This document shows positions 1-64,000 of a stretch of 64,000 nt of DNA, one piece after another (positions within the stretch are counted from its first letter, which is position 1; each line of letters starts with the position of its first letter). The stretch spans positions 992,001-1,056,000 of the forward strand of contig SRSI01000048.1 of NCBI GenBank assembly GCA_005656395.1, written 5' to 3'. Source of the stretch: Strongyloides papillosus (taxonomy: Eukaryota > Nematoda > Chromadorea > Rhabditida > Strongyloididae). The notes beneath the pieces were generated by a model. That model was not told where the DNA came from, did no database searches, and was given only the letters and a program-made list of their open reading frames with translations. The translations under genes and the position numbers were made by a program.

Positions 1-223
1 TGTTATAGTTAATAAGATAGCTATTAATATATAAATGTTGTATAATTAAAACAATCATCATATGGAATGGTAAATATCAACATAATTAATGTCAATTATA
101 ACACTAACATTAAAAGGTATATAATAATCAGTTTCACTTTTTCTTTATTAATTAATATATTTAAAAAAAATATTACAATAAAATAGTAATTAATTTAAAA
201 AATTAATTATTGTTATAGAATTC
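1..223. other. AT-rich flank, no gene seen
   Basis: Very AT-rich sequence 3' of the first minus-strand gene. I see no open frame or structured element. Confidence 0.6.
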
Positions 224-1821
224 TCATAGATTAAAAATTAATGAATGAATATATTCAATATCAAAGAGACGATGTTTGTTATCAATAAAATCTTTAAATT
301 CTTTAAAAAATATTTTAGAAGTGAACAAACCATAAACAGTGTATTCTTTATTAAATTGGAGAAGATTTTTATACCACCTACAACATTCATTAAACTTCTC
401 CTCACTATAATATAAATTATTGTGACCATTAACAATAACACAAATTTTAACGGTGTTTGGTATCTCAAGAGTATCACCAATCCATGACACAAACATTTTA
501 AGATTTTTAAAAACCATTAAGCAATTTTTTTCAATTTTTTCATTACCTTGTAACAATAAGAAATTCAAATTAGGAAAAGTGTTATTTAAAAGCTTTGTTG
601 TTGTTGTGACTATCTCTGGGATCCCGGATAAATACAGATTTGTTACACTTTCGGGTCCAGAAGCAAGAAAAGATATAATTTCTTTATTAAAATATTCCAC
701 CATTTCTCTCTTTTTATCTTCCTCAAATGTATCTCCATGTAAAGGGAGTTTTATAGGAAATTGAAATGGTAAAGAGGTGATAAATATTGTTTTTAAATTT
801 TTAAGATTCTTAAAAGATATATACTCATAAGTATTTGTATCATTCTCTGAATCATAAATAAATTGAAACGTAATCTGAATATCAAAATGAATTATTAATT
901 TTTCAATATTCTTCATAAAGGGTAAAAAATGAGTTAGACGTCTGAGGTCTTTTATTGAATCAAAATCAATGGTAAGATGGCGAATAAGATGTAACCCTGA
1001 AATTGATAAGTAACTAAGCCAATTCTCAAAATCAGGATTGAATGCCATTGGTATAGATAGTGGTATCTTTTTTTGCCGGATGTATGAAATTAATGTATAT
1101 TGATGATCTCCTTCATCATTTTGAAGTTTACTAAAACTTCCATAAAGTGGAAAATTCAATATTACATTATTAAGTTTTGATAAGTTATCAAAAAAAATTT
1201 CATTTAAAGTTTCAAATTCCAAATCGCAATCACTGAAATGAAGTTCCTTAAGATTTGAGAATCCATCGAAAATTTTACCTTCAGAGGTAAAAGGTAAAAT
1301 GTGATTTGTGTCGATAAAAGTAAATGTAAGAGATATTTCTAACTTCGTTATCCGACAATTTTTAATTTCTTTAAATAAATATTGAATAAAACAATATGTA
1401 TAGGATGTTGGAAAAAAACATATATTTAATTTTTTGACGTAGCAATATTTTTTTAGAAATTCATTAACCTTCCTTCCGGTAGCAATCATAATACCAATTG
1501 AGGAACAGTTACCTTTAATAAATATTTTTAGATTTTCAATATCTTTTATGTTAAATGGAACATCTGTAAATGATCGCCCCTCTGGTTTGATACTTGAAAT
1601 TTCAATAACTGTTGGTGAAATCACCATAAAAGAGCAGGAAAATTCATCCCAAAAATGAATTGTACCAACTTTTGGAACATTTTTTGTCTCTAAAAAAATA
1701 CTTTACATGCTAAACTGAAATTATAACAATCATCAATTGATAGGTAACTTAAAAGTTTCTTTAGAACATGCTTTTGTTGAATGAGATTATAAATTAATGA
1801 ATTATCTTTTTCTTTATCCAT
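224..1821 (-). pseudogene. F-box/LRR-like protein gene, frame broken in a homopolymer
   Basis: The intact reading frame (224-1627, 467 residues) carries leucine-rich-repeat-like helices and strands. It is clearly paralogous to the gene at 3130-4836: both have SYIR/AYIK followed by IPLS, an HFLPFM/QFLPFM block, YLSGI and FKNLKM. Upstream, an ATG at 1819-1821 opens a second frame whose first 40 or so residues look like the F-box of the paralogue (a KKLLSYL...FSLACK pattern). The two frames are offset by one base at a run of seven A (plus strand) at 1692-1698. The only GT..AG there encloses 12 nt, too short for an intron, so this is a one-base indel: either a true pseudogenising frameshift or an assembly error. 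If intact, the product would be an SCF ubiquitin-ligase adaptor of about 530 residues. No transposon or insertion is seen in it. Confidence 0.7.
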
Positions 1822-3129
1822 AGTAGCTATAAAAAAATAATATTAGAAATATACAATGAATATTTTATAATAAAAACATTCTAAAATAGAAGTAGAAGTA
1901 AAAAATTAAAATTGTTATAAATATTTTCAATGAATTTTTAATAGATTAAAGATAAAAACATTTGCATAGTATAAAAATTTTTAGCTTATTATTATTCACG
2001 AATGAGCATTTAGGATTATACGTAATTTAAGCGAGCAGAAATTCTTTTGACATTAATTTATCTTTTGTATTATCTTACTTCAATAATTCTTTTTTATCTC
2101 CAATTTATCTGTTCGTTTTAATTATACATAAAGTGTTATAATTTTTTAATTATTTTATCAGTTTATGATGATGGCCTGGTTTTTATGTCTTATCTTTGTA
2201 AAGAAAAATATAATTTGGCTTATTATATAAATGGGAGTTGATAAAAATTATAATAAGAGATTAGATAAATTTATAAAATTAGAATTCTAATGATACATTT
2301 TATTTATGTTCTATAGTTTTTTTCTATAAATAATAGAATTTTATTAGATTACTGATACTTTTATATATTTAAAATAATCCAAAAGTACTTAATTTGTATT
2401 TTAAGTTAAAGAAATATAATATGAAAAAATAATTAACATATGGCACTTATGTATTATCATAAACATCTCATGATAATAGAAGGAGAATTTAAAATAGTAT
2501 TTATTAAAAAACTGTGTCATGATTATTCATTAAAGTACATCAGACTTATATTTCTTAAAGTAAGTACAAAAAACTAGTGAAATTCATATAAAATTAGATT
2601 ATTTAATAATTAATTATTATCAAATAATAAATATCTAATAAAATTGTTAGTAATTTGTTTTTATATAAAATATAATGTATCTCAAAAATGATTAATTATT
2701 CTGATAAAATTATTTATTATAAAAAAAACCATACAACTCTCTAAAAAAAGTTGAAAACACTTTATAAATGATAAACACAAATTAATATTAACAGAGGTAC
2801 AAACATCGAAGTTCTTTGTAATCATATCTCCTGTAATAAAGTTGTTTTTCAAGCAATTTCTTGTTCATAATATATATTAAATTTTAAAGTACACCGAAAT
2901 GATTTCTAAACTTTTATAATTTCTAGAAAATAATTTTTATTTTTCATGAACAGCAAATATTTTGAAATGTTATTATTTAGATATATAGTGTCGGAGAAAA
3001 TATAATAAATTCATAAATAATTTTAGATAAAGAGTTTATTTTATAGTGATAATCTTTAAAAAATAATTATAAAGTTATGTATAATAAAATCATTATACTA
3101 ATAAAAAAGAATAAAAACAAGATATTTAA
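1822..3129. other. Intergenic, AT-rich
   Basis: About 1.3 kb between two minus-strand F-box paralogues. I see no coding frame or RNA gene. It should hold the promoter of the 224-1821 gene and the 3' end of nothing recognisable. Confidence 0.6.
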
Positions 3130-4836
3130 CTATTTTCGAAGATAAAAATGGTGAAATTTCGTTATGTCATAGAAACACTTTTGAATTGCCATAAAATGAT
3201 GATAATCATTAAAAAATACTTTTGAAATTAATGAACAAGTGTCTAGAAAATATTCTTTTTCAAATAGTTTTAAATTTCGAAAGTGTTTACAATTTTCAAT
3301 AAATTCTTTAGATTCAGAATAAATATTATCATGATTGTTGATAATCATAAAAACTTTTAAAGAATCTGGAAAGTCAATAATAATAGGAGTAAATACTGCA
3401 CACATTTTAAGATTTTTAAATTTTTTTAGGGAATCTCTCTCAATTTTGCGAATATTTTGCAGGAGTATAAATGTTAGATTTGGCAAATTATTATTTAATA
3501 TCTCTCCAATTTCTTTTGTAAATTGAGAAATCCCAGATAAATATAAGTTTTTAACAATTAATGGGAGAGATGTCAAGAAAAGTAATACTTCCTTCATGAA
3601 TTTATCTTTTGTTTTTTTAATTTTTTCAAGATCATCCTCAGTAAATTGTTCTCTACCATCAACGACTTCAATATCACTAGGATCATTATATAAGTCATAC
3701 ATAAAAAAGATGGTTTTTAATTTTGGAAGATTTTTAGATAATTGATATTGATAAATTTGTGAACCATCAAAATTATACTGTTCCAATAATGATGTACCAT
3801 CAATTTTAAAATAAATTTTTAATTTCTCAAGATTAATCATAAATGGTAAAAATTGAGTAAATTTTCTCAACTCATTGTAAGATGTGATTTTTAAATTTAA
3901 ATTTTTTATAAAACTTAAACCAGATGTATTTAATCTACTGAGCCATTCATCAAATTCAGTCTCGAAATCAATTGTTAATGACAATGGAATTTGTTTTCTT
4001 TTTATGTATGCCATAATAGATCGTTGGTGTCTTATCTCTGTAGTATAATTATTATTAGATATAGGAAATAATTTTGTAATTTTAAAATGAAACCCTGGAA
4101 TTTTACTTATCATATCAATAAAATTAATACCCATATTTTTAAAATTAATTCCATACTCGTCAAGTTTAATTTTTTTAAGATTAGTAAAACCATTAAGAAC
4201 TTTTCCATTAAATTTTATAGGTACAATTTGCCTTGAATAATTAAGATTTGAGGTATATTTAATTTCAAGATGTGAAATTTTATCATTTCTTATTTCCTTT
4301 ATACAATTTTGTATGTAACGAACTCCATGAATTGGCATCCAAAAAAATATATTAAGTCTTTTAAGATTATCCATAACACTCATAAAATTATTTAATCTTT
4401 TACCAACAATTTCCATTGTTTTAACTGATAATGTGCAATTTTCAATCATTATATCAATCATCAATTCATCAACTTTATTTCTATCAAAATTGTTAGCTTT
4501 AACTAATTTATTTACATGTTCCATATCCTCGCCTTCGTAATCTTCGTTATTATCAATAGAATCATTAGGTAACCCAATTGTGGCATTCTCAATATTATTT
4601 GAATTAGTTACATAAAAGAAGCAATCTTGTCGAGTCCAGAGAGAATCATAACCATTTTTAATATCATTTATAGCAAGATAAGTACTTTTACATGCCATCC
4701 CAAAATTAAAAATATCTTTAACAGTCAGATAACTTCCGATATGTTTTAAAATAATACTTTGATTAATGACTTTAAAAAATAATTGATTATAATCCATAAT
4801 ATAATTGTCTAATGATTTATTCAAAGCAATAATCAT
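3130..4836 (-). CDS. F-box/LRR-like protein (568 aa)
   Basis: Single-exon gene. Residues about 28-60 form an F-box-like helix bundle (ILKHIGSYLTVKDIFNF then MACKSTYL), followed by about 450 residues of irregular leucine/isoleucine-rich repeats (for example NLKKIKL, FLPFMINLEKLKIYF, NLYLSGI). F-box proteins recruit substrates to SKP1-CUL1 ubiquitin ligases through the repeat region, which is the general family role; the substrate is unknown. M1 is the longest start, but M15 (MDYNQLFF) is also plausible because it sits just before the F-box. The gene is paralogous along its whole length to the frame-shifted gene at 224-1821. A family of such diverged F-box proteins is typical of nematodes. It could alternatively be described simply as a lineage-specific LRR protein. 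Confidence 0.75.
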   Translation of the reverse strand: MIIALNKSLDNYIMDYNQLFFKVINQSIILKHIGSYLTVKDIFNFGMACKSTYLAINDIKNGYDSLWTRQDCFFYVTNSNNIENATIGLPNDSIDNNEDYEGEDMEHVNKLVKANNFDRNKVDELMIDIMIENCTLSVKTMEIVGKRLNNFMSVMDNLKRLNIFFWMPIHGVRYIQNCIKEIRNDKISHLEIKYTSNLNYSRQIVPIKFNGKVLNGFTNLKKIKLDEYGINFKNMGINFIDMISKIPGFHFKITKLFPISNNNYTTEIRHQRSIMAYIKRKQIPLSLTIDFETEFDEWLSRLNTSGLSFIKNLNLKITSYNELRKFTQFLPFMINLEKLKIYFKIDGTSLLEQYNFDGSQIYQYQLSKNLPKLKTIFFMYDLYNDPSDIEVVDGREQFTEDDLEKIKKTKDKFMKEVLLFLTSLPLIVKNLYLSGISQFTKEIGEILNNNLPNLTFILLQNIRKIERDSLKKFKNLKMCAVFTPIIIDFPDSLKVFMIINNHDNIYSESKEFIENCKHFRNLKLFEKEYFLDTCSLISKVFFNDYHHFMAIQKCFYDITKFHHFYLRK

Positions 4837-5976
4837 AAAATTAGTGGAACCCTAGAATAAATTATAATTACTAACAAAAAATATTGTACTTTTTTGACAA
4901 TAAAATTAATAAAATACATTTTACATAAAATATTCTAATAAATATTGATTTTGGAGTATCATTAACTAAAATAACTAAAAAAAAGAAACAACGTTTAGAA
5001 ATGCGATACAAAATAATAGAGATAAAAAATTATGCATGGCATTTCATCGATATAAAAAATTATTTTATTAATTGATTACGTATTTTACTAATAATTATAT
5101 AAAAATATTATAGTATATTTAACTGTAATAATTTTTTATAATGGACATCCTTGATGTTTAAATAGTAATACAATGTATAGAAAGATATTATTAAGCCGGT
5201 TGTTTAATTTTTACTGGACAAAATGCATTACTAAAAAATGATATGAACATAAGATGAAAATTAGCCTTTATAAAAATCATATGACTAAATTTTTTTGACA
5301 TGAATACTTTGGCGTCATATATTTCTCTTTTTTTAAATTACCATAAATTTTCTTAAAAAAGAAAATTTTTTTATTTTGTTATTTAGTTAAGGAAAGTGAA
5401 ACTAATAACAAAAAATGCAAAAATCAAGTTTTTTTTAAAAATATATTTTCGTATCTATTTTTAAATACGGCTCTGCAAAAGAAAAGCTAAAATAAACTTT
5501 AATTATTTTTTTCATATAATATAGAAGTAGTGTTCTTTAAGGCATTTTTATATTTATTACTCTCATTTTGGTCATAGCTTTTAACTTTTGTCGTTAGTTT
5601 TATTATGATATTATTACATTTAATTTTTTAATGAAAAATGTGGAAATTGCAATTTTTGATAAAAAAGATTTCTTATGTATTTTGTTTTCTTGTAACTTAC
5701 TTATAGTTTTGATGTAATTGAGATAACGCTCTTTTTAAAAACAAATAAGATAAGAGTTTAGTAATCAAAACCTATTTTCTTTATTTTTTGTGAATCAAAT
5801 TTATATGTAACTAATTTAAATATAATTTACAAATTAACAGAAGTTTAAATAAACAATTTTTAATAAAATAATAAAACAAAAAAAAGTAAAACCAAATAAT
5901 AAGTTATAAATTTTTATTAAATTTTATTAGATAGAAAATCAACAAACTTTAAGAAAAAGATTAACAAATAAAAAAT
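4837..5976. other. Intergenic, AT-rich
   Basis: About 1.1 kb with no supported gene. It lies upstream of the 3130-4836 gene and downstream of the 5977-7032 gene. Confidence 0.6.
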
Positions 5977-7032
5977 TTAAATTAATGAATCACAGGAAGG
6001 ATCATAAAAAACAGAAGACTTCATGTAAGATAATGTGATTGTTGAGTGTTTTTTACATGGACTACAATATCTACTAACACAAATAATATCATTAAATGCA
6101 CCAATTCTAGAACGCATTTCAGTAAAATTTTCAGAAAAATATTTGACATACTCTCTTTGGGGATCAATGCGGCATGTCTCTGGAAGGCAAAGAACATATT
6201 TGTCATGATTCGTCTCATCATCGTAACACATAATTTCTCTCTCCTTTATTTTTTCAATTAACTCACCCTTGAAATCAGTACATTTTGATAATATGGTTAA
6301 ATCTGTAAGATCTTCATTATTATCAAATATATCCAAAATCATTTTTTTGTTAACAAAGTGTGTACATGAGCATTCCGTTATATGAAGATTAGTCATTTTA
6401 TCAATCATAGGTAAAACATAATCTGATGGAATTTCTTGATTAGGGAAACATAGCTTAGAAAATATCAAAACTTCGACATATCTTATTTTTTGAATGAAAT
6501 TTGAGAAACTTGAAAATGATGGACATTTATTGGCAGTAATTGTTAAACTTTTTATTGTTCCACCATTTTCAATGTAAGGAGAAAGAATATCGAAAACAAT
6601 TGAATCTCCAACAGTACTTATTTCAACACTCTCAACATTCGTAAGGTCAACCTCTCTAAGGTATCTTTTAATTTTTGGAAATATAATTTCATTCTAAAAT
6701 AGTAGTAATATATTATTTAATAAATTATTTATTAAACTTACATTTCCTCCAATAACAACATCTTCCAAAATTTCAATAGATTTATCAGCACAGATACATG
6801 AAAATTCAACACGCTTGAAGGGTTCGTTTTCTCTGTAACAACTTGATATCTTAATTTCAATTGCTTCTGATTTTGGAAGGCGTTCATAATTTTCAACTAC
6901 GAAGAAGTTTAGATATTTTGTTGTTAATCTTATATTATAAATATCACCCCATTCAAGCTTCCTTAAAATAACTAATAGTACATCTCCTGGAAGACTATCA
7001 ATGGGAAATGTGGAATTTTTAGTAGAAGGCAT
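5977..7032 (-). CDS. F-box protein (335 aa, 2 exons)
   Basis: Exon 1 is 7032-6742 and exon 2 is 6693-5977. The 48 nt intron (GTAAGT..TTTTAG) joins IGGN to NEIIF in phase 0. Residues about 10-55 are a textbook F-box (IDSLPGDVLLVILRKLEWGD, then YNIRLTTKYLNFFV). The rest is an LRR-like or FTH-like C-terminal region with repeated strands such as YVEVLIFSKL and LTDLTILSK. Expected role: SCF substrate adaptor in cytosol or nucleus. It is less related to the other two F-box genes here than they are to each other. Nothing suggests truncation, since the C-terminus ends in a normal stop at 5977. Target unknown. Confidence 0.75.
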
Positions 7033-8204
7033 TATTAATGATAAAACTGAAAACCAAATATATAAAATAAATGTTAAAAGAATAGATTAAATAAACGAAA
7101 AATAGAATAAAAAAGTTAAACCAAGTAAGTGTTAATGCTTCAAAATACTAAATTGCGTCTCAGATTTACGAAGATGATGAAATATAAAAGAAGAAATGCG
7201 TTGGAGAAAATTCAGGTTAATCTATATTATTGGATGAAGAACGTCAATTTCCAAACGACCGTGATTCTTTATTCATTAAATTTTTCTGTTGCTGTTTTTA
7301 CACTCTCAGGTATACTTTCTGTGATGGTGGCTAATCAAGATGCCGTATATACAAATATGGGGAATGTGTAGCAGCCTAACATCCCTACATGTGTAGGAAA
7401 CACGATAGAAAAATAACTATATTTAAAAAAATATTATTTGCTAAAATAATTTTGTGCATTTAACTAATATTGTAACGGAGAATAATCACATTACATTTAT
7501 ATATAATTAAACTAGAAACATGTACACTTTAAGTTTGATCTGTTATTAAAAAATAAATTGTATGCTTCTTTTAAGCTTTTAAATGTGCTAACAATGAGTA
7601 TGATATTTCCGTTAAGTAACGCAATTAGTTGAGTAGTATAAAAAAAGCTTCAAACTACAATTATTTTTGAAGATTCTTTTAAGTTTTAATAAAAATAATT
7701 ATTTTCAAAAAATGCAAGTATTATTTCAATATTTCAAATACTAAATTGATTTCATTAATTCACAAAATGTTTTTAAAGATAAATATTTTGTTTTTATTAA
7801 TATTTTGATTTTTTTTGGTGTTTCTACAAATTTAGCAATATTATACCCCCTGCAAGTATCTCAGTGGATATATGCTAGCTTGGTTCACCACCATAGGACA
7901 AAGGTACACTAACCTTATTGAGCTAGATGTATTACCACTCTCAAAATATAGGTAAATACATACTAACCCAACAGGGCTAGTGTAGCTTTATATATTATAA
8001 CGTCATCCCTTAAATATGAAGGCGTTCCAATGTGAAAGGAGGCTGTCAATGTTTTTTGAATCTTCCAAAATATCTTACTTAATAAGCATCAAATTGTATA
8101 AGGTTAATTAATAATCTGATTAAGGAAAAGAAAATTTCTGTGTAACGAATAGTTTTGGTATATTGTTCTTATTATTTTAAATTACATTTAGCACTTTTAT
8201 AAAA
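7033..8204. other. Divergent intergenic region with a higher-GC structured island
   Basis: This separates the minus-strand F-box gene from the plus-strand DONSON gene and so holds both promoters. A frame of 80 codons at 7129-7371 has no protein-like features. The stretch at about 7850-8060 is clearly less AT-rich than its surroundings and contains imperfect inverted repeats (see findings). Confidence 0.6.
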
Positions 8205-9579
8205 ATGTTCTCCTCTGATGTTACTGAAAAGAAAAAACCAACGAGTTATTGTATCAAGAAAAGGTTTGTAATGTTAACCCTCTTAAAAAGTGAAACTTTT
8301 CTCTTTTTTCTAGGAAAATAGGCAAATGTATCAGCAATTTGAAGGGACATGAACTTCTTACAGAGGATAATATAACTACTGACAAGAGTATATCATTTTA
8401 TAATGATTTTATGGAGGAAGAAAATATGATAAATGGCAAAGATATTATAAAAAAAGAAGTTAAAACTTATAATAGCTATCCAATTGATCACAAACTTTGT
8501 AGTAGAATGAAGATTATTTCAAACAAACCTTTTTGGTGGATGAATAGTGATATGGAGGATGGAAAAGTTTCTGTTCCAATGCAAGTATACGAGTTAGGAA
8601 ATGAAAACGATAACAATATCAAAGGGATTAAGAAATCTTTAACTTACTATATTTTTCCAAATATGGCGGGCGTTGAATGTTTTCCAAGATTGTATAGTGA
8701 TATAAAAGATTACCAATTGGGTAGTAAGAAATTTAGTCCATCAGAAGAAACATTCAATAGTTTAATTACTCAATGGTTAATTTTATCTTTTGATATTTAA
8801 GTATGTTATAATTTTAAATTTATTTTAGGTACTCATGTCTTGATGAAAATATTTATTTATGGAGAATGAAAAAAATAAAATCTTTTTATATGCTGACCTC
8901 CTCTTATACAATATATTTTGGAGAGAACCAGAAGATAATATTAAATGGAAGTACATTATGTTGTCGTAAAAAATTAAAAGAAATTAATATTTCTTATGAC
9001 ATCCCACCATCACTAGCTAAGTTAAGAAGTCAATTCAATGATTATGAAGAAGAAAAAAGTTCGTTGACTGAAAGTAATAAGAAAGGTAGAATGGATTTGA
9101 ATGAGATTAGTGTTGGAGAAATTGGAGTAGAAGAGTTAAATGAATTAAAAGGAACTTATCCAATATTAATTAATCCTAACAATTTGGAGATATTTATCAA
9201 TCTTCTAAAAGATAAATCTTTTACCATACTTAATTATGGTATTCATTGTCATTTACCACCAACAATCTTATCTTCGGAGCCATTTTGTAATAGTACTATC
9301 AAAGAGTTAACGATATCTTCAAGAATAGTAAAATATCCTTCTCAAGGTACTGAATATCATCTTGAAATTAATGATGGCCCAATCCTTCCACATGTTGGAG
9401 AAGAAATTCTAAAATATTTATACAACCATTCTTCTAAAGACGATACTGTTGCGGTGGAGATATCTTTTTATGGGAAAGAAAGTTACAGTGGCTTGAATAC
9501 GTTTTTCGATGATTCTGTTAATGTTTCCAAAATTCGTATAAATAATATTTACGAAAATATCTTCAATGTTGAAAGTTAA
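8205..9579 (+). CDS. DONSON: DONSON homologue, replication-initiation factor (423 aa, 3 exons)
   Basis: Exons 8205-8263, 8314-8775 and 8829-9579. The introns are 50 nt (GTTTGT..CTAG) and 53 nt (GTTAAT..TTTTAG), and the frame stays open across both. The family match rests on several landmarks recalled from animal DONSON: a YPID..KLCSRMKIISNKPFWW block near residues 90-115, a QWYSCLDENIYLWRMKKIKSFYM segment followed by SYTIYF (about 170-200), LPPTILSSEPF (about 320), and a terminal GPILPH near residue 356. DONSON (DNSN-1 in worms) helps deliver GINS to loaded MCM2-7 during CMG helicase assembly and acts in the nucleus. Its neighbour 2 kb downstream is MCM6. Length is shorter than the human protein (566), mostly at the N-terminus. 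The second donor lies in frame just before what would otherwise be a read-through stop. Confidence 0.75.
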
Positions 9580-9763
9580 TTCTTTATATTAGTTCCAAAT
9601 TTTATTCTACATTACCATTAATTTATTATCACTTGTATTTCATTTTTTCATAAATTTTGAATTTTTTTTAAAATGAAAATTATTGTAGTATTCAAAATTA
9701 AATATTATAAATATTGTGATATTTCTATAAATTAGAACCATTTTACTAACCTCTCCATTGTAA

Positions 9764-10819
9764 ATGGGGATATTACTACTTTTACAAGTCACGTACATTT
9801 TAATATCATTAACTATTTCTTATGTTGTAATACCAAATTGCGGAAATGGAAAAAGGCGAAATTTTGTTCATGCACACAACGATGATAAGAAAGTTCTCAG
9901 TATAAATGAAGTGAAGAAACGTCAATCGTCAAAACATAAAATTACTAATATTATTGATCAAAATATTAGTACTTTCGGTAATATTAGTAATATTAAAAAA
10001 ATTACCTTAAAAAAAACTAGTAAGACACCTATAATTCAAGTTCACAGTGTTGATGGGGTTAAAAAAGATGACAATTTAAGGACAACTAAAAATAACATAC
10101 TTGAGACAACGACGAACCCACAAACTAATGATAGGAGAAAAGCAATGGGAAGTAAAATGGTGTTAGTAAAAGATTTTGATGAGGAAATTGAGAACAAATT
10201 AAAAGGATTTGTAACTATTGCTGATGATAAAAAGAAGAATGTTGAAAATGAAAATGATAAGGTGGTCAATAAAAGGTTCGAATCACTGAAAAAACGCCTA
10301 AAACTCAGTGGAAATAAGAATAAAAATATTGAGGTTAAAAAGAAAGTAAATAGCAAATCTACAGGCTCTAACAAAAAGAATAATAATGAGAAAAAGAGAC
10401 AATCATTAACAGAGGGAAAACCAAAAGAAAAAGTTGTGAAACCAGCCTTAAAATCATTTACAAAATCAAAACTTGTAATGACTAAAAGTCAAAAGGAAAT
10501 TATCATACCCAAAAAAGAGAATCAAATTCAATCATTGTATGCTAATAAGGAGAAACCTGAAGGTGATAAAGATCCAGTACAACCAAAAAATTCTAAAGGT
10601 CCGGTAGAAGAGGAAGAAAAGTACATAAACTTAGCTGACATATCACCAAGTGATGGATTATTAAATCCTGAATCTGATGAATTAATATTAGAAAAGACCC
10701 AACCAAGTAGTTCCTCATCAGCAGAAGATGACAAAATGGAACAAGAAAGTTTTAGGGAAGATAAACAAGATGATGAAAAATACGAAACTTTAGCAGAAAT
10801 ACAGAAAACACATGTATAA
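9764..10819 (+). CDS. Secreted, lysine-rich low-complexity protein (351 aa)
   Basis: Single exon. The first 22 or so residues are a hydrophobic signal peptide (MGILLLLQVTYILISLTISY), followed by a polar chain with many Lys/Asn up to about residue 270 and an acidic, Ser/Gln-rich tail (EEEEKY, SSSSSAEDDKMEQE). There are no cysteines in the body apart from CGNGK near residue 27. The bipolar charge (basic centre, acidic end) suggests an intrinsically disordered secreted or lumenal protein. I do not recognise a family. Codon use matches its neighbours. It sits between DONSON and MCM6 on the same strand, 184 nt after DONSON. Confidence 0.6.
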   Translation: MGILLLLQVTYILISLTISYVVIPNCGNGKRRNFVHAHNDDKKVLSINEVKKRQSSKHKITNIIDQNISTFGNISNIKKITLKKTSKTPIIQVHSVDGVKKDDNLRTTKNNILETTTNPQTNDRRKAMGSKMVLVKDFDEEIENKLKGFVTIADDKKKNVENENDKVVNKRFESLKKRLKLSGNKNKNIEVKKKVNSKSTGSNKKNNNEKKRQSLTEGKPKEKVVKPALKSFTKSKLVMTKSQKEIIIPKKENQIQSLYANKEKPEGDKDPVQPKNSKGPVEEEEKYINLADISPSDGLLNPESDELILEKTQPSSSSSAEDDKMEQESFREDKQDDEKYETLAEIQKTHV

Positions 10820-11522
10820 ATTAATGGTGAATGTGTGTTTGTGATTGTAATTTTTGATAATAGAATTTAAAATAAAATATCATAACATTTAATAAACAGA
10901 AGAAATCTAAGGAAAAGGATAGAATATTATTGTAAGAATCAAGATCTTCTTTTGTTTATCTTAATATCATTTCATAAAAGTAATTTGTACTCTTCAATTG
11001 ACGTTATCGAAAATAAATAATATTTAATTATTGGTTTTTTTTTATTTTAAATGTTTAAATTATTCGATTGCCTTCATACAAATTATAACCTGTAAATTTA
11101 CAACGAAAAAAATTTTTCGCATTAAAAAGAACTAACATCTCTTACAATCTTTAAAAAGAAAATCAACAACAGCCATAAAATAACATCGTTCAACATCTCA
11201 CCAATTAATATTAAAAGATTCTTATATTAATTATAAATCTTACATGAGTCAAATTTAGTAAGTTTAATGACAAGAAAGGATCAATTATTTAATGGTACTT
11301 TGAACTTATAATACTAAAGGCAATTATTAGATACCTTTTCTCCTTTAGAAAATCACATTTATAACCCTTTCCCAACAACGAAAGAGTAGATTTTAATATT
11401 CTCATGAGGTTATTTTAGGATTTTTAATATTCTTATAACGAATATCTAATAAGGAATAGTATAAGCGAAGTTATAAATTAAGTAGAGTTGTGAAATTTTA
11501 TTTCATTCATAACTGATCAAAA
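10820..11522. other. Intergenic, MCM6 upstream region
   Basis: About 700 bp holding the 3' end of the lysine-rich gene and the MCM6 promoter. No other element is seen. Confidence 0.55.
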
Positions 11523-14018
11523 ATGGATAGCCATATTGATGCACAGGGTGAAAGCGTTGTTGCAGTAGATCTCCATGGAATTAACGTCCGTAATAGATTC
11601 CAATCATTTCTTAAAGAGTTAGTTAATTAATTTATAATTTTTTAAATTATTTTAATGAATTTTTTTAGGTTTACGGATGAAGATGGTAATTTAATTTATA
11701 TGAAAGCAATAACAGCACTTTTTAATACTGAAAGGAATACAATATATGTAAATTTCGAACACATCCAGACTGTTGATGAAAATCTCGCAAGTTGCATTGC
11801 ATCTCAATACTATAGAATGTCTCCATTCCTTAATCAGGCAGTTCAAATTTTAGCAATTGAACATTCAGGTGATGATGCTAGACATCACTTATCTAAAAAG
11901 GAGATGTTTTGTTCCATATATAAGTTACCTACAAAATGTAGGATTAGGGAACTTAATAGTGATAAAGTTGGAGTACTTGTAAGGATCGATGGACAGATAA
12001 CTCGTGCACATCCCGTTCATCCAGAACTTTTTAAAGGAGTATTCACATGTGAAGATTGTGGAGCAGTAATAAAAAACGTTGAACAACAATTCAAGTATAC
12101 ACAACCGAGTAGATGTTCAAATGCTCAATGTGGGAATAGTAGTAGATTTAAGTCGGAAGTAACGGAATCGCAATTTGTTGATTTCCAACGATTAAGAATT
12201 CAAGAAACACAAGAGGAGTTACCTCGTGGTTCTATTCCAAGGACTTTTGAAGTAATAGCTAGAGGAGAACTTGTTGAAACAGCTCAGCCTGGTGATAAAA
12301 TTGAAATTACGGGAACCTTAATTGTCATACCAGATGTTTCTATGATGAGTATATCTGGCGTTCGTGCTGATCCTTCAAAATCTATGAGAGGAAATAAAAA
12401 AAGTGCTCAAGAAAGTGGTAGTTTAACTGGTCTTAAAAGTTTGGGTGTTCGAGATTTGAGTTATAAACTTGCATTCTTAGCATCAAATATCACCCATTCA
12501 AATCCTTTTATCAAGTCTACTACAGATGGTAGTTATTCACCTGATAAAATTTGGGATACTTTGACTCCATCTGAACGCAAAAAAATGAAAGATATGTTTG
12601 AAGATCCTCTTATTGCAACTAATCTCATAAACTCACTTTTTGTAAATATCTTTGGAAATGATCAAGTTAAACTTGGTGTATTACTTATGTTATTTGGAGG
12701 TGTTAGGAAACAATCTAAGGATGAAGGAACTTCATTAAGAGGAGACATTAATGTTCTTTTAGTCGGTGATCCATCTACAGCAAAATCTCAATTCTTAAAG
12801 GCTATTGAAGACTTCTCTCCCCGTTCAGTTTATACTTCTGGAAAAGCATCATCAGCTGCCGGTTTAACTGCTGCTGTAGTAAGAGATGGAGAATCTAATA
12901 GTTTTGTTATTGAAGCTGGTGCTCTTATGTTAGCAGATAACGGTATATGTTGTATCGACGAGTTTGACAAAATGGAATATAGAGATCAGGTGGCTATTCA
13001 TGAAGCAATGGAACAACAAACTATATCTATTACTAAAGCCGGTGTTAAAGCTACTCTAAATGCTAGATGTTCTATTCTTGCTGCTGCTAACCCTATTCAT
13101 GGGAGATACAATAAATCTAAAAGTTTAAGACAAAATATTAACTTGTCTCCACCAATTTTATCACGATTTGATCTTTTATTTGTTTTAATTGATGAGTGTA
13201 ATGAAGTTGTTGATCTTGCAATTGCAAAAAAAATTCTTAGCAACTATAGAAACGCTGTTAGTGGTAGTGAACCGAAAACACCTTATACTTTGGAAGAAGT
13301 AAGATCATACATTCATTTTGCAAAATGTTTCAATCCTCTATTAACTCCAGAGGCAAGTGAAGCCTTGGTTGCTGAATATAAGATACTCAGAAATGACGAC
13401 AAAACAGCTGGGGGTTTTTGTTCATGGCGTATCACTGTTCGCCAACTTGAATCTTTGATTCGCATTAGTGAAGCATTAGCACGTCTTCATTGTTCTAGTA
13501 AGGTTACAAAAAGTCATGTTAAGAAAGCTGCTGAACTTCTAAGAGCTTCTATTATTCGTGTAATCCAACCGGATATAAATTTAAGTGACGGTTTTGATGA
13601 TGATGACGATGGTAATACCGAAAGTCTTGATGAAGAGAATAACTTAAGACATGAACATATTTTAAATATGCCACTTGATTCTCCATCTTCAAAAAAACAA
13701 TTAAGAATAACATGGGAAGCATACAAAAGAATATCTGATTTATTAATCGGCCATTTGTCATCTGAAGAAAAGAAAAATGAGAATGTTGTAGATTATGAAG
13801 GAATGAAGAAAAATGATCTTGTTAATTGGTATCTTGAATCAATTGCAGATGAATTGGAGACAGAGCAGCAATACTCCTATCACAAGATGGTCTGTGAAAA
13901 AGTTATTTATCGCCTTATGACGGATGATGGAGTTTTGCTCAAAGTTGATGATGATGAGGATGATAATAGAAATCCAACATTGATTGTTCATCCTAATATC
14001 GTCTTAAGTCATGAATAA
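11523..14018 (+). CDS. MCM6: MCM6, replicative helicase subunit (814 aa, 2 exons)
   Basis: Exon 1 is 11523-11617 and exon 2 is 11669-14018. The 51 nt intron is GTTAGT..TTTTAG. MCM6 is one of six subunits of the MCM2-7 ring, the motor of the CMG helicase in the nucleus. Residues 159-186 form the zinc finger (C159, C162, C181, C186). Walker A GDPSTAKS lies at about 397-404, Walker B CIDEFDK near 460, and the arginine finger is in the ILSRFDLLF block. MCM6 rather than another MCM is shown by RAHPVHPELFKG, NVEQQFKYTQPSRC and LPRGSIPRTFEV. Length is close to the human protein (821). The C-terminal winged-helix region is present after an acidic linker (DGFDDDDDG). It is downstream of DONSON on the same strand. 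Confidence 0.97.
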
Positions 14019-14234
14019 TAATTTTTGCTTTTTTATATTTTTGTATATAGTTTTTTTATTATTTATTTTTTTTATTATTGATGTTGATTGAAAATAAAAT
14101 TAATAAGTTGTGTTGATTTACACTTATTTACTAAATATTAAGCAATAATTTAAATTACACCATTAAAAAATGAACTTTTTTTTCAAAGGTAGTGATGAAT
14201 TCTTATAATTTATTCATACAAAATAAAAGGAATA
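14019..14234. other. Convergent 3' region of MCM6 and serpin
   Basis: Short spacer between two convergent genes. A canonical AATAAA poly(A) signal for MCM6 is at 14093-14098, 75 nt after the stop. Confidence 0.6.
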
Positions 14235-15407
14235 TCATTGATAAATTCCAGCAAACAAAATATTATTTTCATTAATAATCAAATACAAAAATGGATGATC
14301 AGCTTTAACAACAATAGGTTCATTCCCGGAAGAAACATTTGATGTAGATTCATGCCACAAATGTGTCATCTCATCAGATTCTATACCTTCTTCATTAACA
14401 TCAACAGATACCTTTTGAGAAATATAATCAATTTTAAAGTTGTCTTCTTTTGTTATCATGGAAAAATTTGCCTTATCATTGAATGCTGACAATACTCCTA
14501 ACTTAATTAACGGTTCTTTAAAATCATGCGATACCTCAACAGTAAATTTTGGCATCACTAAATCAACATATTCGTAGTAAGTTAAATCTATAAGATTCAA
14601 TAGATCTTTATCTTTAAGATTTTCCAAATAATAATGAAGCATATTATCTTCTTTTGGTAAAATTAACACAAATTCACTATTACCATTTGAATATGGAAGT
14701 CTAACTACATGAAAATTTTTATCATTTCCATATATTAATGTATCCATTTTTTTCATCATCTTAACAATCTTTTTTTTATTGTTTTTAGTAGAAAATTCCC
14801 CGTCACTAGTTAAAGATTCATTAAATGATTCCTTCCAAAGGCCTTTAAAATAAAATGCATTTGTTATTATGCCTTTTTTTGAAGAAATAATGTTATCTGA
14901 TTTGATTGTGTTGTGAGATTTGGCACCCGAACTTTTCTTTATAAAATTATAGATTTTCTAGAAATAAAAAAGGTGATAATTTATATTTATTAATAATTGT
15001 CATACCTGTGCTGTGAATGTTGAATTTTCAAAATCAACACTTTCAAAAGTAGTCTTAAAATATTTCTCAGTTTCTAGTTTAAATATTTTATTAATAGCAT
15101 AGTCTTGTTGAAAGAATAGTTTGTTTCCAATATAAATACCATCTCCTCCCCTTCCTGAACCATAGATATTTGCAAATGAATCTCCTAACATTTCACAATA
15201 ATCTCCTTTCATCATGTATGGAGGTGACAATACTTTTTTGAATTCAATTTCCGTTATCCCACTTGATCCAAGATAACAGATAGCTAAAGCTAATGTCAAA
15301 GTGTACGAGGAAAAAGCTACATCCTCATTTGAATTAATTAATGTATTTAAAATATTAATTGTAAAATTTGCTTGCACTTGCAAACCAACATCATAATTCA
15401 TCGACAT
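14235..15407 (-). CDS. Serpin, intracellular type, atypical hinge (374 aa, 2 exons)
   Basis: Exon 1 is 15407-15006 and exon 2 is 14957-14235. The 48 nt intron (GTATGA..TTCTAG) joins FTAQ to KIYNF in frame. Serpin landmarks: helix A start (FTINILNTLI), breach/strand region ITNAFYFKGLWKESF, strand motif FTVEVSHDFKEPLIKLGV, and C-terminal HPFLYLIINENNILFAG. Total length is normal for the fold. No signal peptide is present (MSMNYDVGLQVQANF), so it is probably cytosolic like the ov-serpins and many nematode srp proteins. The proximal hinge reads VNEEGIESDEMTH, where inhibitory serpins carry small residues (GTEAAAAT type). This argues for a non-inhibitory or altered mechanism (inference). It is convergent with MCM6. 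Confidence 0.9.
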
Positions 15408-15856
15408 AACTTAGTCAATCTTTGAAAAGAAAATATAAATACTATTTTCGGAGGAAAAGATCTTTATATACGATTGTTTGTTCGACAAAACATAAAAGGT
15501 CGAACCATGAAGCATTGTTATCTACTTCTGTTCAAAACTAATGCACATAACACAATGTATGAGAAATCAAAGTCAAGTTGTTAAATATTAATCGATCAAA
15601 ACATATATATCAAATATGTTGTATCTTTTTAGATACACAATAATTGTGAATTTCAAATCACAATACAATTTGCTTAAAAATTATTCTCACATGAAATTTT
15701 GCCAATAAATATAAAATCCTCTTACTACTATGAAAAAGATTTTTAACGACCAACTCATAAGAGCTCAAAGATCACTACAAAAGTAGGTTGAAACGTAAAA
15801 TAATTATAAAAAGGAGTAATTTAAAATAATATTTAATAAATAGAAAAAATAAATAT
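15408..15856. other. Intergenic, serpin upstream region
   Basis: About 450 bp, the promoter side of the serpin and the 3' side of the thioredoxin-like gene. Nothing else is recognised. Confidence 0.55.
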
Positions 15857-16350
15857 TTACATTGTCGCAAAAGCTTCCCATTCATCAAATAAATCTTGAG
15901 GGTTATCATCACTCTTTTCTCTGACATCTGTTACTCCATCATTAACAGCAACAGTACCATCACTTTTGATGATTCTCAAACATGGAATGGTTTTTGCCTC
16001 GTATTTTTCAATTAATTCCTGATGTTTTGGATTTCCAAATTCAAAGTAATTAAAAGTACTCATTTTCTCTTCATAGTATTCTTCAAACAACTCTTCTTCC
16101 TTGTCCTTTGTGATAACGACCACAGTGAAAGGTTTCCCAAGTTTGACCAATTGGTCGTGAAGTTTCTACAACAGAGATTAGAAAATTAAAACAGTAAACT
16201 TGCTTTTAGCTTTGGAGTAAACTTTTGACATGGTGGACACCAACTGGCTGTAAAATACAACCCAACGATCTTATCTTTAAGAAGCTCACCGCCAAGAACT
16301 TTTTCACCGTCTGGTTTTGTGATTTCAACGTCAGCAAATAACTCGGCCAT
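15857..16350 (-). CDS. Nucleoredoxin/tryparedoxin-like thioredoxin (151 aa, 2 exons, GC-AG intron)
   Basis: Exon 1 is 16350-16204 and exon 2 is 16165-15857. Exon 1 carries the thioredoxin-fold start and the active site W37-C38-P-P-C41 followed by QKFTPKLK, which is typical of nucleoredoxin-like and tryparedoxin-like proteins rather than classical WCGPC thioredoxins. Exon 2 supplies the central VVVITKD strand and a conserved Ile-cis-Pro (KTIPCLRI). It probably catalyses cytosolic or nuclear dithiol-disulphide exchange; the partner is unknown. The intron is only 38 nt and begins GCAAGT instead of GTAAGT. The nearby GT (5 nt downstream) would shift the frame, so a GC-AG intron is the consistent reading. 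No signal peptide. Confidence 0.85.
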
Positions 16351-16866
16351 TTCCTATGAATTTAAGTGATAATCAGTAAATAATGATACACCTATAAACA
16401 AGAAAGATTTAGTAGAAGTAAAAAAAAAGTGCGCAACAACTGGATGCTAATCATGAAAAAAGTTACAGTGAGCAACAATAGTGACATTTTTCTAAGCCGC
16501 GCAATGAGTCGTTATAAGAGCTGTCTTAAGTTGGATAGTATCAAAGTGAAAAATGATTTTTTGTAAAATATTTAAAAAAACTGGGAAATCTATGTAGTTC
16601 TTTTTTTAAAGTCGATGATCATTTATTTGATACATACAAAAAAATATATTGAGAATCCATCAAGAAATTTAAATTTATTCATTTTTTTAAATCATTTCCA
16701 GTTAGTTTTTTTAAAAAATTTTTTGTATTTATAACTAAAGAAATTGTTAAAATATCAAATAAAAAAAGATGGGAGAATTTTTTTATTGAATAATTAAAGT
16801 AAAAAAATTCGCAAAAAAATATTATTTACTTTTAAAATCTTTTTTATAATTACAAAAACCCGTTTA
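16351..16866. other. Intergenic, AT-rich
   Basis: About 500 bp between the thioredoxin-like start and the TMEM132 stop. No gene or RNA is seen. Confidence 0.55.
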
Positions 16867-19800
16867 TCATGCTACAGATTCTTTTAAATGAAGAGATCTC
16901 TTATCAATGGATCTTTGTTGTCCCAAAGTTCTTTGACTACTCAACGATATACTATCATTCTTCGTGGATCTTGTAATTGAACCATTCTCCACAAAATACC
17001 TATGTACAATATCACCAGTTTTCATTGGTCTATCTAAAAGTAATTCTTCATCACTATCATAAGTTGGTGAGGCTCTTGATTGTTCCTCAAGAGAACACTG
17101 TGGTAAATGCACTAATTTATTTTTACTTTTATCACTATTTTTATACTCTCTCCAATCGGCAATAATTTTTTCAGATGGTTGATTATATTCATAATTTGAA
17201 ATACCATGAACAGGAATTATTGGGTGTGTTGGGCGGTGATCAGTATTCCATTTTTTTAGATTATTTTCAGAGTTACTTGATTCCATATTACTATAATAAC
17301 TTTTATTTTTACCATTTTTTCTACCCGTCCTCCATGATGCATATTGGAAATAATTATTTGGTTGTGGATTTTTTTCAGGAACAGCCATTGATGCATTTGG
17401 AGATAAAAATACACTTATTTCTGATCCTCTATATGATACAGAGATTGATCTATTTAAATTATCATCTGGTGAGGAGGTAGAAGAAAATTTTTCTCCCAAA
17501 CCAACAGTTGATTTTTCTGAATATTCACTTCCAAAAGTAAAATTTTTTGATGATTGTTGTGGTGAATTTCTTGGTAACCATATCCATTCATTGGAAGTAT
17601 CTTCTGTCTTTTGGATATCAGAGATTGATGAATTAGAATTTAATCTAGCAAATATTGGTGCAACTAATTTTTCATACCCGTTATGAAGTTGATCACCACT
17701 ACAATTAATTATTTGAATTATTAATATTATTGAAAGGAGAAGGAAAATAAATAGGACAAATGGGTGAACATTAAAAAGAAAATTATTTTTTTTGTCATCA
17801 TCTATTGATTCAACTTTTTTAAATAACTCCTCCACTTTTTTTATTCTCTTTTTTTCTTCATCTTCCTCACTGACTATGTCAACTTCAATACGTTTACTAT
17901 CTTCTATTGGAAAAAATATTGGTATAACAAGTTGTCCATTTATTAATGGTGGTCCATCAGCTCCTTTACACGTTTCTTGAGATTTTATTGTTACTGTTAA
18001 TTGAACGTCACTTATATCAGATAAAGCAATTAGTTCAGGAACACCATGATTATACTTTTTATTTATAGCTAATATTCTTTCACCATCATTTGATTGAATA
18101 TTCATCGTATATTCGTGGCTTGGTACATCTGCTAATGATAAGTAATGAGAATCAGAAAATTTAAATCCTATATTAAGGATACCTCTTTCATATTGTGAAT
18201 TAAATTCATTCTTTACAATTTTCTGAAGATGAAAAAATTGTTCATTTTTTGTTGTTTCAAGATGGTGAATAATATTTATTATTGGTTCTAACCATAAATT
18301 GTTTATTGATACTGGTTCATTTGATATAGTTATTGTTGCAGAGGCTAACTCAATAGGTATATGAGATTTCTTGAAAATAACCCTTGAAACACCAGTTTTT
18401 TTAGGTAGTATAATTAATTTATCATGTATCTTTTTAATATCAGCAATAGTTTCATTCTCTATAGTTAATTTATTTATTACAAATGCTGTTATATCGAATA
18501 ACTTTTTTTTATTTTGTGATAAATATATTTCTTCACCAGTCTTTTGATTTGTATAATAAAAATTTGATAGCACTTTTACATCAGTCTGTTGAAATCTTTC
18601 CCGACAGGCAAATGTTTTAGCTTCTCTTCTTTTTTTCTTTTTACTTAACCATTTCCATACAGCTATAGACCAATCTTGTATTGAATTTAACATGTCATCT
18701 TCAATCCATATTTTTAATGGAAATTTTGGATACCATATCATAAAATTGACTTTACCATAAATATTATAATGTTTTGCTGTTATTGTAATACTTCCTGAAC
18801 CACGAGATTCACTACCGTCAACATAAACCATAGCACAGGATGGTGAAGTTTTTAATATTTTTGGTTCTGATGATGTACATTGTACATTAGAAGATAGTTC
18901 ATAAAAATTTCCTGAATTATAAATTCCAAATATTTTTAAAGAAGATGATATTTGTATATTAGATAGTATAGCTGTATTGATAATTTGATTATGTCTACTA
19001 ATTATTCCAAGTTTTTCTATTGTATCACCGTATACCAATAATGATGTGTTAACTTGTCTTTTTTTAGAATTATTTAATAATTCAGCAATTTTTGTTTCAT
19101 TTAACGTATTACCTTCTATAATTGTCCCTTGTAAAGACCAACGTAATGTAACACTTTTATTTTTATTAATATCAAAAAGTGTTTCTGTACCACTTTTATC
19201 AGTATCTTTACTTTCAATAGTCATACCAAATAATATTCCTTCCCAACCATTTTTTATTGTTTCATAGTTATTTAACCATAATATAAATGTAATTTTTCTT
19301 TTAAAATTATTATCTTTTTCAATTCTCATATCCCAAACATCAGGAGAGAGTGTCGTTGCTGTATGGAGATTAAAAGGCCTTGGTAATTCAAGTTTAATTT
19401 TTAAATAAAATGTACCATTTCCGATTAATTTATTCATCTCATCATTTTCATTTTCTTTTTGTTGGTAATTAAAATGAAGAAAAAACGTAGATAATGAATC
19501 ACTTTCAATTGAAATATTTGGATGACTTTTCAAAGAAATACTCCAATTATACCTTTCATCTAATATTGTACTGTCTAAATTAATCATTTGTGTTTTTAAT
19601 AAAACATCACTCTCCTCTGAAAGGTGTCGATGAGGAGGATAACAATGTAATGATGATATCGAGTAACTTCCTTTTAATTTTTGATAATTTTGTAAATTTT
19701 TTCTCGATATACTTTCATCAACATGTACAATATCAGGAGTCGGAAACCATATTAATGGAATATATAATCTCATAAGACATGTTTGGTTTCCATCCACTGA

Positions 19801-20616
19801 TATTAAACATTCTTCTGTTACTTTATATCCATGATCATTAACTAATTCAAATGTAATACATAATATAGTTTTAAAAAATTGTAACCATTCTATATATCCA
19901 TGAACTAGAACATCTACATATGGCTTATCCTATAAAATAAAAATCTCTTTGTACATTTAATGATTAAATAAATATATCTTTTTTTCTATTTAAATAAAAA
20001 AGAAAATTATTTATAACTTCTATAAATTAGCTTTTTCTTACTGATAAAGTAATTATACTAAGCGGAAATAGAATCATTTTCTTTTCTAATATATAAAAAA
20101 ATTACTTACAATATTAACTTTTTTGTCAACAACTTTTAACCCAATTCCACAATGAAGATTAGAATGCAAGGATGGCAAAAGAGAGGAATAACTTTTTGAT
20201 CCAATACTGGAACTAACAATTTGTTCCAGTGAATATGGGCAACCATTTAACATAAATATTTCCTCTTCTTCAATACCAGTATCATTTTCTTGGTTTTTAT
20301 CATTTCTTTCAAATGAATGTACCATAAAGACATCTCGTGTCGGGTGAATAGAAAGTACAGAGGATGAAACTATAAATATAGAAAAGTTATTTAACTTTTT
20401 ATACATACATATATTTTAATTTAATAAGGGCATATTTTCGAAATAGAAAGAAAAACTCAAACAACATTAATAAATTTATATATAATATTTTTATTTCTAA
20501 TGATAATAAAACTTTTACGAAAACTAACCTTCATTAACGGGAAAGAAGTAAAAATTCGCAACTGATAAAAGAATAATTCTACCAACAAACAAATTTGTTC
20601 CTCGATAACCAAACAT
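16867..20616 (-). CDS. TMEM132: TMEM132-family type I membrane protein (1136 aa, 3 exons)
   Basis: Exon 1 is 20616-20529, exon 2 is 20369-20110 and exon 3 is 19929-16867. Introns are 159 and 180 nt with GT..AG ends and an open frame across both. Residues 1-28 or so are an N-terminal hydrophobic signal or anchor. A long extracellular part follows, with the family pattern CLMRLYIPLIWFPT, scattered cysteines and Ig/cohesin-like strands (for example SVQCTSS, GSGSITITAKHYNIYGKV). A single membrane span lies at about 836-857 (FVLFIFLLLSIILIIQIINC), then a Ser-rich cytoplasmic tail of about 280 residues containing NEWIWLPR. Vertebrate and worm TMEM132 proteins are neuronal adhesion or cytoskeleton linkers; that role here is by homology only. 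Naming is recalled from family features, not searched. Confidence 0.7.
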
Positions 20617-23600
20617 AATGAATGTTATTTCCAAATAAAGCTAGTATCATTAAATAAAACAGAAAATATTATAAGTGAAATTGATAATAATATACTACTT
20701 TCTAATAAAAATAGAATATTTTCTTTTTAAATAATTATAGTAATAATAATAATATTAAATTTAGCAGAAAAAATAGATGATAGTGGAATAAGAACACAAG
20801 AATACTGTGCTTTAGTATATCAATTGTATTAAGTGTTAATACACTTCCTCTTATCAAAATCCATTTAATAAGTTTCTAATATAAATTTTTTATGTTCTTT
20901 TCTGCTCCTCTCTATCTCGCTTTTTCTTTTCCTCCCTAATTTTTTCTACACTTCTTTGAATATTGAAGTCAAAAATTATGCTAATCTTTTATTTTTGTGC
21001 ACAAAATATTAAAAACTAAAAAAGTATTAGAATGTAAAAGTTTTTAAAATAATAAAAATATCAAATAGGAAAAGAACTTTTAAAAGATTGCTATTTCAAA
21101 ATTTAAAACAAAAAATATTAAACACACTTCAATCATGTAGTGATAATATTTCTCAAGAACAACAACCATTCAATCTCCTTTTTTGCGTCCATCTTCAACA
21201 AGTACAAAATACATCTACATTTTATTTTAAAAGAGTTAAAATATGTCTTAAAATCAGTAAAAGAATTAAATATATATGTGTAAACATTATATGTACCATA
21301 AATATTTTCCTATATTTTTATATATATTCCATATATATAAATATATACATATATCCTTATAAATAGCAATAGAATGCCTCATTACAATTGGTAGATGGTG
21401 ATAAAAATAAGATTGAAAATTGGGAGAATTTAATGAGAAGAAACTTTGACGAAATACCCCATGCTTTAACTAATATTTACATTAAATTTATTTTTAGCAT
21501 TATTTTTAAATACATATTTTTCAATATTATAATATCAAAAAAAATTAGATTAAAAGAAGGTTGAACTATGTTTATCCTTTCTATTTATTATTCTATTTTT
21601 TTTAAAACACATAGAGATCTTTTATACGTCAGAAGTAGAGAAATAAATATTGCTCTTGTTTTTTATAACTAAAAATATTACACTTTTTAAGAAGTAGAAA
21701 TATACTTTCGATTTTAATAGAAAATAATAATAACAAATAAATTACCATAGAAAACTTTTAAAGTCCTCAAATATATTAAAGAATTACATTTGTTTACATT
21801 ATCACAATAGAATTGTAAAAAAACATTTCTATCAATTTTTACAAAAAAACTAATCCTTCAAAAATAATCTCCTAAAAGTATCTTCTTTTTTCTTTTTAAC
21901 AACAGACTAATGCCTAAGAAAAATCTAAAAATAAAAGTTTCAGGAAAGGCAATAGTTTGAAAAATGCCACTATTACTTTAACTTTTCTCTTTTTTACTAA
22001 TCTTTTTATAACATATATATTCATGTCTTCCATTTCTAAAATAAAGTTAATCTTAATGACAAACCGTTTTTACTAAAAATGATGAATAGGAAATAAAAAT
22101 GAAGAAGACAGTGAAACAAGGACAATCAAAGACTTTTTATAAAACAATGTAATAACTCATAAAAATTCTATCTTATAAAAGATTCTATAGTCTTGTCGTA
22201 CATAAAATATTAGTAAAATAAGTCAATTCTTTTAAAATATTAATAAAGATAAACATATATATCTTCTTTATATTCTTATAATATATGATCTTTTTTAGAA
22301 GTCCTTAATATATAAAAATATTACTATATTGGAATTTAAAAAATCCATCAATCACATGACTAAATACATTTATATCTTTTTTCTACATTACATAAAATAT
22401 TAAGTAATAAAGAGGATACATAAAAAGTTAAAAATTTCCTCAATAACCGCTCTTACTTCTAATTTTTATGAAGCATCTTCTCTCTTTTTGTCTAAATATT
22501 CACCAAACCTCCTTTTTCTCCTCCTAATAATCTTCTCCCTTTTTGCTTATAATAATAATAAATAGAAGATGACTAAAATTCTATCTCACACTACTTTTAT
22601 TTTATTAGAAAAGTATAAAAGTATGAATATGAAATTTCCTCTTTCCTCAAATGATATATAAATAGTTTTATCTTATTAAAAAAACAATAAAAGATAAAGA
22701 ATTACCATTACATCAAAACATTAACTGATTGGAGTTGAAAAATATTAAAAAAAACTTAATATTTAAATGTTGTTTTGGTATATGTATAAAATACTATTCA
22801 ATTATTACGTTTCATATCACAATAATCTATATAAACTTAACCATATAAATATTACATATAATTTTCAAGATTTGTTTTGTTAAGATATTATTTTCATGAT
22901 ACCATTACTATTTATATGTATGATAAAATTGGCTTTTTTCTGCTTTATCATTAATTTAATGTGTAGATATAGAATTATATATTACGTACATATATTATAT
23001 ATAAATGATGCCTTGTGAAATAATTATTAAAATTTGATATTTATTCATGAATATTGTTAATAAAAAATATTATTATTTAATATTTTTTTACTTTTTATAT
23101 TAAACACGAAATATTAAGAAAAATAATGTATTGTAGTGTGCTAAAATAATTATAAAAATATAGTATATCTCAAAAAATGATAAAAAATATTTATACACAT
23201 TATTAAAACATAAGCATTTACTCCATTTTATAGGAAAAACATACACTTTTAAAAGATTACAACAACTTTGAAAGTAAATTCATACACTTACAATGAAAGG
23301 ATAGAAATATCAAGTTATAGATTAAAAATAAAATAATAAAAAAAACTTTCTTATTGGTAAAATAATATTAAAATATTTTTTTTTGTCAAATTCAATATAA
23401 CACTTTTTTATCATTTTACAAAACATAATATTATTTTCTTTAAGACTTTTTTGTCAAGAATGAAAGTAAAATTCGTAAATAGAAAAAACTTTTTAAAATT
23501 GCTAAATGATTCACAGTTGTAAAGTCAACAACAACAAACAAGTAAATGATATTCTCAAAAACACTAAAAGTGTTATTTTGTTAATTAAAAATATATACAT

Positions 23601-23928
23601 CTATCAAAAATAAAACTAACATAATATACCTTGAAAAATAAAAGTAAAGTACTCTATTTTTTAATGAATAACAAAACCATAGATAATCAAATAATATTTT
23701 TTCAAAATAGCACTTCAACGTTATTTACGATTTAGTTTAATTTTAATTTAAGTATATTTTAAATGTAAAACAATAAAAAGACTATCACTTTCATCTGTAC
23801 AAATTTATTTATTTACAATTAAAACAAAAGAAAATTTATGGGAAAACTTTTTTATCGGTGTCATAATTCATTGACTATACAAATTGTTTGATACAAATAT
23901 TGTGGTAAGATTAACACTAAAATTGTTA
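20617..23928. other. Gene-poor AT-rich region
   Basis: About 3.3 kb upstream of the TMEM132 gene. Repeated short (AT)n tracts occur near 21290-21360, and there is a C/T-rich strand-biased patch at about 22440-22560. Frames here have no protein-like composition. It may be regulatory sequence for the TMEM132 gene, which is inference. Confidence 0.5.
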
Positions 23929-24389
23929 TTAAGGCTCTGCCACCATTCGTTTGTGTTTTGCTGCCTTGACCAATGCTATAAAGTCCCTTAATTTCACCAT
24001 GTTCAATTTTCCTGCGACCCCAGGTGGAGGGCGTAATGAAGGCATCTGACCATGATGTTCTCGGACCATCAAATGATCTGAAATCTCCTTGGGTTGGGGT
24101 ATAGGAGGCCCTACTAGTCCTTGGATTTCTAAAATATTATTTTTAATAATATTAACAAAAAAAAGACTTGGATAAGACTTACTCTGATGATGATTATTTA
24201 GGGAGTCACCGTCCCTAAAATAATAAAAAAAAAATAAAAAATGGCATCAGGGAATTCAAGACAAAAGGAAAAGATAAAATCTTTGATACATAAAAAAAGT
24301 GCTTAAACTTACATCGTAATTCTTTTTGATATCTGAGTGTAACTAGTAATAATTACAGTTACTAAAACAGCAATCGTCAAAACTTTCAT
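23929..24389 (-). CDS. Small secreted peptide precursor (102 aa, 3 exons)
   Basis: Exon 1 is 24389-24313, exon 2 is 24214-24183 (32 nt) and exon 3 is 24128-23929. Introns are 98 and 54 nt, with GTAAGT donors and TTTTAG acceptors, and the three exons join into one frame ending in TAA. Residues 1-17 are a clear signal peptide (MKVLTIAVLVTVIITSY), followed by a possible dibasic site SKR at 21-23. The remainder is free of cysteine, has a Pro-rich middle (LVGPPIPQP, LRPPPG) and a basic amphipathic helix near the end (KLRDFIALVKAAKHKR). This looks like a neuropeptide or peptide-hormone precursor, but I do not recognise the family. Exon 3 is markedly richer in G+C than its surroundings, as expected for coding sequence here. 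It is isolated, with over 2.9 kb free on each side. Confidence 0.75.
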
Positions 24390-27331
24390 TGTTTTTCCTT
24401 TTATAAAATGTAAAGAAAACTAATAATTTTTTCACAACACTAGATATTATTCAAACTATATTTTTCCAATGTACTAATGTCTCTAAAATTTTATCAATGA
24501 ATGTTAATATTATTAAATAATGATTTTAAAAAGTACATTGATAAAAAAAATAAAAAACTAGTACAAAACACATTTACTATATAATTAAGAAGGAAAAGAT
24601 GTTCAGTTTCCTTTCGGTATATATGAAAAATATTAGACCAATTTAAAAGTTAAAGATCACACAATTGGAAATGTTTTTTTATAATCCTTCATTTTAAAAT
24701 ATAAAAAAGTAAAATAAGGCTTTTTTAACATATTATTAAGAATCGATCTCTCTCATTTATCAATGATAAGTATTGGAAAACAATTTCCACTCCCTGATGT
24801 CAGTTATAATGAATCATAAATACATCATGCTTCTGTGCTTAAGCATAATATAAATATTTTTTAAAGGGATGGGAAAAAAATACTACATATGTATACTTAT
24901 TTAAAGCTAAATAGTGTTTAAACCATAAAAAAATACTTACATGAACTCTTTTTTATTCCATAAGGAAAAAATAGAAAAAATTATACACCTGTTTCTCAAA
25001 TAATATTAACTAATAATTTTTGTAGCAATAACATAAAATGATTGATGATGGAGGATGAACTCTTTTAAAAAACCTAAAGTAAGGTCAAAGAAATTAAAGA
25101 AAAGCAAAGCAATAACAATTATCACAATAACATAATGTATTTATATGATAAAGTTTAAAGGTTAAATTTATATAAAAAAATATTCCCTTAAAAACATGTT
25201 GTTTGAATGGTTAAAAAGAGAGAAAAAATAAGTGTGTAAAAATTATATCAAAAGTTTAAATTAATTCAATATTCTTTCTTTTTTTTATATTTGAAAACTT
25301 AAAGTGCTCAACCTTTTCACATTTAATATTACAGCAAAAAATTAAAAATATTTATATACCTATTAAGACATAATTTTCACCCTTTGTAAATAAATAATCA
25401 ACCTCTCGTTTCAATTTATCAAATATAGATATATTTAACAATATATCTTGATGTCACATTTTTTGATAATTTAAAATATTGTAAGGTGAAATGCTACAAT
25501 GTAACTCTTTCATTTTACTTTTTTTTTATTAATAATAAATAAATATATATAAACCAAGGTTGATGTTATACTTTTCTCAAAAAGCTTTAAATTAACATTT
25601 CCACTCAAACCAGTTTACCTTTTTTGACAGAATCTTTCCTTCTTTATTTGTGAATTTAAGAACAAAATTTGATAACACTGTTTTTTCCACTGTCTTCTAC
25701 ATTACATCAAAAATGATTTAAAATACATTTGATCTGATTTTTTTTTCCGCTTTTAAATTTTAACAAACTTTTTATTTTTTAATAACCTTTTACACTAAGA
25801 ACTTTGATTTCCTTCATATATTGTTATTTTTATGACAAAATTAAAAAGTTTAACAAACTTAATGGAGAACGATAAATAATTACGGACTATGAAGTATGGT
25901 TAATTGATGATATGACTAAAATATTTCATTTATTCTCTCAATAAAATATATTAAAGTAATAAAGAGTGGAAATAAATGTTTATATTTTTACTTAAAAAAC
26001 AAAAAATGAATAATATATTTTAATGTATAACATTGTTTAAAATTGCTTTTAAAAATGACTCTGTAGTGAATAAAATATTACAAAAAATATAGATTTGAAG
26101 AGAGACTTTAATTTCTTCAATTACTTTTTCACATACATCTTCTGCCATAATCAAAATAAAGTTTCCAACGCATAATCTACGTGAAAAAATTTACAAAAGA
26201 AATAAGCATTCCATTGAAGCAAACTGTAATCCAAGCAATCAAAATACATTTGGAATCTTGGGAGGTACACCAGTTCACTAAAATATGTTTGCTGTTTTTT
26301 CGTAGCAGATCATACAAAATCCCATCAAAAAAGTATTTAAATGAAAAAAATCTAATAATATACTTGTTTTAACAGTTTAAAAACACAATTATAAATTGTC
26401 TAAATAATGTCAAACTAAAAAATAAATTTGTTTGTTTTTTCTAAATTAAAAGGTGATAATTTGAAAAATATATCAAGATACATTGTGTTTTGAACCTGTA
26501 CAATCTTCTACTTTGGAAAAACATTTTTTCAAGGAAAATAGTAGTGTTGGAAGACATATCCTTTTCCATTTATAAATAACTCTTTATAAACAACAATTAA
26601 AAGAAAATACAATATTCGTCACCAGCATAGAAATTTAAATCAAACTATATTAATATTGTCAGAAAATGTAAAAAAAATTTCCCGTCACTTGACTGATTGA
26701 CTCATATTTTTTCTCAAAAGACATATATCAAAAATCATGTGCACCTGATCTTAGAACAAAGTCCTGGCCGTCAACTGAGATATTAATCATCCTAGTAGAC
26801 TACCTACAGGCTTCAATCGAAATTATTTTGTGCTATAGATGAATCTAACTTAAAGAAAGTCCTTTATTTGTGCTTTAAAAAAATTATTTAATTTTAACTT
26901 CCTTTTGAAAATATCACTATTTAAGGTTCTAATTAATGCATAAATATTTGTTTATTTGCTAAAATTAAAAGGATTAAACAAATATACTGTATTATTTATA
27001 GCTTTTGGGGATGTTGGCTCTCTAACACGAATACATTGTTTACTCCGTGTTTTGCTTGTTTACAATCAAATTTTTAGTATTATTATTTAAGAATGAAACC
27101 AGTGTGGTAGACTCCGTACATATGCAAATTTTTCAGAAAGCCAGGATCAAATTAAATTTTTTTTCAAGCTTTGTGCAGGCACTTATTATAATGCCTCCAG
27201 TGTTTTCAAAATGCGTCAACACTTTTTTGGATTTTTCTCTCAGAACGATTATTCTTTTAAAAATTTAGCGGAGTATCATCTTTGTAAATACTGTTTTATT
27301 TATAAGCATCTTATAGTAATATTTGGAGAAA
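24390..27331. other. Gene-poor AT-rich region
   Basis: About 2.9 kb between the peptide gene and RFC2, with their divergent promoters. Two short higher-GC patches at about 26205-26335 and 26755-26850 are unexplained (see findings). The frames at 26181-26372 and 27047-27268 do not look like proteins. Confidence 0.5.
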
Positions 27332-28496
27332 ATGTCTGAAACACCATGGTATGTTTTATTTATAGTATCATAAATATGTTTATTTTTAATTGTAAGGCTG
27401 GAGAAATATCGTCCAACAAGAATAGAAGATATCGTTGGAAATCAAATAACAATGCAACGGTTAAAACATTTTGCTGTTAATGGAAATGTACCAAACCTAC
27501 TATTGTCTGTATGTTTAATTTATATTTCTATTACATAAATATTTGCTCATAGGGTCCACCTGGATGTGGTAAAACAACTTGCGTTTGGGCAATGGCTAAG
27601 GAATTACTAGGTGAGTACTCAAAAAAGGGTATACTAGAATTAAATGCATCCGATGAAAGGTGAGATATAATTTTTAGTTATTCTTTTAAATAACTAAACA
27701 AACAAATGAAAAATAAATTGCTAATATATATTCTATTTTTAGGGGTATCGATGTTGTAAGAGATAGAATAAAAAATTTTTGTCAAGCTAAAGTTACATTT
27801 CCTTCTCCACATATGACAAAAATTATAATACTTGATGAGGCAGATTCTATGACAGAGGGTGCTCAACAAGCTATGAGAAGGATTATGGAAGAGTATAGTG
27901 AAACAACAAGATTTGCATTTGCTTGTAATCAAAGTGAAAAAGTTATTGAACCATTACAATCTCGTTGTGCTATTGCACGTTTCTCAAAATTGACAGATGA
28001 GGAAATTTTAAAAAGATTATTGTATGTTTGTGAGAAAGAAAATGTTTCGTATGACCCAAAGGGTCTCCAAGCAATTATATTTACAGCAGATGGTGACATG
28101 AGACAAGCTCTGAATAATCTTCAGTGTACAGTTGCTGCCTATGGAACTGTAACAGATGACTATGTATATAAAGTTTGTGATGAACCACACCCTAATTTGA
28201 TAAAAAGTATATTTGAAGAGTGTGCTGTTGGGAATATGACCGATGCTTTTAAAGTTGTTGATCAATTATACAAATTAGGTTATTCTATACCAGATATTAT
28301 GAATCATATTGGTAGAATTTGCAAATTTTGCAAATTACCAGAAATTCTTAAGTTAGAGTATATGCGTGAGATAGGTCTTGTACATGCTGATGTTTTAAGA
28401 GGTGTGGCTAGTAGAGTGCAGCTTGCGGGTTTGATAGCAAGATTGTCTATGACGGAAAAAAGATTAAAGGAGGAAGAAATGGAGGCAAAAAAATAA
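27332..28496 (+). CDS. RFC2: RFC2, replication factor C small subunit (329 aa, 4 exons)
   Basis: Exons 27332-27348, 27397-27508, 27553-27659 and 27743-28496. Introns are 48, 44 and 83 nt. This AAA+ clamp-loader subunit opens PCNA at primer-template junctions in the nucleus. After MSETPW LEKYRP come RFC boxes: Walker A GPPGCGKT (residues 44-51), NASDERGIDVVR, Walker B LDEADSM (about 109), and sensor/arginine-finger SRC in [15 protein letters not shown] and KVCDEPHP point to human RFC2 (p40)/yeast Rfc4 rather than RFC4 or RFC5. Length is near the human 354, shorter at the N-terminus. The first exon encodes barely six residues. A poly(A) signal AATAAA lies at 28582-28587. Confidence 0.93.
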
Positions 28497-29069
28497 TGTG
28501 ATTCTACTTTATTTCGTAATCTCTTATATTATTTATTTTTTGCCGTATTTAATTTGTGAGTTTTGAACATTTTATTGCTTCAATAAAATCTTACTCCAGC
28601 TATTATACAAATAGTCCTCTATTTATGATACTAGATATAAAATAAAAGTACCATGTAATATTTGTTTATGTAATTAAAAATATTATGAAATGTTCTTTTG
28701 CTATCATATATGTTTTTTACCTTTTATAAATAATTAAACTATCAACATTTTACAACCTTTAACCACAAATTTTTATTATTCTTAATCAATTGTTTATACG
28801 ATTAATAAGATTACTTCATCTTATCATTATTATAAAATTAATGATAACTTCTTATCATATTAATAAACGTAGTTAACAATTCAATAAAATATTTAAAATT
28901 ATATATTATAACATCATACACTTCCCCCAATAACTATATATGACCCATATATATATAAAAAAATAATTTTTGAGAGATTTTTAATTCTTACAAAACATTT
29001 TCATACTTTTATTTACATTAGTATATACTTAAGTGCGTCAGATTATTTATTCTTGACTCATTTATAAAA
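28497..29069. other. Intergenic, AT-rich
   Basis: Contains the RFC2 poly(A) signal and the promoter of the 29070 gene. No other element is seen. Confidence 0.55.
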
Positions 29070-29694
29070 ATGTACAGTTCTGCTTATTTAGAAAATTTTT
29101 TTTACCAATCTGCTAATTCACACTTTGTAAAAAAACGTAAATCATTGTTACTAACCACTACAGATGGTCTTATATCATCAGAAGAAGTAGAAATGAATGA
29201 AAAAGGAGATTATGAAAATGCTACAGATTTATTAGAATATTTAGTACCAATATTTTTTGTTATGATACTAATTTTATGGGGTTTAAAATGGATCTTTCAT
29301 TGTTATACAAAATCACGGTAAGTGATCAAAAATTATTTATCACTGTTTGTGTTCTTTTTTAAGATGTACTGATCAAGAAGGAACTCATCGAATAGGTAGT
29401 AGTGTAACAACAAATGTCAATCGGGTATATCCAACATCAACTGAAGATCCATATTTCAATGCCAGAACGTATGCACAAATGTATGGTCAATATGGTGGTA
29501 TATTCTTTCAACCAACACCACCAAAATATGACGATATAGGTAGGGAAATTGAAGAGGCACCTCAAAATGATGAAATATCTACTGGACCACCTCCATATCC
29601 AAGAACTCCAAGCAACGGATCTGTTCGTGAATTACGTGTAGAAAGTTTAACTGCACCTCCAACATATTGTATTGAAGAGGTGTCAGATGTTTAA
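29070..29694 (+). CDS. Single-pass membrane protein with three PPxY motifs (192 aa, 2 exons)
   Basis: Exon 1 is 29070-29317 and exon 2 is 29364-29694. The 46 nt intron (GTAAGT..TTTAAG) joins KSR to CTDQEG. About 50 N-terminal residues without a signal peptide precede a membrane span at about 56-79 (YLVPIFFVMILILWGLKWIF). The C-terminal half is soluble and holds PPKY, PPPY and PPTY near its end. PPxY motifs bind WW domains, especially those of NEDD4-family HECT ubiquitin ligases. A short membrane protein with several of them resembles the design of ligase adaptors such as Ndfip or Commissureless, but I see no sequence homology to those. The basic KKRK before the span and YTKSR after it leave topology unclear. 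Confidence 0.75.
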
Positions 29695-29953
29695 TAATGC
29701 AATCTTATTTTTATTTGAATGGGTCTCTGTACATAACTATATATTTTTGAAAATATTGTATCTGTCTAATTGATCTTATATTTATATTTTCAAAGTACTT
29801 TAATATTAATAAAACTTAATCAATTATCTTTTTCTTTCAAATACATAAATAGAAATTTATTTTTTAATAATAAAATTTTAAAATTGTTATTTAACAAAAA
29901 AAATACACAACTATTCAAAATGGCTTGTCAAGCCACTGAGCACAATTGTGTAA

Positions 29954-30908
29954 TCATATGCTTTGATAAAGAGTTGCATCCGTTAGTGGAAATAATAGAT
30001 AAATAAACATTATTAGGCCAAAAATATGACAACAATACAAAATTATTTTGGGTGAGACATCTGGATACTCATTAATATCAAAAATGGATGGTAGTCCTAA
30101 ACAATTACAAATTGCATGAGATATTATTGGTGCTATGACATTTCCTAAAAGTTTTGAAATATTAATCACATATACAAATACTAATATAAATAAAAATTAT
30201 ACAAATATAACATACCAGTTCTTAAGAAGAGAAAAGCTGCGTAAACACCAAATAAATATGAATAGGTACATTGAAACAATCTCGCTAATAACGCATTGAT
30301 TACAGATGAACCTTTCCTAGTATCATCTAAGATGTGATGTAAATGACATAAAGAAAAGCCTAAAGGAAGTATGAATACTATAGTACTTTTATCAAAACAA
30401 TGCACGAGCAACGGTATACAACAAGCTCTGAAAGCTAGTTCCTCCGATACTGGTGCAAATACAACATTCCGAATAAATATTCTATCTGTTAAACAATCAC
30501 ACCACCCTTTTAAAGTAAAAATATCTTTCAATACACCATCAAGTCCAAGCATGATAATTGTCCCAAAATATAAACATATTATTGGTATTGGTGAAACAAA
30601 AAATGATGCTATCGTACCTTCTTTTTTAATTCCCATTTCAAAAAACGAATCTCTACCCTACAATTATGATATAATAAAAAGTAAGTAATAGTTGTAGGGG
30701 AAAAGAAAAAAATTAAACTTACATTTGACGATAATATAAAATGAACAACAATTATAAATGCCACATTGCAAAATAGAGCACCAGTGACACGACGTATGAC
30801 ACTTGATAAACAATTTCGATCCGTGCCATTATAATCAAACAACCATAACACTAAAAGGTAAATTATAGGAGCTATTAGGCAGAATCCTACTCCAACATCA
30901 CATACCAT
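29954..30908 (-). CDS. RCE1: RCE1, CAAX prenyl endoprotease (272 aa, 3 exons)
   Basis: Exon 1 is 30908-30723, exon 2 is 30657-30216 and exon 3 is 30144-29954. Introns are 65 and 71 nt. RCE1 removes the last three residues of prenylated CAAX proteins such as Ras in the ER membrane. The glutamate pair and arginine of the CPBP motif are in APVSEELAFRAC (about residues 128-139), the first histidine motif in SLCHLHHILDD, and the last in APIISHAICNCLGLP, all as in the family. Several hydrophobic spans cover the rest. Length matches worm FCE-2 better than human RCE1 (329). An alternative acceptor 35 nt earlier in intron 2 would break the RTGN..AP motif, so I used the later one. Divergent from PGAP2. 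Confidence 0.92.
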
Positions 30909-31211
30909 TACTTTATATTATCCGTTAACCATACAATTTTCTTTGAGTAAACAAAAGAAAACATAAATACTAGCTAACTTCATTGACTTGTAATAAAGAT
31001 ATTTGTTGGAGAAACTCACTTTTCATCTTAAAACGAATTATTCAAATATAATTGGGATTATGGTTTTTAATTTGAATATTATAAATAAGCCGATGTTATT
31101 TATTGTTACACATTTCTAAGATATTTTGTATTATTTTTAATTCCTTTTTTTGTATATTTTATCGGTGTTATAATTTTTTTGAAACAATTATAATTAGGAT
31201 AAAGGAAAATT
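30909..31211. promoter_or_regulatory. Divergent RCE1/PGAP2 promoter region
   Basis: The two start codons are only 303 bp apart and face away from each other, so this spacer must contain both promoters. I see no canonical TATA box that can be assigned with confidence in such AT-rich sequence. Confidence 0.6.
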
Positions 31212-32059
31212 ATGGCACTCGGTGACGAATCACTCGTCACTGTTCGATTTTCAACACTAGCAAAAGTTGTAGCATTTTGTCCTGCACTTGCTCTTATATT
31301 ATGTATAATTACTTCAATGATTCTCCACTGGGATTTAGTTACGTCAACCCATTGTGGTGTATATAATTTCTTTCCATCAGTCTCAGCTGCAATAGCAACA
31401 TATAATCCGGAAAAGTATATTTGGCGATTTTTAATTGCCATTCATATAACTCCTCGTTATGTTTTTGCTTTTGCCAATAGGAATCTATTAATTAAGTGTC
31501 CTTTACGTCCCTCATCCTCCATATCATTTTTCTCCGCATTATGTAATTTTTCATGTGCCTTAAATGTATTAGAGATTAATTTTCTACTTCTCCTAACAAC
31601 TATCTCATCAACAGATGATCATTGTAAGCTTTGATACTTTTTATTATTATATCTTTTACCTGAAAATTTCTAGTTCTTCACAAATGTTCATTTATTGGTT
31701 TTGTGACGACAGCCATGATTCATATGTACCTTTCAACATGGTTATACAATCATTCCAATCGCCGTCGGGTTACGAATTTTGGAGAAAAAATCTATCAAAA
31801 AAAGGTGTTATCCGTGATATCATGTACATTATCATTATCCTTCGCAATGTATTTTTACTGGAGACATAATACATATTGCGAACCTGGAATTTATACATTA
31901 TTCGCCTTATCAGAATATGCTTATATAGCATCAAATATTGCTTTCCACTTCACAACATATTATGATTTCCTCGACAAAAGATTTACTTTATCATCAAGTC
32001 CTTCTAGTTTCGGGAAGTATGAAACGCTCCTACCAACTGTTGTTTATAAAGATACATAA
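31212..32059 (+). CDS. PGAP2: PGAP2, GPI-anchor lipid-remodelling factor (265 aa, 2 exons)
   Basis: Exon 1 is 31212-31623 and exon 2 is 31674-32059. The 50 nt intron is GTAAGC..TTCTAG. It is a multi-pass Golgi/ER membrane protein of the FRAG1/DRAM/PGAP2 group, needed for fatty-acid remodelling of GPI anchors after attachment to protein. Family landmarks: an N-terminal span (VVAFCPALALILCIITSMIL), then CGVYNFFPSVSAAIATYNPE with YIWR, matching the LPSISAAIG..YIWR block of PGAP2. HKCSFIGF and a long membrane region follow after the intron. Length is close to human PGAP2 (254). Divergent from RCE1 across 303 bp. Confidence 0.88.
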
Positions 32060-32326
32060 AGTAATAATAACTTTTTTAATTGATATTATTTATTTATTTG
32101 ATAATTATATTAATATTGTTTATCAAAAAATATTTCTATATTACAAAAAATATTATTTATATCATTTTTTTAATGTGTATGACATTAAAAGTTATCCTAA
32201 TAAGAGACCAAAGCTTAAATATTAACACTCTACTTAGAGTTTAATCTCTCTTTTATTTTTCTCTATATGATAATATAAATATATTTTGTTTTTAATGATG
32301 AAAAAATTTTTTAGAAATAAAAAAGC
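32060..32326. other. Short intergenic spacer PGAP2-LYAR
   Basis: A 267 bp AT-rich spacer with no feature beyond the PGAP2 3' end and LYAR upstream sequence. Confidence 0.55.
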
Positions 32327-33323
32327 ATGGTATTTTTTGCCTGTGATAGTTGTGGAGAATCATTAAAGAAGAATGCTGTTGAGAAGCATATTTTCAGATG
32401 TAAAAATGCTACTTATTCTTGTATGGACTGTCAAAAGTCATTTGATAAATTTTCATATTCATCTCATTTAAAGTGTATCTCAGAAGGACAACGTTATGGA
32501 GGTAAAGATTATGTTGTTAAGGAGAATAAGGGTGAAAAAAAACAAAATGCTTGGTGTGAGCAAGTAACCAAGGCAATAGAAAATGTAAAAGAAAAAGATT
32601 TGAAAGATATACTTAAACAAGTCTCTAAATTTGATAATATTCCAAGGAAAGAGGGGAAATTTCTTAATTTTTTACAAAATTCATTAAAGATTAAGAATCG
32701 TGGATTATGTGAAAGGGCATGGAAAGCTATTGAGGTTGAAGCAGTCAAGATGAGAGAAGAAGCAATTGCCAAATCAGAGGAAGCCAAATTGAAGGCTAAA
32801 GAGGAAAAGGAAGCTAAAGAAAAGGTTTGTTTTGGTGTGTCTGATAAAATATTATACTATACTTTAAAAAATATTTGTCATTTATTTTTTTGTCTTGTAA
32901 ATACTATTTCATTTAGTTGCAAAAAATGCGTTAATCTTTGATCATAACGTACTAGGGTGGAGACATTTGGTACATATATTTCTTTGTGAAAATTTTTTAT
33001 AATTTTCTTGGTCATTGAACATTTGAATGGCGTCTCATTCAATCTTTATGTCATTAGAAGATTCCGCGTGATATGGCTATATATATATTTTAAATTTAAC
33101 TAGCACTTATTTAATTTTATATAACACCATCAAAAATGACATGTTATTGTTTGATATATGTTTTAAATTTTTTTCTTTTAAGGCTAAAGAAGAGGAGAAT
33201 AATGCTACTACAGAGGAACTTCCTGATGAAGAGGTTAAAGAGAAGAAATCTAAAAAAAGAGGTAAACGTAAGTTGGCTGAGGCTGAAGATAACCCTAAGA
33301 AGGTGAAGAAGAATGAAGAGTAA
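32327..33323 (+). CDS. LYAR: LYAR, nucleolar zinc-finger protein (212 aa, 2 exons)
   Basis: Exon 1 is 32327-32824 and exon 2 is 33183-33323. The intron is 358 nt (GTTTGT..TTTAAG) and the exons join in phase 0 between KEK and AKEEE. The N-terminus MVFFACDSCGESLKK, then VEKH..C and SCMDCQKSFD..YSSHLKCISE, is the paired C2HC zinc-finger module that defines LYAR. QRYGGKDY follows as in other animals. The C-terminal third is Lys/Glu-rich and ends in a nucleolar-type basic stretch (KSKKRGKRK). LYAR works in rRNA transcription and processing. The intron is by far the longest of the compact genes nearby and is not uniformly AT-rich. A poly(A) signal AATAAA is at 33363-33368. Confidence 0.93.
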
Positions 33324-36032
33324 TGTATTTCATGGTTGTTGATTTTTTTTTGTTATAGGGGTAATAAAATATTATCTGTACTAAATAGTGTTCTTTCTTC
33401 TTTTTTTAATTATTTTAATTCTAATGATAAAGTAGTCAATTAATAATCATCGGTCCGTCAAATTTTTATAGATTAGTTTGATTTGTATCGAGTTAAAGAT
33501 AATTAAGATGTGGTCTCTTTATATACATAAAAATTCTTTTAATTACTGCAATTTATATGTGGATAAAACAATTTAAATATAAAATAGCAAACCGATAGAT
33601 CATAAATTAATTTTAGGGGAGGGACTAAAACATTTTTATATATTCTTTGAGTTAAAAGAAATTATGTAGATTTTAATGTTTAATATAAGTGATGTTTAGA
33701 TTTTTATTATGTATATGGTGAATATATAATAATTTTAATGATATATTATTTAATGGTAAATTTCAATCTCAATTAACATTTTATTATGACATTTTCTTGA
33801 TTTAGGCATTTTTAAAATTTTGTAGTTTGGTTATCACACAACGAGATGGATTTTTTTAACTATGTAATGAATATATTTTTATCAAACATATTTACATATT
33901 TTATTTTATTTCAACATTGTTCATGTTTCGTGATTTAAAACACAACTATAGATCAATGTAATATATAAAACATTACTTTGAAATTTTAAAAAACATCGAT
34001 ACTTCCTGTAAAATGTTGTAGTATTCCTAATTAAGTTAATTAATAATACTTTTCGATTTATTCATTAATAAATAGGGGGTAGGAAAGTTATTTTATCTTC
34101 ATTTAATTTTACAAAAATGTTAGTCTTAAGACATTTACATATATTTTCATTTTAATTGTTTTCAACAATATTATTTGCCCTTTTAAAGAGCATTTTTTTT
34201 TCAACCAAAAAAATTGTTTCATAATATATATTATATATATTTTTGCAAAAACAACCCAAACAAAAAAGGTATTGACAAAAATTTTTGTTATAGGAAAGAT
34301 GGTGGATATTAGTCTGTTGTAAGTTTTATATATAAATATTTTTTAATTTAAAATTTATTTAATACATTTGTAATATTTTTTTTATTTATTGAAATAATTT
34401 ACCTATTATATCTTATTAAAATATATCACCACTATAAAATAAATATATAGTATAATGTATGAAAGATAATCCATAGTTAAATTATATAAATACAATTACT
34501 AGAATAGGAGTAGGGTATTGTCGTGAATAGAAGGTCAATAAAATACAACAATAAAAGTGATAAGATGAAACTGGACATGTTTGTTGACTATACAGAAGTT
34601 GCAAACTGTCTCTTTAAGATAAACAGATGGTATTTTAACTTAATTAACGTTAAAATATAAGTTTTATACTCTTAAATAATATCGACACTAAAGATCATAT
34701 TTTTTTAAATTCTCCTACACCTACATTAGTAAAATTGTTATCATGAAATATTTGTGGTTGTCGTCTTTTTTCATCATCTAAAACTCTCCATATTTAATTA
34801 ATTTTTTAGAGTGTAAATATTTTGCCATGGAAATATTTTTTATTATTATGGAAAGTATGATTAAAATGGTTATTAAAATTATTATTTCAGGAAGATTGCT
34901 ATCTAAAAATACAAAAATAAGGAGGAATTAATTGACATATTTTATTTAATTCAACGTTACTAATAATGGGAAAAGATTTAAAGCTTTTCAATGGAGATGG
35001 ATGATTCAACGAAAATATCCTTTTTTGAAAAACGAAAAATAATTATTTTAGTTAGCTAACCATAATATACTAGTTTTTTTCGGATGTTTATATCATATAC
35101 ACAGCAAGGGGTTTTTTATACATATTCTCAATTAACTATCACAAGAGAATATTTTAAAAATTAGAATCATTATATTAATGAGTGTTTTTTTTATAGTTAT
35201 AGTTATGGAAAACAAGGCTTTAGTATTAAAAATTTTACTTTTCTTACTTCACTCACTCGTCTTCATTATATTATTTTTCTTTTTTTATATAAGAATTTTT
35301 TTTCAATTCATATTTATTTATTCATTTTGTTTTATCTCATATTATATTTAATATTAAACTAAATTAGTGATTGTGGTTCAAGGATAGCTAATGGGTAGTT
35401 AATAATTCTTTTATTTATAGCCATTATTTTGCCTTTATTACTTTTGTTTTTTAGCTGTATGCGTTAAAAGTACTAAAGAGGGTGGGTCATTACGTTATTT
35501 TTGTGCTTTGGACACCTACTTTTTATGGAGACATAGAGTTAGTATAAAAAATTTTTTTGTAAATAAATTATTTTAAATAGGTGGATGTTGGAGATTTTAG
35601 TATTCTCCTTAAAAGATTATAATGAATCAATATAGAATTATTTTTTATTTTTGTGTATCATTCATAATTATATTTCATAGATAAAATGTTACTTTTTTAT
35701 TTTATGGCCTTTTTTTTAACTTTTATACACCTGTAATATTCATCATATGATAAAATAGGTTACTAATCCCTTATGTTTAAGTACACCTCACCAATATATA
35801 ATTAATATTATGACGTTATTTTTTTATGAGAATTATTATTTTGACATCTTTTAATCTTTATTTATTTAATTTTTTATTTTTAGCTTATTTTTTTCTACTA
35901 TTTTACTACTTTAAATAAGAAGTTATTTCTCTACATACCTATTACATAAATAATTTCTTATTATACACGTAACTCAATTATTGCTAGTTTGATTAACAAA
36001 AAAAAAACATAAATAAGTAATAAGAAAAAAAT
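33324..36032. other. Gene-poor AT-rich region
   Basis: About 2.7 kb. A short patch at about 34500-34640 is less AT-rich and contains a 31-codon frame (ATG near 34566). A TTATAG..GTAAGT-bounded segment at about 34290-34322 could be a small non-coding or 5' exon. Neither is strong enough to call. Confidence 0.45.
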
Positions 36033-36983
36033 ATGAATCCCGAGTCATTACAGACGATATCAAAACGAAATATCTTATGTCAAATGTATAATGATAAAAA
36101 TTTACATAGACTTCAAGTTTTACCAGCTTATCTTGTAAGACATCTAAAACAACTAAAAAACGAAATAGACATATTTTATAAAGTACATATCAATTTCATT
36201 GATGTATTTGCAATGTCATTAGTGAGCATTGATCCAGTGACAGGATCTTTTGACCGCCTTGGTACAATTAAAAATTTGCGCAGATACAGTCAACCAGCAG
36301 TATACTTTCAATTATGTGCTGTTAATGCTATGGATGATGAAACTTTAGAAGTTTGGTTGTTTAGCCTTACAGAACTGGAACATCATGCTTTGTTAATATC
36401 TGACAATGAGGTTGTTGCTGGTAGAGCATTAGAAATAGTAGGAAGAGAAGGAATCATAAATTATGAACATTGCGCAATGAAATCTGCTTACCACGGTTGG
36501 CTTCCAGCATTAGAGAGGTAAGTGATTATGGTAAAAAAAAAAGAAAAAGAAAGAAATATATTAAAGTGATTAAAAATTATTACATATTTATTTATAAAAA
36601 TGTTTAGATCTTTGATGCGTGTACAAGAACCTGGAAATGGATTGTTGTCAAGATGTATATTAATGGCAATTCGTCATCATCATTATCACATAGCAAATCT
36701 ATTAGAATGTTATGAATTTTCAGATTCATTTGTTTATTTCTTCCCAAACGGTTTTGTTCCTGTTGATTTTGTTATATCACTTCTTGATGGTTCATTAATT
36801 AATATTGAAATTGGTAGAACTATTGCAAAAGATCTCATTGAATGGATGCCGAAAATAGAAATTTTAAAGTTAAGTGAGGCATTAAAAAAAACTTCATGTT
36901 GCCCTTACATATTATCGGAACTTGAAACAATGTACAGTAGGAGAATTAACTCGACGTACACCAATGACGATAACAGTGAATAA
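36033..36983 (+). CDS. Uncharacterised protein, possible ankyrin-like helices (286 aa, 2 exons)
   Basis: Exon 1 is 36033-36517 and exon 2 is 36608-36983. The 90 nt intron (GTAAGT..TTTTAG) joins LPALER to SLMRVQ with the split codon restored to Arg. It has no signal peptide or membrane span. The middle (CAMKSAYHGWLPALER, RCILMAIRHHHYHIANLLECY) has the A..G/H....LL spacing seen in ankyrin or similar helix-pair repeats, but too few units are clear to be sure. The N-terminus has LPAYLVRHLKQL. I do not recognise an orthologue. Composition and splicing are normal, so it is probably a real gene. Confidence 0.65.
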
Positions 36984-37151
36984 TAATAATTTAAACACGA
37001 AATAAAAAAATACAAAACGATAATCATATTAGTATAAAATAGTTACTAAATTTATTTCTATTTTATATAAATTGTATAAAAAAGTTAAAATATGTTGTTG
37101 TAAATAATTTTAAGTATAATAAAATGGTCTTATCATAAATTATTTATGTGT

Positions 37152-38576
37152 TTAAACTTTTCCCAATTCTAAAAGATAAGTTGCAAGAACTTTGGTTCCT
37201 TCAATATAATTAGAAACATTAATTTTTTCATTTTGTGAATGTGCCATGTCATCAGAAGCACCAATTGGTAGGAGCATAACACTCTTTTTAGTTAACTCTT
37301 TAATTGTTAGAGTAACAGGAATTGAACCACCCTCTCTAGTGTAATCTGGTTCAACACCAAAAACTTTTACTAAAGCATTCCTTCCAGCAGTGAAATTGGC
37401 GTCTTTTGTATCACCAACCCATGAACGACCACCTTGAAGAGGGATTGGTTTGAAATGATTTGGAGAACCTCTTTTTGACCATAATTTATTAAGATAAGAT
37501 ACAACAAGTTTATCGACCTCTTTGGGTTCCATATTAGGTACTGTACGAATAGAAAATTTACCAATAACTTTTGATGGGATAACAGTTTTAGCTCCAGGCC
37601 CATAGAAAGCACCTTCAACACCATGAAGTGATAATGATGGATATCTCATTCTATTCATAAGAATTTGTTTCTTATCCATTGATATAAGTTTTTTAGCACC
37701 AATATCATCAGCATATGACTTTACATCAAAATCAATCTTTTCATATAACTCCTCTTCTTCTTTTGTCAATGGAGCAACCAATTTATCAAGACCTTCGATT
37801 AAAATTTTTCCATCATTATCAACAAGTTGACTCATTACCCAAATAAGATCGTTTAATGCCTCGTGTACAACACCACCATGTACACCTGAGTGAAGGTCTT
37901 GTTTGACACCTTGAATTTCAATACAATAATATGAAACACCTCTTAAACCATATGTGATACAAGGTTTATTTTTTCCTAACCAATAATTGTCAGAGATGCA
38001 TGAAAAATCAACATCCTTTAAGAATGTATTTTGGTGGGCAATTAATATTTCATCTAATCCCTCTGATCCACTCTCTTCCATACCCTCAAGAACAAACTTG
38101 ATATTAACAGGACATTCAATACCAAGTTCTTTCATAGCTTCTAAAGCATTAACCCATCCAAGGACTGGTCCTTTATCATCAGTTGATCCACGACCATAAA
38201 GTTTACCATCTTTTTCAGTTAATTTGAATGGTTCTGTATCCCATCCATCATCTTTTCTAGCTGGTTGAACATCTAAATGCCCATAAACAAGAAGAGTTTT
38301 CTTTTTAGGGTCACTACCATAGGTACCAAATAATACAGGAGGTAAGTCAAGAACTTGACCATCAGGTAATGTTTGTTTTCCATTAGGAATTTGTTCACAT
38401 TTAGCTCCAAGAGTCTCTAATTCCTTCTGAGCATGATCAATCATCTTAAAGACATCCTTACGATGTTCAGCCTCGGCTGAGACAGATGGAATCTCAACAG
38501 CTTTACGAAGTCTCTCAATATAGTGACTTTTTTTAGAGTCAATATGTTTAAAAAGATTGTCAATTTGGTTAGTCAT
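37152..38576 (-). CDS. CNDP2: Cytosolic non-specific dipeptidase, M20 family (474 aa)
   Basis: Single-exon metallopeptidase that hydrolyses dipeptides, including Cys-Gly, in the cytosol using two Zn or Mn ions. Metal and catalytic landmarks: GHLDVQPA (H near 98), GRGSTDDKGPVLGW (D near 132), the EESGSEG glutamate pair near 165, SDNYW, and the C-terminal DDMAHSQNEK histidine. The open frame begins at 38603, but I chose the Met at 38576 (MTNQIDNLF). A TTTTTTGGTACAG splice acceptor lies 12 nt before it (AG at 38588-38589), probably a spliced-leader site, and the extra nine residues are not family-like. Length equals the human enzyme (475). Confidence 0.95.
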   Translation of the reverse strand: MTNQIDNLFKHIDSKKSHYIERLRKAVEIPSVSAEAEHRKDVFKMIDHAQKELETLGAKCEQIPNGKQTLPDGQVLDLPPVLFGTYGSDPKKKTLLVYGHLDVQPARKDDGWDTEPFKLTEKDGKLYGRGSTDDKGPVLGWVNALEAMKELGIECPVNIKFVLEGMEESGSEGLDEILIAHQNTFLKDVDFSCISDNYWLGKNKPCITYGLRGVSYYCIEIQGVKQDLHSGVHGGVVHEALNDLIWVMSQLVDNDGKILIEGLDKLVAPLTKEEEELYEKIDFDVKSYADDIGAKKLISMDKKQILMNRMRYPSLSLHGVEGAFYGPGAKTVIPSKVIGKFSIRTVPNMEPKEVDKLVVSYLNKLWSKRGSPNHFKPIPLQGGRSWVGDTKDANFTAGRNALVKVFGVEPDYTREGGSIPVTLTIKELTKKSVMLLPIGASDDMAHSQNEKINVSNYIEGTKVLATYLLELGKV

Positions 38577-38587
38577 TATTTGTATTT

Positions 38588-38600
38588 CTGTACCAAAAAA
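38588..38600 (-). promoter_or_regulatory. Putative spliced-leader acceptor of the CNDP2 gene
   Basis: On the minus strand this reads a T-run followed by GGTACAG, 11-12 nt before the chosen start, with no coding exon visible upstream. This is the pattern expected for nematode trans-splicing. It needs cDNA to confirm. Confidence 0.4.
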
Positions 38601-38603
38601 CAA

Positions 38604-40256
38604 GAATAATCCTATAAATATATAGTAAAAATAATTTGACGATTAAATAAAATGGTTAATTGAGATAATTATGCATTAACTTATATGGGAAGAAATCTTA
38701 ACTTGTACTTAATATCAAGAATTTGATATAAATGATAAGAAAGATATTAAATCATGTTTAGGTGTTATCAGTGATTATAAATTTTAGATTAAGTTTAAAG
38801 AAGACTTAAATTTGTGATAAAGGTACAATGACTTGACAGATCGACGCTAGTAAAATAAATAATATGTAAAGAGAAAAGATAATAAATGATAATAAAGTGA
38901 TAAGTTGTCGTATTACATGCATACCATTTAATAATAAATAAACTATAAATTTCAATTATAGATGACCTGTTAAATGTATAGCAAAAACTGTCAACCGGAT
39001 GTTGTAAAAAATAATAATACATTTTTGAATGGTTTGATCTTTATGATATGAAAATAAAAGAACGAGATGAAGAGTTTTTATTATCGGTTTAATAGCATTA
39101 ATAAAGTTGAATAAACTAATCTATGATTAATCAGTGAATTTTTGACAAAAATCATTCGTCATTTCCAACAATATATCGTATATACATCTATCCAAATAAA
39201 CAAAGAAAAGCAAGCCATTAGTTTACGTGGCAATTTATTTATCAACCATAATTTATTATTTCTCTAGTATAAACTACAAATCACACAATATATCGTTAAA
39301 GAAAGAATATCTTGTTTTTTTTCAAAGGATTATTTTCCAAGTCATGTGTTAAAATTTCCCTGAAAACTAATTATAGATTTATCAATTAGTATAATCACAA
39401 GCACTTTAATATAAAAAAGACGGTAATAAGAAAAAACCATGAAAAGTGAAGGTATTTTATATTATGATAACATTATATAATTAATTGGTAAAAAAATGAA
39501 TTATCACCAGTTTTATTTAATACGATTACTTAACATTATTTTTGGTAAATTATATGTTTATAGATAAAACTTTTCTTCAATTTATTCTTTAGGATGGCAC
39601 AAAGTTCTTTATGTGATAAATTTTTAATTATTTTTTGTTATGATAGATGAGTTTTGAAGATAATATTATTTTCCTCTTTATATTATCAAAAATATCCATT
39701 AAAATGTTTTGGTTTTCTCTGTTTTATTTTAATATATAGCGGTTTAAAATTTTTGATTCTCTCCTCATGAAAAATTTAGAGTTTTTTTTAAGTATTTTGA
39801 TGTAATATTAAAATAAGATTAACTTATAACTAGGATAAATGACTTGTGGAATAAAATAAATAAAAAGATGTGTTTATTTGCTAATGAAAATAACTCCCAC
39901 AAATCTGTCTACATACCATCAAAGGAATACTAAATAATATTTAACTTAGAATAAAAAAATGTTTTTTTTAAAGTTAAATTTAAAGATTATCCTTTGATAC
40001 TCTATAAATATCAAGAAAACGCAAAATACGACTTCATCTCCCATGATAAATACTTTTAAAATTTACATTTTTCTAAATGAAAGACCATTAAAATTTTATG
40101 ACACAAGTAGATTATTAATATAAATAGTTTTAAAAAAGTGTGAGATATATCTTGACATGATGAAAATATTTGAAATCTAAATACAGATTATTATTCTTTT
40201 TAACAAATAATATTATTTTAAGAATAGTCAATAATAAAATAAAAATTTTTTTTCCT
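38604..40256. other. Gene-poor AT-rich region
   Basis: About 1.65 kb between the dipeptidase and the start of the receptor array. A frame at 38795-39022 is not protein-like. No RNA or repeat is recognised. Confidence 0.5.
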
Positions 40257-43200
40257 CCAATATGTGGAGAGTAAGAAGCTTTAAGAAGACAAGAATAAAT
40301 GTTTTTTTTATTCTAAAGATAATAAAATCAAATAGATAAAAATTGTTATTGACATGTGTGTCATAAAGTTATCAATAAAAAAAGGAATTTTTTACCGTTT
40401 AAAATTGTTGTAGGGATGAAAGGGAAAAATGTTAGTGTTTGAGAAGTTTTTATTTTATTGGATAATTCAAAGATTAATAACAGAAATAAAATTGATAATT
40501 GGTGTGAAATGTTTTCAAAAGGTGAAAAGAATAGTTTGCGATTTTAGTCATGAACGTATTTTGAATTCTATAAATGTCTTGTTTTTTGAATGAAACATTT
40601 GTATAAAAATTATTTTCAAACGTAACATTTATGATAAAACAAACAAATTTTTTACATTTTTGAAAAATAATGTCATTTTCATGATGATATGTATAATTGC
40701 ATTAAACAATTAATTTAAATTAACATTTTCCTTATAATTACAATAAAATCAGAAAGTTATCAATATTTGAGAAAAAAATTCATTAAAAGTACAAGTTCTC
40801 TTTTTTTATAAATATTTCCATGGTGCAAGATGAAAAAACATTTTAAAATAACGAATGATTAGTAATTAAAAAGTGTTACCACTTTTTTTAAAACATGAAT
40901 TCACCTAATGATAATTCTTGATTTACATAAGATTATTTTTTTTCTTATTCTTTAAATTATACCAGTTTTAGTGGGTATTAAAAGAAATTATTTAACAAAT
41001 AATTAGTTGTAAAAATAAAGCATTTAGAAGATTAAAATATTAGAGGTAAGTTTTATCTATCCAAAAACTTTATCATTCTATCATAATAAATTTTTGATAT
41101 TAGTAATAATACCTTTTCCCTCGGAGTTATAGAAAAATATATTATAATTTTATTACATTGACAAAAATGATTTTTATCTTCTTATTAATTTTAATTCACT
41201 CAATCTTTATATATAAATTTAATAAAATATACAAGAAAATTTTTTGAAATTTAGTATAATCTTTTTTACTTTCAACATATAAATTATTAATCTATCTTAC
41301 AAAATACCAATTCAATTAATATTTGAACATCAATAGTACACCTAAAAGTTATAATAAACTTATAATGAAAAAATAATGTTGCTTTTGCTTTTTTTATGTT
41401 TTAAATATGTTTATTTATTCACGAATTAAATAACAAAATTTTTGAATTGTTTTTTCTAAGAATTAATTGATAAAAGGTTTTGGATGTATTCTTGAAAATA
41501 TATTAATGTTTAATGAAATTTATATTACGGTAATTAAATCAGAATATATAAACATTTACTGATAAAATAATAGAAGTACTTTGCAAAAACGATTTTTGTT
41601 TAAAATTTTTTAATTAAAAGTTTTAACTATCTAAAATCATAATAAAACATATAAAATGTTAGTTTCTTCTATTGTTTTTTTATTCATTCTCCAATTAAGG
41701 ACTATTTATTTTTATGAAAAATGTTTTATGACCTACATAAAAATAGGATTTCTATTAAAATAATTTTATAAGGTAAGCTTTTTATGCACTTAATATTTTT
41801 TTTACAAACAATATAATTAAAGATAATTGTTCTTGAAAGATTATTATAAATGTAAACGATTATTCTACAAAGTAGCATTGCTAAAAAATAAGATTATTTA
41901 TTACACCATGGATGAACATAACTATAGAAATACGAATGAATATAATTATACAGATAATTATGAGTATTTTTCTAACTATGATGTATTGGACTATGTAGCA
42001 TCCGTCTCTCCAAATCCACCAAGATTAACAAATATTGAAGTTGGATTAATTCATTTAATTTTGCCATTAATTTTTGTTGTTCTTCAAAGCTTGATATTAA
42101 TAGTAAGTATTTAAATTTTAAACTATAAATGTTTTTAGACATTTTACGGACAGAGTAGAGACTTTGAAAGTATACCCTATAAAATAATGAAACATCATGG
42201 ACAAATATTGTTAATTCAACAACTTGGACATTTTTGTACATCTTATATAATAATTTTTAGTATTGATCCAAAATCATTGTTTGTCTCAGTAATAGGATCA
42301 ATGATAAATGGATGCTACATTGGTAATGTTATGTTTATCCTCCTTTTGACAATAAATCGTTTACTTATAATGTATAAAATTGATTCTTTTCCAAAATATG
42401 TGGATAAAATTTTTAGATTTGGTATACTTTTATGCTACCTCTGTGCAATTTCTTTTTTTATATTTTTAATGCTTCCATCATATAGAATAGCGTTCGATTT
42501 AACATACTTTGAGTGGTATTCAATAGCATATATAAAAGATGGTATAGGAGATAGAATTTTTACAGATATACAAGCTCACATTGTTCTTATAACTTTGGGA
42601 ATTGCATCTATTTTATATTTATTAATATTTTTAAGAATTATTTTTTTAAGATTATTATCAAGTAATTCTATTATTATTCCTGAAGATGTTAAATTTTTAC
42701 TATATGCAATATTAAACTTTTTCTCAATAGTTTTCTTAGAAATTGCATGGAGCAAATTAAGTTTTTATTTTAGTTATAGTGATGGTCTTATTATAGTACC
42801 ACAAATTCTGTATATTTTTGTGTCTGGAAGTAATACAATATTTACATTTTGTTTTGTGAGGTGAGTTTTTTTTGCTAAAATGTTATCATATTGTTCTTAG
42901 CCAGGTTCGGAAGAATATTATTCACTCAATTAAATTAAAGAAAAAAACAACAATAACTAAAATTCGAATTATTAAATGTTAGTCATTTTTTTGTTATTAA
43001 AAATTATTATAATGTGTACTTTAGAAAGTGATTTATAATGAATAAGTAATTAAAATGTTTTTGTATTAATAATTTAACAAATTCATTTTTTGTTAAAAAA
43101 AATGAGTCAATTTAAAAGTTAGAATTATATCATTGTGTAAACCCTAGAGAAGTAGAGGTCAAAAAAACATCAAGAAGAACCTGAAGTTACAACTTGCAGG

Positions 43201-43387
43201 TACGGTATGCAAACATACTTACTTTATATATACTTTATCAGATGCCATATATACTTTAACAGACATCTAGCTTTGAATTTTTTATATATAATATCTTTGT
43301 TCTAATAAAAGTTAAAATTAAATATTAATCGTTAATTTTTATATTTGGGAACCCTTTAGGCATTCCCACAATCCATCTGGATTACAG
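40257..43387 (+). repeat. Tandem array unit 1 (about 3.13 kb)
   Basis: First of four direct repeats. Units start at a shared TCCAATATGTGG..AGTAAGAA motif and contain about 1.65 kb of upstream sequence, one 7TM receptor gene and about 0.4 kb of downstream sequence. The next unit follows directly. Confidence 0.85.
41908..42982 (+). CDS. SRT-like 7TM chemoreceptor, copy 1 (332 aa, 3 exons)
   Basis: Exons 41908-42102, 42139-42860 and 42901-42982. Introns are 36 and 40 nt. An extracellular Asn/Tyr-rich N-terminus of about 45 residues is followed by seven hydrophobic segments. INR ends TM3 (ILLLTINRLLIMY), and a basic tail (SQVRKN..KLKKKTTITK) follows TM7. The YKIM block after TM1 and the FDLTYFEWY loop resemble the nematode SRT/SRG-superfamily receptors; srx is an alternative. 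Presumed role: chemosensation in sensory neurons. The frame opens further upstream (41827), but the paralogues start at the equivalent MDE, so I chose that Met. Introns fall at the same positions in all five copies. Confidence 0.85.
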
Positions 43388-46300
43388 TCCAATATGTGGA
43401 TAGTAAGAAACTTTAAGAAGGTAAGAATTAATGTTTTTTTATTCTAAAGATAATAAAATCAAATAGATAAAAATTGTTATTAACAATCATGTCATAAAGT
43501 TATTAAAAAAAGAAATTTTTTATCTTAAAAATTATTGTAGGGAGGAGGGGGGAAAGTGTTTGTATATGAGAAATTTTTATTTTGGTAGATAATTCAAATA
43601 CTAATTATAAAAATACAAATAATAATTAGCATAAAATATCTTTAAAAAGTGGGAAGAATAGTTTACGATTTTAGTCATGAACGTATTTTGATTTCTATAT
43701 TTGTCTTATTTTTTGAATGAAGCATTTGTATATTATTTTCAAACGTATCATTTATGATAAAACAAACAAATTTTTTACATTTCTGAATATTAATGTTATT
43801 TTCATGATGTTATGTATAATTACATTAAATGAATAACTTAATTTAACAGTTTCTTTATAACTACAGTAAAATCAGAAAGTTATCAATATTTGAGAAAGAA
43901 ATTCATCAAAAGTACAAGTTCTTAACTTTAAAAATATTTCGAAGATGTGAGATGAAAAAACATTTTAAAATAACAAATGACTACTAATTAAAAATTATTA
44001 TCACTTTTTTAAACATGAATTCACCTAGTGATAATTCATTATTTACATAAGATTATTTTTTTCTTATTCTTTAAATTATACAAGTTTTAGTGTGTATTGA
44101 ATAAAATTATTTAACAAATAATTAATTATAAAATTATACTATATAGATGATTAAAATATTAGGGATCTTTTTTTATCCAAAAACTTTGTTATTCTATCAT
44201 AAAAAAATTTGTAATGATGATATTAATTATATTACTTTTTTTCTCAGAGTAACGGTAAAATATGTTTTGATTTTTATTACATTGAAAATATAATTTTCAT
44301 CTTCTTATTAATTCTAATTCACTTAATCTTTATATAAAAATAAAATATACAAGAAATTTCTCAAAATTTAACATAATCTTTTTTACTTTCAACATATAAA
44401 TTATTAATCTATCTTACAAAATACCAATTTAATTAATATTTGAACATCAATAGTACATCTGAAAGTTTCAATTAACTTATAATGAACTAATAATATTGAC
44501 TTTTTGTGTTTTAAGGGTATTAATATATTCACGAATTATAATAACAAAATTTTCTGTAAAATTTATATATCAGGTACACATAATCTAATAAATTAACGTA
44601 GTATTTTTTAATTTTTTTTTCTGAGAATTAGTTCGTAAAAGAATCTTAATATAATCTTTAAAAAATTTTAATGTCTAATAAAATTTAGATTACTGTAATT
44701 AAATAAGAATATATAATCAATTAATAATATAATAAAAAAAATACATTGCAAAAACGATCCTTTTCTATAGTTTTTTTATTTAAAGATTTTACTATCTATA
44801 ATCGTAATAAAAAACATAAAAATATTAATTGCTTCTGTTGTTTTTTCGATTCATACTCCAATTAAGGATTAATTATGTTTATGAAAACGTTGTATGACTT
44901 ATAATTAATAATAATCATAAAAAATAATTTTATAAGTCAAACTTCTTATGCACTTAACATTTTTTTACAAATAATATAATAAAAGATAATTATTTAGAAA
45001 TATCATTATAAATGTAAATAATTATTCACAAAGTGGCATTACTAAAACTTAAGGTTAATTATTACACCATGGATGAATATAACTATAATAATACGGATGA
45101 ATATAATTTTAATTATACTGAAAATTATGATTATTACTATAATTTTGATAAATTTGACTATGTAGCACCTGCCCCTCCAAATCCACCAAAATTAACAAAA
45201 ATTGAAATTGGATTAATTCATCTAATTTTACCAATAATTTTTATTATTCTTCAAATAATGATATTAGTAGTAAGTATTTCAATTTTAAAGTATAAATATT
45301 TTTAGGTATTTTACAGACACAGTAAAAATTTTGAAAGTATGTCTTATAAAATAATGAAACATCAGGGACAAATATTGTTAATTCAACAACTTGGACATTT
45401 TTGTACATCTTATATAATAATTTTTAGTATCAATCCAAAATCATTGTTTGTCTCAGTTATAGGATCAATGATAAATGGATGTTACATTAGTAATGTTATG
45501 TTTATCCTCCTTTTGACAATAAATCGTTTACTTATAATGTATAAAATTGATTCTTTTCCAAAATATGTGGATAAAATTTTTAGATTTGGTATACTTTTAT
45601 GCTACCTCTGTGCAATTTCTTTTTTTATATTTTTAATGCTTCCATCATATAGAATAGGGTTCGATTTAACATACTTTGAATGGTATTCATCAGAATATAT
45701 AGATAGACATATAGGAAATCAACTTTATATAGTTATACAAACTCAAATTGTTCTTTTCACTTTGGGAATTGCATCAATTTTATACCTATTAATATTTCTA
45801 AGAATTATTTTTTTAAGATTACAATCAAGAAATTCTATTATTATTCCTGAAGATGCTAAATTTTTACTATATGCAATATTAAACTTTTTCTCAATAGTTT
45901 TCTTAGAAATTGCTTGGAGCAAATTAAGTGTTTATTTTAGTTATAGTGATGGTCTTGTTATAGTACCACAAATTCTGTATATTTTTGTGTCTGGAAGTAA
46001 TACAATATTCACATTTTGTTTTGTGAGGTGAGTTTTTTGCTGCTAAAATATTATTATATTGTTTTTAGTCGGGTTCGGAAGAATATTTTTCACTCAATTA
46101 AATTAAGGAAACAAATAACAACAACTAAAATTCGAATTATTAGGTATTAGGAATTTTGAATATTATCAAAAACTATTATTATGTGTACTTTTAAAAATGA
46201 TGGATAATAAATAAGTAATTTAAATTTTTTTGTATTAATAATTTAACAAATTCATTTTTTGTTAAAAAAAATGAGTAAATTTAAAAGTTAGAATTATATT

Positions 46301-46556
46301 ATTGTGTAAACCTAGAGAAGTAGGGGTCAAAGAAACATTAAGAGGAATTTGAGGATACAACTAGCAGGTATGAAATATAAACATACTTACTTTTATATAC
46401 TTTACCAGATGCCATATATATACTTTAACAGACATCTTACTCTGTATTTTTATATATAATATCTTTGTTCTAATAAAAGTTAAAATTAAATATTAATTGT
46501 TAATTTTTATATTCGAGAACGCTTTAGGCATTCCCACAATCCATCTGGATTACAGT
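43388..46556 (+). repeat. Tandem array unit 2 (about 3.17 kb)
   Basis: Second direct repeat. The upstream part (43388-45068) aligns with 40257-41907 with small indels. Near each unit end is a GC-richer segment (here about 46500-46556) with short inverted repeats. Confidence 0.85.
45069..46150 (+). CDS. SRT-like 7TM chemoreceptor, copy 2 (334 aa, 3 exons)
   Basis: Exons 45069-45269, 45306-46027 and 46069-46150. Introns are 36 and 41 nt. It has the same seven-segment layout as copy 1. It is the most distinct of the four in exon 1 (two residues longer, DYYYNFDKFDYVAPAPPN) and in the loop after TM4, which reads SSEYIDRHIGNQLY where copy 1 has SIAYIKDGIGDRIF. Exon 3 begins SRVRKNIFHS where the others have SQVRK. 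Intact, with no stop or frameshift. Confidence 0.85.
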
Positions 46557-49500
46557 CCAATATGTGGATAGTAAGAAGCTTTAAAAAGACAGGAATTAAT
46601 GTTTTTTATTCTAAAGATAATAAAATCAAATAGAGAAAAATTGTTATTGACAATTGTGTCATAAAGTTATTAACAAAAAAAGGAATTATTTATCGTTTAA
46701 AATTGTTGTAGGGAGAAAGGAAAAAAGTGTTAGTGTTTGAGAAGTTTTTATTTTATTGGATAATTCAAATATTATTTAGAAAAATACAAATAATAATTGG
46801 TATAAAATATCTTTAAAAAGTGAAAAGAATAGTTTACGATTTTATTCATGAACGTACTTTGATTTCTATAATATTTTAATCTTTGAAGGAAACATTTGTG
46901 TAAATATTATTTTCAAACGTAACATTTATGATAAAACAAACAAAGTTATTACATTTTTGAATAATAATTTTATTTTAATGATGATATGTATAATTGCATT
47001 AAATAATTAATTTAATTTAACAGTTTCTTTATAACCACAATAAAATCAGAAAGTTATCAATATTTGAAAAAAAAAATTCATCAAAAGTACAAGTTCTTCT
47101 TTATTTTATAAATATTCCGAAAGCGTGAGATGAAAAAACATTTTAAAACAACGAATGATGAATAATTAAAAAGTACTATCACTTTTTTTAAAACATGAAT
47201 TCACCCAATGATAGTTCTTAATTTACATAAGATTATTTTTTTCTTATTCTTTAAATTATACCAGTTTTAGTGGGTATTGAATAAAATTATTTAACAAATA
47301 ATTAATTATAAAATTATACTTTTTAGAAGATTAAAATATTAGGGGTCTTTTGTTTTATCCAAAAACTTTGTTTATTCTATTATAAAAAAATTTGTAATGT
47401 TGATATTAATTATAATACTTTTTTCCTCAGAGTAACAGTAAAATATTTTTTGATTTTTACTACATTGGAAATATAATTTTTATCTTATCTTCTTACTGGT
47501 ATTAATTCACTTAATCTTTGTATATAAATTTAATAAAATATACAAGAAAACTTTTTAAAATGTAGTATAATCTTTTTTACTTTCAATATATACATTATTA
47601 TTTTTTTACCAAATACCAATACAATTAATATTTGACCATTAAGAGTACATTTGAAAGTTACAATTAACTTATAGCGGAATAAAAACATTGAATTTTTGTG
47701 TTTTAAGGACATTAATCTATTCACGAATTAAAAACAAAATTTTCTGCAAAACTTATTAATCACGTACACATAATCTAATAAACAAAAAAAAATTTAATTT
47801 CTTTTTTTTCTAGAAATTATTTTGTAAAAGACTTTAAACATATTCTTGAAAATATGTTAATGTCTAATGAGCTTTATATTATGGTAATTAAATCACAATA
47901 TATAAACATTTACTAATAAAATAATTGAAATACTTAGCAAAAACAATCTTTGTTTATAATTTTTTAATTAAAAGACTCAACAATCTAAATCATAATAAAA
48001 TATATAAAATAATAATTTTTTCTATTGTTTTTTATGATTCATTCTTCAATTAAGGACTATTTGTGTTTATGAAGAATGTTTCTATGACTTACAAATAATA
48101 AAGTCCTTTTAAAATAATTTTTTAAGTTAAACTTTTTATGCACCTAATACTTTTCTACTAATAATATAATCAAAGATAATTGTTCTAGAAAAAAATTATA
48201 TAAATGTAAACAGTTATTCTATAAAGTAGCATTACTAAAAATTAAGATTATTTATTACACCATGGATGAATTTAACTATAGAAATACGAATGAATATAAT
48301 TTTATCAATACAGATAACTATGAGTATTACTATTATTATGATCCATCGGACTATGTAGCACCTGTCTCTCCAAGTCCACCAAAATTGACAAAAATTGAAG
48401 TTGGATTAATTCATTTAATTTTGCCATTAATTTTTGTTGTTCTTCAAAGTTTGATATTAATAGTAAGCATTTAAATTTTAAACTATAATTGTTTTTTAGG
48501 CATTTTACAGACAAAGTAGACACTTTGAAAGTATGCCCTTTATAATAATGAAACATCAGGGACAAATATTGTTAATTCAACAACTTGGACATTTCTGTAC
48601 ATCTTATATAATTATTTTTAGTATCGTTTCAAAATCATTGTTTGTTGCAATTATAGGATCAATGATAAATGGATGCTACATTGGTAATGTTATGTTTATC
48701 CTCCTTTTGACAATAAATCGTTTACTTATAATGTATAAAATTGATTCTTTTCCAAAATATGTGGATAAAATTTTTAGATTTGGCATATTTTTATGCTACC
48801 TCTGTACAATTTCTTTTTTTATATTTTTTATGTTTCCATCCAATAGAATAGAGTTCGATTTAACATACTTTGAATGGTATTCAATAGCATATATAAAAAG
48901 TGATATAGGAAATAAAATTTTTACAGATATACAAAATCAAATTGTCCTTTTAACTTTGGGAATTGCATTTATTTTATATTTATTAATATTTTTGAGAATT
49001 ATTTTTTTAAGACTATTATCAAGTAATTCTATAATTATTCCTGAAGATGTTAAATTTTTACTATATGCAATATTAAACTTTTTCTCAATAGTTTTCTTAG
49101 AAATTGCATGGAGCAAATTAAGTTTTTATTTTAGTTATAGTGATGGTCTTATTATAGTACCACAAATTCTGTATATTTTTGTGTCTGGAAGTAATACAAT
49201 ATTTACATTTTGTTTTGTGAGGTGAGTTTTTTTGCTAAAATGTTATCATATTGTTCTTAGCCAGGTTCGGAAGAATATTATTCACTCAATTAAATTAAAG
49301 AAAAAAACAACAATAACTAAAATTCGAATTATTAAATGTTAGTCATTTTTTTGTTATTAAAAATTATTATAATGTGTACTTTAGAAAGTGATTTATAATG
49401 AATAAGTAATTAAAATGTTTTTGTATTAATAATTTAACAAATTCATTTTTTGTTAAAAAAAATGAGTAAATTTAAAAGTTAGAATTATATCATTGTGTAA

Positions 49501-49751
49501 ACCCTAGAGAAGTAGGGTTCAAAGAAACATTAAGAGGAATATGAGGATACAACTATCAGGTATGAAATATAAACATAAATACTTTATATATACTTTACCA
49601 GATGCCATACATATACTTTAACAGACATCATGCTTTGTATTTTTTTATATAAAATATCTTTGTTCTAATAAAAGTTAAAATTAAATATTAGTCGTTAATT
49701 TTTATATTTGGGAACCCTTTAGGCATTCCCACAATCCATCTGGACTACAGT
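46557..49751 (+). repeat. Tandem array unit 3 (about 3.20 kb)
   Basis: Third direct repeat, with the same boundaries as units 1 and 2. Confidence 0.85.
48262..49342 (+). CDS. SRT-like 7TM chemoreceptor, copy 3 (334 aa, 3 exons)
   Basis: Exons 48262-48462, 48500-49221 and 49261-49342. Intact. Exon 1 is base-for-base the same as in copy 4, while the end of exon 2, intron 2, exon 3 and about 140 bp of 3' flank are nearly identical to copy 1. This is a mosaic expected from gene conversion or unequal crossing-over. The second half of TM4 differs (FFMFPSNRIEF). Confidence 0.85.
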
Positions 49752-52680
49752 CCAATATGTGGATAGTAAGAAGCTTTAAAAAGACAGGAATTAATGTTTT
49801 TGAATTCTAAAAATAGTAAAATCAAATAGATAAAAATTGTTATTGACAACAGTGTCATAATGGTTTTAATAAAAAAATAATTATTTATCGTTAAAAATTG
49901 TTGTAGGGAGGAAGGGGAAAAGTGTAAGTATTTGAGAAGTTTTTATTTTATTGGATAATTCAAATGTTAATTACAAAAATACAAATAATAATTGGTATAA
50001 AATATCTTTAAAAAGTGAAAAGAATAGTTTACGATTTTATTCATGAACGTACTTTGATATCTATAATGTTTTAATCTTTGAATGAAACATTTGTGTAAAT
50101 ATTATTTTCAAACTTATAATTTATGATAAAAATTTACAAAGTTTTTACATTTTTGAATAACAATATTATTTTCATAATATATCTGTAATTATATTAAATA
50201 ATTAATTTAAATTAACAGTTTACTTACAATTAAATAATCAAAATGATATCAATATTAAAGAAAAAAAATCATTAAAAGTACAAATTCTTATTTATTTTAT
50301 AAATATTTCGAAGGTGTGAGATGAAAAAACATTTTAAAATAACGAATGATTAGTAATTAAAAAGTATTATCACTTTTTTTAAAACATGAATTTACCTGAT
50401 GATAGTTCTTGATTTACATAAGATTATTTTTTTTCTTATTTTTTAAATTATACCAGTTTTTATGGGTATTGAACAAAATTATTTAACAAAATAATTAATT
50501 ATAAAATTATACTATTTAAATGATTAAAATATTAGGGATCATTTTTTTATCCAAAAACTTTGTTATTCTATCACAAAAAAATTTTTGATTTTTTATATCA
50601 AATATAATACTTTTTTAATCAGAGTAACAGTAAAATATGTTTTTATTTTTATTACATTGAAAATATAATTTTTATCTTATCTTCTTATTAATTTTAATTC
50701 ACTTAATCTTTATATATAAATTTAATGTATTATACAAGAAAATTTTTTGAAATTTAGTATAATCTTTTTTACTTTCAATATATAAATTACTATTTTTTTT
50801 TACCAAATACCAATTCAATTAATATTTGACCATTAAAAGTACATTTGAAAGTTATAATTAACTTATAGCGAAATAAAAACATTGAATTTTTGTGTTTTAA
50901 GGACATTAAACTATTCACAAATTAAAAAACAAAAATTTCTGCAAAACCTATTAATCACGTACATATAATCTAATAAACAAAAAAAATTTAATTTCTTTTT
51001 TTTTCTAGAAATTATTCTTGTAAAAGACTCTAAATATATTCTTGAAAATATGTTAATGTCTAATGAACTTTATATTACGGTAATTAAATCACGATATATA
51101 AACATTTACTAATAAAATAATTGAAATACTTAGCAAAAACAATCTTTGTTTATAATTTTTTAATTAAAAAACTTAACTATCAAAAACAAAATAAAAGATA
51201 TAAAATAGTTGTTTTTCTATTGTTTTTTTTATTCATACTACAATTCAGGATTATTTATGTTTATGAAAAATGTATTATGACCTATAAATAATAAGAGTCC
51301 TATTAAAATAATTTTATAACTTAAAACTTTTTATGCACATAATATGTTTTTACGAAAAGTAAAATATATTTTTTATTAGAAAAAAATTTATAAATGTAAA
51401 CGATTATTCACAAAGTAGCATTACTAAAACTTAAGATTATTTATTACACTATGGATGAATTTAACTATAGAAATACGAATGAATATAATTTTATCAATAC
51501 AGATAACTATGAGTATTACTATTATTATGATCCATCGGACTATGTAGCACCTGTCTCTCCAAGTCCACCAAAATTGACAAAAATTGAAGTTGGATTAATT
51601 CATTTAATTTTGCCATTAATTTTTGTTGTTCTTCAAAGTTTGATATTAATAGTAAGTATTTAAATTTTAAACTACAATTGTTTTTTAGGCATTTTACAGA
51701 CACAGTAAAACTTTTGAAAGTATGTCTTATAAAATAATGAAACATCAGGGACAAATATTGTTAATTCAACAACTTGGACATTTTTGTACATCTTATATAT
51801 TAATTTTTAGTATAGATCCAAAATCATTGTTTGTCTCAGTTATAGGATCAATGATAAATGGATGCTACATTGGTAATGTTATGTTCATCCTTCTTCTGAC
51901 AATAAATCGTTTACTTATAATGTATAAAAACAATGCTCTTCCAGTTTATGTAAATGAAATTTTTAGATTTGGCATATTTTTATGCTACCTCTGTACAATT
52001 TCTTTTTTTATATTTTTTTTGTTTCCATCAAATAGAATAGTATTTGATTTAACATACTTTGATTGGTATTCATCAGAATATATAGATAGAGGTATAGGAA
52101 GTGAGGTTTTTATATTTATACAAAATCGAATTATTCTTATCACTTTGGGAATTGCATCCATTTTATATTTATTAATATTTCTAAGAATTACTTATTTAAG
52201 ATTATTATCAAGTAATTCTATTATTATTCCTGAAGATGCTAAATTTTTACTATATGCAATATTAAACTTTTTCTCAATAGTTTTCTTAGAAATTGCATGG
52301 AGCAAATTAAGTTTTTATTTTAGTTATAGTGATGGTCTTATTATAGTACCACAAATTCTGTATATTTTTGTGTCTGGAAGTAATACAATATTCACATTTT
52401 GTTTTGTGAGGTGAGTTTTTTTCTTCTATAATGTTATTATATTGTTTTTAGCCAGGTTCGAAAAAGTATTTTTCGTTGTGTTAAACTAAGAAAACAAACA
52501 ACAACAACAACTAAAGTTCGAATGATTAGGTATTAGTAATTTATTTGTAACTAAAAATTATTATAATGTGTACTTTAGAAAGTGATGAATAATGGATAAG
52601 TAATTAAAATGTTTTTGTATTAATAATTTAACAAATTCATTTTTTTTAAATAAATAAGTCATTTTAAAAGTTATAATTAG
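49752..52680 (+). repeat. Tandem array unit 4 (about 2.93 kb, right end cut short)
   Basis: Last unit. Homology to the other units runs to about 52680 and then stops, so it lacks the final 250 bp or so found in units 1-3. Confidence 0.8.
51451..52536 (+). CDS. SRT-like 7TM chemoreceptor, copy 4 (335 aa, 3 exons)
   Basis: Exons 51451-51651, 51689-52410 and 52452-52536. Intact. Its loop after TM3 (MYKNNALPVYVNEIF) and the loop after TM4 (SSEYIDRGIGSEVF) differ from the other copies. Exon 3 is one codon longer and has an extra ACA repeat (KQTTTTTKVRMIRY). Confidence 0.85.
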
Positions 52681-53476
52681 AATATACGAGTTAATTAAAA
52701 ATTAGACGTTATAATAAATAATTAAAAAGCATATCGATGTCGTTTAAAAATTTTGATGTATTAGTTACTGTAACTTGTTAAAAGTTGTTTTTGTATTGTA
52801 AAAAAAATTTAAAAGATATTTTTCATTTTCAAAAACAATCTATTAACCATAATTACTAAAGCAACCCACGTTCACTAGAAGTAATATATCAAAACAAGTA
52901 TCACTACAGTAAGAGAATGATTAAAATATTTATCAATTAAAGTTTATTTTTTCAAAAGTAGAAAGTAATAAAAAACATATTTTCTATTCCATTTATCTAA
53001 CATTCTATACAAGTATTTTCAATTAATCGATAAACTTTATTACGCTTCTTGAAAATTATTATGAAATTAGATTATGTGAATACCTTTATAATTTTATGAA
53101 AATTCTGATGACAATAACAACACAATCAAAAGAATATATAATTTTTTTATTTAAGTAACTTAATAATATAGTAAAAAATATTAATTCATTGGAAAATAAA
53201 GCTCTTATGATTTAAAATCAATAGAAAATTTTCTTAATTGTTGGGATATAGAAAATTTAGATTCTTATTGTTATAAATAATTTACTAATCAAAAGGTGTT
53301 TCTTACAATTATGTACTATTAATTTTAACATTTTCTAAAGGCAAACAGTTGGAAATATTTAATTACTTCAAAGTAGTATTTTAAAAGTATTTAAATGACA
53401 AAACATAAGGAATAAGATATACTTTATTAATTAAATAGTTTAATTATGAAAAATAGTTTTATTTGTGGCATAAAAT
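52681..53476. other. Spacer between the array and the fifth receptor
   Basis: About 0.8 kb without obvious array homology or any gene. Confidence 0.5.
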
Positions 53477-54551
53477 ATGGAATATTACTTGGAAGATGAA
53501 TTAGCATACTCCGATTATAATAACCTAACTAGTGGTGAGTTACAAGAAATTTACAGAAGACTCCATCCAACTGTACCGGTTTTTATAAAAAATCTATCAC
53601 AAGTTGATATAGGAATTATCCATCTTACTCTATCTGTTTCTTTTTTTATTTTTCAACTTCTAATATTTACAGTATGTTTACAAGATTATTTATATTTCAA
53701 AAATTGTAGAGTTTTTATAACAAAAAAGAGCTCTTTAAAAATACATGTTTCTATGTTATTTTTCACCATGGACTTTTGTCATGTATTCAACAGATCTGTC
53801 ACATTATAACTGCAATTCTTACTATATTAAGAATGGAAAACATAGAAACTTTATTTATGATAATTGGAGCATTATTAACCTCCACATACATTGGCAGTGT
53901 ATTGTTTATCCTTCTCCTAACAATAAATCGTTTTGCTATCATTTACAATATAACTATATCTCATGAAGAACAAAAAAGGAAATTTTATTTTATTGTTATC
54001 TTTATTCTTTATACATGGGTGATAGGATTATTTGTATTTTATATTCATCCACAATTTAATGTGACTTTTGATTTCGAAGAATATCAATGGCAATATGTAA
54101 ATTCAGAAGATGGTGATATAGGTTTTCAAATGGAAAATAAAACAATATTAACATCTTTAGGAATATCATTTATTTTACAAATGTGTATAATTTTTAAAAT
54201 ATTTTCACTTCGTTTTTATGCCAAAAAAAGAGTAATATTTGTTGCTGAAGATTTTAAAATTGTGATTCATGCATTTTTGTGTTTTGTAACAACACTTTTT
54301 CTAGAATTAATATGGGACGGGGTGTTTTTTGAGTTTGATGTGCATGGAATCGAAGTAATTGTACCACAAATTTTGTATATATTTAGCTCTGTTTCAAATA
54401 GTATCTTTGTTTTATTTTTTGTAAGGTAAGTTAAATAAATTTTATGTTAAATCTATTATTTTTAAGAGAAATTCGCGAAAATACAATATTTTTTAAATCT
54501 TGTAGAAAGAATAAAAATATCAAATTTAAAAGTATCGTTAAACGTATTTAG
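53477..54551 (+). CDS. Diverged SRT-like 7TM chemoreceptor, copy 5 (331 aa, 3 exons)
   Basis: Exons 53477-53671, 53710-54425 and 54467-54551. Introns are 38 and 41 nt, at the same codon positions as in the four-copy array. It keeps STYIGSVLFILLLTINRFAI (TM3), EDFKIVIHAFLCF (TM6) and VPQILYIFSSVSNSIF (TM7), but is only distantly similar elsewhere. It is therefore an older duplicate outside the recently amplified unit. No stops or frameshifts. Presumed sensory GPCR. Confidence 0.85.
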
Positions 54552-54982
54552 ATGACAAGTGTATGATAAAAAAAGAAGTTCCATAAATTCTTAAAATGAC
54601 TTAATAATGTCTAGATATATTTTTAAATCATCAATCATTATGATGCAGTATAATATTTTGGTCAATTATTATTTAAAAAAAAGAATTTACTCAAAAGCTT
54701 TTATAGAAAATATTTTTTAAAATATAATATTTGTAGATTTAATCTGTTGTCATAATTTTTTGAAGTAACTTATAAAGCAAAAAATGTAAAACAATAATTT
54801 CTTCTACAATAAATAAGTAATATTACAAATGATCATAAATTTGAAATATTTTCGTAGATCATTATCTTTTTTCCTCATATCAATGATAATATTTATCAAA
54901 TTAGAATAAAAAATATTCAAATTTCTAGTAATAACGGCCATTATAAAAGGTTTATCAATTTGAGAAAAGGACAGTTTTAAGA
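54552..54982. other. Intergenic, AT-rich
   Basis: About 430 bp, nothing recognised. Confidence 0.55.
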
Positions 54983-55332
54983 ATGATGTCTTCTACCAAG
55001 TCATTATCAAATCTTAACAATAGAGAATACTCTCTTTACCAGGACAAAGATTTGTACTTAGACCTTCTTAATTTACGTTTAACAGAATCAAAAGTAACTT
55101 TTGATAAAGGAGAACAAATGACTCCATTAATGTTAAACGCCTTTTGCCGTGCTCCTGTACGACCAATTTTACGTCGTTCTAGAATTAAGCGTAAGTTAAG
55201 AGTTATAAATTTTTAAAGTACATTCCTATATTTTTAGCTCAAAATGAATTTATGCGAAGCAGATGCCTATTTCAATCTTCTAATATCATGCCAGCTGTTT
55301 CAGGAGATGCTGAGAACGTGCAAAAGAAATAA
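54983..55332 (+). CDS. Small basic protein of unknown function (100 aa, 2 exons)
   Basis: Exon 1 is 54983-55190 and exon 2 is 55238-55332. The 47 nt intron (GTAAGT..TTTTAG) joins RSRIK to PQNEFM. There is no signal peptide or membrane span. The basic segment (RPILRRSRIK) could direct it to the nucleus. Met1 and Met2 are adjacent, so the start may be either. I recognise no family. The splice frame and a normal stop support it as real. Confidence 0.6.
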
Positions 55333-56034
55333 TAATACTTTCATTATCCCTATAAATATAAATAAATCATTATTCTTAACCTTTATATAAAATTAATAAA
55401 TGCTTATGGAGTAAAAAACATTTTCTGGCAACATTTTATCTAATATTATTACTGTGATAAGAGTTTTTTTAATAAATAAAATTGTAATATACAAAATTAT
55501 TTAGTGAAATCAAATAATTGAAAGTAATTAAGGATCACAAAATATTCAAATTTCGACAAAATTTAAGTTAAATTCCAACTTCTCAAATTTCGCAATGATT
55601 TAATGAAAATTACAGTTCTTTTACTACTAGTTTTTTGTCTAAAATAATCAAAGAAATTATGGCTATAAGTTATTTTACCACCAATTTGTACTTTTCCAGA
55701 TGACAATACTCTCGACTCTTGAAATGATCAATTTACAATAAAAGAATCGCACTTTGGAATTTTATACCTTAATGAATAAAACTTCAGAAATAATATATTG
55801 GAAATGAGTTTATTTTAGCAACTTTAAAAGAATAGAAGTTTGTTTTGTGTTAATGCCTTGGTGTCACAACAAAGTAATTATGCAGGAATTATCTGGGAAA
55901 AAATAGATCTTATGTACATACTTTGTTCCTTTTTTCAATGTCTTTTCATTTTGTATTGTGTTGACTATTTGAACACAAAACTAACTATATTTTTTATTTA
56001 GTTTGATTAGATAACTTCACATTATATTTCAACA
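55333..56034. other. Intergenic
   Basis: About 700 bp, somewhat less AT-rich than average. No gene or RNA could be supported. Confidence 0.5.
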
Positions 56035-56612
56035 ATGGCAGAGGGAGAACAGAGGAATAGTGAAATGATGATCGAGATACTACGAAATATACGCGATTCC
56101 ATTTCTGTAATAATACATGAATTAAATAAAGTAAAAAAAAGTTTAGAAGCAAGTGAAAAGAAATATATTCTACATATTAAAAAAGTTAAAAACACAAATC
56201 ACAAGGTATATTGTTAATTACTACTCCATTAAGAAATTTTTTTTAGGATTGTATATTGAATATGGTAAAGATCCTTGCTGTAAGTCGACATTTTTTTGAA
56301 AAAATTCGAATGATTAAAGCTATCCTACGATCTGTTTCTCTCGAGTCTTCATCATGGATTAGACGAATGTCGTCCAATCACACGATGAGACCTTCGGCAA
56401 TAGCTATAAAAAAGATGCAGAAAAAAATTAATATTGCTCAAAAGCACATACCTTCTATAAATTTTTTAAATGTATTTAGTATGATGGAAACGAAAGAAGA
56501 AATAACCAGTGATAAGATTGATAATATATTTGAAGGTTTTGAAGATTATGAAGAATTGGAAAGTATTCTTGAAAAATTTTTAGTTGATCTAGGAATTAAA
56601 GTGGAAGCTTAA
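56035..56612 (+). CDS. Divergent CHMP2-like ESCRT-III protein, C-terminally short (178 aa, 2 exons)
   Basis: Exon 1 is 56035-56205 and exon 2 is 56247-56612. The 41 nt intron is GTATAT..TTTTAG. The order of motifs follows CHMP2: HELNKVKKSLEASEKKYIL (about residues 28-46; CHMP2 has RELDRERQKLETQEKK), KVKNTN then DCILNMVKILAVSRH (CHMP2 MDAVRIMAKDLVRTR), a MRPSAIAIKKMQKKIN stretch (MGTMNRQL region), METKEEITSDKIDNIF (MDMKEEMMNDAIDDAM) and ESILEKFLVDLGI (SDAVVSQVLDELGL). ESCRT-III subunits polymerise on membranes for scission. Here the membrane-inserting N-terminus is replaced by a polar MAEGEQRNSE, and the protein stops right after helix 5, so the MIT-interacting tail that recruits VPS4 is missing. 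It is probably a specialised paralogue and not the core CHMP2. Confidence 0.65.
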
Positions 56613-56841
56613 TTTATTCATTTCCGATAATTTAATTATAGTTATTAAAAGGCGAAATATTTAATTATTGATTATTTTAAAAACTTAAAAAACAACAACA
56701 AATAATCGTAGAGGCAAAACATTTTGTTTTAATAGATAATTGATGTAGAAATAAATAATAGAAGTTATTTTTATTAATAATTTTTCTATCCTATATTGTA
56801 AAATTAAAACAATAAGATGTATAACAAAAAACAATTAATAT

Positions 56842-57701
56842 TTATTGTGAAGCACCTTTACTGAGATTAACGAATAATTTTCCAGCTGCCAACCTACATG
56901 CTAATTCCATTTCTTCTATATCATGACACCATTCTACATTTCCCCATACATGTGATTGGTATATTTGTTCTACTCTCGAAGCTTCAACTGCCTTCTCAAT
57001 ATTTATTGCATTCTCAGTTGCAGCCACTGAAAGTAAAATTGATTTTAATGCTTCAACAGAATATTGATATCCAGTTAACTGCCAAAAGTTAAAATTATTA
57101 AAATATTCTCTTAAATTTCCATCTGTCTTAGGTGAAATTTCAGGTAAGTCAAATAAAGTTTCTGTTGGCTTAAAGTCAACACTGAATTTTTTATTTACCC
57201 AATCAATTACTGGCAACCAATATTCTTTTTCCTTATTATACAATTTTTCAGGTTCAGTAGAGACGTACAATACAGTATCGGTTGGAGCATATTCCATTAT
57301 ACTATCAATTATGTTTTCTTTTGTTTGATGGAAAGGATTATCCATTGCAGTAAAAGCTAGACCCGTTAAACGCATATTGGTCATATTTAGTGTTTCTAAT
57401 TGTGAATCAAATTCATGAGCTATTGCTTCTGCTAATGGTTCTGTTGGTAACTACAATGACAAAAATAAAGTACATTGAGAAAAACAATTAAATTTACCTT
57501 TAAAACATTCTGACCTAAAGTTTTAACTTTTCTTTTATCAAGAAAAACAATAAATTTATTCTCATCTTCAGTATCTTTTGTAACAGTAACACTTTTGTAG
57601 AAACGTTTAGGACGGTTAAATATTGATGTCCCTCTGTTTTGATAGAAATTTATGCTTTTGGCAAAATTAATGAATTTTAATGAAGATAAACGAGAATTCA
57701 T
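56842..57701 (-). CDS. ATPAF2: ATPAF2/Atp12, F1-ATPase assembly chaperone (270 aa, 2 exons)
   Basis: Exon 1 is 57701-57498 and exon 2 is 57450-56842. The 47 nt intron is GTAAAT..TTGTAG. Atp12 binds the F1 alpha subunit in the mitochondrial matrix before hexamer formation. The N-terminal 35 or so residues are basic and hydroxylated, with few acidic residues, as in a mitochondrial presequence (MNSRLSSLKFINFAKS). RFYKSVTV and the FIVFLDKRKVKTLG then LPTEPLAEAIAHEF blocks are the Atp12 signature, followed by MRLTGLAFTAMD and the C-terminal EASRVEQIYQSHVWGNVEW with DIEEMELACRLAAG. Length is near the human 289. Confidence 0.95.
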
Positions 57702-57841
57702 AATTAACAGAAAAATGCTTTCTTAAAAATTTAAAATTTCCTTTATTTTAAATGTGGAATAACGCATCTTTATAAAATATAAAAATGATAAGTGGTAACT
57801 GTGAAATAAATACAAAGAATTATACAAGTAAAAATAATTTA

Positions 57842-60468
57842 CTATTCATCGTCATCATCCTCAATCATTTTCCTTCTTTTCGAAGGTCTCTGAGAAGAAT
57901 CCTCCATTTCCTCATTGTGTTCGTCATCACTCTCCTCAAATAACGATCTCTTTTTATTGTAAATAAGGAATAAATCCTCAGGCTTGATTTCATTTGGTTT
58001 GTCTCTATACTCCTCATCAGAATCATTTTCTCTACTATCATCACTTTGATCTTCATCATCACCTACAAAATAAAATAAAACCAAACAATTATAAAAAAAA
58101 CTTACTTAAGAATTGTGACGTATCATGGTTTCCATCAGCATCTTCATTATGTTGACTATCAAGTTTTTCCATTACATCATCGACTTCCTCTACGTCACTG
58201 GTATCTTCTATTACAACTCTACTAATCTTTTTTTTCAATTTCTCAACAACGTCCTTTGCTTCTTTTTCTTCAAGCACCTTTTCTTCGTTTTCACTGTTAT
58301 AAAAGTGTTCTCCGTCTTCGCTGTCATTAGGATGTTCTTCATTTTCTTTTTCTTCAAAATCTTCTTCATTCTCCAAATTTCTCTTCTTTGTTTTCTTTTT
58401 TCTGGTCTTAACAGGTTTTGAAATTTGATTCAAAAATGTTGAATCACTAACACCAAATAGGTGATATTCTTCTATGTGTATCATAAGTCTTTTTTGGAAA
58501 TTTTCCAAAACTGGAAGCATTTGCAAATTTCTAGATTCTCTTTTACTAGTATAAATCCACTTCCTTAGACAAACGAATAATCTAGCTTCAAAAAAGAAAA
58601 TCATCTTCCTTAAACCAAATGATGAGTAGTATACTACTGTAATTAAATTGTGCAACTCAGTTGGAGTAATCTTTTCATTGAAAGTTAAGATAAAGTTTAT
58701 AATACATCGAGCTATAAATTTACTGTAAAATTGACCCATTAAATCATAGACTTCTATCAATTCATTTCTAACTTCAAGAGCATCATTTCTTTCTATCTGT
58801 CCACAATATCCTCCATTCTCATTGATAAATTTTGCCATTTTAAAATAAACACTTGTTAATGAAAACAATGATACACAAAATTGTTGTGACGATAAATGTT
58901 TATCCATATATTGATAAATTTTTATGAACGATTTAAGGTAACTGTGAAAATACAAGTCATATATTAATGACCTATATTCACCTTCGTTTCTTTCTTTTAA
59001 ATTTGGAATCCTATACAGTGCTTCTTTTAAAATATTTAAGATATATTTACACTTTTCTCTAACAAAATTAGTTTTTGGTTTCTCATACTTACTCATTTCG
59101 CCAATTACCCTCTCGGTCCAAATTTCAATATTTTCAAATGTCATAAAATCATATTGGAACAACCATGGTACATTGTCTAGTCTGGATATCTTTAGCATAA
59201 ACCACTGTAAACGCAAGTAATTGACTTCAACACCCGATAAATCTGCTTTTAAATCACACCAAGAAACAATATCAGAATAAGCATAGCGTTGAAAATCGAA
59301 TCCAGATAATGTAAGCATTTTTATAAGATCATAAATTCTGGTATATACCTTGTCCGTCAAAGATAAGGATCTTCCACCTTCCTCGACTGGTAACATATTT
59401 GACGACCGTTGGAAAGTTTTAAAATTATTTTGCTTTACAATTGAATCCATGGTATTTCCTTCAATTTTATTAACAATTTTTGCTCTACCCGATTTTGTGA
59501 AATGATTCATATCAACAAACGTTCCAGGAAACCTTCCACTCATAACAACACGACGACGTTGACTATGTTTTTTCCTGTCGGCTTCTTCTACCAATGGAAA
59601 CAGTGGATCTTTATCATCTGGAAGTGGTTTTGTTTTCCTAGGTTCAACAGCTCCTTCTATCGACTTGACCAATTCTTTTATATTAACAGCCATAGGGAGT
59701 TGTTCCAATCTTTCTTCCTTTTTTCTCTTTGTAACTTCTGCCTTTACCACAGAACTTGGGTCAACACCCTTAAATATTTCACCAAGAATATGAATAAACA
59801 TATACATATCGCTCTTATAACCACTGCTTTTTGAATATTTATATATTGTTTCCACGATATTAGACTCAATCATCTTACTTATCAGCACTCTTTCTACTAA
59901 ATTTTTTTCATCAGATGTCATACATTTTGGATTTGTCGATACGATTAACTGGAGCAAATGAAAGGCATTTTCTTTAATTGCTATACTTATATCAGATTTC
60001 TCTTCTTCGTTAGTAAATGAGACCAAAAAGTCATTCAAATACACCATTACGTCGGAATTAGCAATTGATCGCAGAATATTAGACAAATAACCTTCCCTTG
60101 TTGATAATAATGTTACAGTTTCTGGACTTTTCTGATCCATATGCTCAAAAATTACACTACTAGGTTCCATCAAAGTAATACATATTTTTAAACACATTAA
60201 AAATAAGTCTTTCTTTTCTGAATCCATATGAAGTATTTTCATCATCGGTATTATATCATTCCCAACAATATTGACTTCAGAACATTTTAATAAGATAACT
60301 TTATCATTATCAACTGCTAAATGACGTTTGATCTGATAGAGAGATGCTGTAAAAATAGTATGAAAGTGGTAAATGTTAATAGTTACCTTTGTAAAATGGA
60401 TGAAGTTTATATTGTCCCTCTGAAGAGACACCAAGTTGATTTATTAATTGAATAATTTCAGCATCCAT
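57842..60468 (-). CDS. TIMELESS: TIMELESS/TIM-1, fork-protection factor (847 aa, 3 exons)
   Basis: Exon 1 is 60468-60387, exon 2 is 60346-58106 and exon 3 is 58062-57842. Introns are 40 and 43 nt. The long exon 2 frame can be read further upstream, but the true N-terminus is the 82 nt first exon (MDAEIIQLINQLGVSSEGQY), whose ATG lies one base after a TTTTACAG acceptor. TIMELESS/Tof1 with TIPIN travels with the replisome, pauses forks and supports cohesion. Family landmarks: the armadillo-like N-terminal domain (VGNDIIPMMKIL, CITLMEPSSVIF), the SGRFPGTFVDMNHF..RAKIVNK block (residues about 330-355), and YDLYFHSYLKSFIKIYQYMDK. The tail is acidic and low-complexity with a basic KRRK near the end. 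Shorter than human (1208). Confidence 0.88.
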
Positions 60469-60480
60469 GCTGTAAAACAA
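60469..60480 (-). promoter_or_regulatory. Putative spliced-leader acceptor of the TIMELESS gene
   Basis: On the minus strand the sequence reads TTTTACAG and then C directly before the ATG. It fits a trans-splice acceptor with an almost absent 5' UTR. Confidence 0.45.
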
Positions 60481-60739
60481 TTGAAGATCTAATGAAAATC
60501 ACCTTATTCGTGCCACTAGTAACTCTTCTTTATTTGCCACCTAATTTTATTCCAAAACAATTTCTTAACACGAACTATCCTTACTTAGCGCTAAAATAAC
60601 AAGGAGAAAAGTTGACGAAGTAGGAAGTAACATATACATATTAATTATGAATTTTATTTGCCTTTCAGTGTTGTTTTATAGAAAGAGAAGTTTTAGAAGC
60701 CTGTAGATTTTTTATTTATTAATACATAACTATAACAAA

Positions 60740-60931
60740 TTATTTATAATTTATCGTTTTTTCTTTCTCCATACGTTCTTTTTCATATTTCTCGTATTTG
60801 TCCAGACTTTGTATAGGTATTTCCTGGGTTGGTCTTTCCTTAAGGTATTTATTGGTAATTATTGACATTGAAATAGCAAACACTCCTCCAGCAAATAGTT
60901 GGTATTTAAAAATTGTTGAAGATTTTACCAT
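60740..60931 (-). CDS. Small single-span membrane protein (63 aa)
   Basis: The N-terminal third holds one hydrophobic segment (about 10-27, YQLFAGGVFAISMSIITNKY), followed by a charged helix (LDKYEKYEKERMEKEK). This layout is common among small mitochondrial inner-membrane assembly proteins and SMIM-type proteins, but I cannot assign a family. Single exon with its own ATG and stop, between TIMELESS and the next small gene on the same strand. Confidence 0.55.
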   Translation of the reverse strand: MVKSSTIFKYQLFAGGVFAISMSIITNKYLKERPTQEIPIQSLDKYEKYEKERMEKEKTINYK

Positions 60932-61268
60932 TTTTTAACATCTCCTGAACAGCAGAATGACTTATTTATATAAATATTTTATTTATTGGACCCTAAAATA
61001 GAAACAAATTGATTTCACTGAAATATTAATAGTTTTAATTATCGAAATACAGCGGAAAATACTTTTAGTTATTTCAAATGTCAGTGTAACAATTTTTATT
61101 TATTTTTTGTATAAAAATGCAAGATCTCCAACACGTGGTAAACAAGTAAGATCTGGAAAAGATAACCCTAGATGTAGACTTTTTTTTCAAGCGTATAGAT
61201 TTATTTTAAGATTTCTTGGCTTTTTAAAATTTTTACTATAAAATTACTAACTAATAGTTGTTCAGTGA
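60932..61268. other. Short intergenic stretch
   Basis: About 340 bp between two small minus-strand genes. A less AT-rich segment at about 61115-61190 is unexplained. Confidence 0.5.
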
Positions 61269-61523
61269 TTAGTCACTTTCTGGAACTGAAGAAGTTAAAA
61301 TATCTCCATACCATCTATTAATATCTCTATGTTTGATACGTGTTCCAACTAGTTGGCCATGTGATATAAAATCTTCTGTTGAGTAGTAGAATTTCGCCAA
61401 ACTAGGCACATTCTCATAAGCCTTACGTCTTGTTGATTCGCTCTTTCGGAGAGTTACAAATGTTGCGTATACAGTTGAAAACACCGATGCTTCTATGATT
61501 AAAAAAGCTTTAAAAGATATCAT
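61269..61523 (-). CDS. CEBPZOS-like small mitochondrial membrane protein (84 aa)
   Basis: Starts MISFKAFLIIEASVFSTVYA, a single membrane span, followed by a charged region with PSLAKFYYSTEDF. The spacing FK..L..E...VF..Y and then P.....YY.STE matches what I recall of human CEBPZOS, a small mitochondrial protein of unknown function of about 80 residues. Length and order agree, but the assignment rests on few residues. It is the third of three consecutive minus-strand genes. Confidence 0.6.
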   Translation of the reverse strand: MISFKAFLIIEASVFSTVYATFVTLRKSESTRRKAYENVPSLAKFYYSTEDFISHGQLVGTRIKHRDINRWYGDILTSSVPESD

Positions 61524-62464
61524 TTAATATGAAACTTGCTAAAAAGTTATCATGGATTAGAAATTTAAATATTTTACTTAAACTTTATAAAGAATTATGT
61601 CCTAGTTTAGGAGAATTAAAAACGCTCAATTTTGAAATCTTATTCTTTTTATATGATAAATTCTTCTACTAATGAATTGTACAATGAAAACCAACGACAT
61701 TAAAACTAAAATATCATCGAATTATTGAAAAATAAAAATAGTCATAATTAAAAGAACTAATGAACAGGAAAAGAACAGTATACCAAAATGTAGAGAATTA
61801 ATTCTTTATGAGATTTCAATTTGATCGAAGTAGTTTCAATGATACGAGAAAATTGCAGTCGTATTTCAAAGAATTCAATCGTCAGAAGATTTGGTAGATT
61901 AAGGAATGACGTCATTTCACTTATTTTATTCAAAAATTTTCTTTGACTTTTTAACAGTTCTTATGCTATACAGTAGTGCATTTTTCATTTCCAAAATTAA
62001 TTTCTAAAACCAGTAATGTAATTTCTTTGTGTTAGTAGTTTTCTTTAGAAAAGAAAGATATTTTTCCCAACTATGAATATGTGTATCTTCGAAGGATCCA
62101 ACTTTTGTATAAAAAAAATCAGCGGCAAATTTACTCCCAAACAGAGACACTTTTTAAAAAAGTATGTTGGAATAATGATTGTTGAATTTTAGAGATCACT
62201 AAAACTTTTATCATAGGATTTGCTTGATTGATTGGTCATTTAATTCTCAAATATAGAACTGATAAAATAGTTAATATACTTTTATTTGATCGAATTATTT
62301 TTCTTAAATCTGAATTGTCATCAATAATTCATCATTTTTAAATTCTTTCAATTCTAAGGAATCATAGTTTAATAAATCACTGTCAAGGTAGATATTTCGA
62401 TAAATTATTAATAAGGTATTTAATTGTTTTTTAGTTGAGTAATTTTTATTCCCAAAATTCAAGA
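61524..62464. other. Divergent promoter region upstream of GCNA
   Basis: About 0.9 kb. It contains a perfect CRE palindrome TGACGTCA at 61907-61914, a 52-codon minus-strand frame at 61757-61915 and the splice acceptor TTTTAG at 62429-62434 in front of GCNA. Confidence 0.5.
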
Positions 62465-63949
62465 ATGGGTGACTCTTCCTTTTCAAATTCTCGTGGATCT
62501 GAAGAAAGCATATTAGGTGGAGAGAAGATTAGAGAAGGTCTTTCATTGCGTAACTCGCTGCTCGGAAATGCAAGTGGGATTTCTACGTCAAGTGATGATT
62601 TGTCCTTCTATACACCTGGTCAGTCATTTAGCGAAGGTTACTTTCTCAATGATAATTCATTAATTTCTGATGATAACGAAATATGTTATTCTCTGTACCG
62701 AAGAGATATCCCTTGTCATCAAAAACGAATACCTTCACCTATATTGCCATCAAGTGAATTTTGTAGTGATAGTTCAGATGTTTATAAAGGTACAGAGGAG
62801 CAATATTTGACAGATGACTCAGAAGTTTTGAAAAAACTGTCGGAAACTTCAGTGGAGTCAGAAGATATTGGGATTTTAGAGAGATCGTTTATCGAAAGTT
62901 CATCGTCTGAGGATGATTATCTGGAAATGACACACCCTGTGGATGGAAATGTCTCTAGTGATAGCGATTATGACGTAATTAAAACAGGAGGCGTATTGTC
63001 ACTTATTGCAAAAAAAAGTTTTGATGAAAAGGAAGCTCCACACAATATTTCTGGTGTACCTGAAACTAATCTATCAGACAATGAGGACCTGAAAAAACCT
63101 TTTAGTCAAAATAACTATAGAAAAATTGAGACTTCTTCCGAGGACGACTCATCTTCCGAAGAATCTTCTTCTGAAGACAGTGATGTTGAGAATAAAAATA
63201 AATACGTCGTCAAAGTAAAAAGGGATGACAATCAACTTTATCGTCGGCGACAAAAACTTCCGGAGAACGTAGATTTCGACAATATTAGCCTCAGTGAAGC
63301 ACGATTATTTATGGATTACTTGAACGAAGATTATCCGGAGAAAAGACCGAACAATGTTCAATACTTCTTCAGTAAGTATTTATTCAAGAAAAAAGGTTTA
63401 GAATTAATGGGGATATGTTTTTATATATTCAATAAGTATTGTTTTGGAAATTTACTTCCTGATTCCATAAACTTGGAATGGAACAAGAACCTTCGTAAGA
63501 CTGCCGGTACAACATCGTATTCAAGCAAGAAAGGAGTGAAGATTTTTCTATCTGATAAAGTTTGTAATAAACCATACCGTATCCGTGATACTCTGATCCA
63601 TGAAATGTGTCATGCAGCATCGTTCCTGATTGATAAAGTTCTTAATGATGGTCATGGTCCTTCCTTTAAAAAATGGGCCTCGGTTTGTAGTAAAAGTTTT
63701 CCAAATATACCAGAAGTATCTCGTTGTCATAATTATGAGATTGAAGCAAAGTATCATTATATTTGTGAAGGCTGCCAACAGACGATTAAAAGGCATTCAA
63801 AATCATTAGACACTTTGAAGAAGATATGTGGAATTTGTCGGGGCAAATTTGTTCTCCATGTAAATGGTAAAAAAGTTACTTCTGTTACTGTCGAAAAGGT
63901 CTCAGAAATTAATGTTTTATCAGAACTATTAAATGATAGTAAATTATAG
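62465..63949 (+). CDS. GCNA: GCNA, SprT-like germ-cell nuclear protease (494 aa)
   Basis: The N-terminal 270 or so residues are disordered, acidic and Ser-rich (SSEDDSSSEESSSEDSD), as is usual for GCNA. The SprT-like domain follows: zinc-protease motif H379-E380-M-C-H383, third ligand in the GHGPSF block (H397), then a zinc ribbon (CEGCQQTIKRHSKSLD..KKICGICRGKFVLH). RHSKSLDT and CRGKFVL are hallmark GCNA sequences. GCNA clears DNA-protein crosslinks, notably with TOP2, in germ cells. An open frame exists from a splice acceptor (AG 62433-62434) through TTG AGT to this ATG, so either the ATG at 62465 is the start after trans-splicing, or a small upstream exon is missing from this model. Confidence 0.93.
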   Translation: MGDSSFSNSRGSEESILGGEKIREGLSLRNSLLGNASGISTSSDDLSFYTPGQSFSEGYFLNDNSLISDDNEICYSLYRRDIPCHQKRIPSPILPSSEFCSDSSDVYKGTEEQYLTDDSEVLKKLSETSVESEDIGILERSFIESSSSEDDYLEMTHPVDGNVSSDSDYDVIKTGGVLSLIAKKSFDEKEAPHNISGVPETNLSDNEDLKKPFSQNNYRKIETSSEDDSSSEESSSEDSDVENKNKYVVKVKRDDNQLYRRRQKLPENVDFDNISLSEARLFMDYLNEDYPEKRPNNVQYFFSKYLFKKKGLELMGICFYIFNKYCFGNLLPDSINLEWNKNLRKTAGTTSYSSKKGVKIFLSDKVCNKPYRIRDTLIHEMCHAASFLIDKVLNDGHGPSFKKWASVCSKSFPNIPEVSRCHNYEIEAKYHYICEGCQQTIKRHSKSLDTLKKICGICRGKFVLHVNGKKVTSVTVEKVSEINVLSELLNDSKL

Positions 63950-64000
63950 TTTAGAACTATTGTAAATTTCTTTCTGTGTAGTACAATATTTTTTATGTAT

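Follow-up and report, generated by a model that had tools for sequence, protein, structure and literature searches.

The question raised by this locus is which protein it encodes. Database records for the gene exist in four Strongyloides species, and they read its last exon in two different frames: the annotations of S. papillosus and S. stercoralis follow one frame (frame A in the following), while those of S. venezuelensis and S. ratti follow another (frame B). We analyzed the gene within a stretch of 64,000 nucleotides of DNA from S. papillosus (the window), which is described as a parasite of sheep (PMC5979966), and compared its possible products with the proteins of the other three species.

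Gene model, surroundings and the two possible products

A previous interpretation made from the letters of this DNA (the sequence-only reading) had described a hidden three-exon gene for a secreted peptide precursor in a gene-poor region. The junctions proposed there, 24313/24214 and 24183/24128, proved exact, both introns carry the canonical splice sites that had been named (Table 1), and the joined frame of 102 aa is, as stated, free of cysteine. The joined product is identical to the database protein A0A0N5B9A5 of Strongyloides papillosus (100% identity over 102 aa). Since the product coincides with this protein and has a relative in S. stercoralis, the gene is more than a chance arrangement, and the three-exon gene on the minus strand of S. 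papillosus can be regarded as close to certain. The gene is real, but the description as hidden fails because a database model is already present.

Table 1. Features of the locus, with positions counted within the window
Feature	Position	Strand	Description
Exon 1	24313..24389	-	ATG, signal-peptide-like stretch, QISKRIT; common to both products
Intron 1	24215..24312	-	98 nt, GTAAGT...TTTTAG
Exon 2	24183..24214	-	32-nt cassette, not divisible by three; included, frame A; skipped, frame B
Intron 2	24129..24182	-	54 nt, GTAAGT...TTTTAG
Exon 3, frame A	23929..24128	-	65 codons + TAA; C-terminus of the 102-aa product
Exon 3, frame B	23861..24128	-	88 codons + TGA (23863-23861); C-terminus of the 114-aa product
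Frame A core GQMPSLRPPPGVAGKLNMVKLRDF	23980..24051	-	S. papillosus and S. stercoralis agree at 24/24 residues
Frame B tail past the frame A stop	23861..23929	-	Hydrophobic stretch + TGA; best 19-residue hydropathy 1.89
AATAAA, possible polyadenylation signal	23808..23813	-	Downstream of both stops

On a local scale the term gene-poor is fair, with no other stop-to-stop ORF of at least 80 aa between 21366 and 27026. The nearest scanned neighbors are a TMEM132-like ORF (16867-19929, minus strand) and a replication factor C-like ORF (27717-28496, plus strand). The window further contains MCM6, Timeless and SprT-like ORFs, a serpin-family ORF (14235-14957, minus strand, Pfam E 1.8e-53) and, seen by eye only, a CPPC thioredoxin-like motif at about 16230-16250 on the minus strand. 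Between 42139 and 54429 on the plus strand, five ORFs of 239-241 aa lie 2.0-3.2 kb apart (42139, 45306, 48500, 51689 and 53710); two of them were scanned, both match 7TM_GPCR_Srx, one above the cut-off, and the five resemble chemoreceptor genes arranged in tandem.

A check for orthologues in other nematodes, as suggested in the sequence-only reading, returned S. stercoralis, S. venezuelensis and S. ratti. Protein searches returned no relative outside Strongyloides; they required shared words of five residues, and distant relatives could be missed in this way. Three queries against the S. papillosus genome (58.2 Mb) gave no paralogue. The two matches of the S. venezuelensis query to this genome are the gene's own exons; the one stop counted there lies in intron 2, shortly before exon 3 begins.

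The frame A product starts with the predicted signal-peptide-like hydrophobic N-terminus (19-residue hydropathy 1.84), directly followed by the SKR site, which is kept as SKR or SKK; the motif QISK[R/K] is found in the proteins of all four species. Peptides expected from the two frames would include GQMPSLRPPPGVAGK... for frame A and GDFRSFDGPR... for frame B. As the only other frame A relative, the protein searches yielded a 111-aa protein of S. stercoralis (58% identity over 98%), which is identical to S. papillosus at 45 of the 63 codons of exon 3 compared. This comparison confirms the conservation of the Pro-rich and helical block noticed earlier, but not its amphipathic character: in four S. 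papillosus windows the helical moment does not exceed that of shuffles (P 0.54-0.97), and of four S. stercoralis windows one is nominally above shuffles (P 0.025-0.042). AlphaFold2 predicts, at modest confidence, that residues 80-99 form a helix (mean pLDDT 61.5 for frame A, from a two-sequence alignment). The proposed C-terminal KHKR cleavage site is not retained, as it reads KHKQ in S. stercoralis (KR at 96-97 of frame A corresponds to KQ), while the KR/KK that follows the signal peptide is conserved. The amidation signal G[KR][KR] is absent from frame A in both S. papillosus and S. stercoralis.

Exon 2 is a cassette exon by its structure, being 32 nt long with TTTTAG before and GTAAGT after it. 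The residues that it encodes show little conservation: by eye, S. stercoralis shares 3 of 10 with S. papillosus. The S. stercoralis protein contains a counterpart, which the proteins of S. venezuelensis and S. ratti lack; judged from the protein only, the S. stercoralis counterpart would have 32 nt if exon 3 starts 6 nt further down, and otherwise 26 nt. Frame A of S. stercoralis is two residues shorter at the beginning of exon 3 (24122-24128, minus strand), which, inspected by hand, an acceptor six bases downstream would fit. Intron 2 is a multiple of three in length and stop-free in frame A, and its retention would add 18 residues and leave the frame unchanged.

In the S. papillosus DNA, exon 3 is open in frame B as well as in frame A, with 65 codons common to both, and thus exceeds the dual-coding threshold of at least 60 nt open in two frames (PMC13247117). 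Skipping of exon 2 (24313 joined to 24128) would give a frame B product of 114 aa, and 22 of its 88 exon 3 codons lie beyond the frame A stop. The S. venezuelensis protein, which was retrieved by a profile search, likewise matches exon 1 in its frame, continues with exon 3 read in frame B and is 84% identical, and the S. ratti protein SRAE_1000308300, found with the S. venezuelensis query, runs from exon 1 directly onto exon 3 in frame B. All three frame B products have 114 aa and show no indel. Compared to S. papillosus, 55 of 65 residues of the overlap are identical in S. venezuelensis and 47 of 65 in S. ratti; in the tail, 21 of 22 residues are identical in either species. On the nucleotide level, 1 of 69 tail positions changed versus S. 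venezuelensis and at least 1 of 69 versus S. ratti, with 6 of 54 and at least 18 of 54, respectively, in the signal peptide, which may evolve fast and would then be a generous yardstick for the tail. The predicted structure of S. venezuelensis frame B shows the tail as a helix at low confidence (mean pLDDT 45.7), and the pLDDT of frame A as well as of frame B is too low for a fold search. Pfam gave no match for the frame B protein of S. venezuelensis or S. ratti. An amidation site in frame B was considered and discarded: where S. papillosus has WGRRK, both S. venezuelensis and S. ratti have GCRK, and the site is hence not conserved.

Two frames in one DNA and signs of constraint on each

Of the four species, S. 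venezuelensis groups with S. papillosus in one subclade and S. ratti with S. stercoralis in the other (PMC5979966). The frame A and frame B models alternate within each of these subclades, which speaks against lineage-specific frames. Using dynamic programming, we found that a single DNA can encode the S. ratti frame B and the S. stercoralis frame A protein with 0/131 conflicts, a count in which the first two frame A codons of exon 3 were left unconstrained; in the control, in which the S. stercoralis sequence was shuffled 100 times, the number of conflicts never fell below 36. The two codons were dropped because the KK of S. stercoralis at this position misfits S. ratti frame B when inspected by hand. 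An acceptor 6 nt further down would explain this KK, and otherwise it amounts to two conflicts. The resulting composite is a parsimony DNA derived from the proteins of two species, and actual DNA was read for S. papillosus only. As expected, conflicts arise across the subclades (7/133 when S. ratti B is paired with S. papillosus A, and 7/131 when S. venezuelensis B is paired with S. stercoralis A), and within the other subclade S. venezuelensis B with S. papillosus A gives 4/133. Frame A of S. papillosus differs from that of S. stercoralis at 18 positions. S. ratti frame B allows both residues in 13 of these cases, only that of S. stercoralis in 5 and only that of S. papillosus in none. The same differences held against S. 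venezuelensis frame B gave 12 cases with both allowed, 1 with only S. stercoralis, 4 with only S. papillosus and 1 with neither.

Two explanations would do with a single coding frame. Frame A might be the only real one; the small exon would then have been overlooked in the S. venezuelensis and S. ratti models, which would continue in a frame that is open by chance. Gene finders easily miss small exons, and 6 of the 10 S. venezuelensis changes in the frame B overlap can be silent in A. However, a second frame of the frame B type is open in 0 of 4,748 overlapping 65-codon stretches from the ten other long stop-to-stop ORFs of the window. When synonymous codings of protein A were simulated, frame B was open at a frequency of 0.0003 (0.03%) with the codon usage of the window, in 1.9% with a blend and in 6.5-6.6% with the gene's own codons. 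Together with the preserved tail and 114-aa length of frame B, and with the constraint on this frame described below, these numbers render a lone frame A rather improbable. Conversely, frame B might be the only real one, and the A models of S. papillosus and S. stercoralis would be artefacts containing a spurious 32-nt exon. This would agree with the greater length of frame B, its equal length in three species and the conservation of its tail past the frame A stop. The opposite shift, from B to A, is open over 65 codons in 1.16% of the coding stretches in the same ten ORFs, and if frame B is the real one, finding A open over this length is no great rarity. Against a lone frame B speak the GTAAGT and TTTTAG bordering exon 2 and the counterpart of this exon in the S. 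stercoralis protein, and further the pattern of substitutions. The GC3 of exon 3 is 0.415 compared to 0.13-0.28 in the ten ORFs, as would be expected if the wobble sites bear a second message; other causes of a high GC3 exist.

For the constraint test we compared the S. papillosus DNA to the S. ratti/S. stercoralis composite. The two differ at 33 of 201 sites, with 14 changes at sites that are third position in A and first in B (A3/B1), 13 at A2/B3 and 6 at A1/B2 (67 sites each); the dropped codons account for two of the A1/B2 changes. If A alone were coding, changes should be most frequent at A3 and rarest at A2, and if B alone were coding, most frequent at B3; the counts match neither expectation well. 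The 31 changes in the fully scored stretch comprise 11 that are synonymous in A but not in B, 11 synonymous in B but not in A, 8 that hit both proteins and 1 silent in both, and changes altering both proteins are depleted (8/31 versus 47% expected, P 0.013). A two-parameter model, the estimates of which rest on these 31 changes, yields wA 0.40 and wB 0.41; freeing A is rejected with P 0.033 and freeing B with P 0.037, and leaving out the class silent in both gives P 0.047 (A) and 0.052 (B). This suggests a similar constraint on both frames, with P values that are individually modest and a composite made from two species.

The site-class counts are not far from even and would, taken alone, also be compatible with non-coding constraint, i.e. 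with a conserved non-coding element in exon 3 in which the open frames are incidental and neither protein matters. This is extremely unlikely in view of the signal-peptide-like start and the splice sites, the length of frame B, which is maintained without indels in three species, and the depletion of changes altering both proteins; furthermore, no Rfam family was found at threshold in the window.

The local signals are stronger for A than for B. Between S. papillosus and S. stercoralis, frame A contains a run of 24 consecutive identical residues (Table 1) among the 63 compared (permutation P 0.00045), while B residues change in the same place. The A2/B3 sites, at which frame B wobbles, are free of changes over 25 codons (P 0.0067), yet first positions of B do change there: 6 of the 14 A3/B1 changes fall inside this 25-codon stretch (Fisher P 0.016, with the stretch picked post hoc). 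The longest identical run in frame B is unremarkable (P 0.44). Along with the constraint on A in the two-frame model, this pattern makes it unlikely that frame B is the only real one. The case for frame B rests on the conservation of its tail, its equal length without indels and its openness.

Nature of the encoded proteins and a putative splice switch

The sequence-only reading had recognized no family, which agrees with our searches insofar as Pfam and the PDB sequences contain no match to frame A and NCBIfam returns one match at E 0.16, far under the cut-off. The records themselves are named CLAVATA3/ESR-like in S. papillosus, Corticotropin-releasing factor domain-containing in S. stercoralis, and Secreted protein and Hypothetical/Uncharacterized protein in the other two species; the first two names are, as we would guess, machine-made. 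The CLE label occurs in the record name only, Pfam gave no match, and a comparison with the CLE motif by eye gave no fit. Similarity to NLP-49-2 is not above shuffles (P 0.52-0.56). Since glucagon, used as a control peptide, reaches P 0.04 against S. papillosus, such peptide P values mean little here.

CRF and DH44 are amidated peptides of about 40 residues. A reading of frame A as a nematode CRF/DH44-like hormone, as the S. stercoralis record name has it, would be in accord with the C-terminal segment of the S. stercoralis protein, which lies above shuffles for CRF (P 0.0095), urocortin (P 0.0035) and DH44 (P 0.03), and with the class B receptor family (Pfam 7tm_2), which has 7 matches in the genome. 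The corresponding S. papillosus segment, however, is not above shuffles for any of the three peptides (P 0.12-0.31, with 14 comparisons in all), Pfam PF00473 has no match in the genome or in the S. papillosus and S. stercoralis proteins, frame A lacks a C-terminal amidation signal, and the orthologue records bear unrelated names. In addition, the CRF system is reported to be apparently lost in nematodes (PMC6158228). We therefore hold a CRF-like identity to be very improbable.

The exons and splice sites, the two open frames of S. papillosus, the occurrence in either subclade of database proteins for each frame, the compatibility of these proteins with one DNA and the signs of constraint are all read from sequence. 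On this basis, we consider it probable that the locus is a dual-coding gene for secreted proteins that is switched by a small frame-changing exon. Exon 1 would provide the signal peptide and the QISK[R/K] motif for all products. Upon inclusion of exon 2, exon 3 would be translated in frame A, yielding a soluble 102-aa precursor with GQMPSLRPPPGVAGKLNMVKLRDF followed by the predicted helix, which may act as a secreted peptide ligand. Skipping of exon 2 would instead place exon 3 in frame B and yield a 114-aa secreted protein, the conserved C-terminal hydrophobic segment of which may serve in membrane tethering; the hydropathy of the tail and its low-confidence helix make a membrane-attached protein plausible. 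Such a switch presumes that both mRNAs are produced and that inclusion of exon 2 is regulated. The earlier interpretation hence holds in its core, a real and conserved spliced gene, but it overlooked the second conserved frame of exon 3. More tentatively, the 32-nt splice switch may be genus-wide and lead from a tethered protein B to a soluble and unrelated ligand A encoded by the same 195 nt, with both proteins under selection since before the split of the subclades; a link of the switch to the parasitic or free-living life stage is conceivable.

Proving that both proteins of a dual-coding exon are under selection is difficult, and the gene offers a short case in a genus with four sequenced species that predicts two alternative junctions. 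Dual coding would also mend a conflicting annotation, in which four records with unrelated names give two different proteins as one. Should frame A be a ligand, it would be a secreted peptide of Strongyloides with no relative outside the genus in the protein searches made. A literature search gave no paper for SRAE_1000308300 and no title on the Strongyloides gene among the matches listed, and the two Strongyloides papers among the matches listed in a search on dual coding mention microexons only as a mapping option. A review dated 2023-24 states that peptidomics had not yet been applied in Strongyloides and that UTR data were missing for three of the four species (PMC10676819), which may be why dual coding went unnoticed. 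The mechanism as such is already known; within the literature searched, the novelty lies in the gene, in its pair of products and in the way these are conserved across Strongyloides.

Comparison with known systems

One exon that encodes two proteins in different frames, as proposed for the Strongyloides gene, is familiar from INK4a/ARF and XL-alpha-s/ALEX. These systems differ in that they employ alternative promoters or starts and give rise to intracellular proteins. The overlapping frame of ALEX has been described (PMC2329644). With nematode neuropeptide-like precursors (NLPs) such as NLP-49/SEB-3 (PMC6158228), the Strongyloides gene shares a small secreted precursor and a dibasic site after the signal peptide. 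Unlike in NLPs, frame A carries no signal for an amidated peptide, and its C-terminal dibasic site is not conserved. The main text of an NLP survey does not contain the word Strongyloides (PMC8764417).

Frame-changing splicing has been reported to cause 54 dual-coding events in C. elegans, among them the 28-nt microexon of tnt-3, which leads to 83 alternative residues and needs PRP-40 (PMC13247117). The likeness lies in a very short, non-triplet cassette exon that sets the downstream frame in tnt-3 (28 nt) and would do so in the gene of S. papillosus (32 nt). While tnt-3 encodes a muscle troponin T for which RNA-seq, RT-PCR and phenotypes are reported (PMC13247117), the Strongyloides gene encodes secreted proteins and is compared here among four species from sequence. 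A secreted precursor whose frame is shifted by inclusion of part of an exon, such that another C-terminus results, is found in IGF-1Ea/IGF-1Ec (mechano growth factor; PMC3485521). The extent of the change differs, however: IGF-1Ec has 25 alternative C-terminal residues and the mature hormone is common to both forms (PMC3485521), whereas in Strongyloides almost the whole secreted part would differ between the two products.
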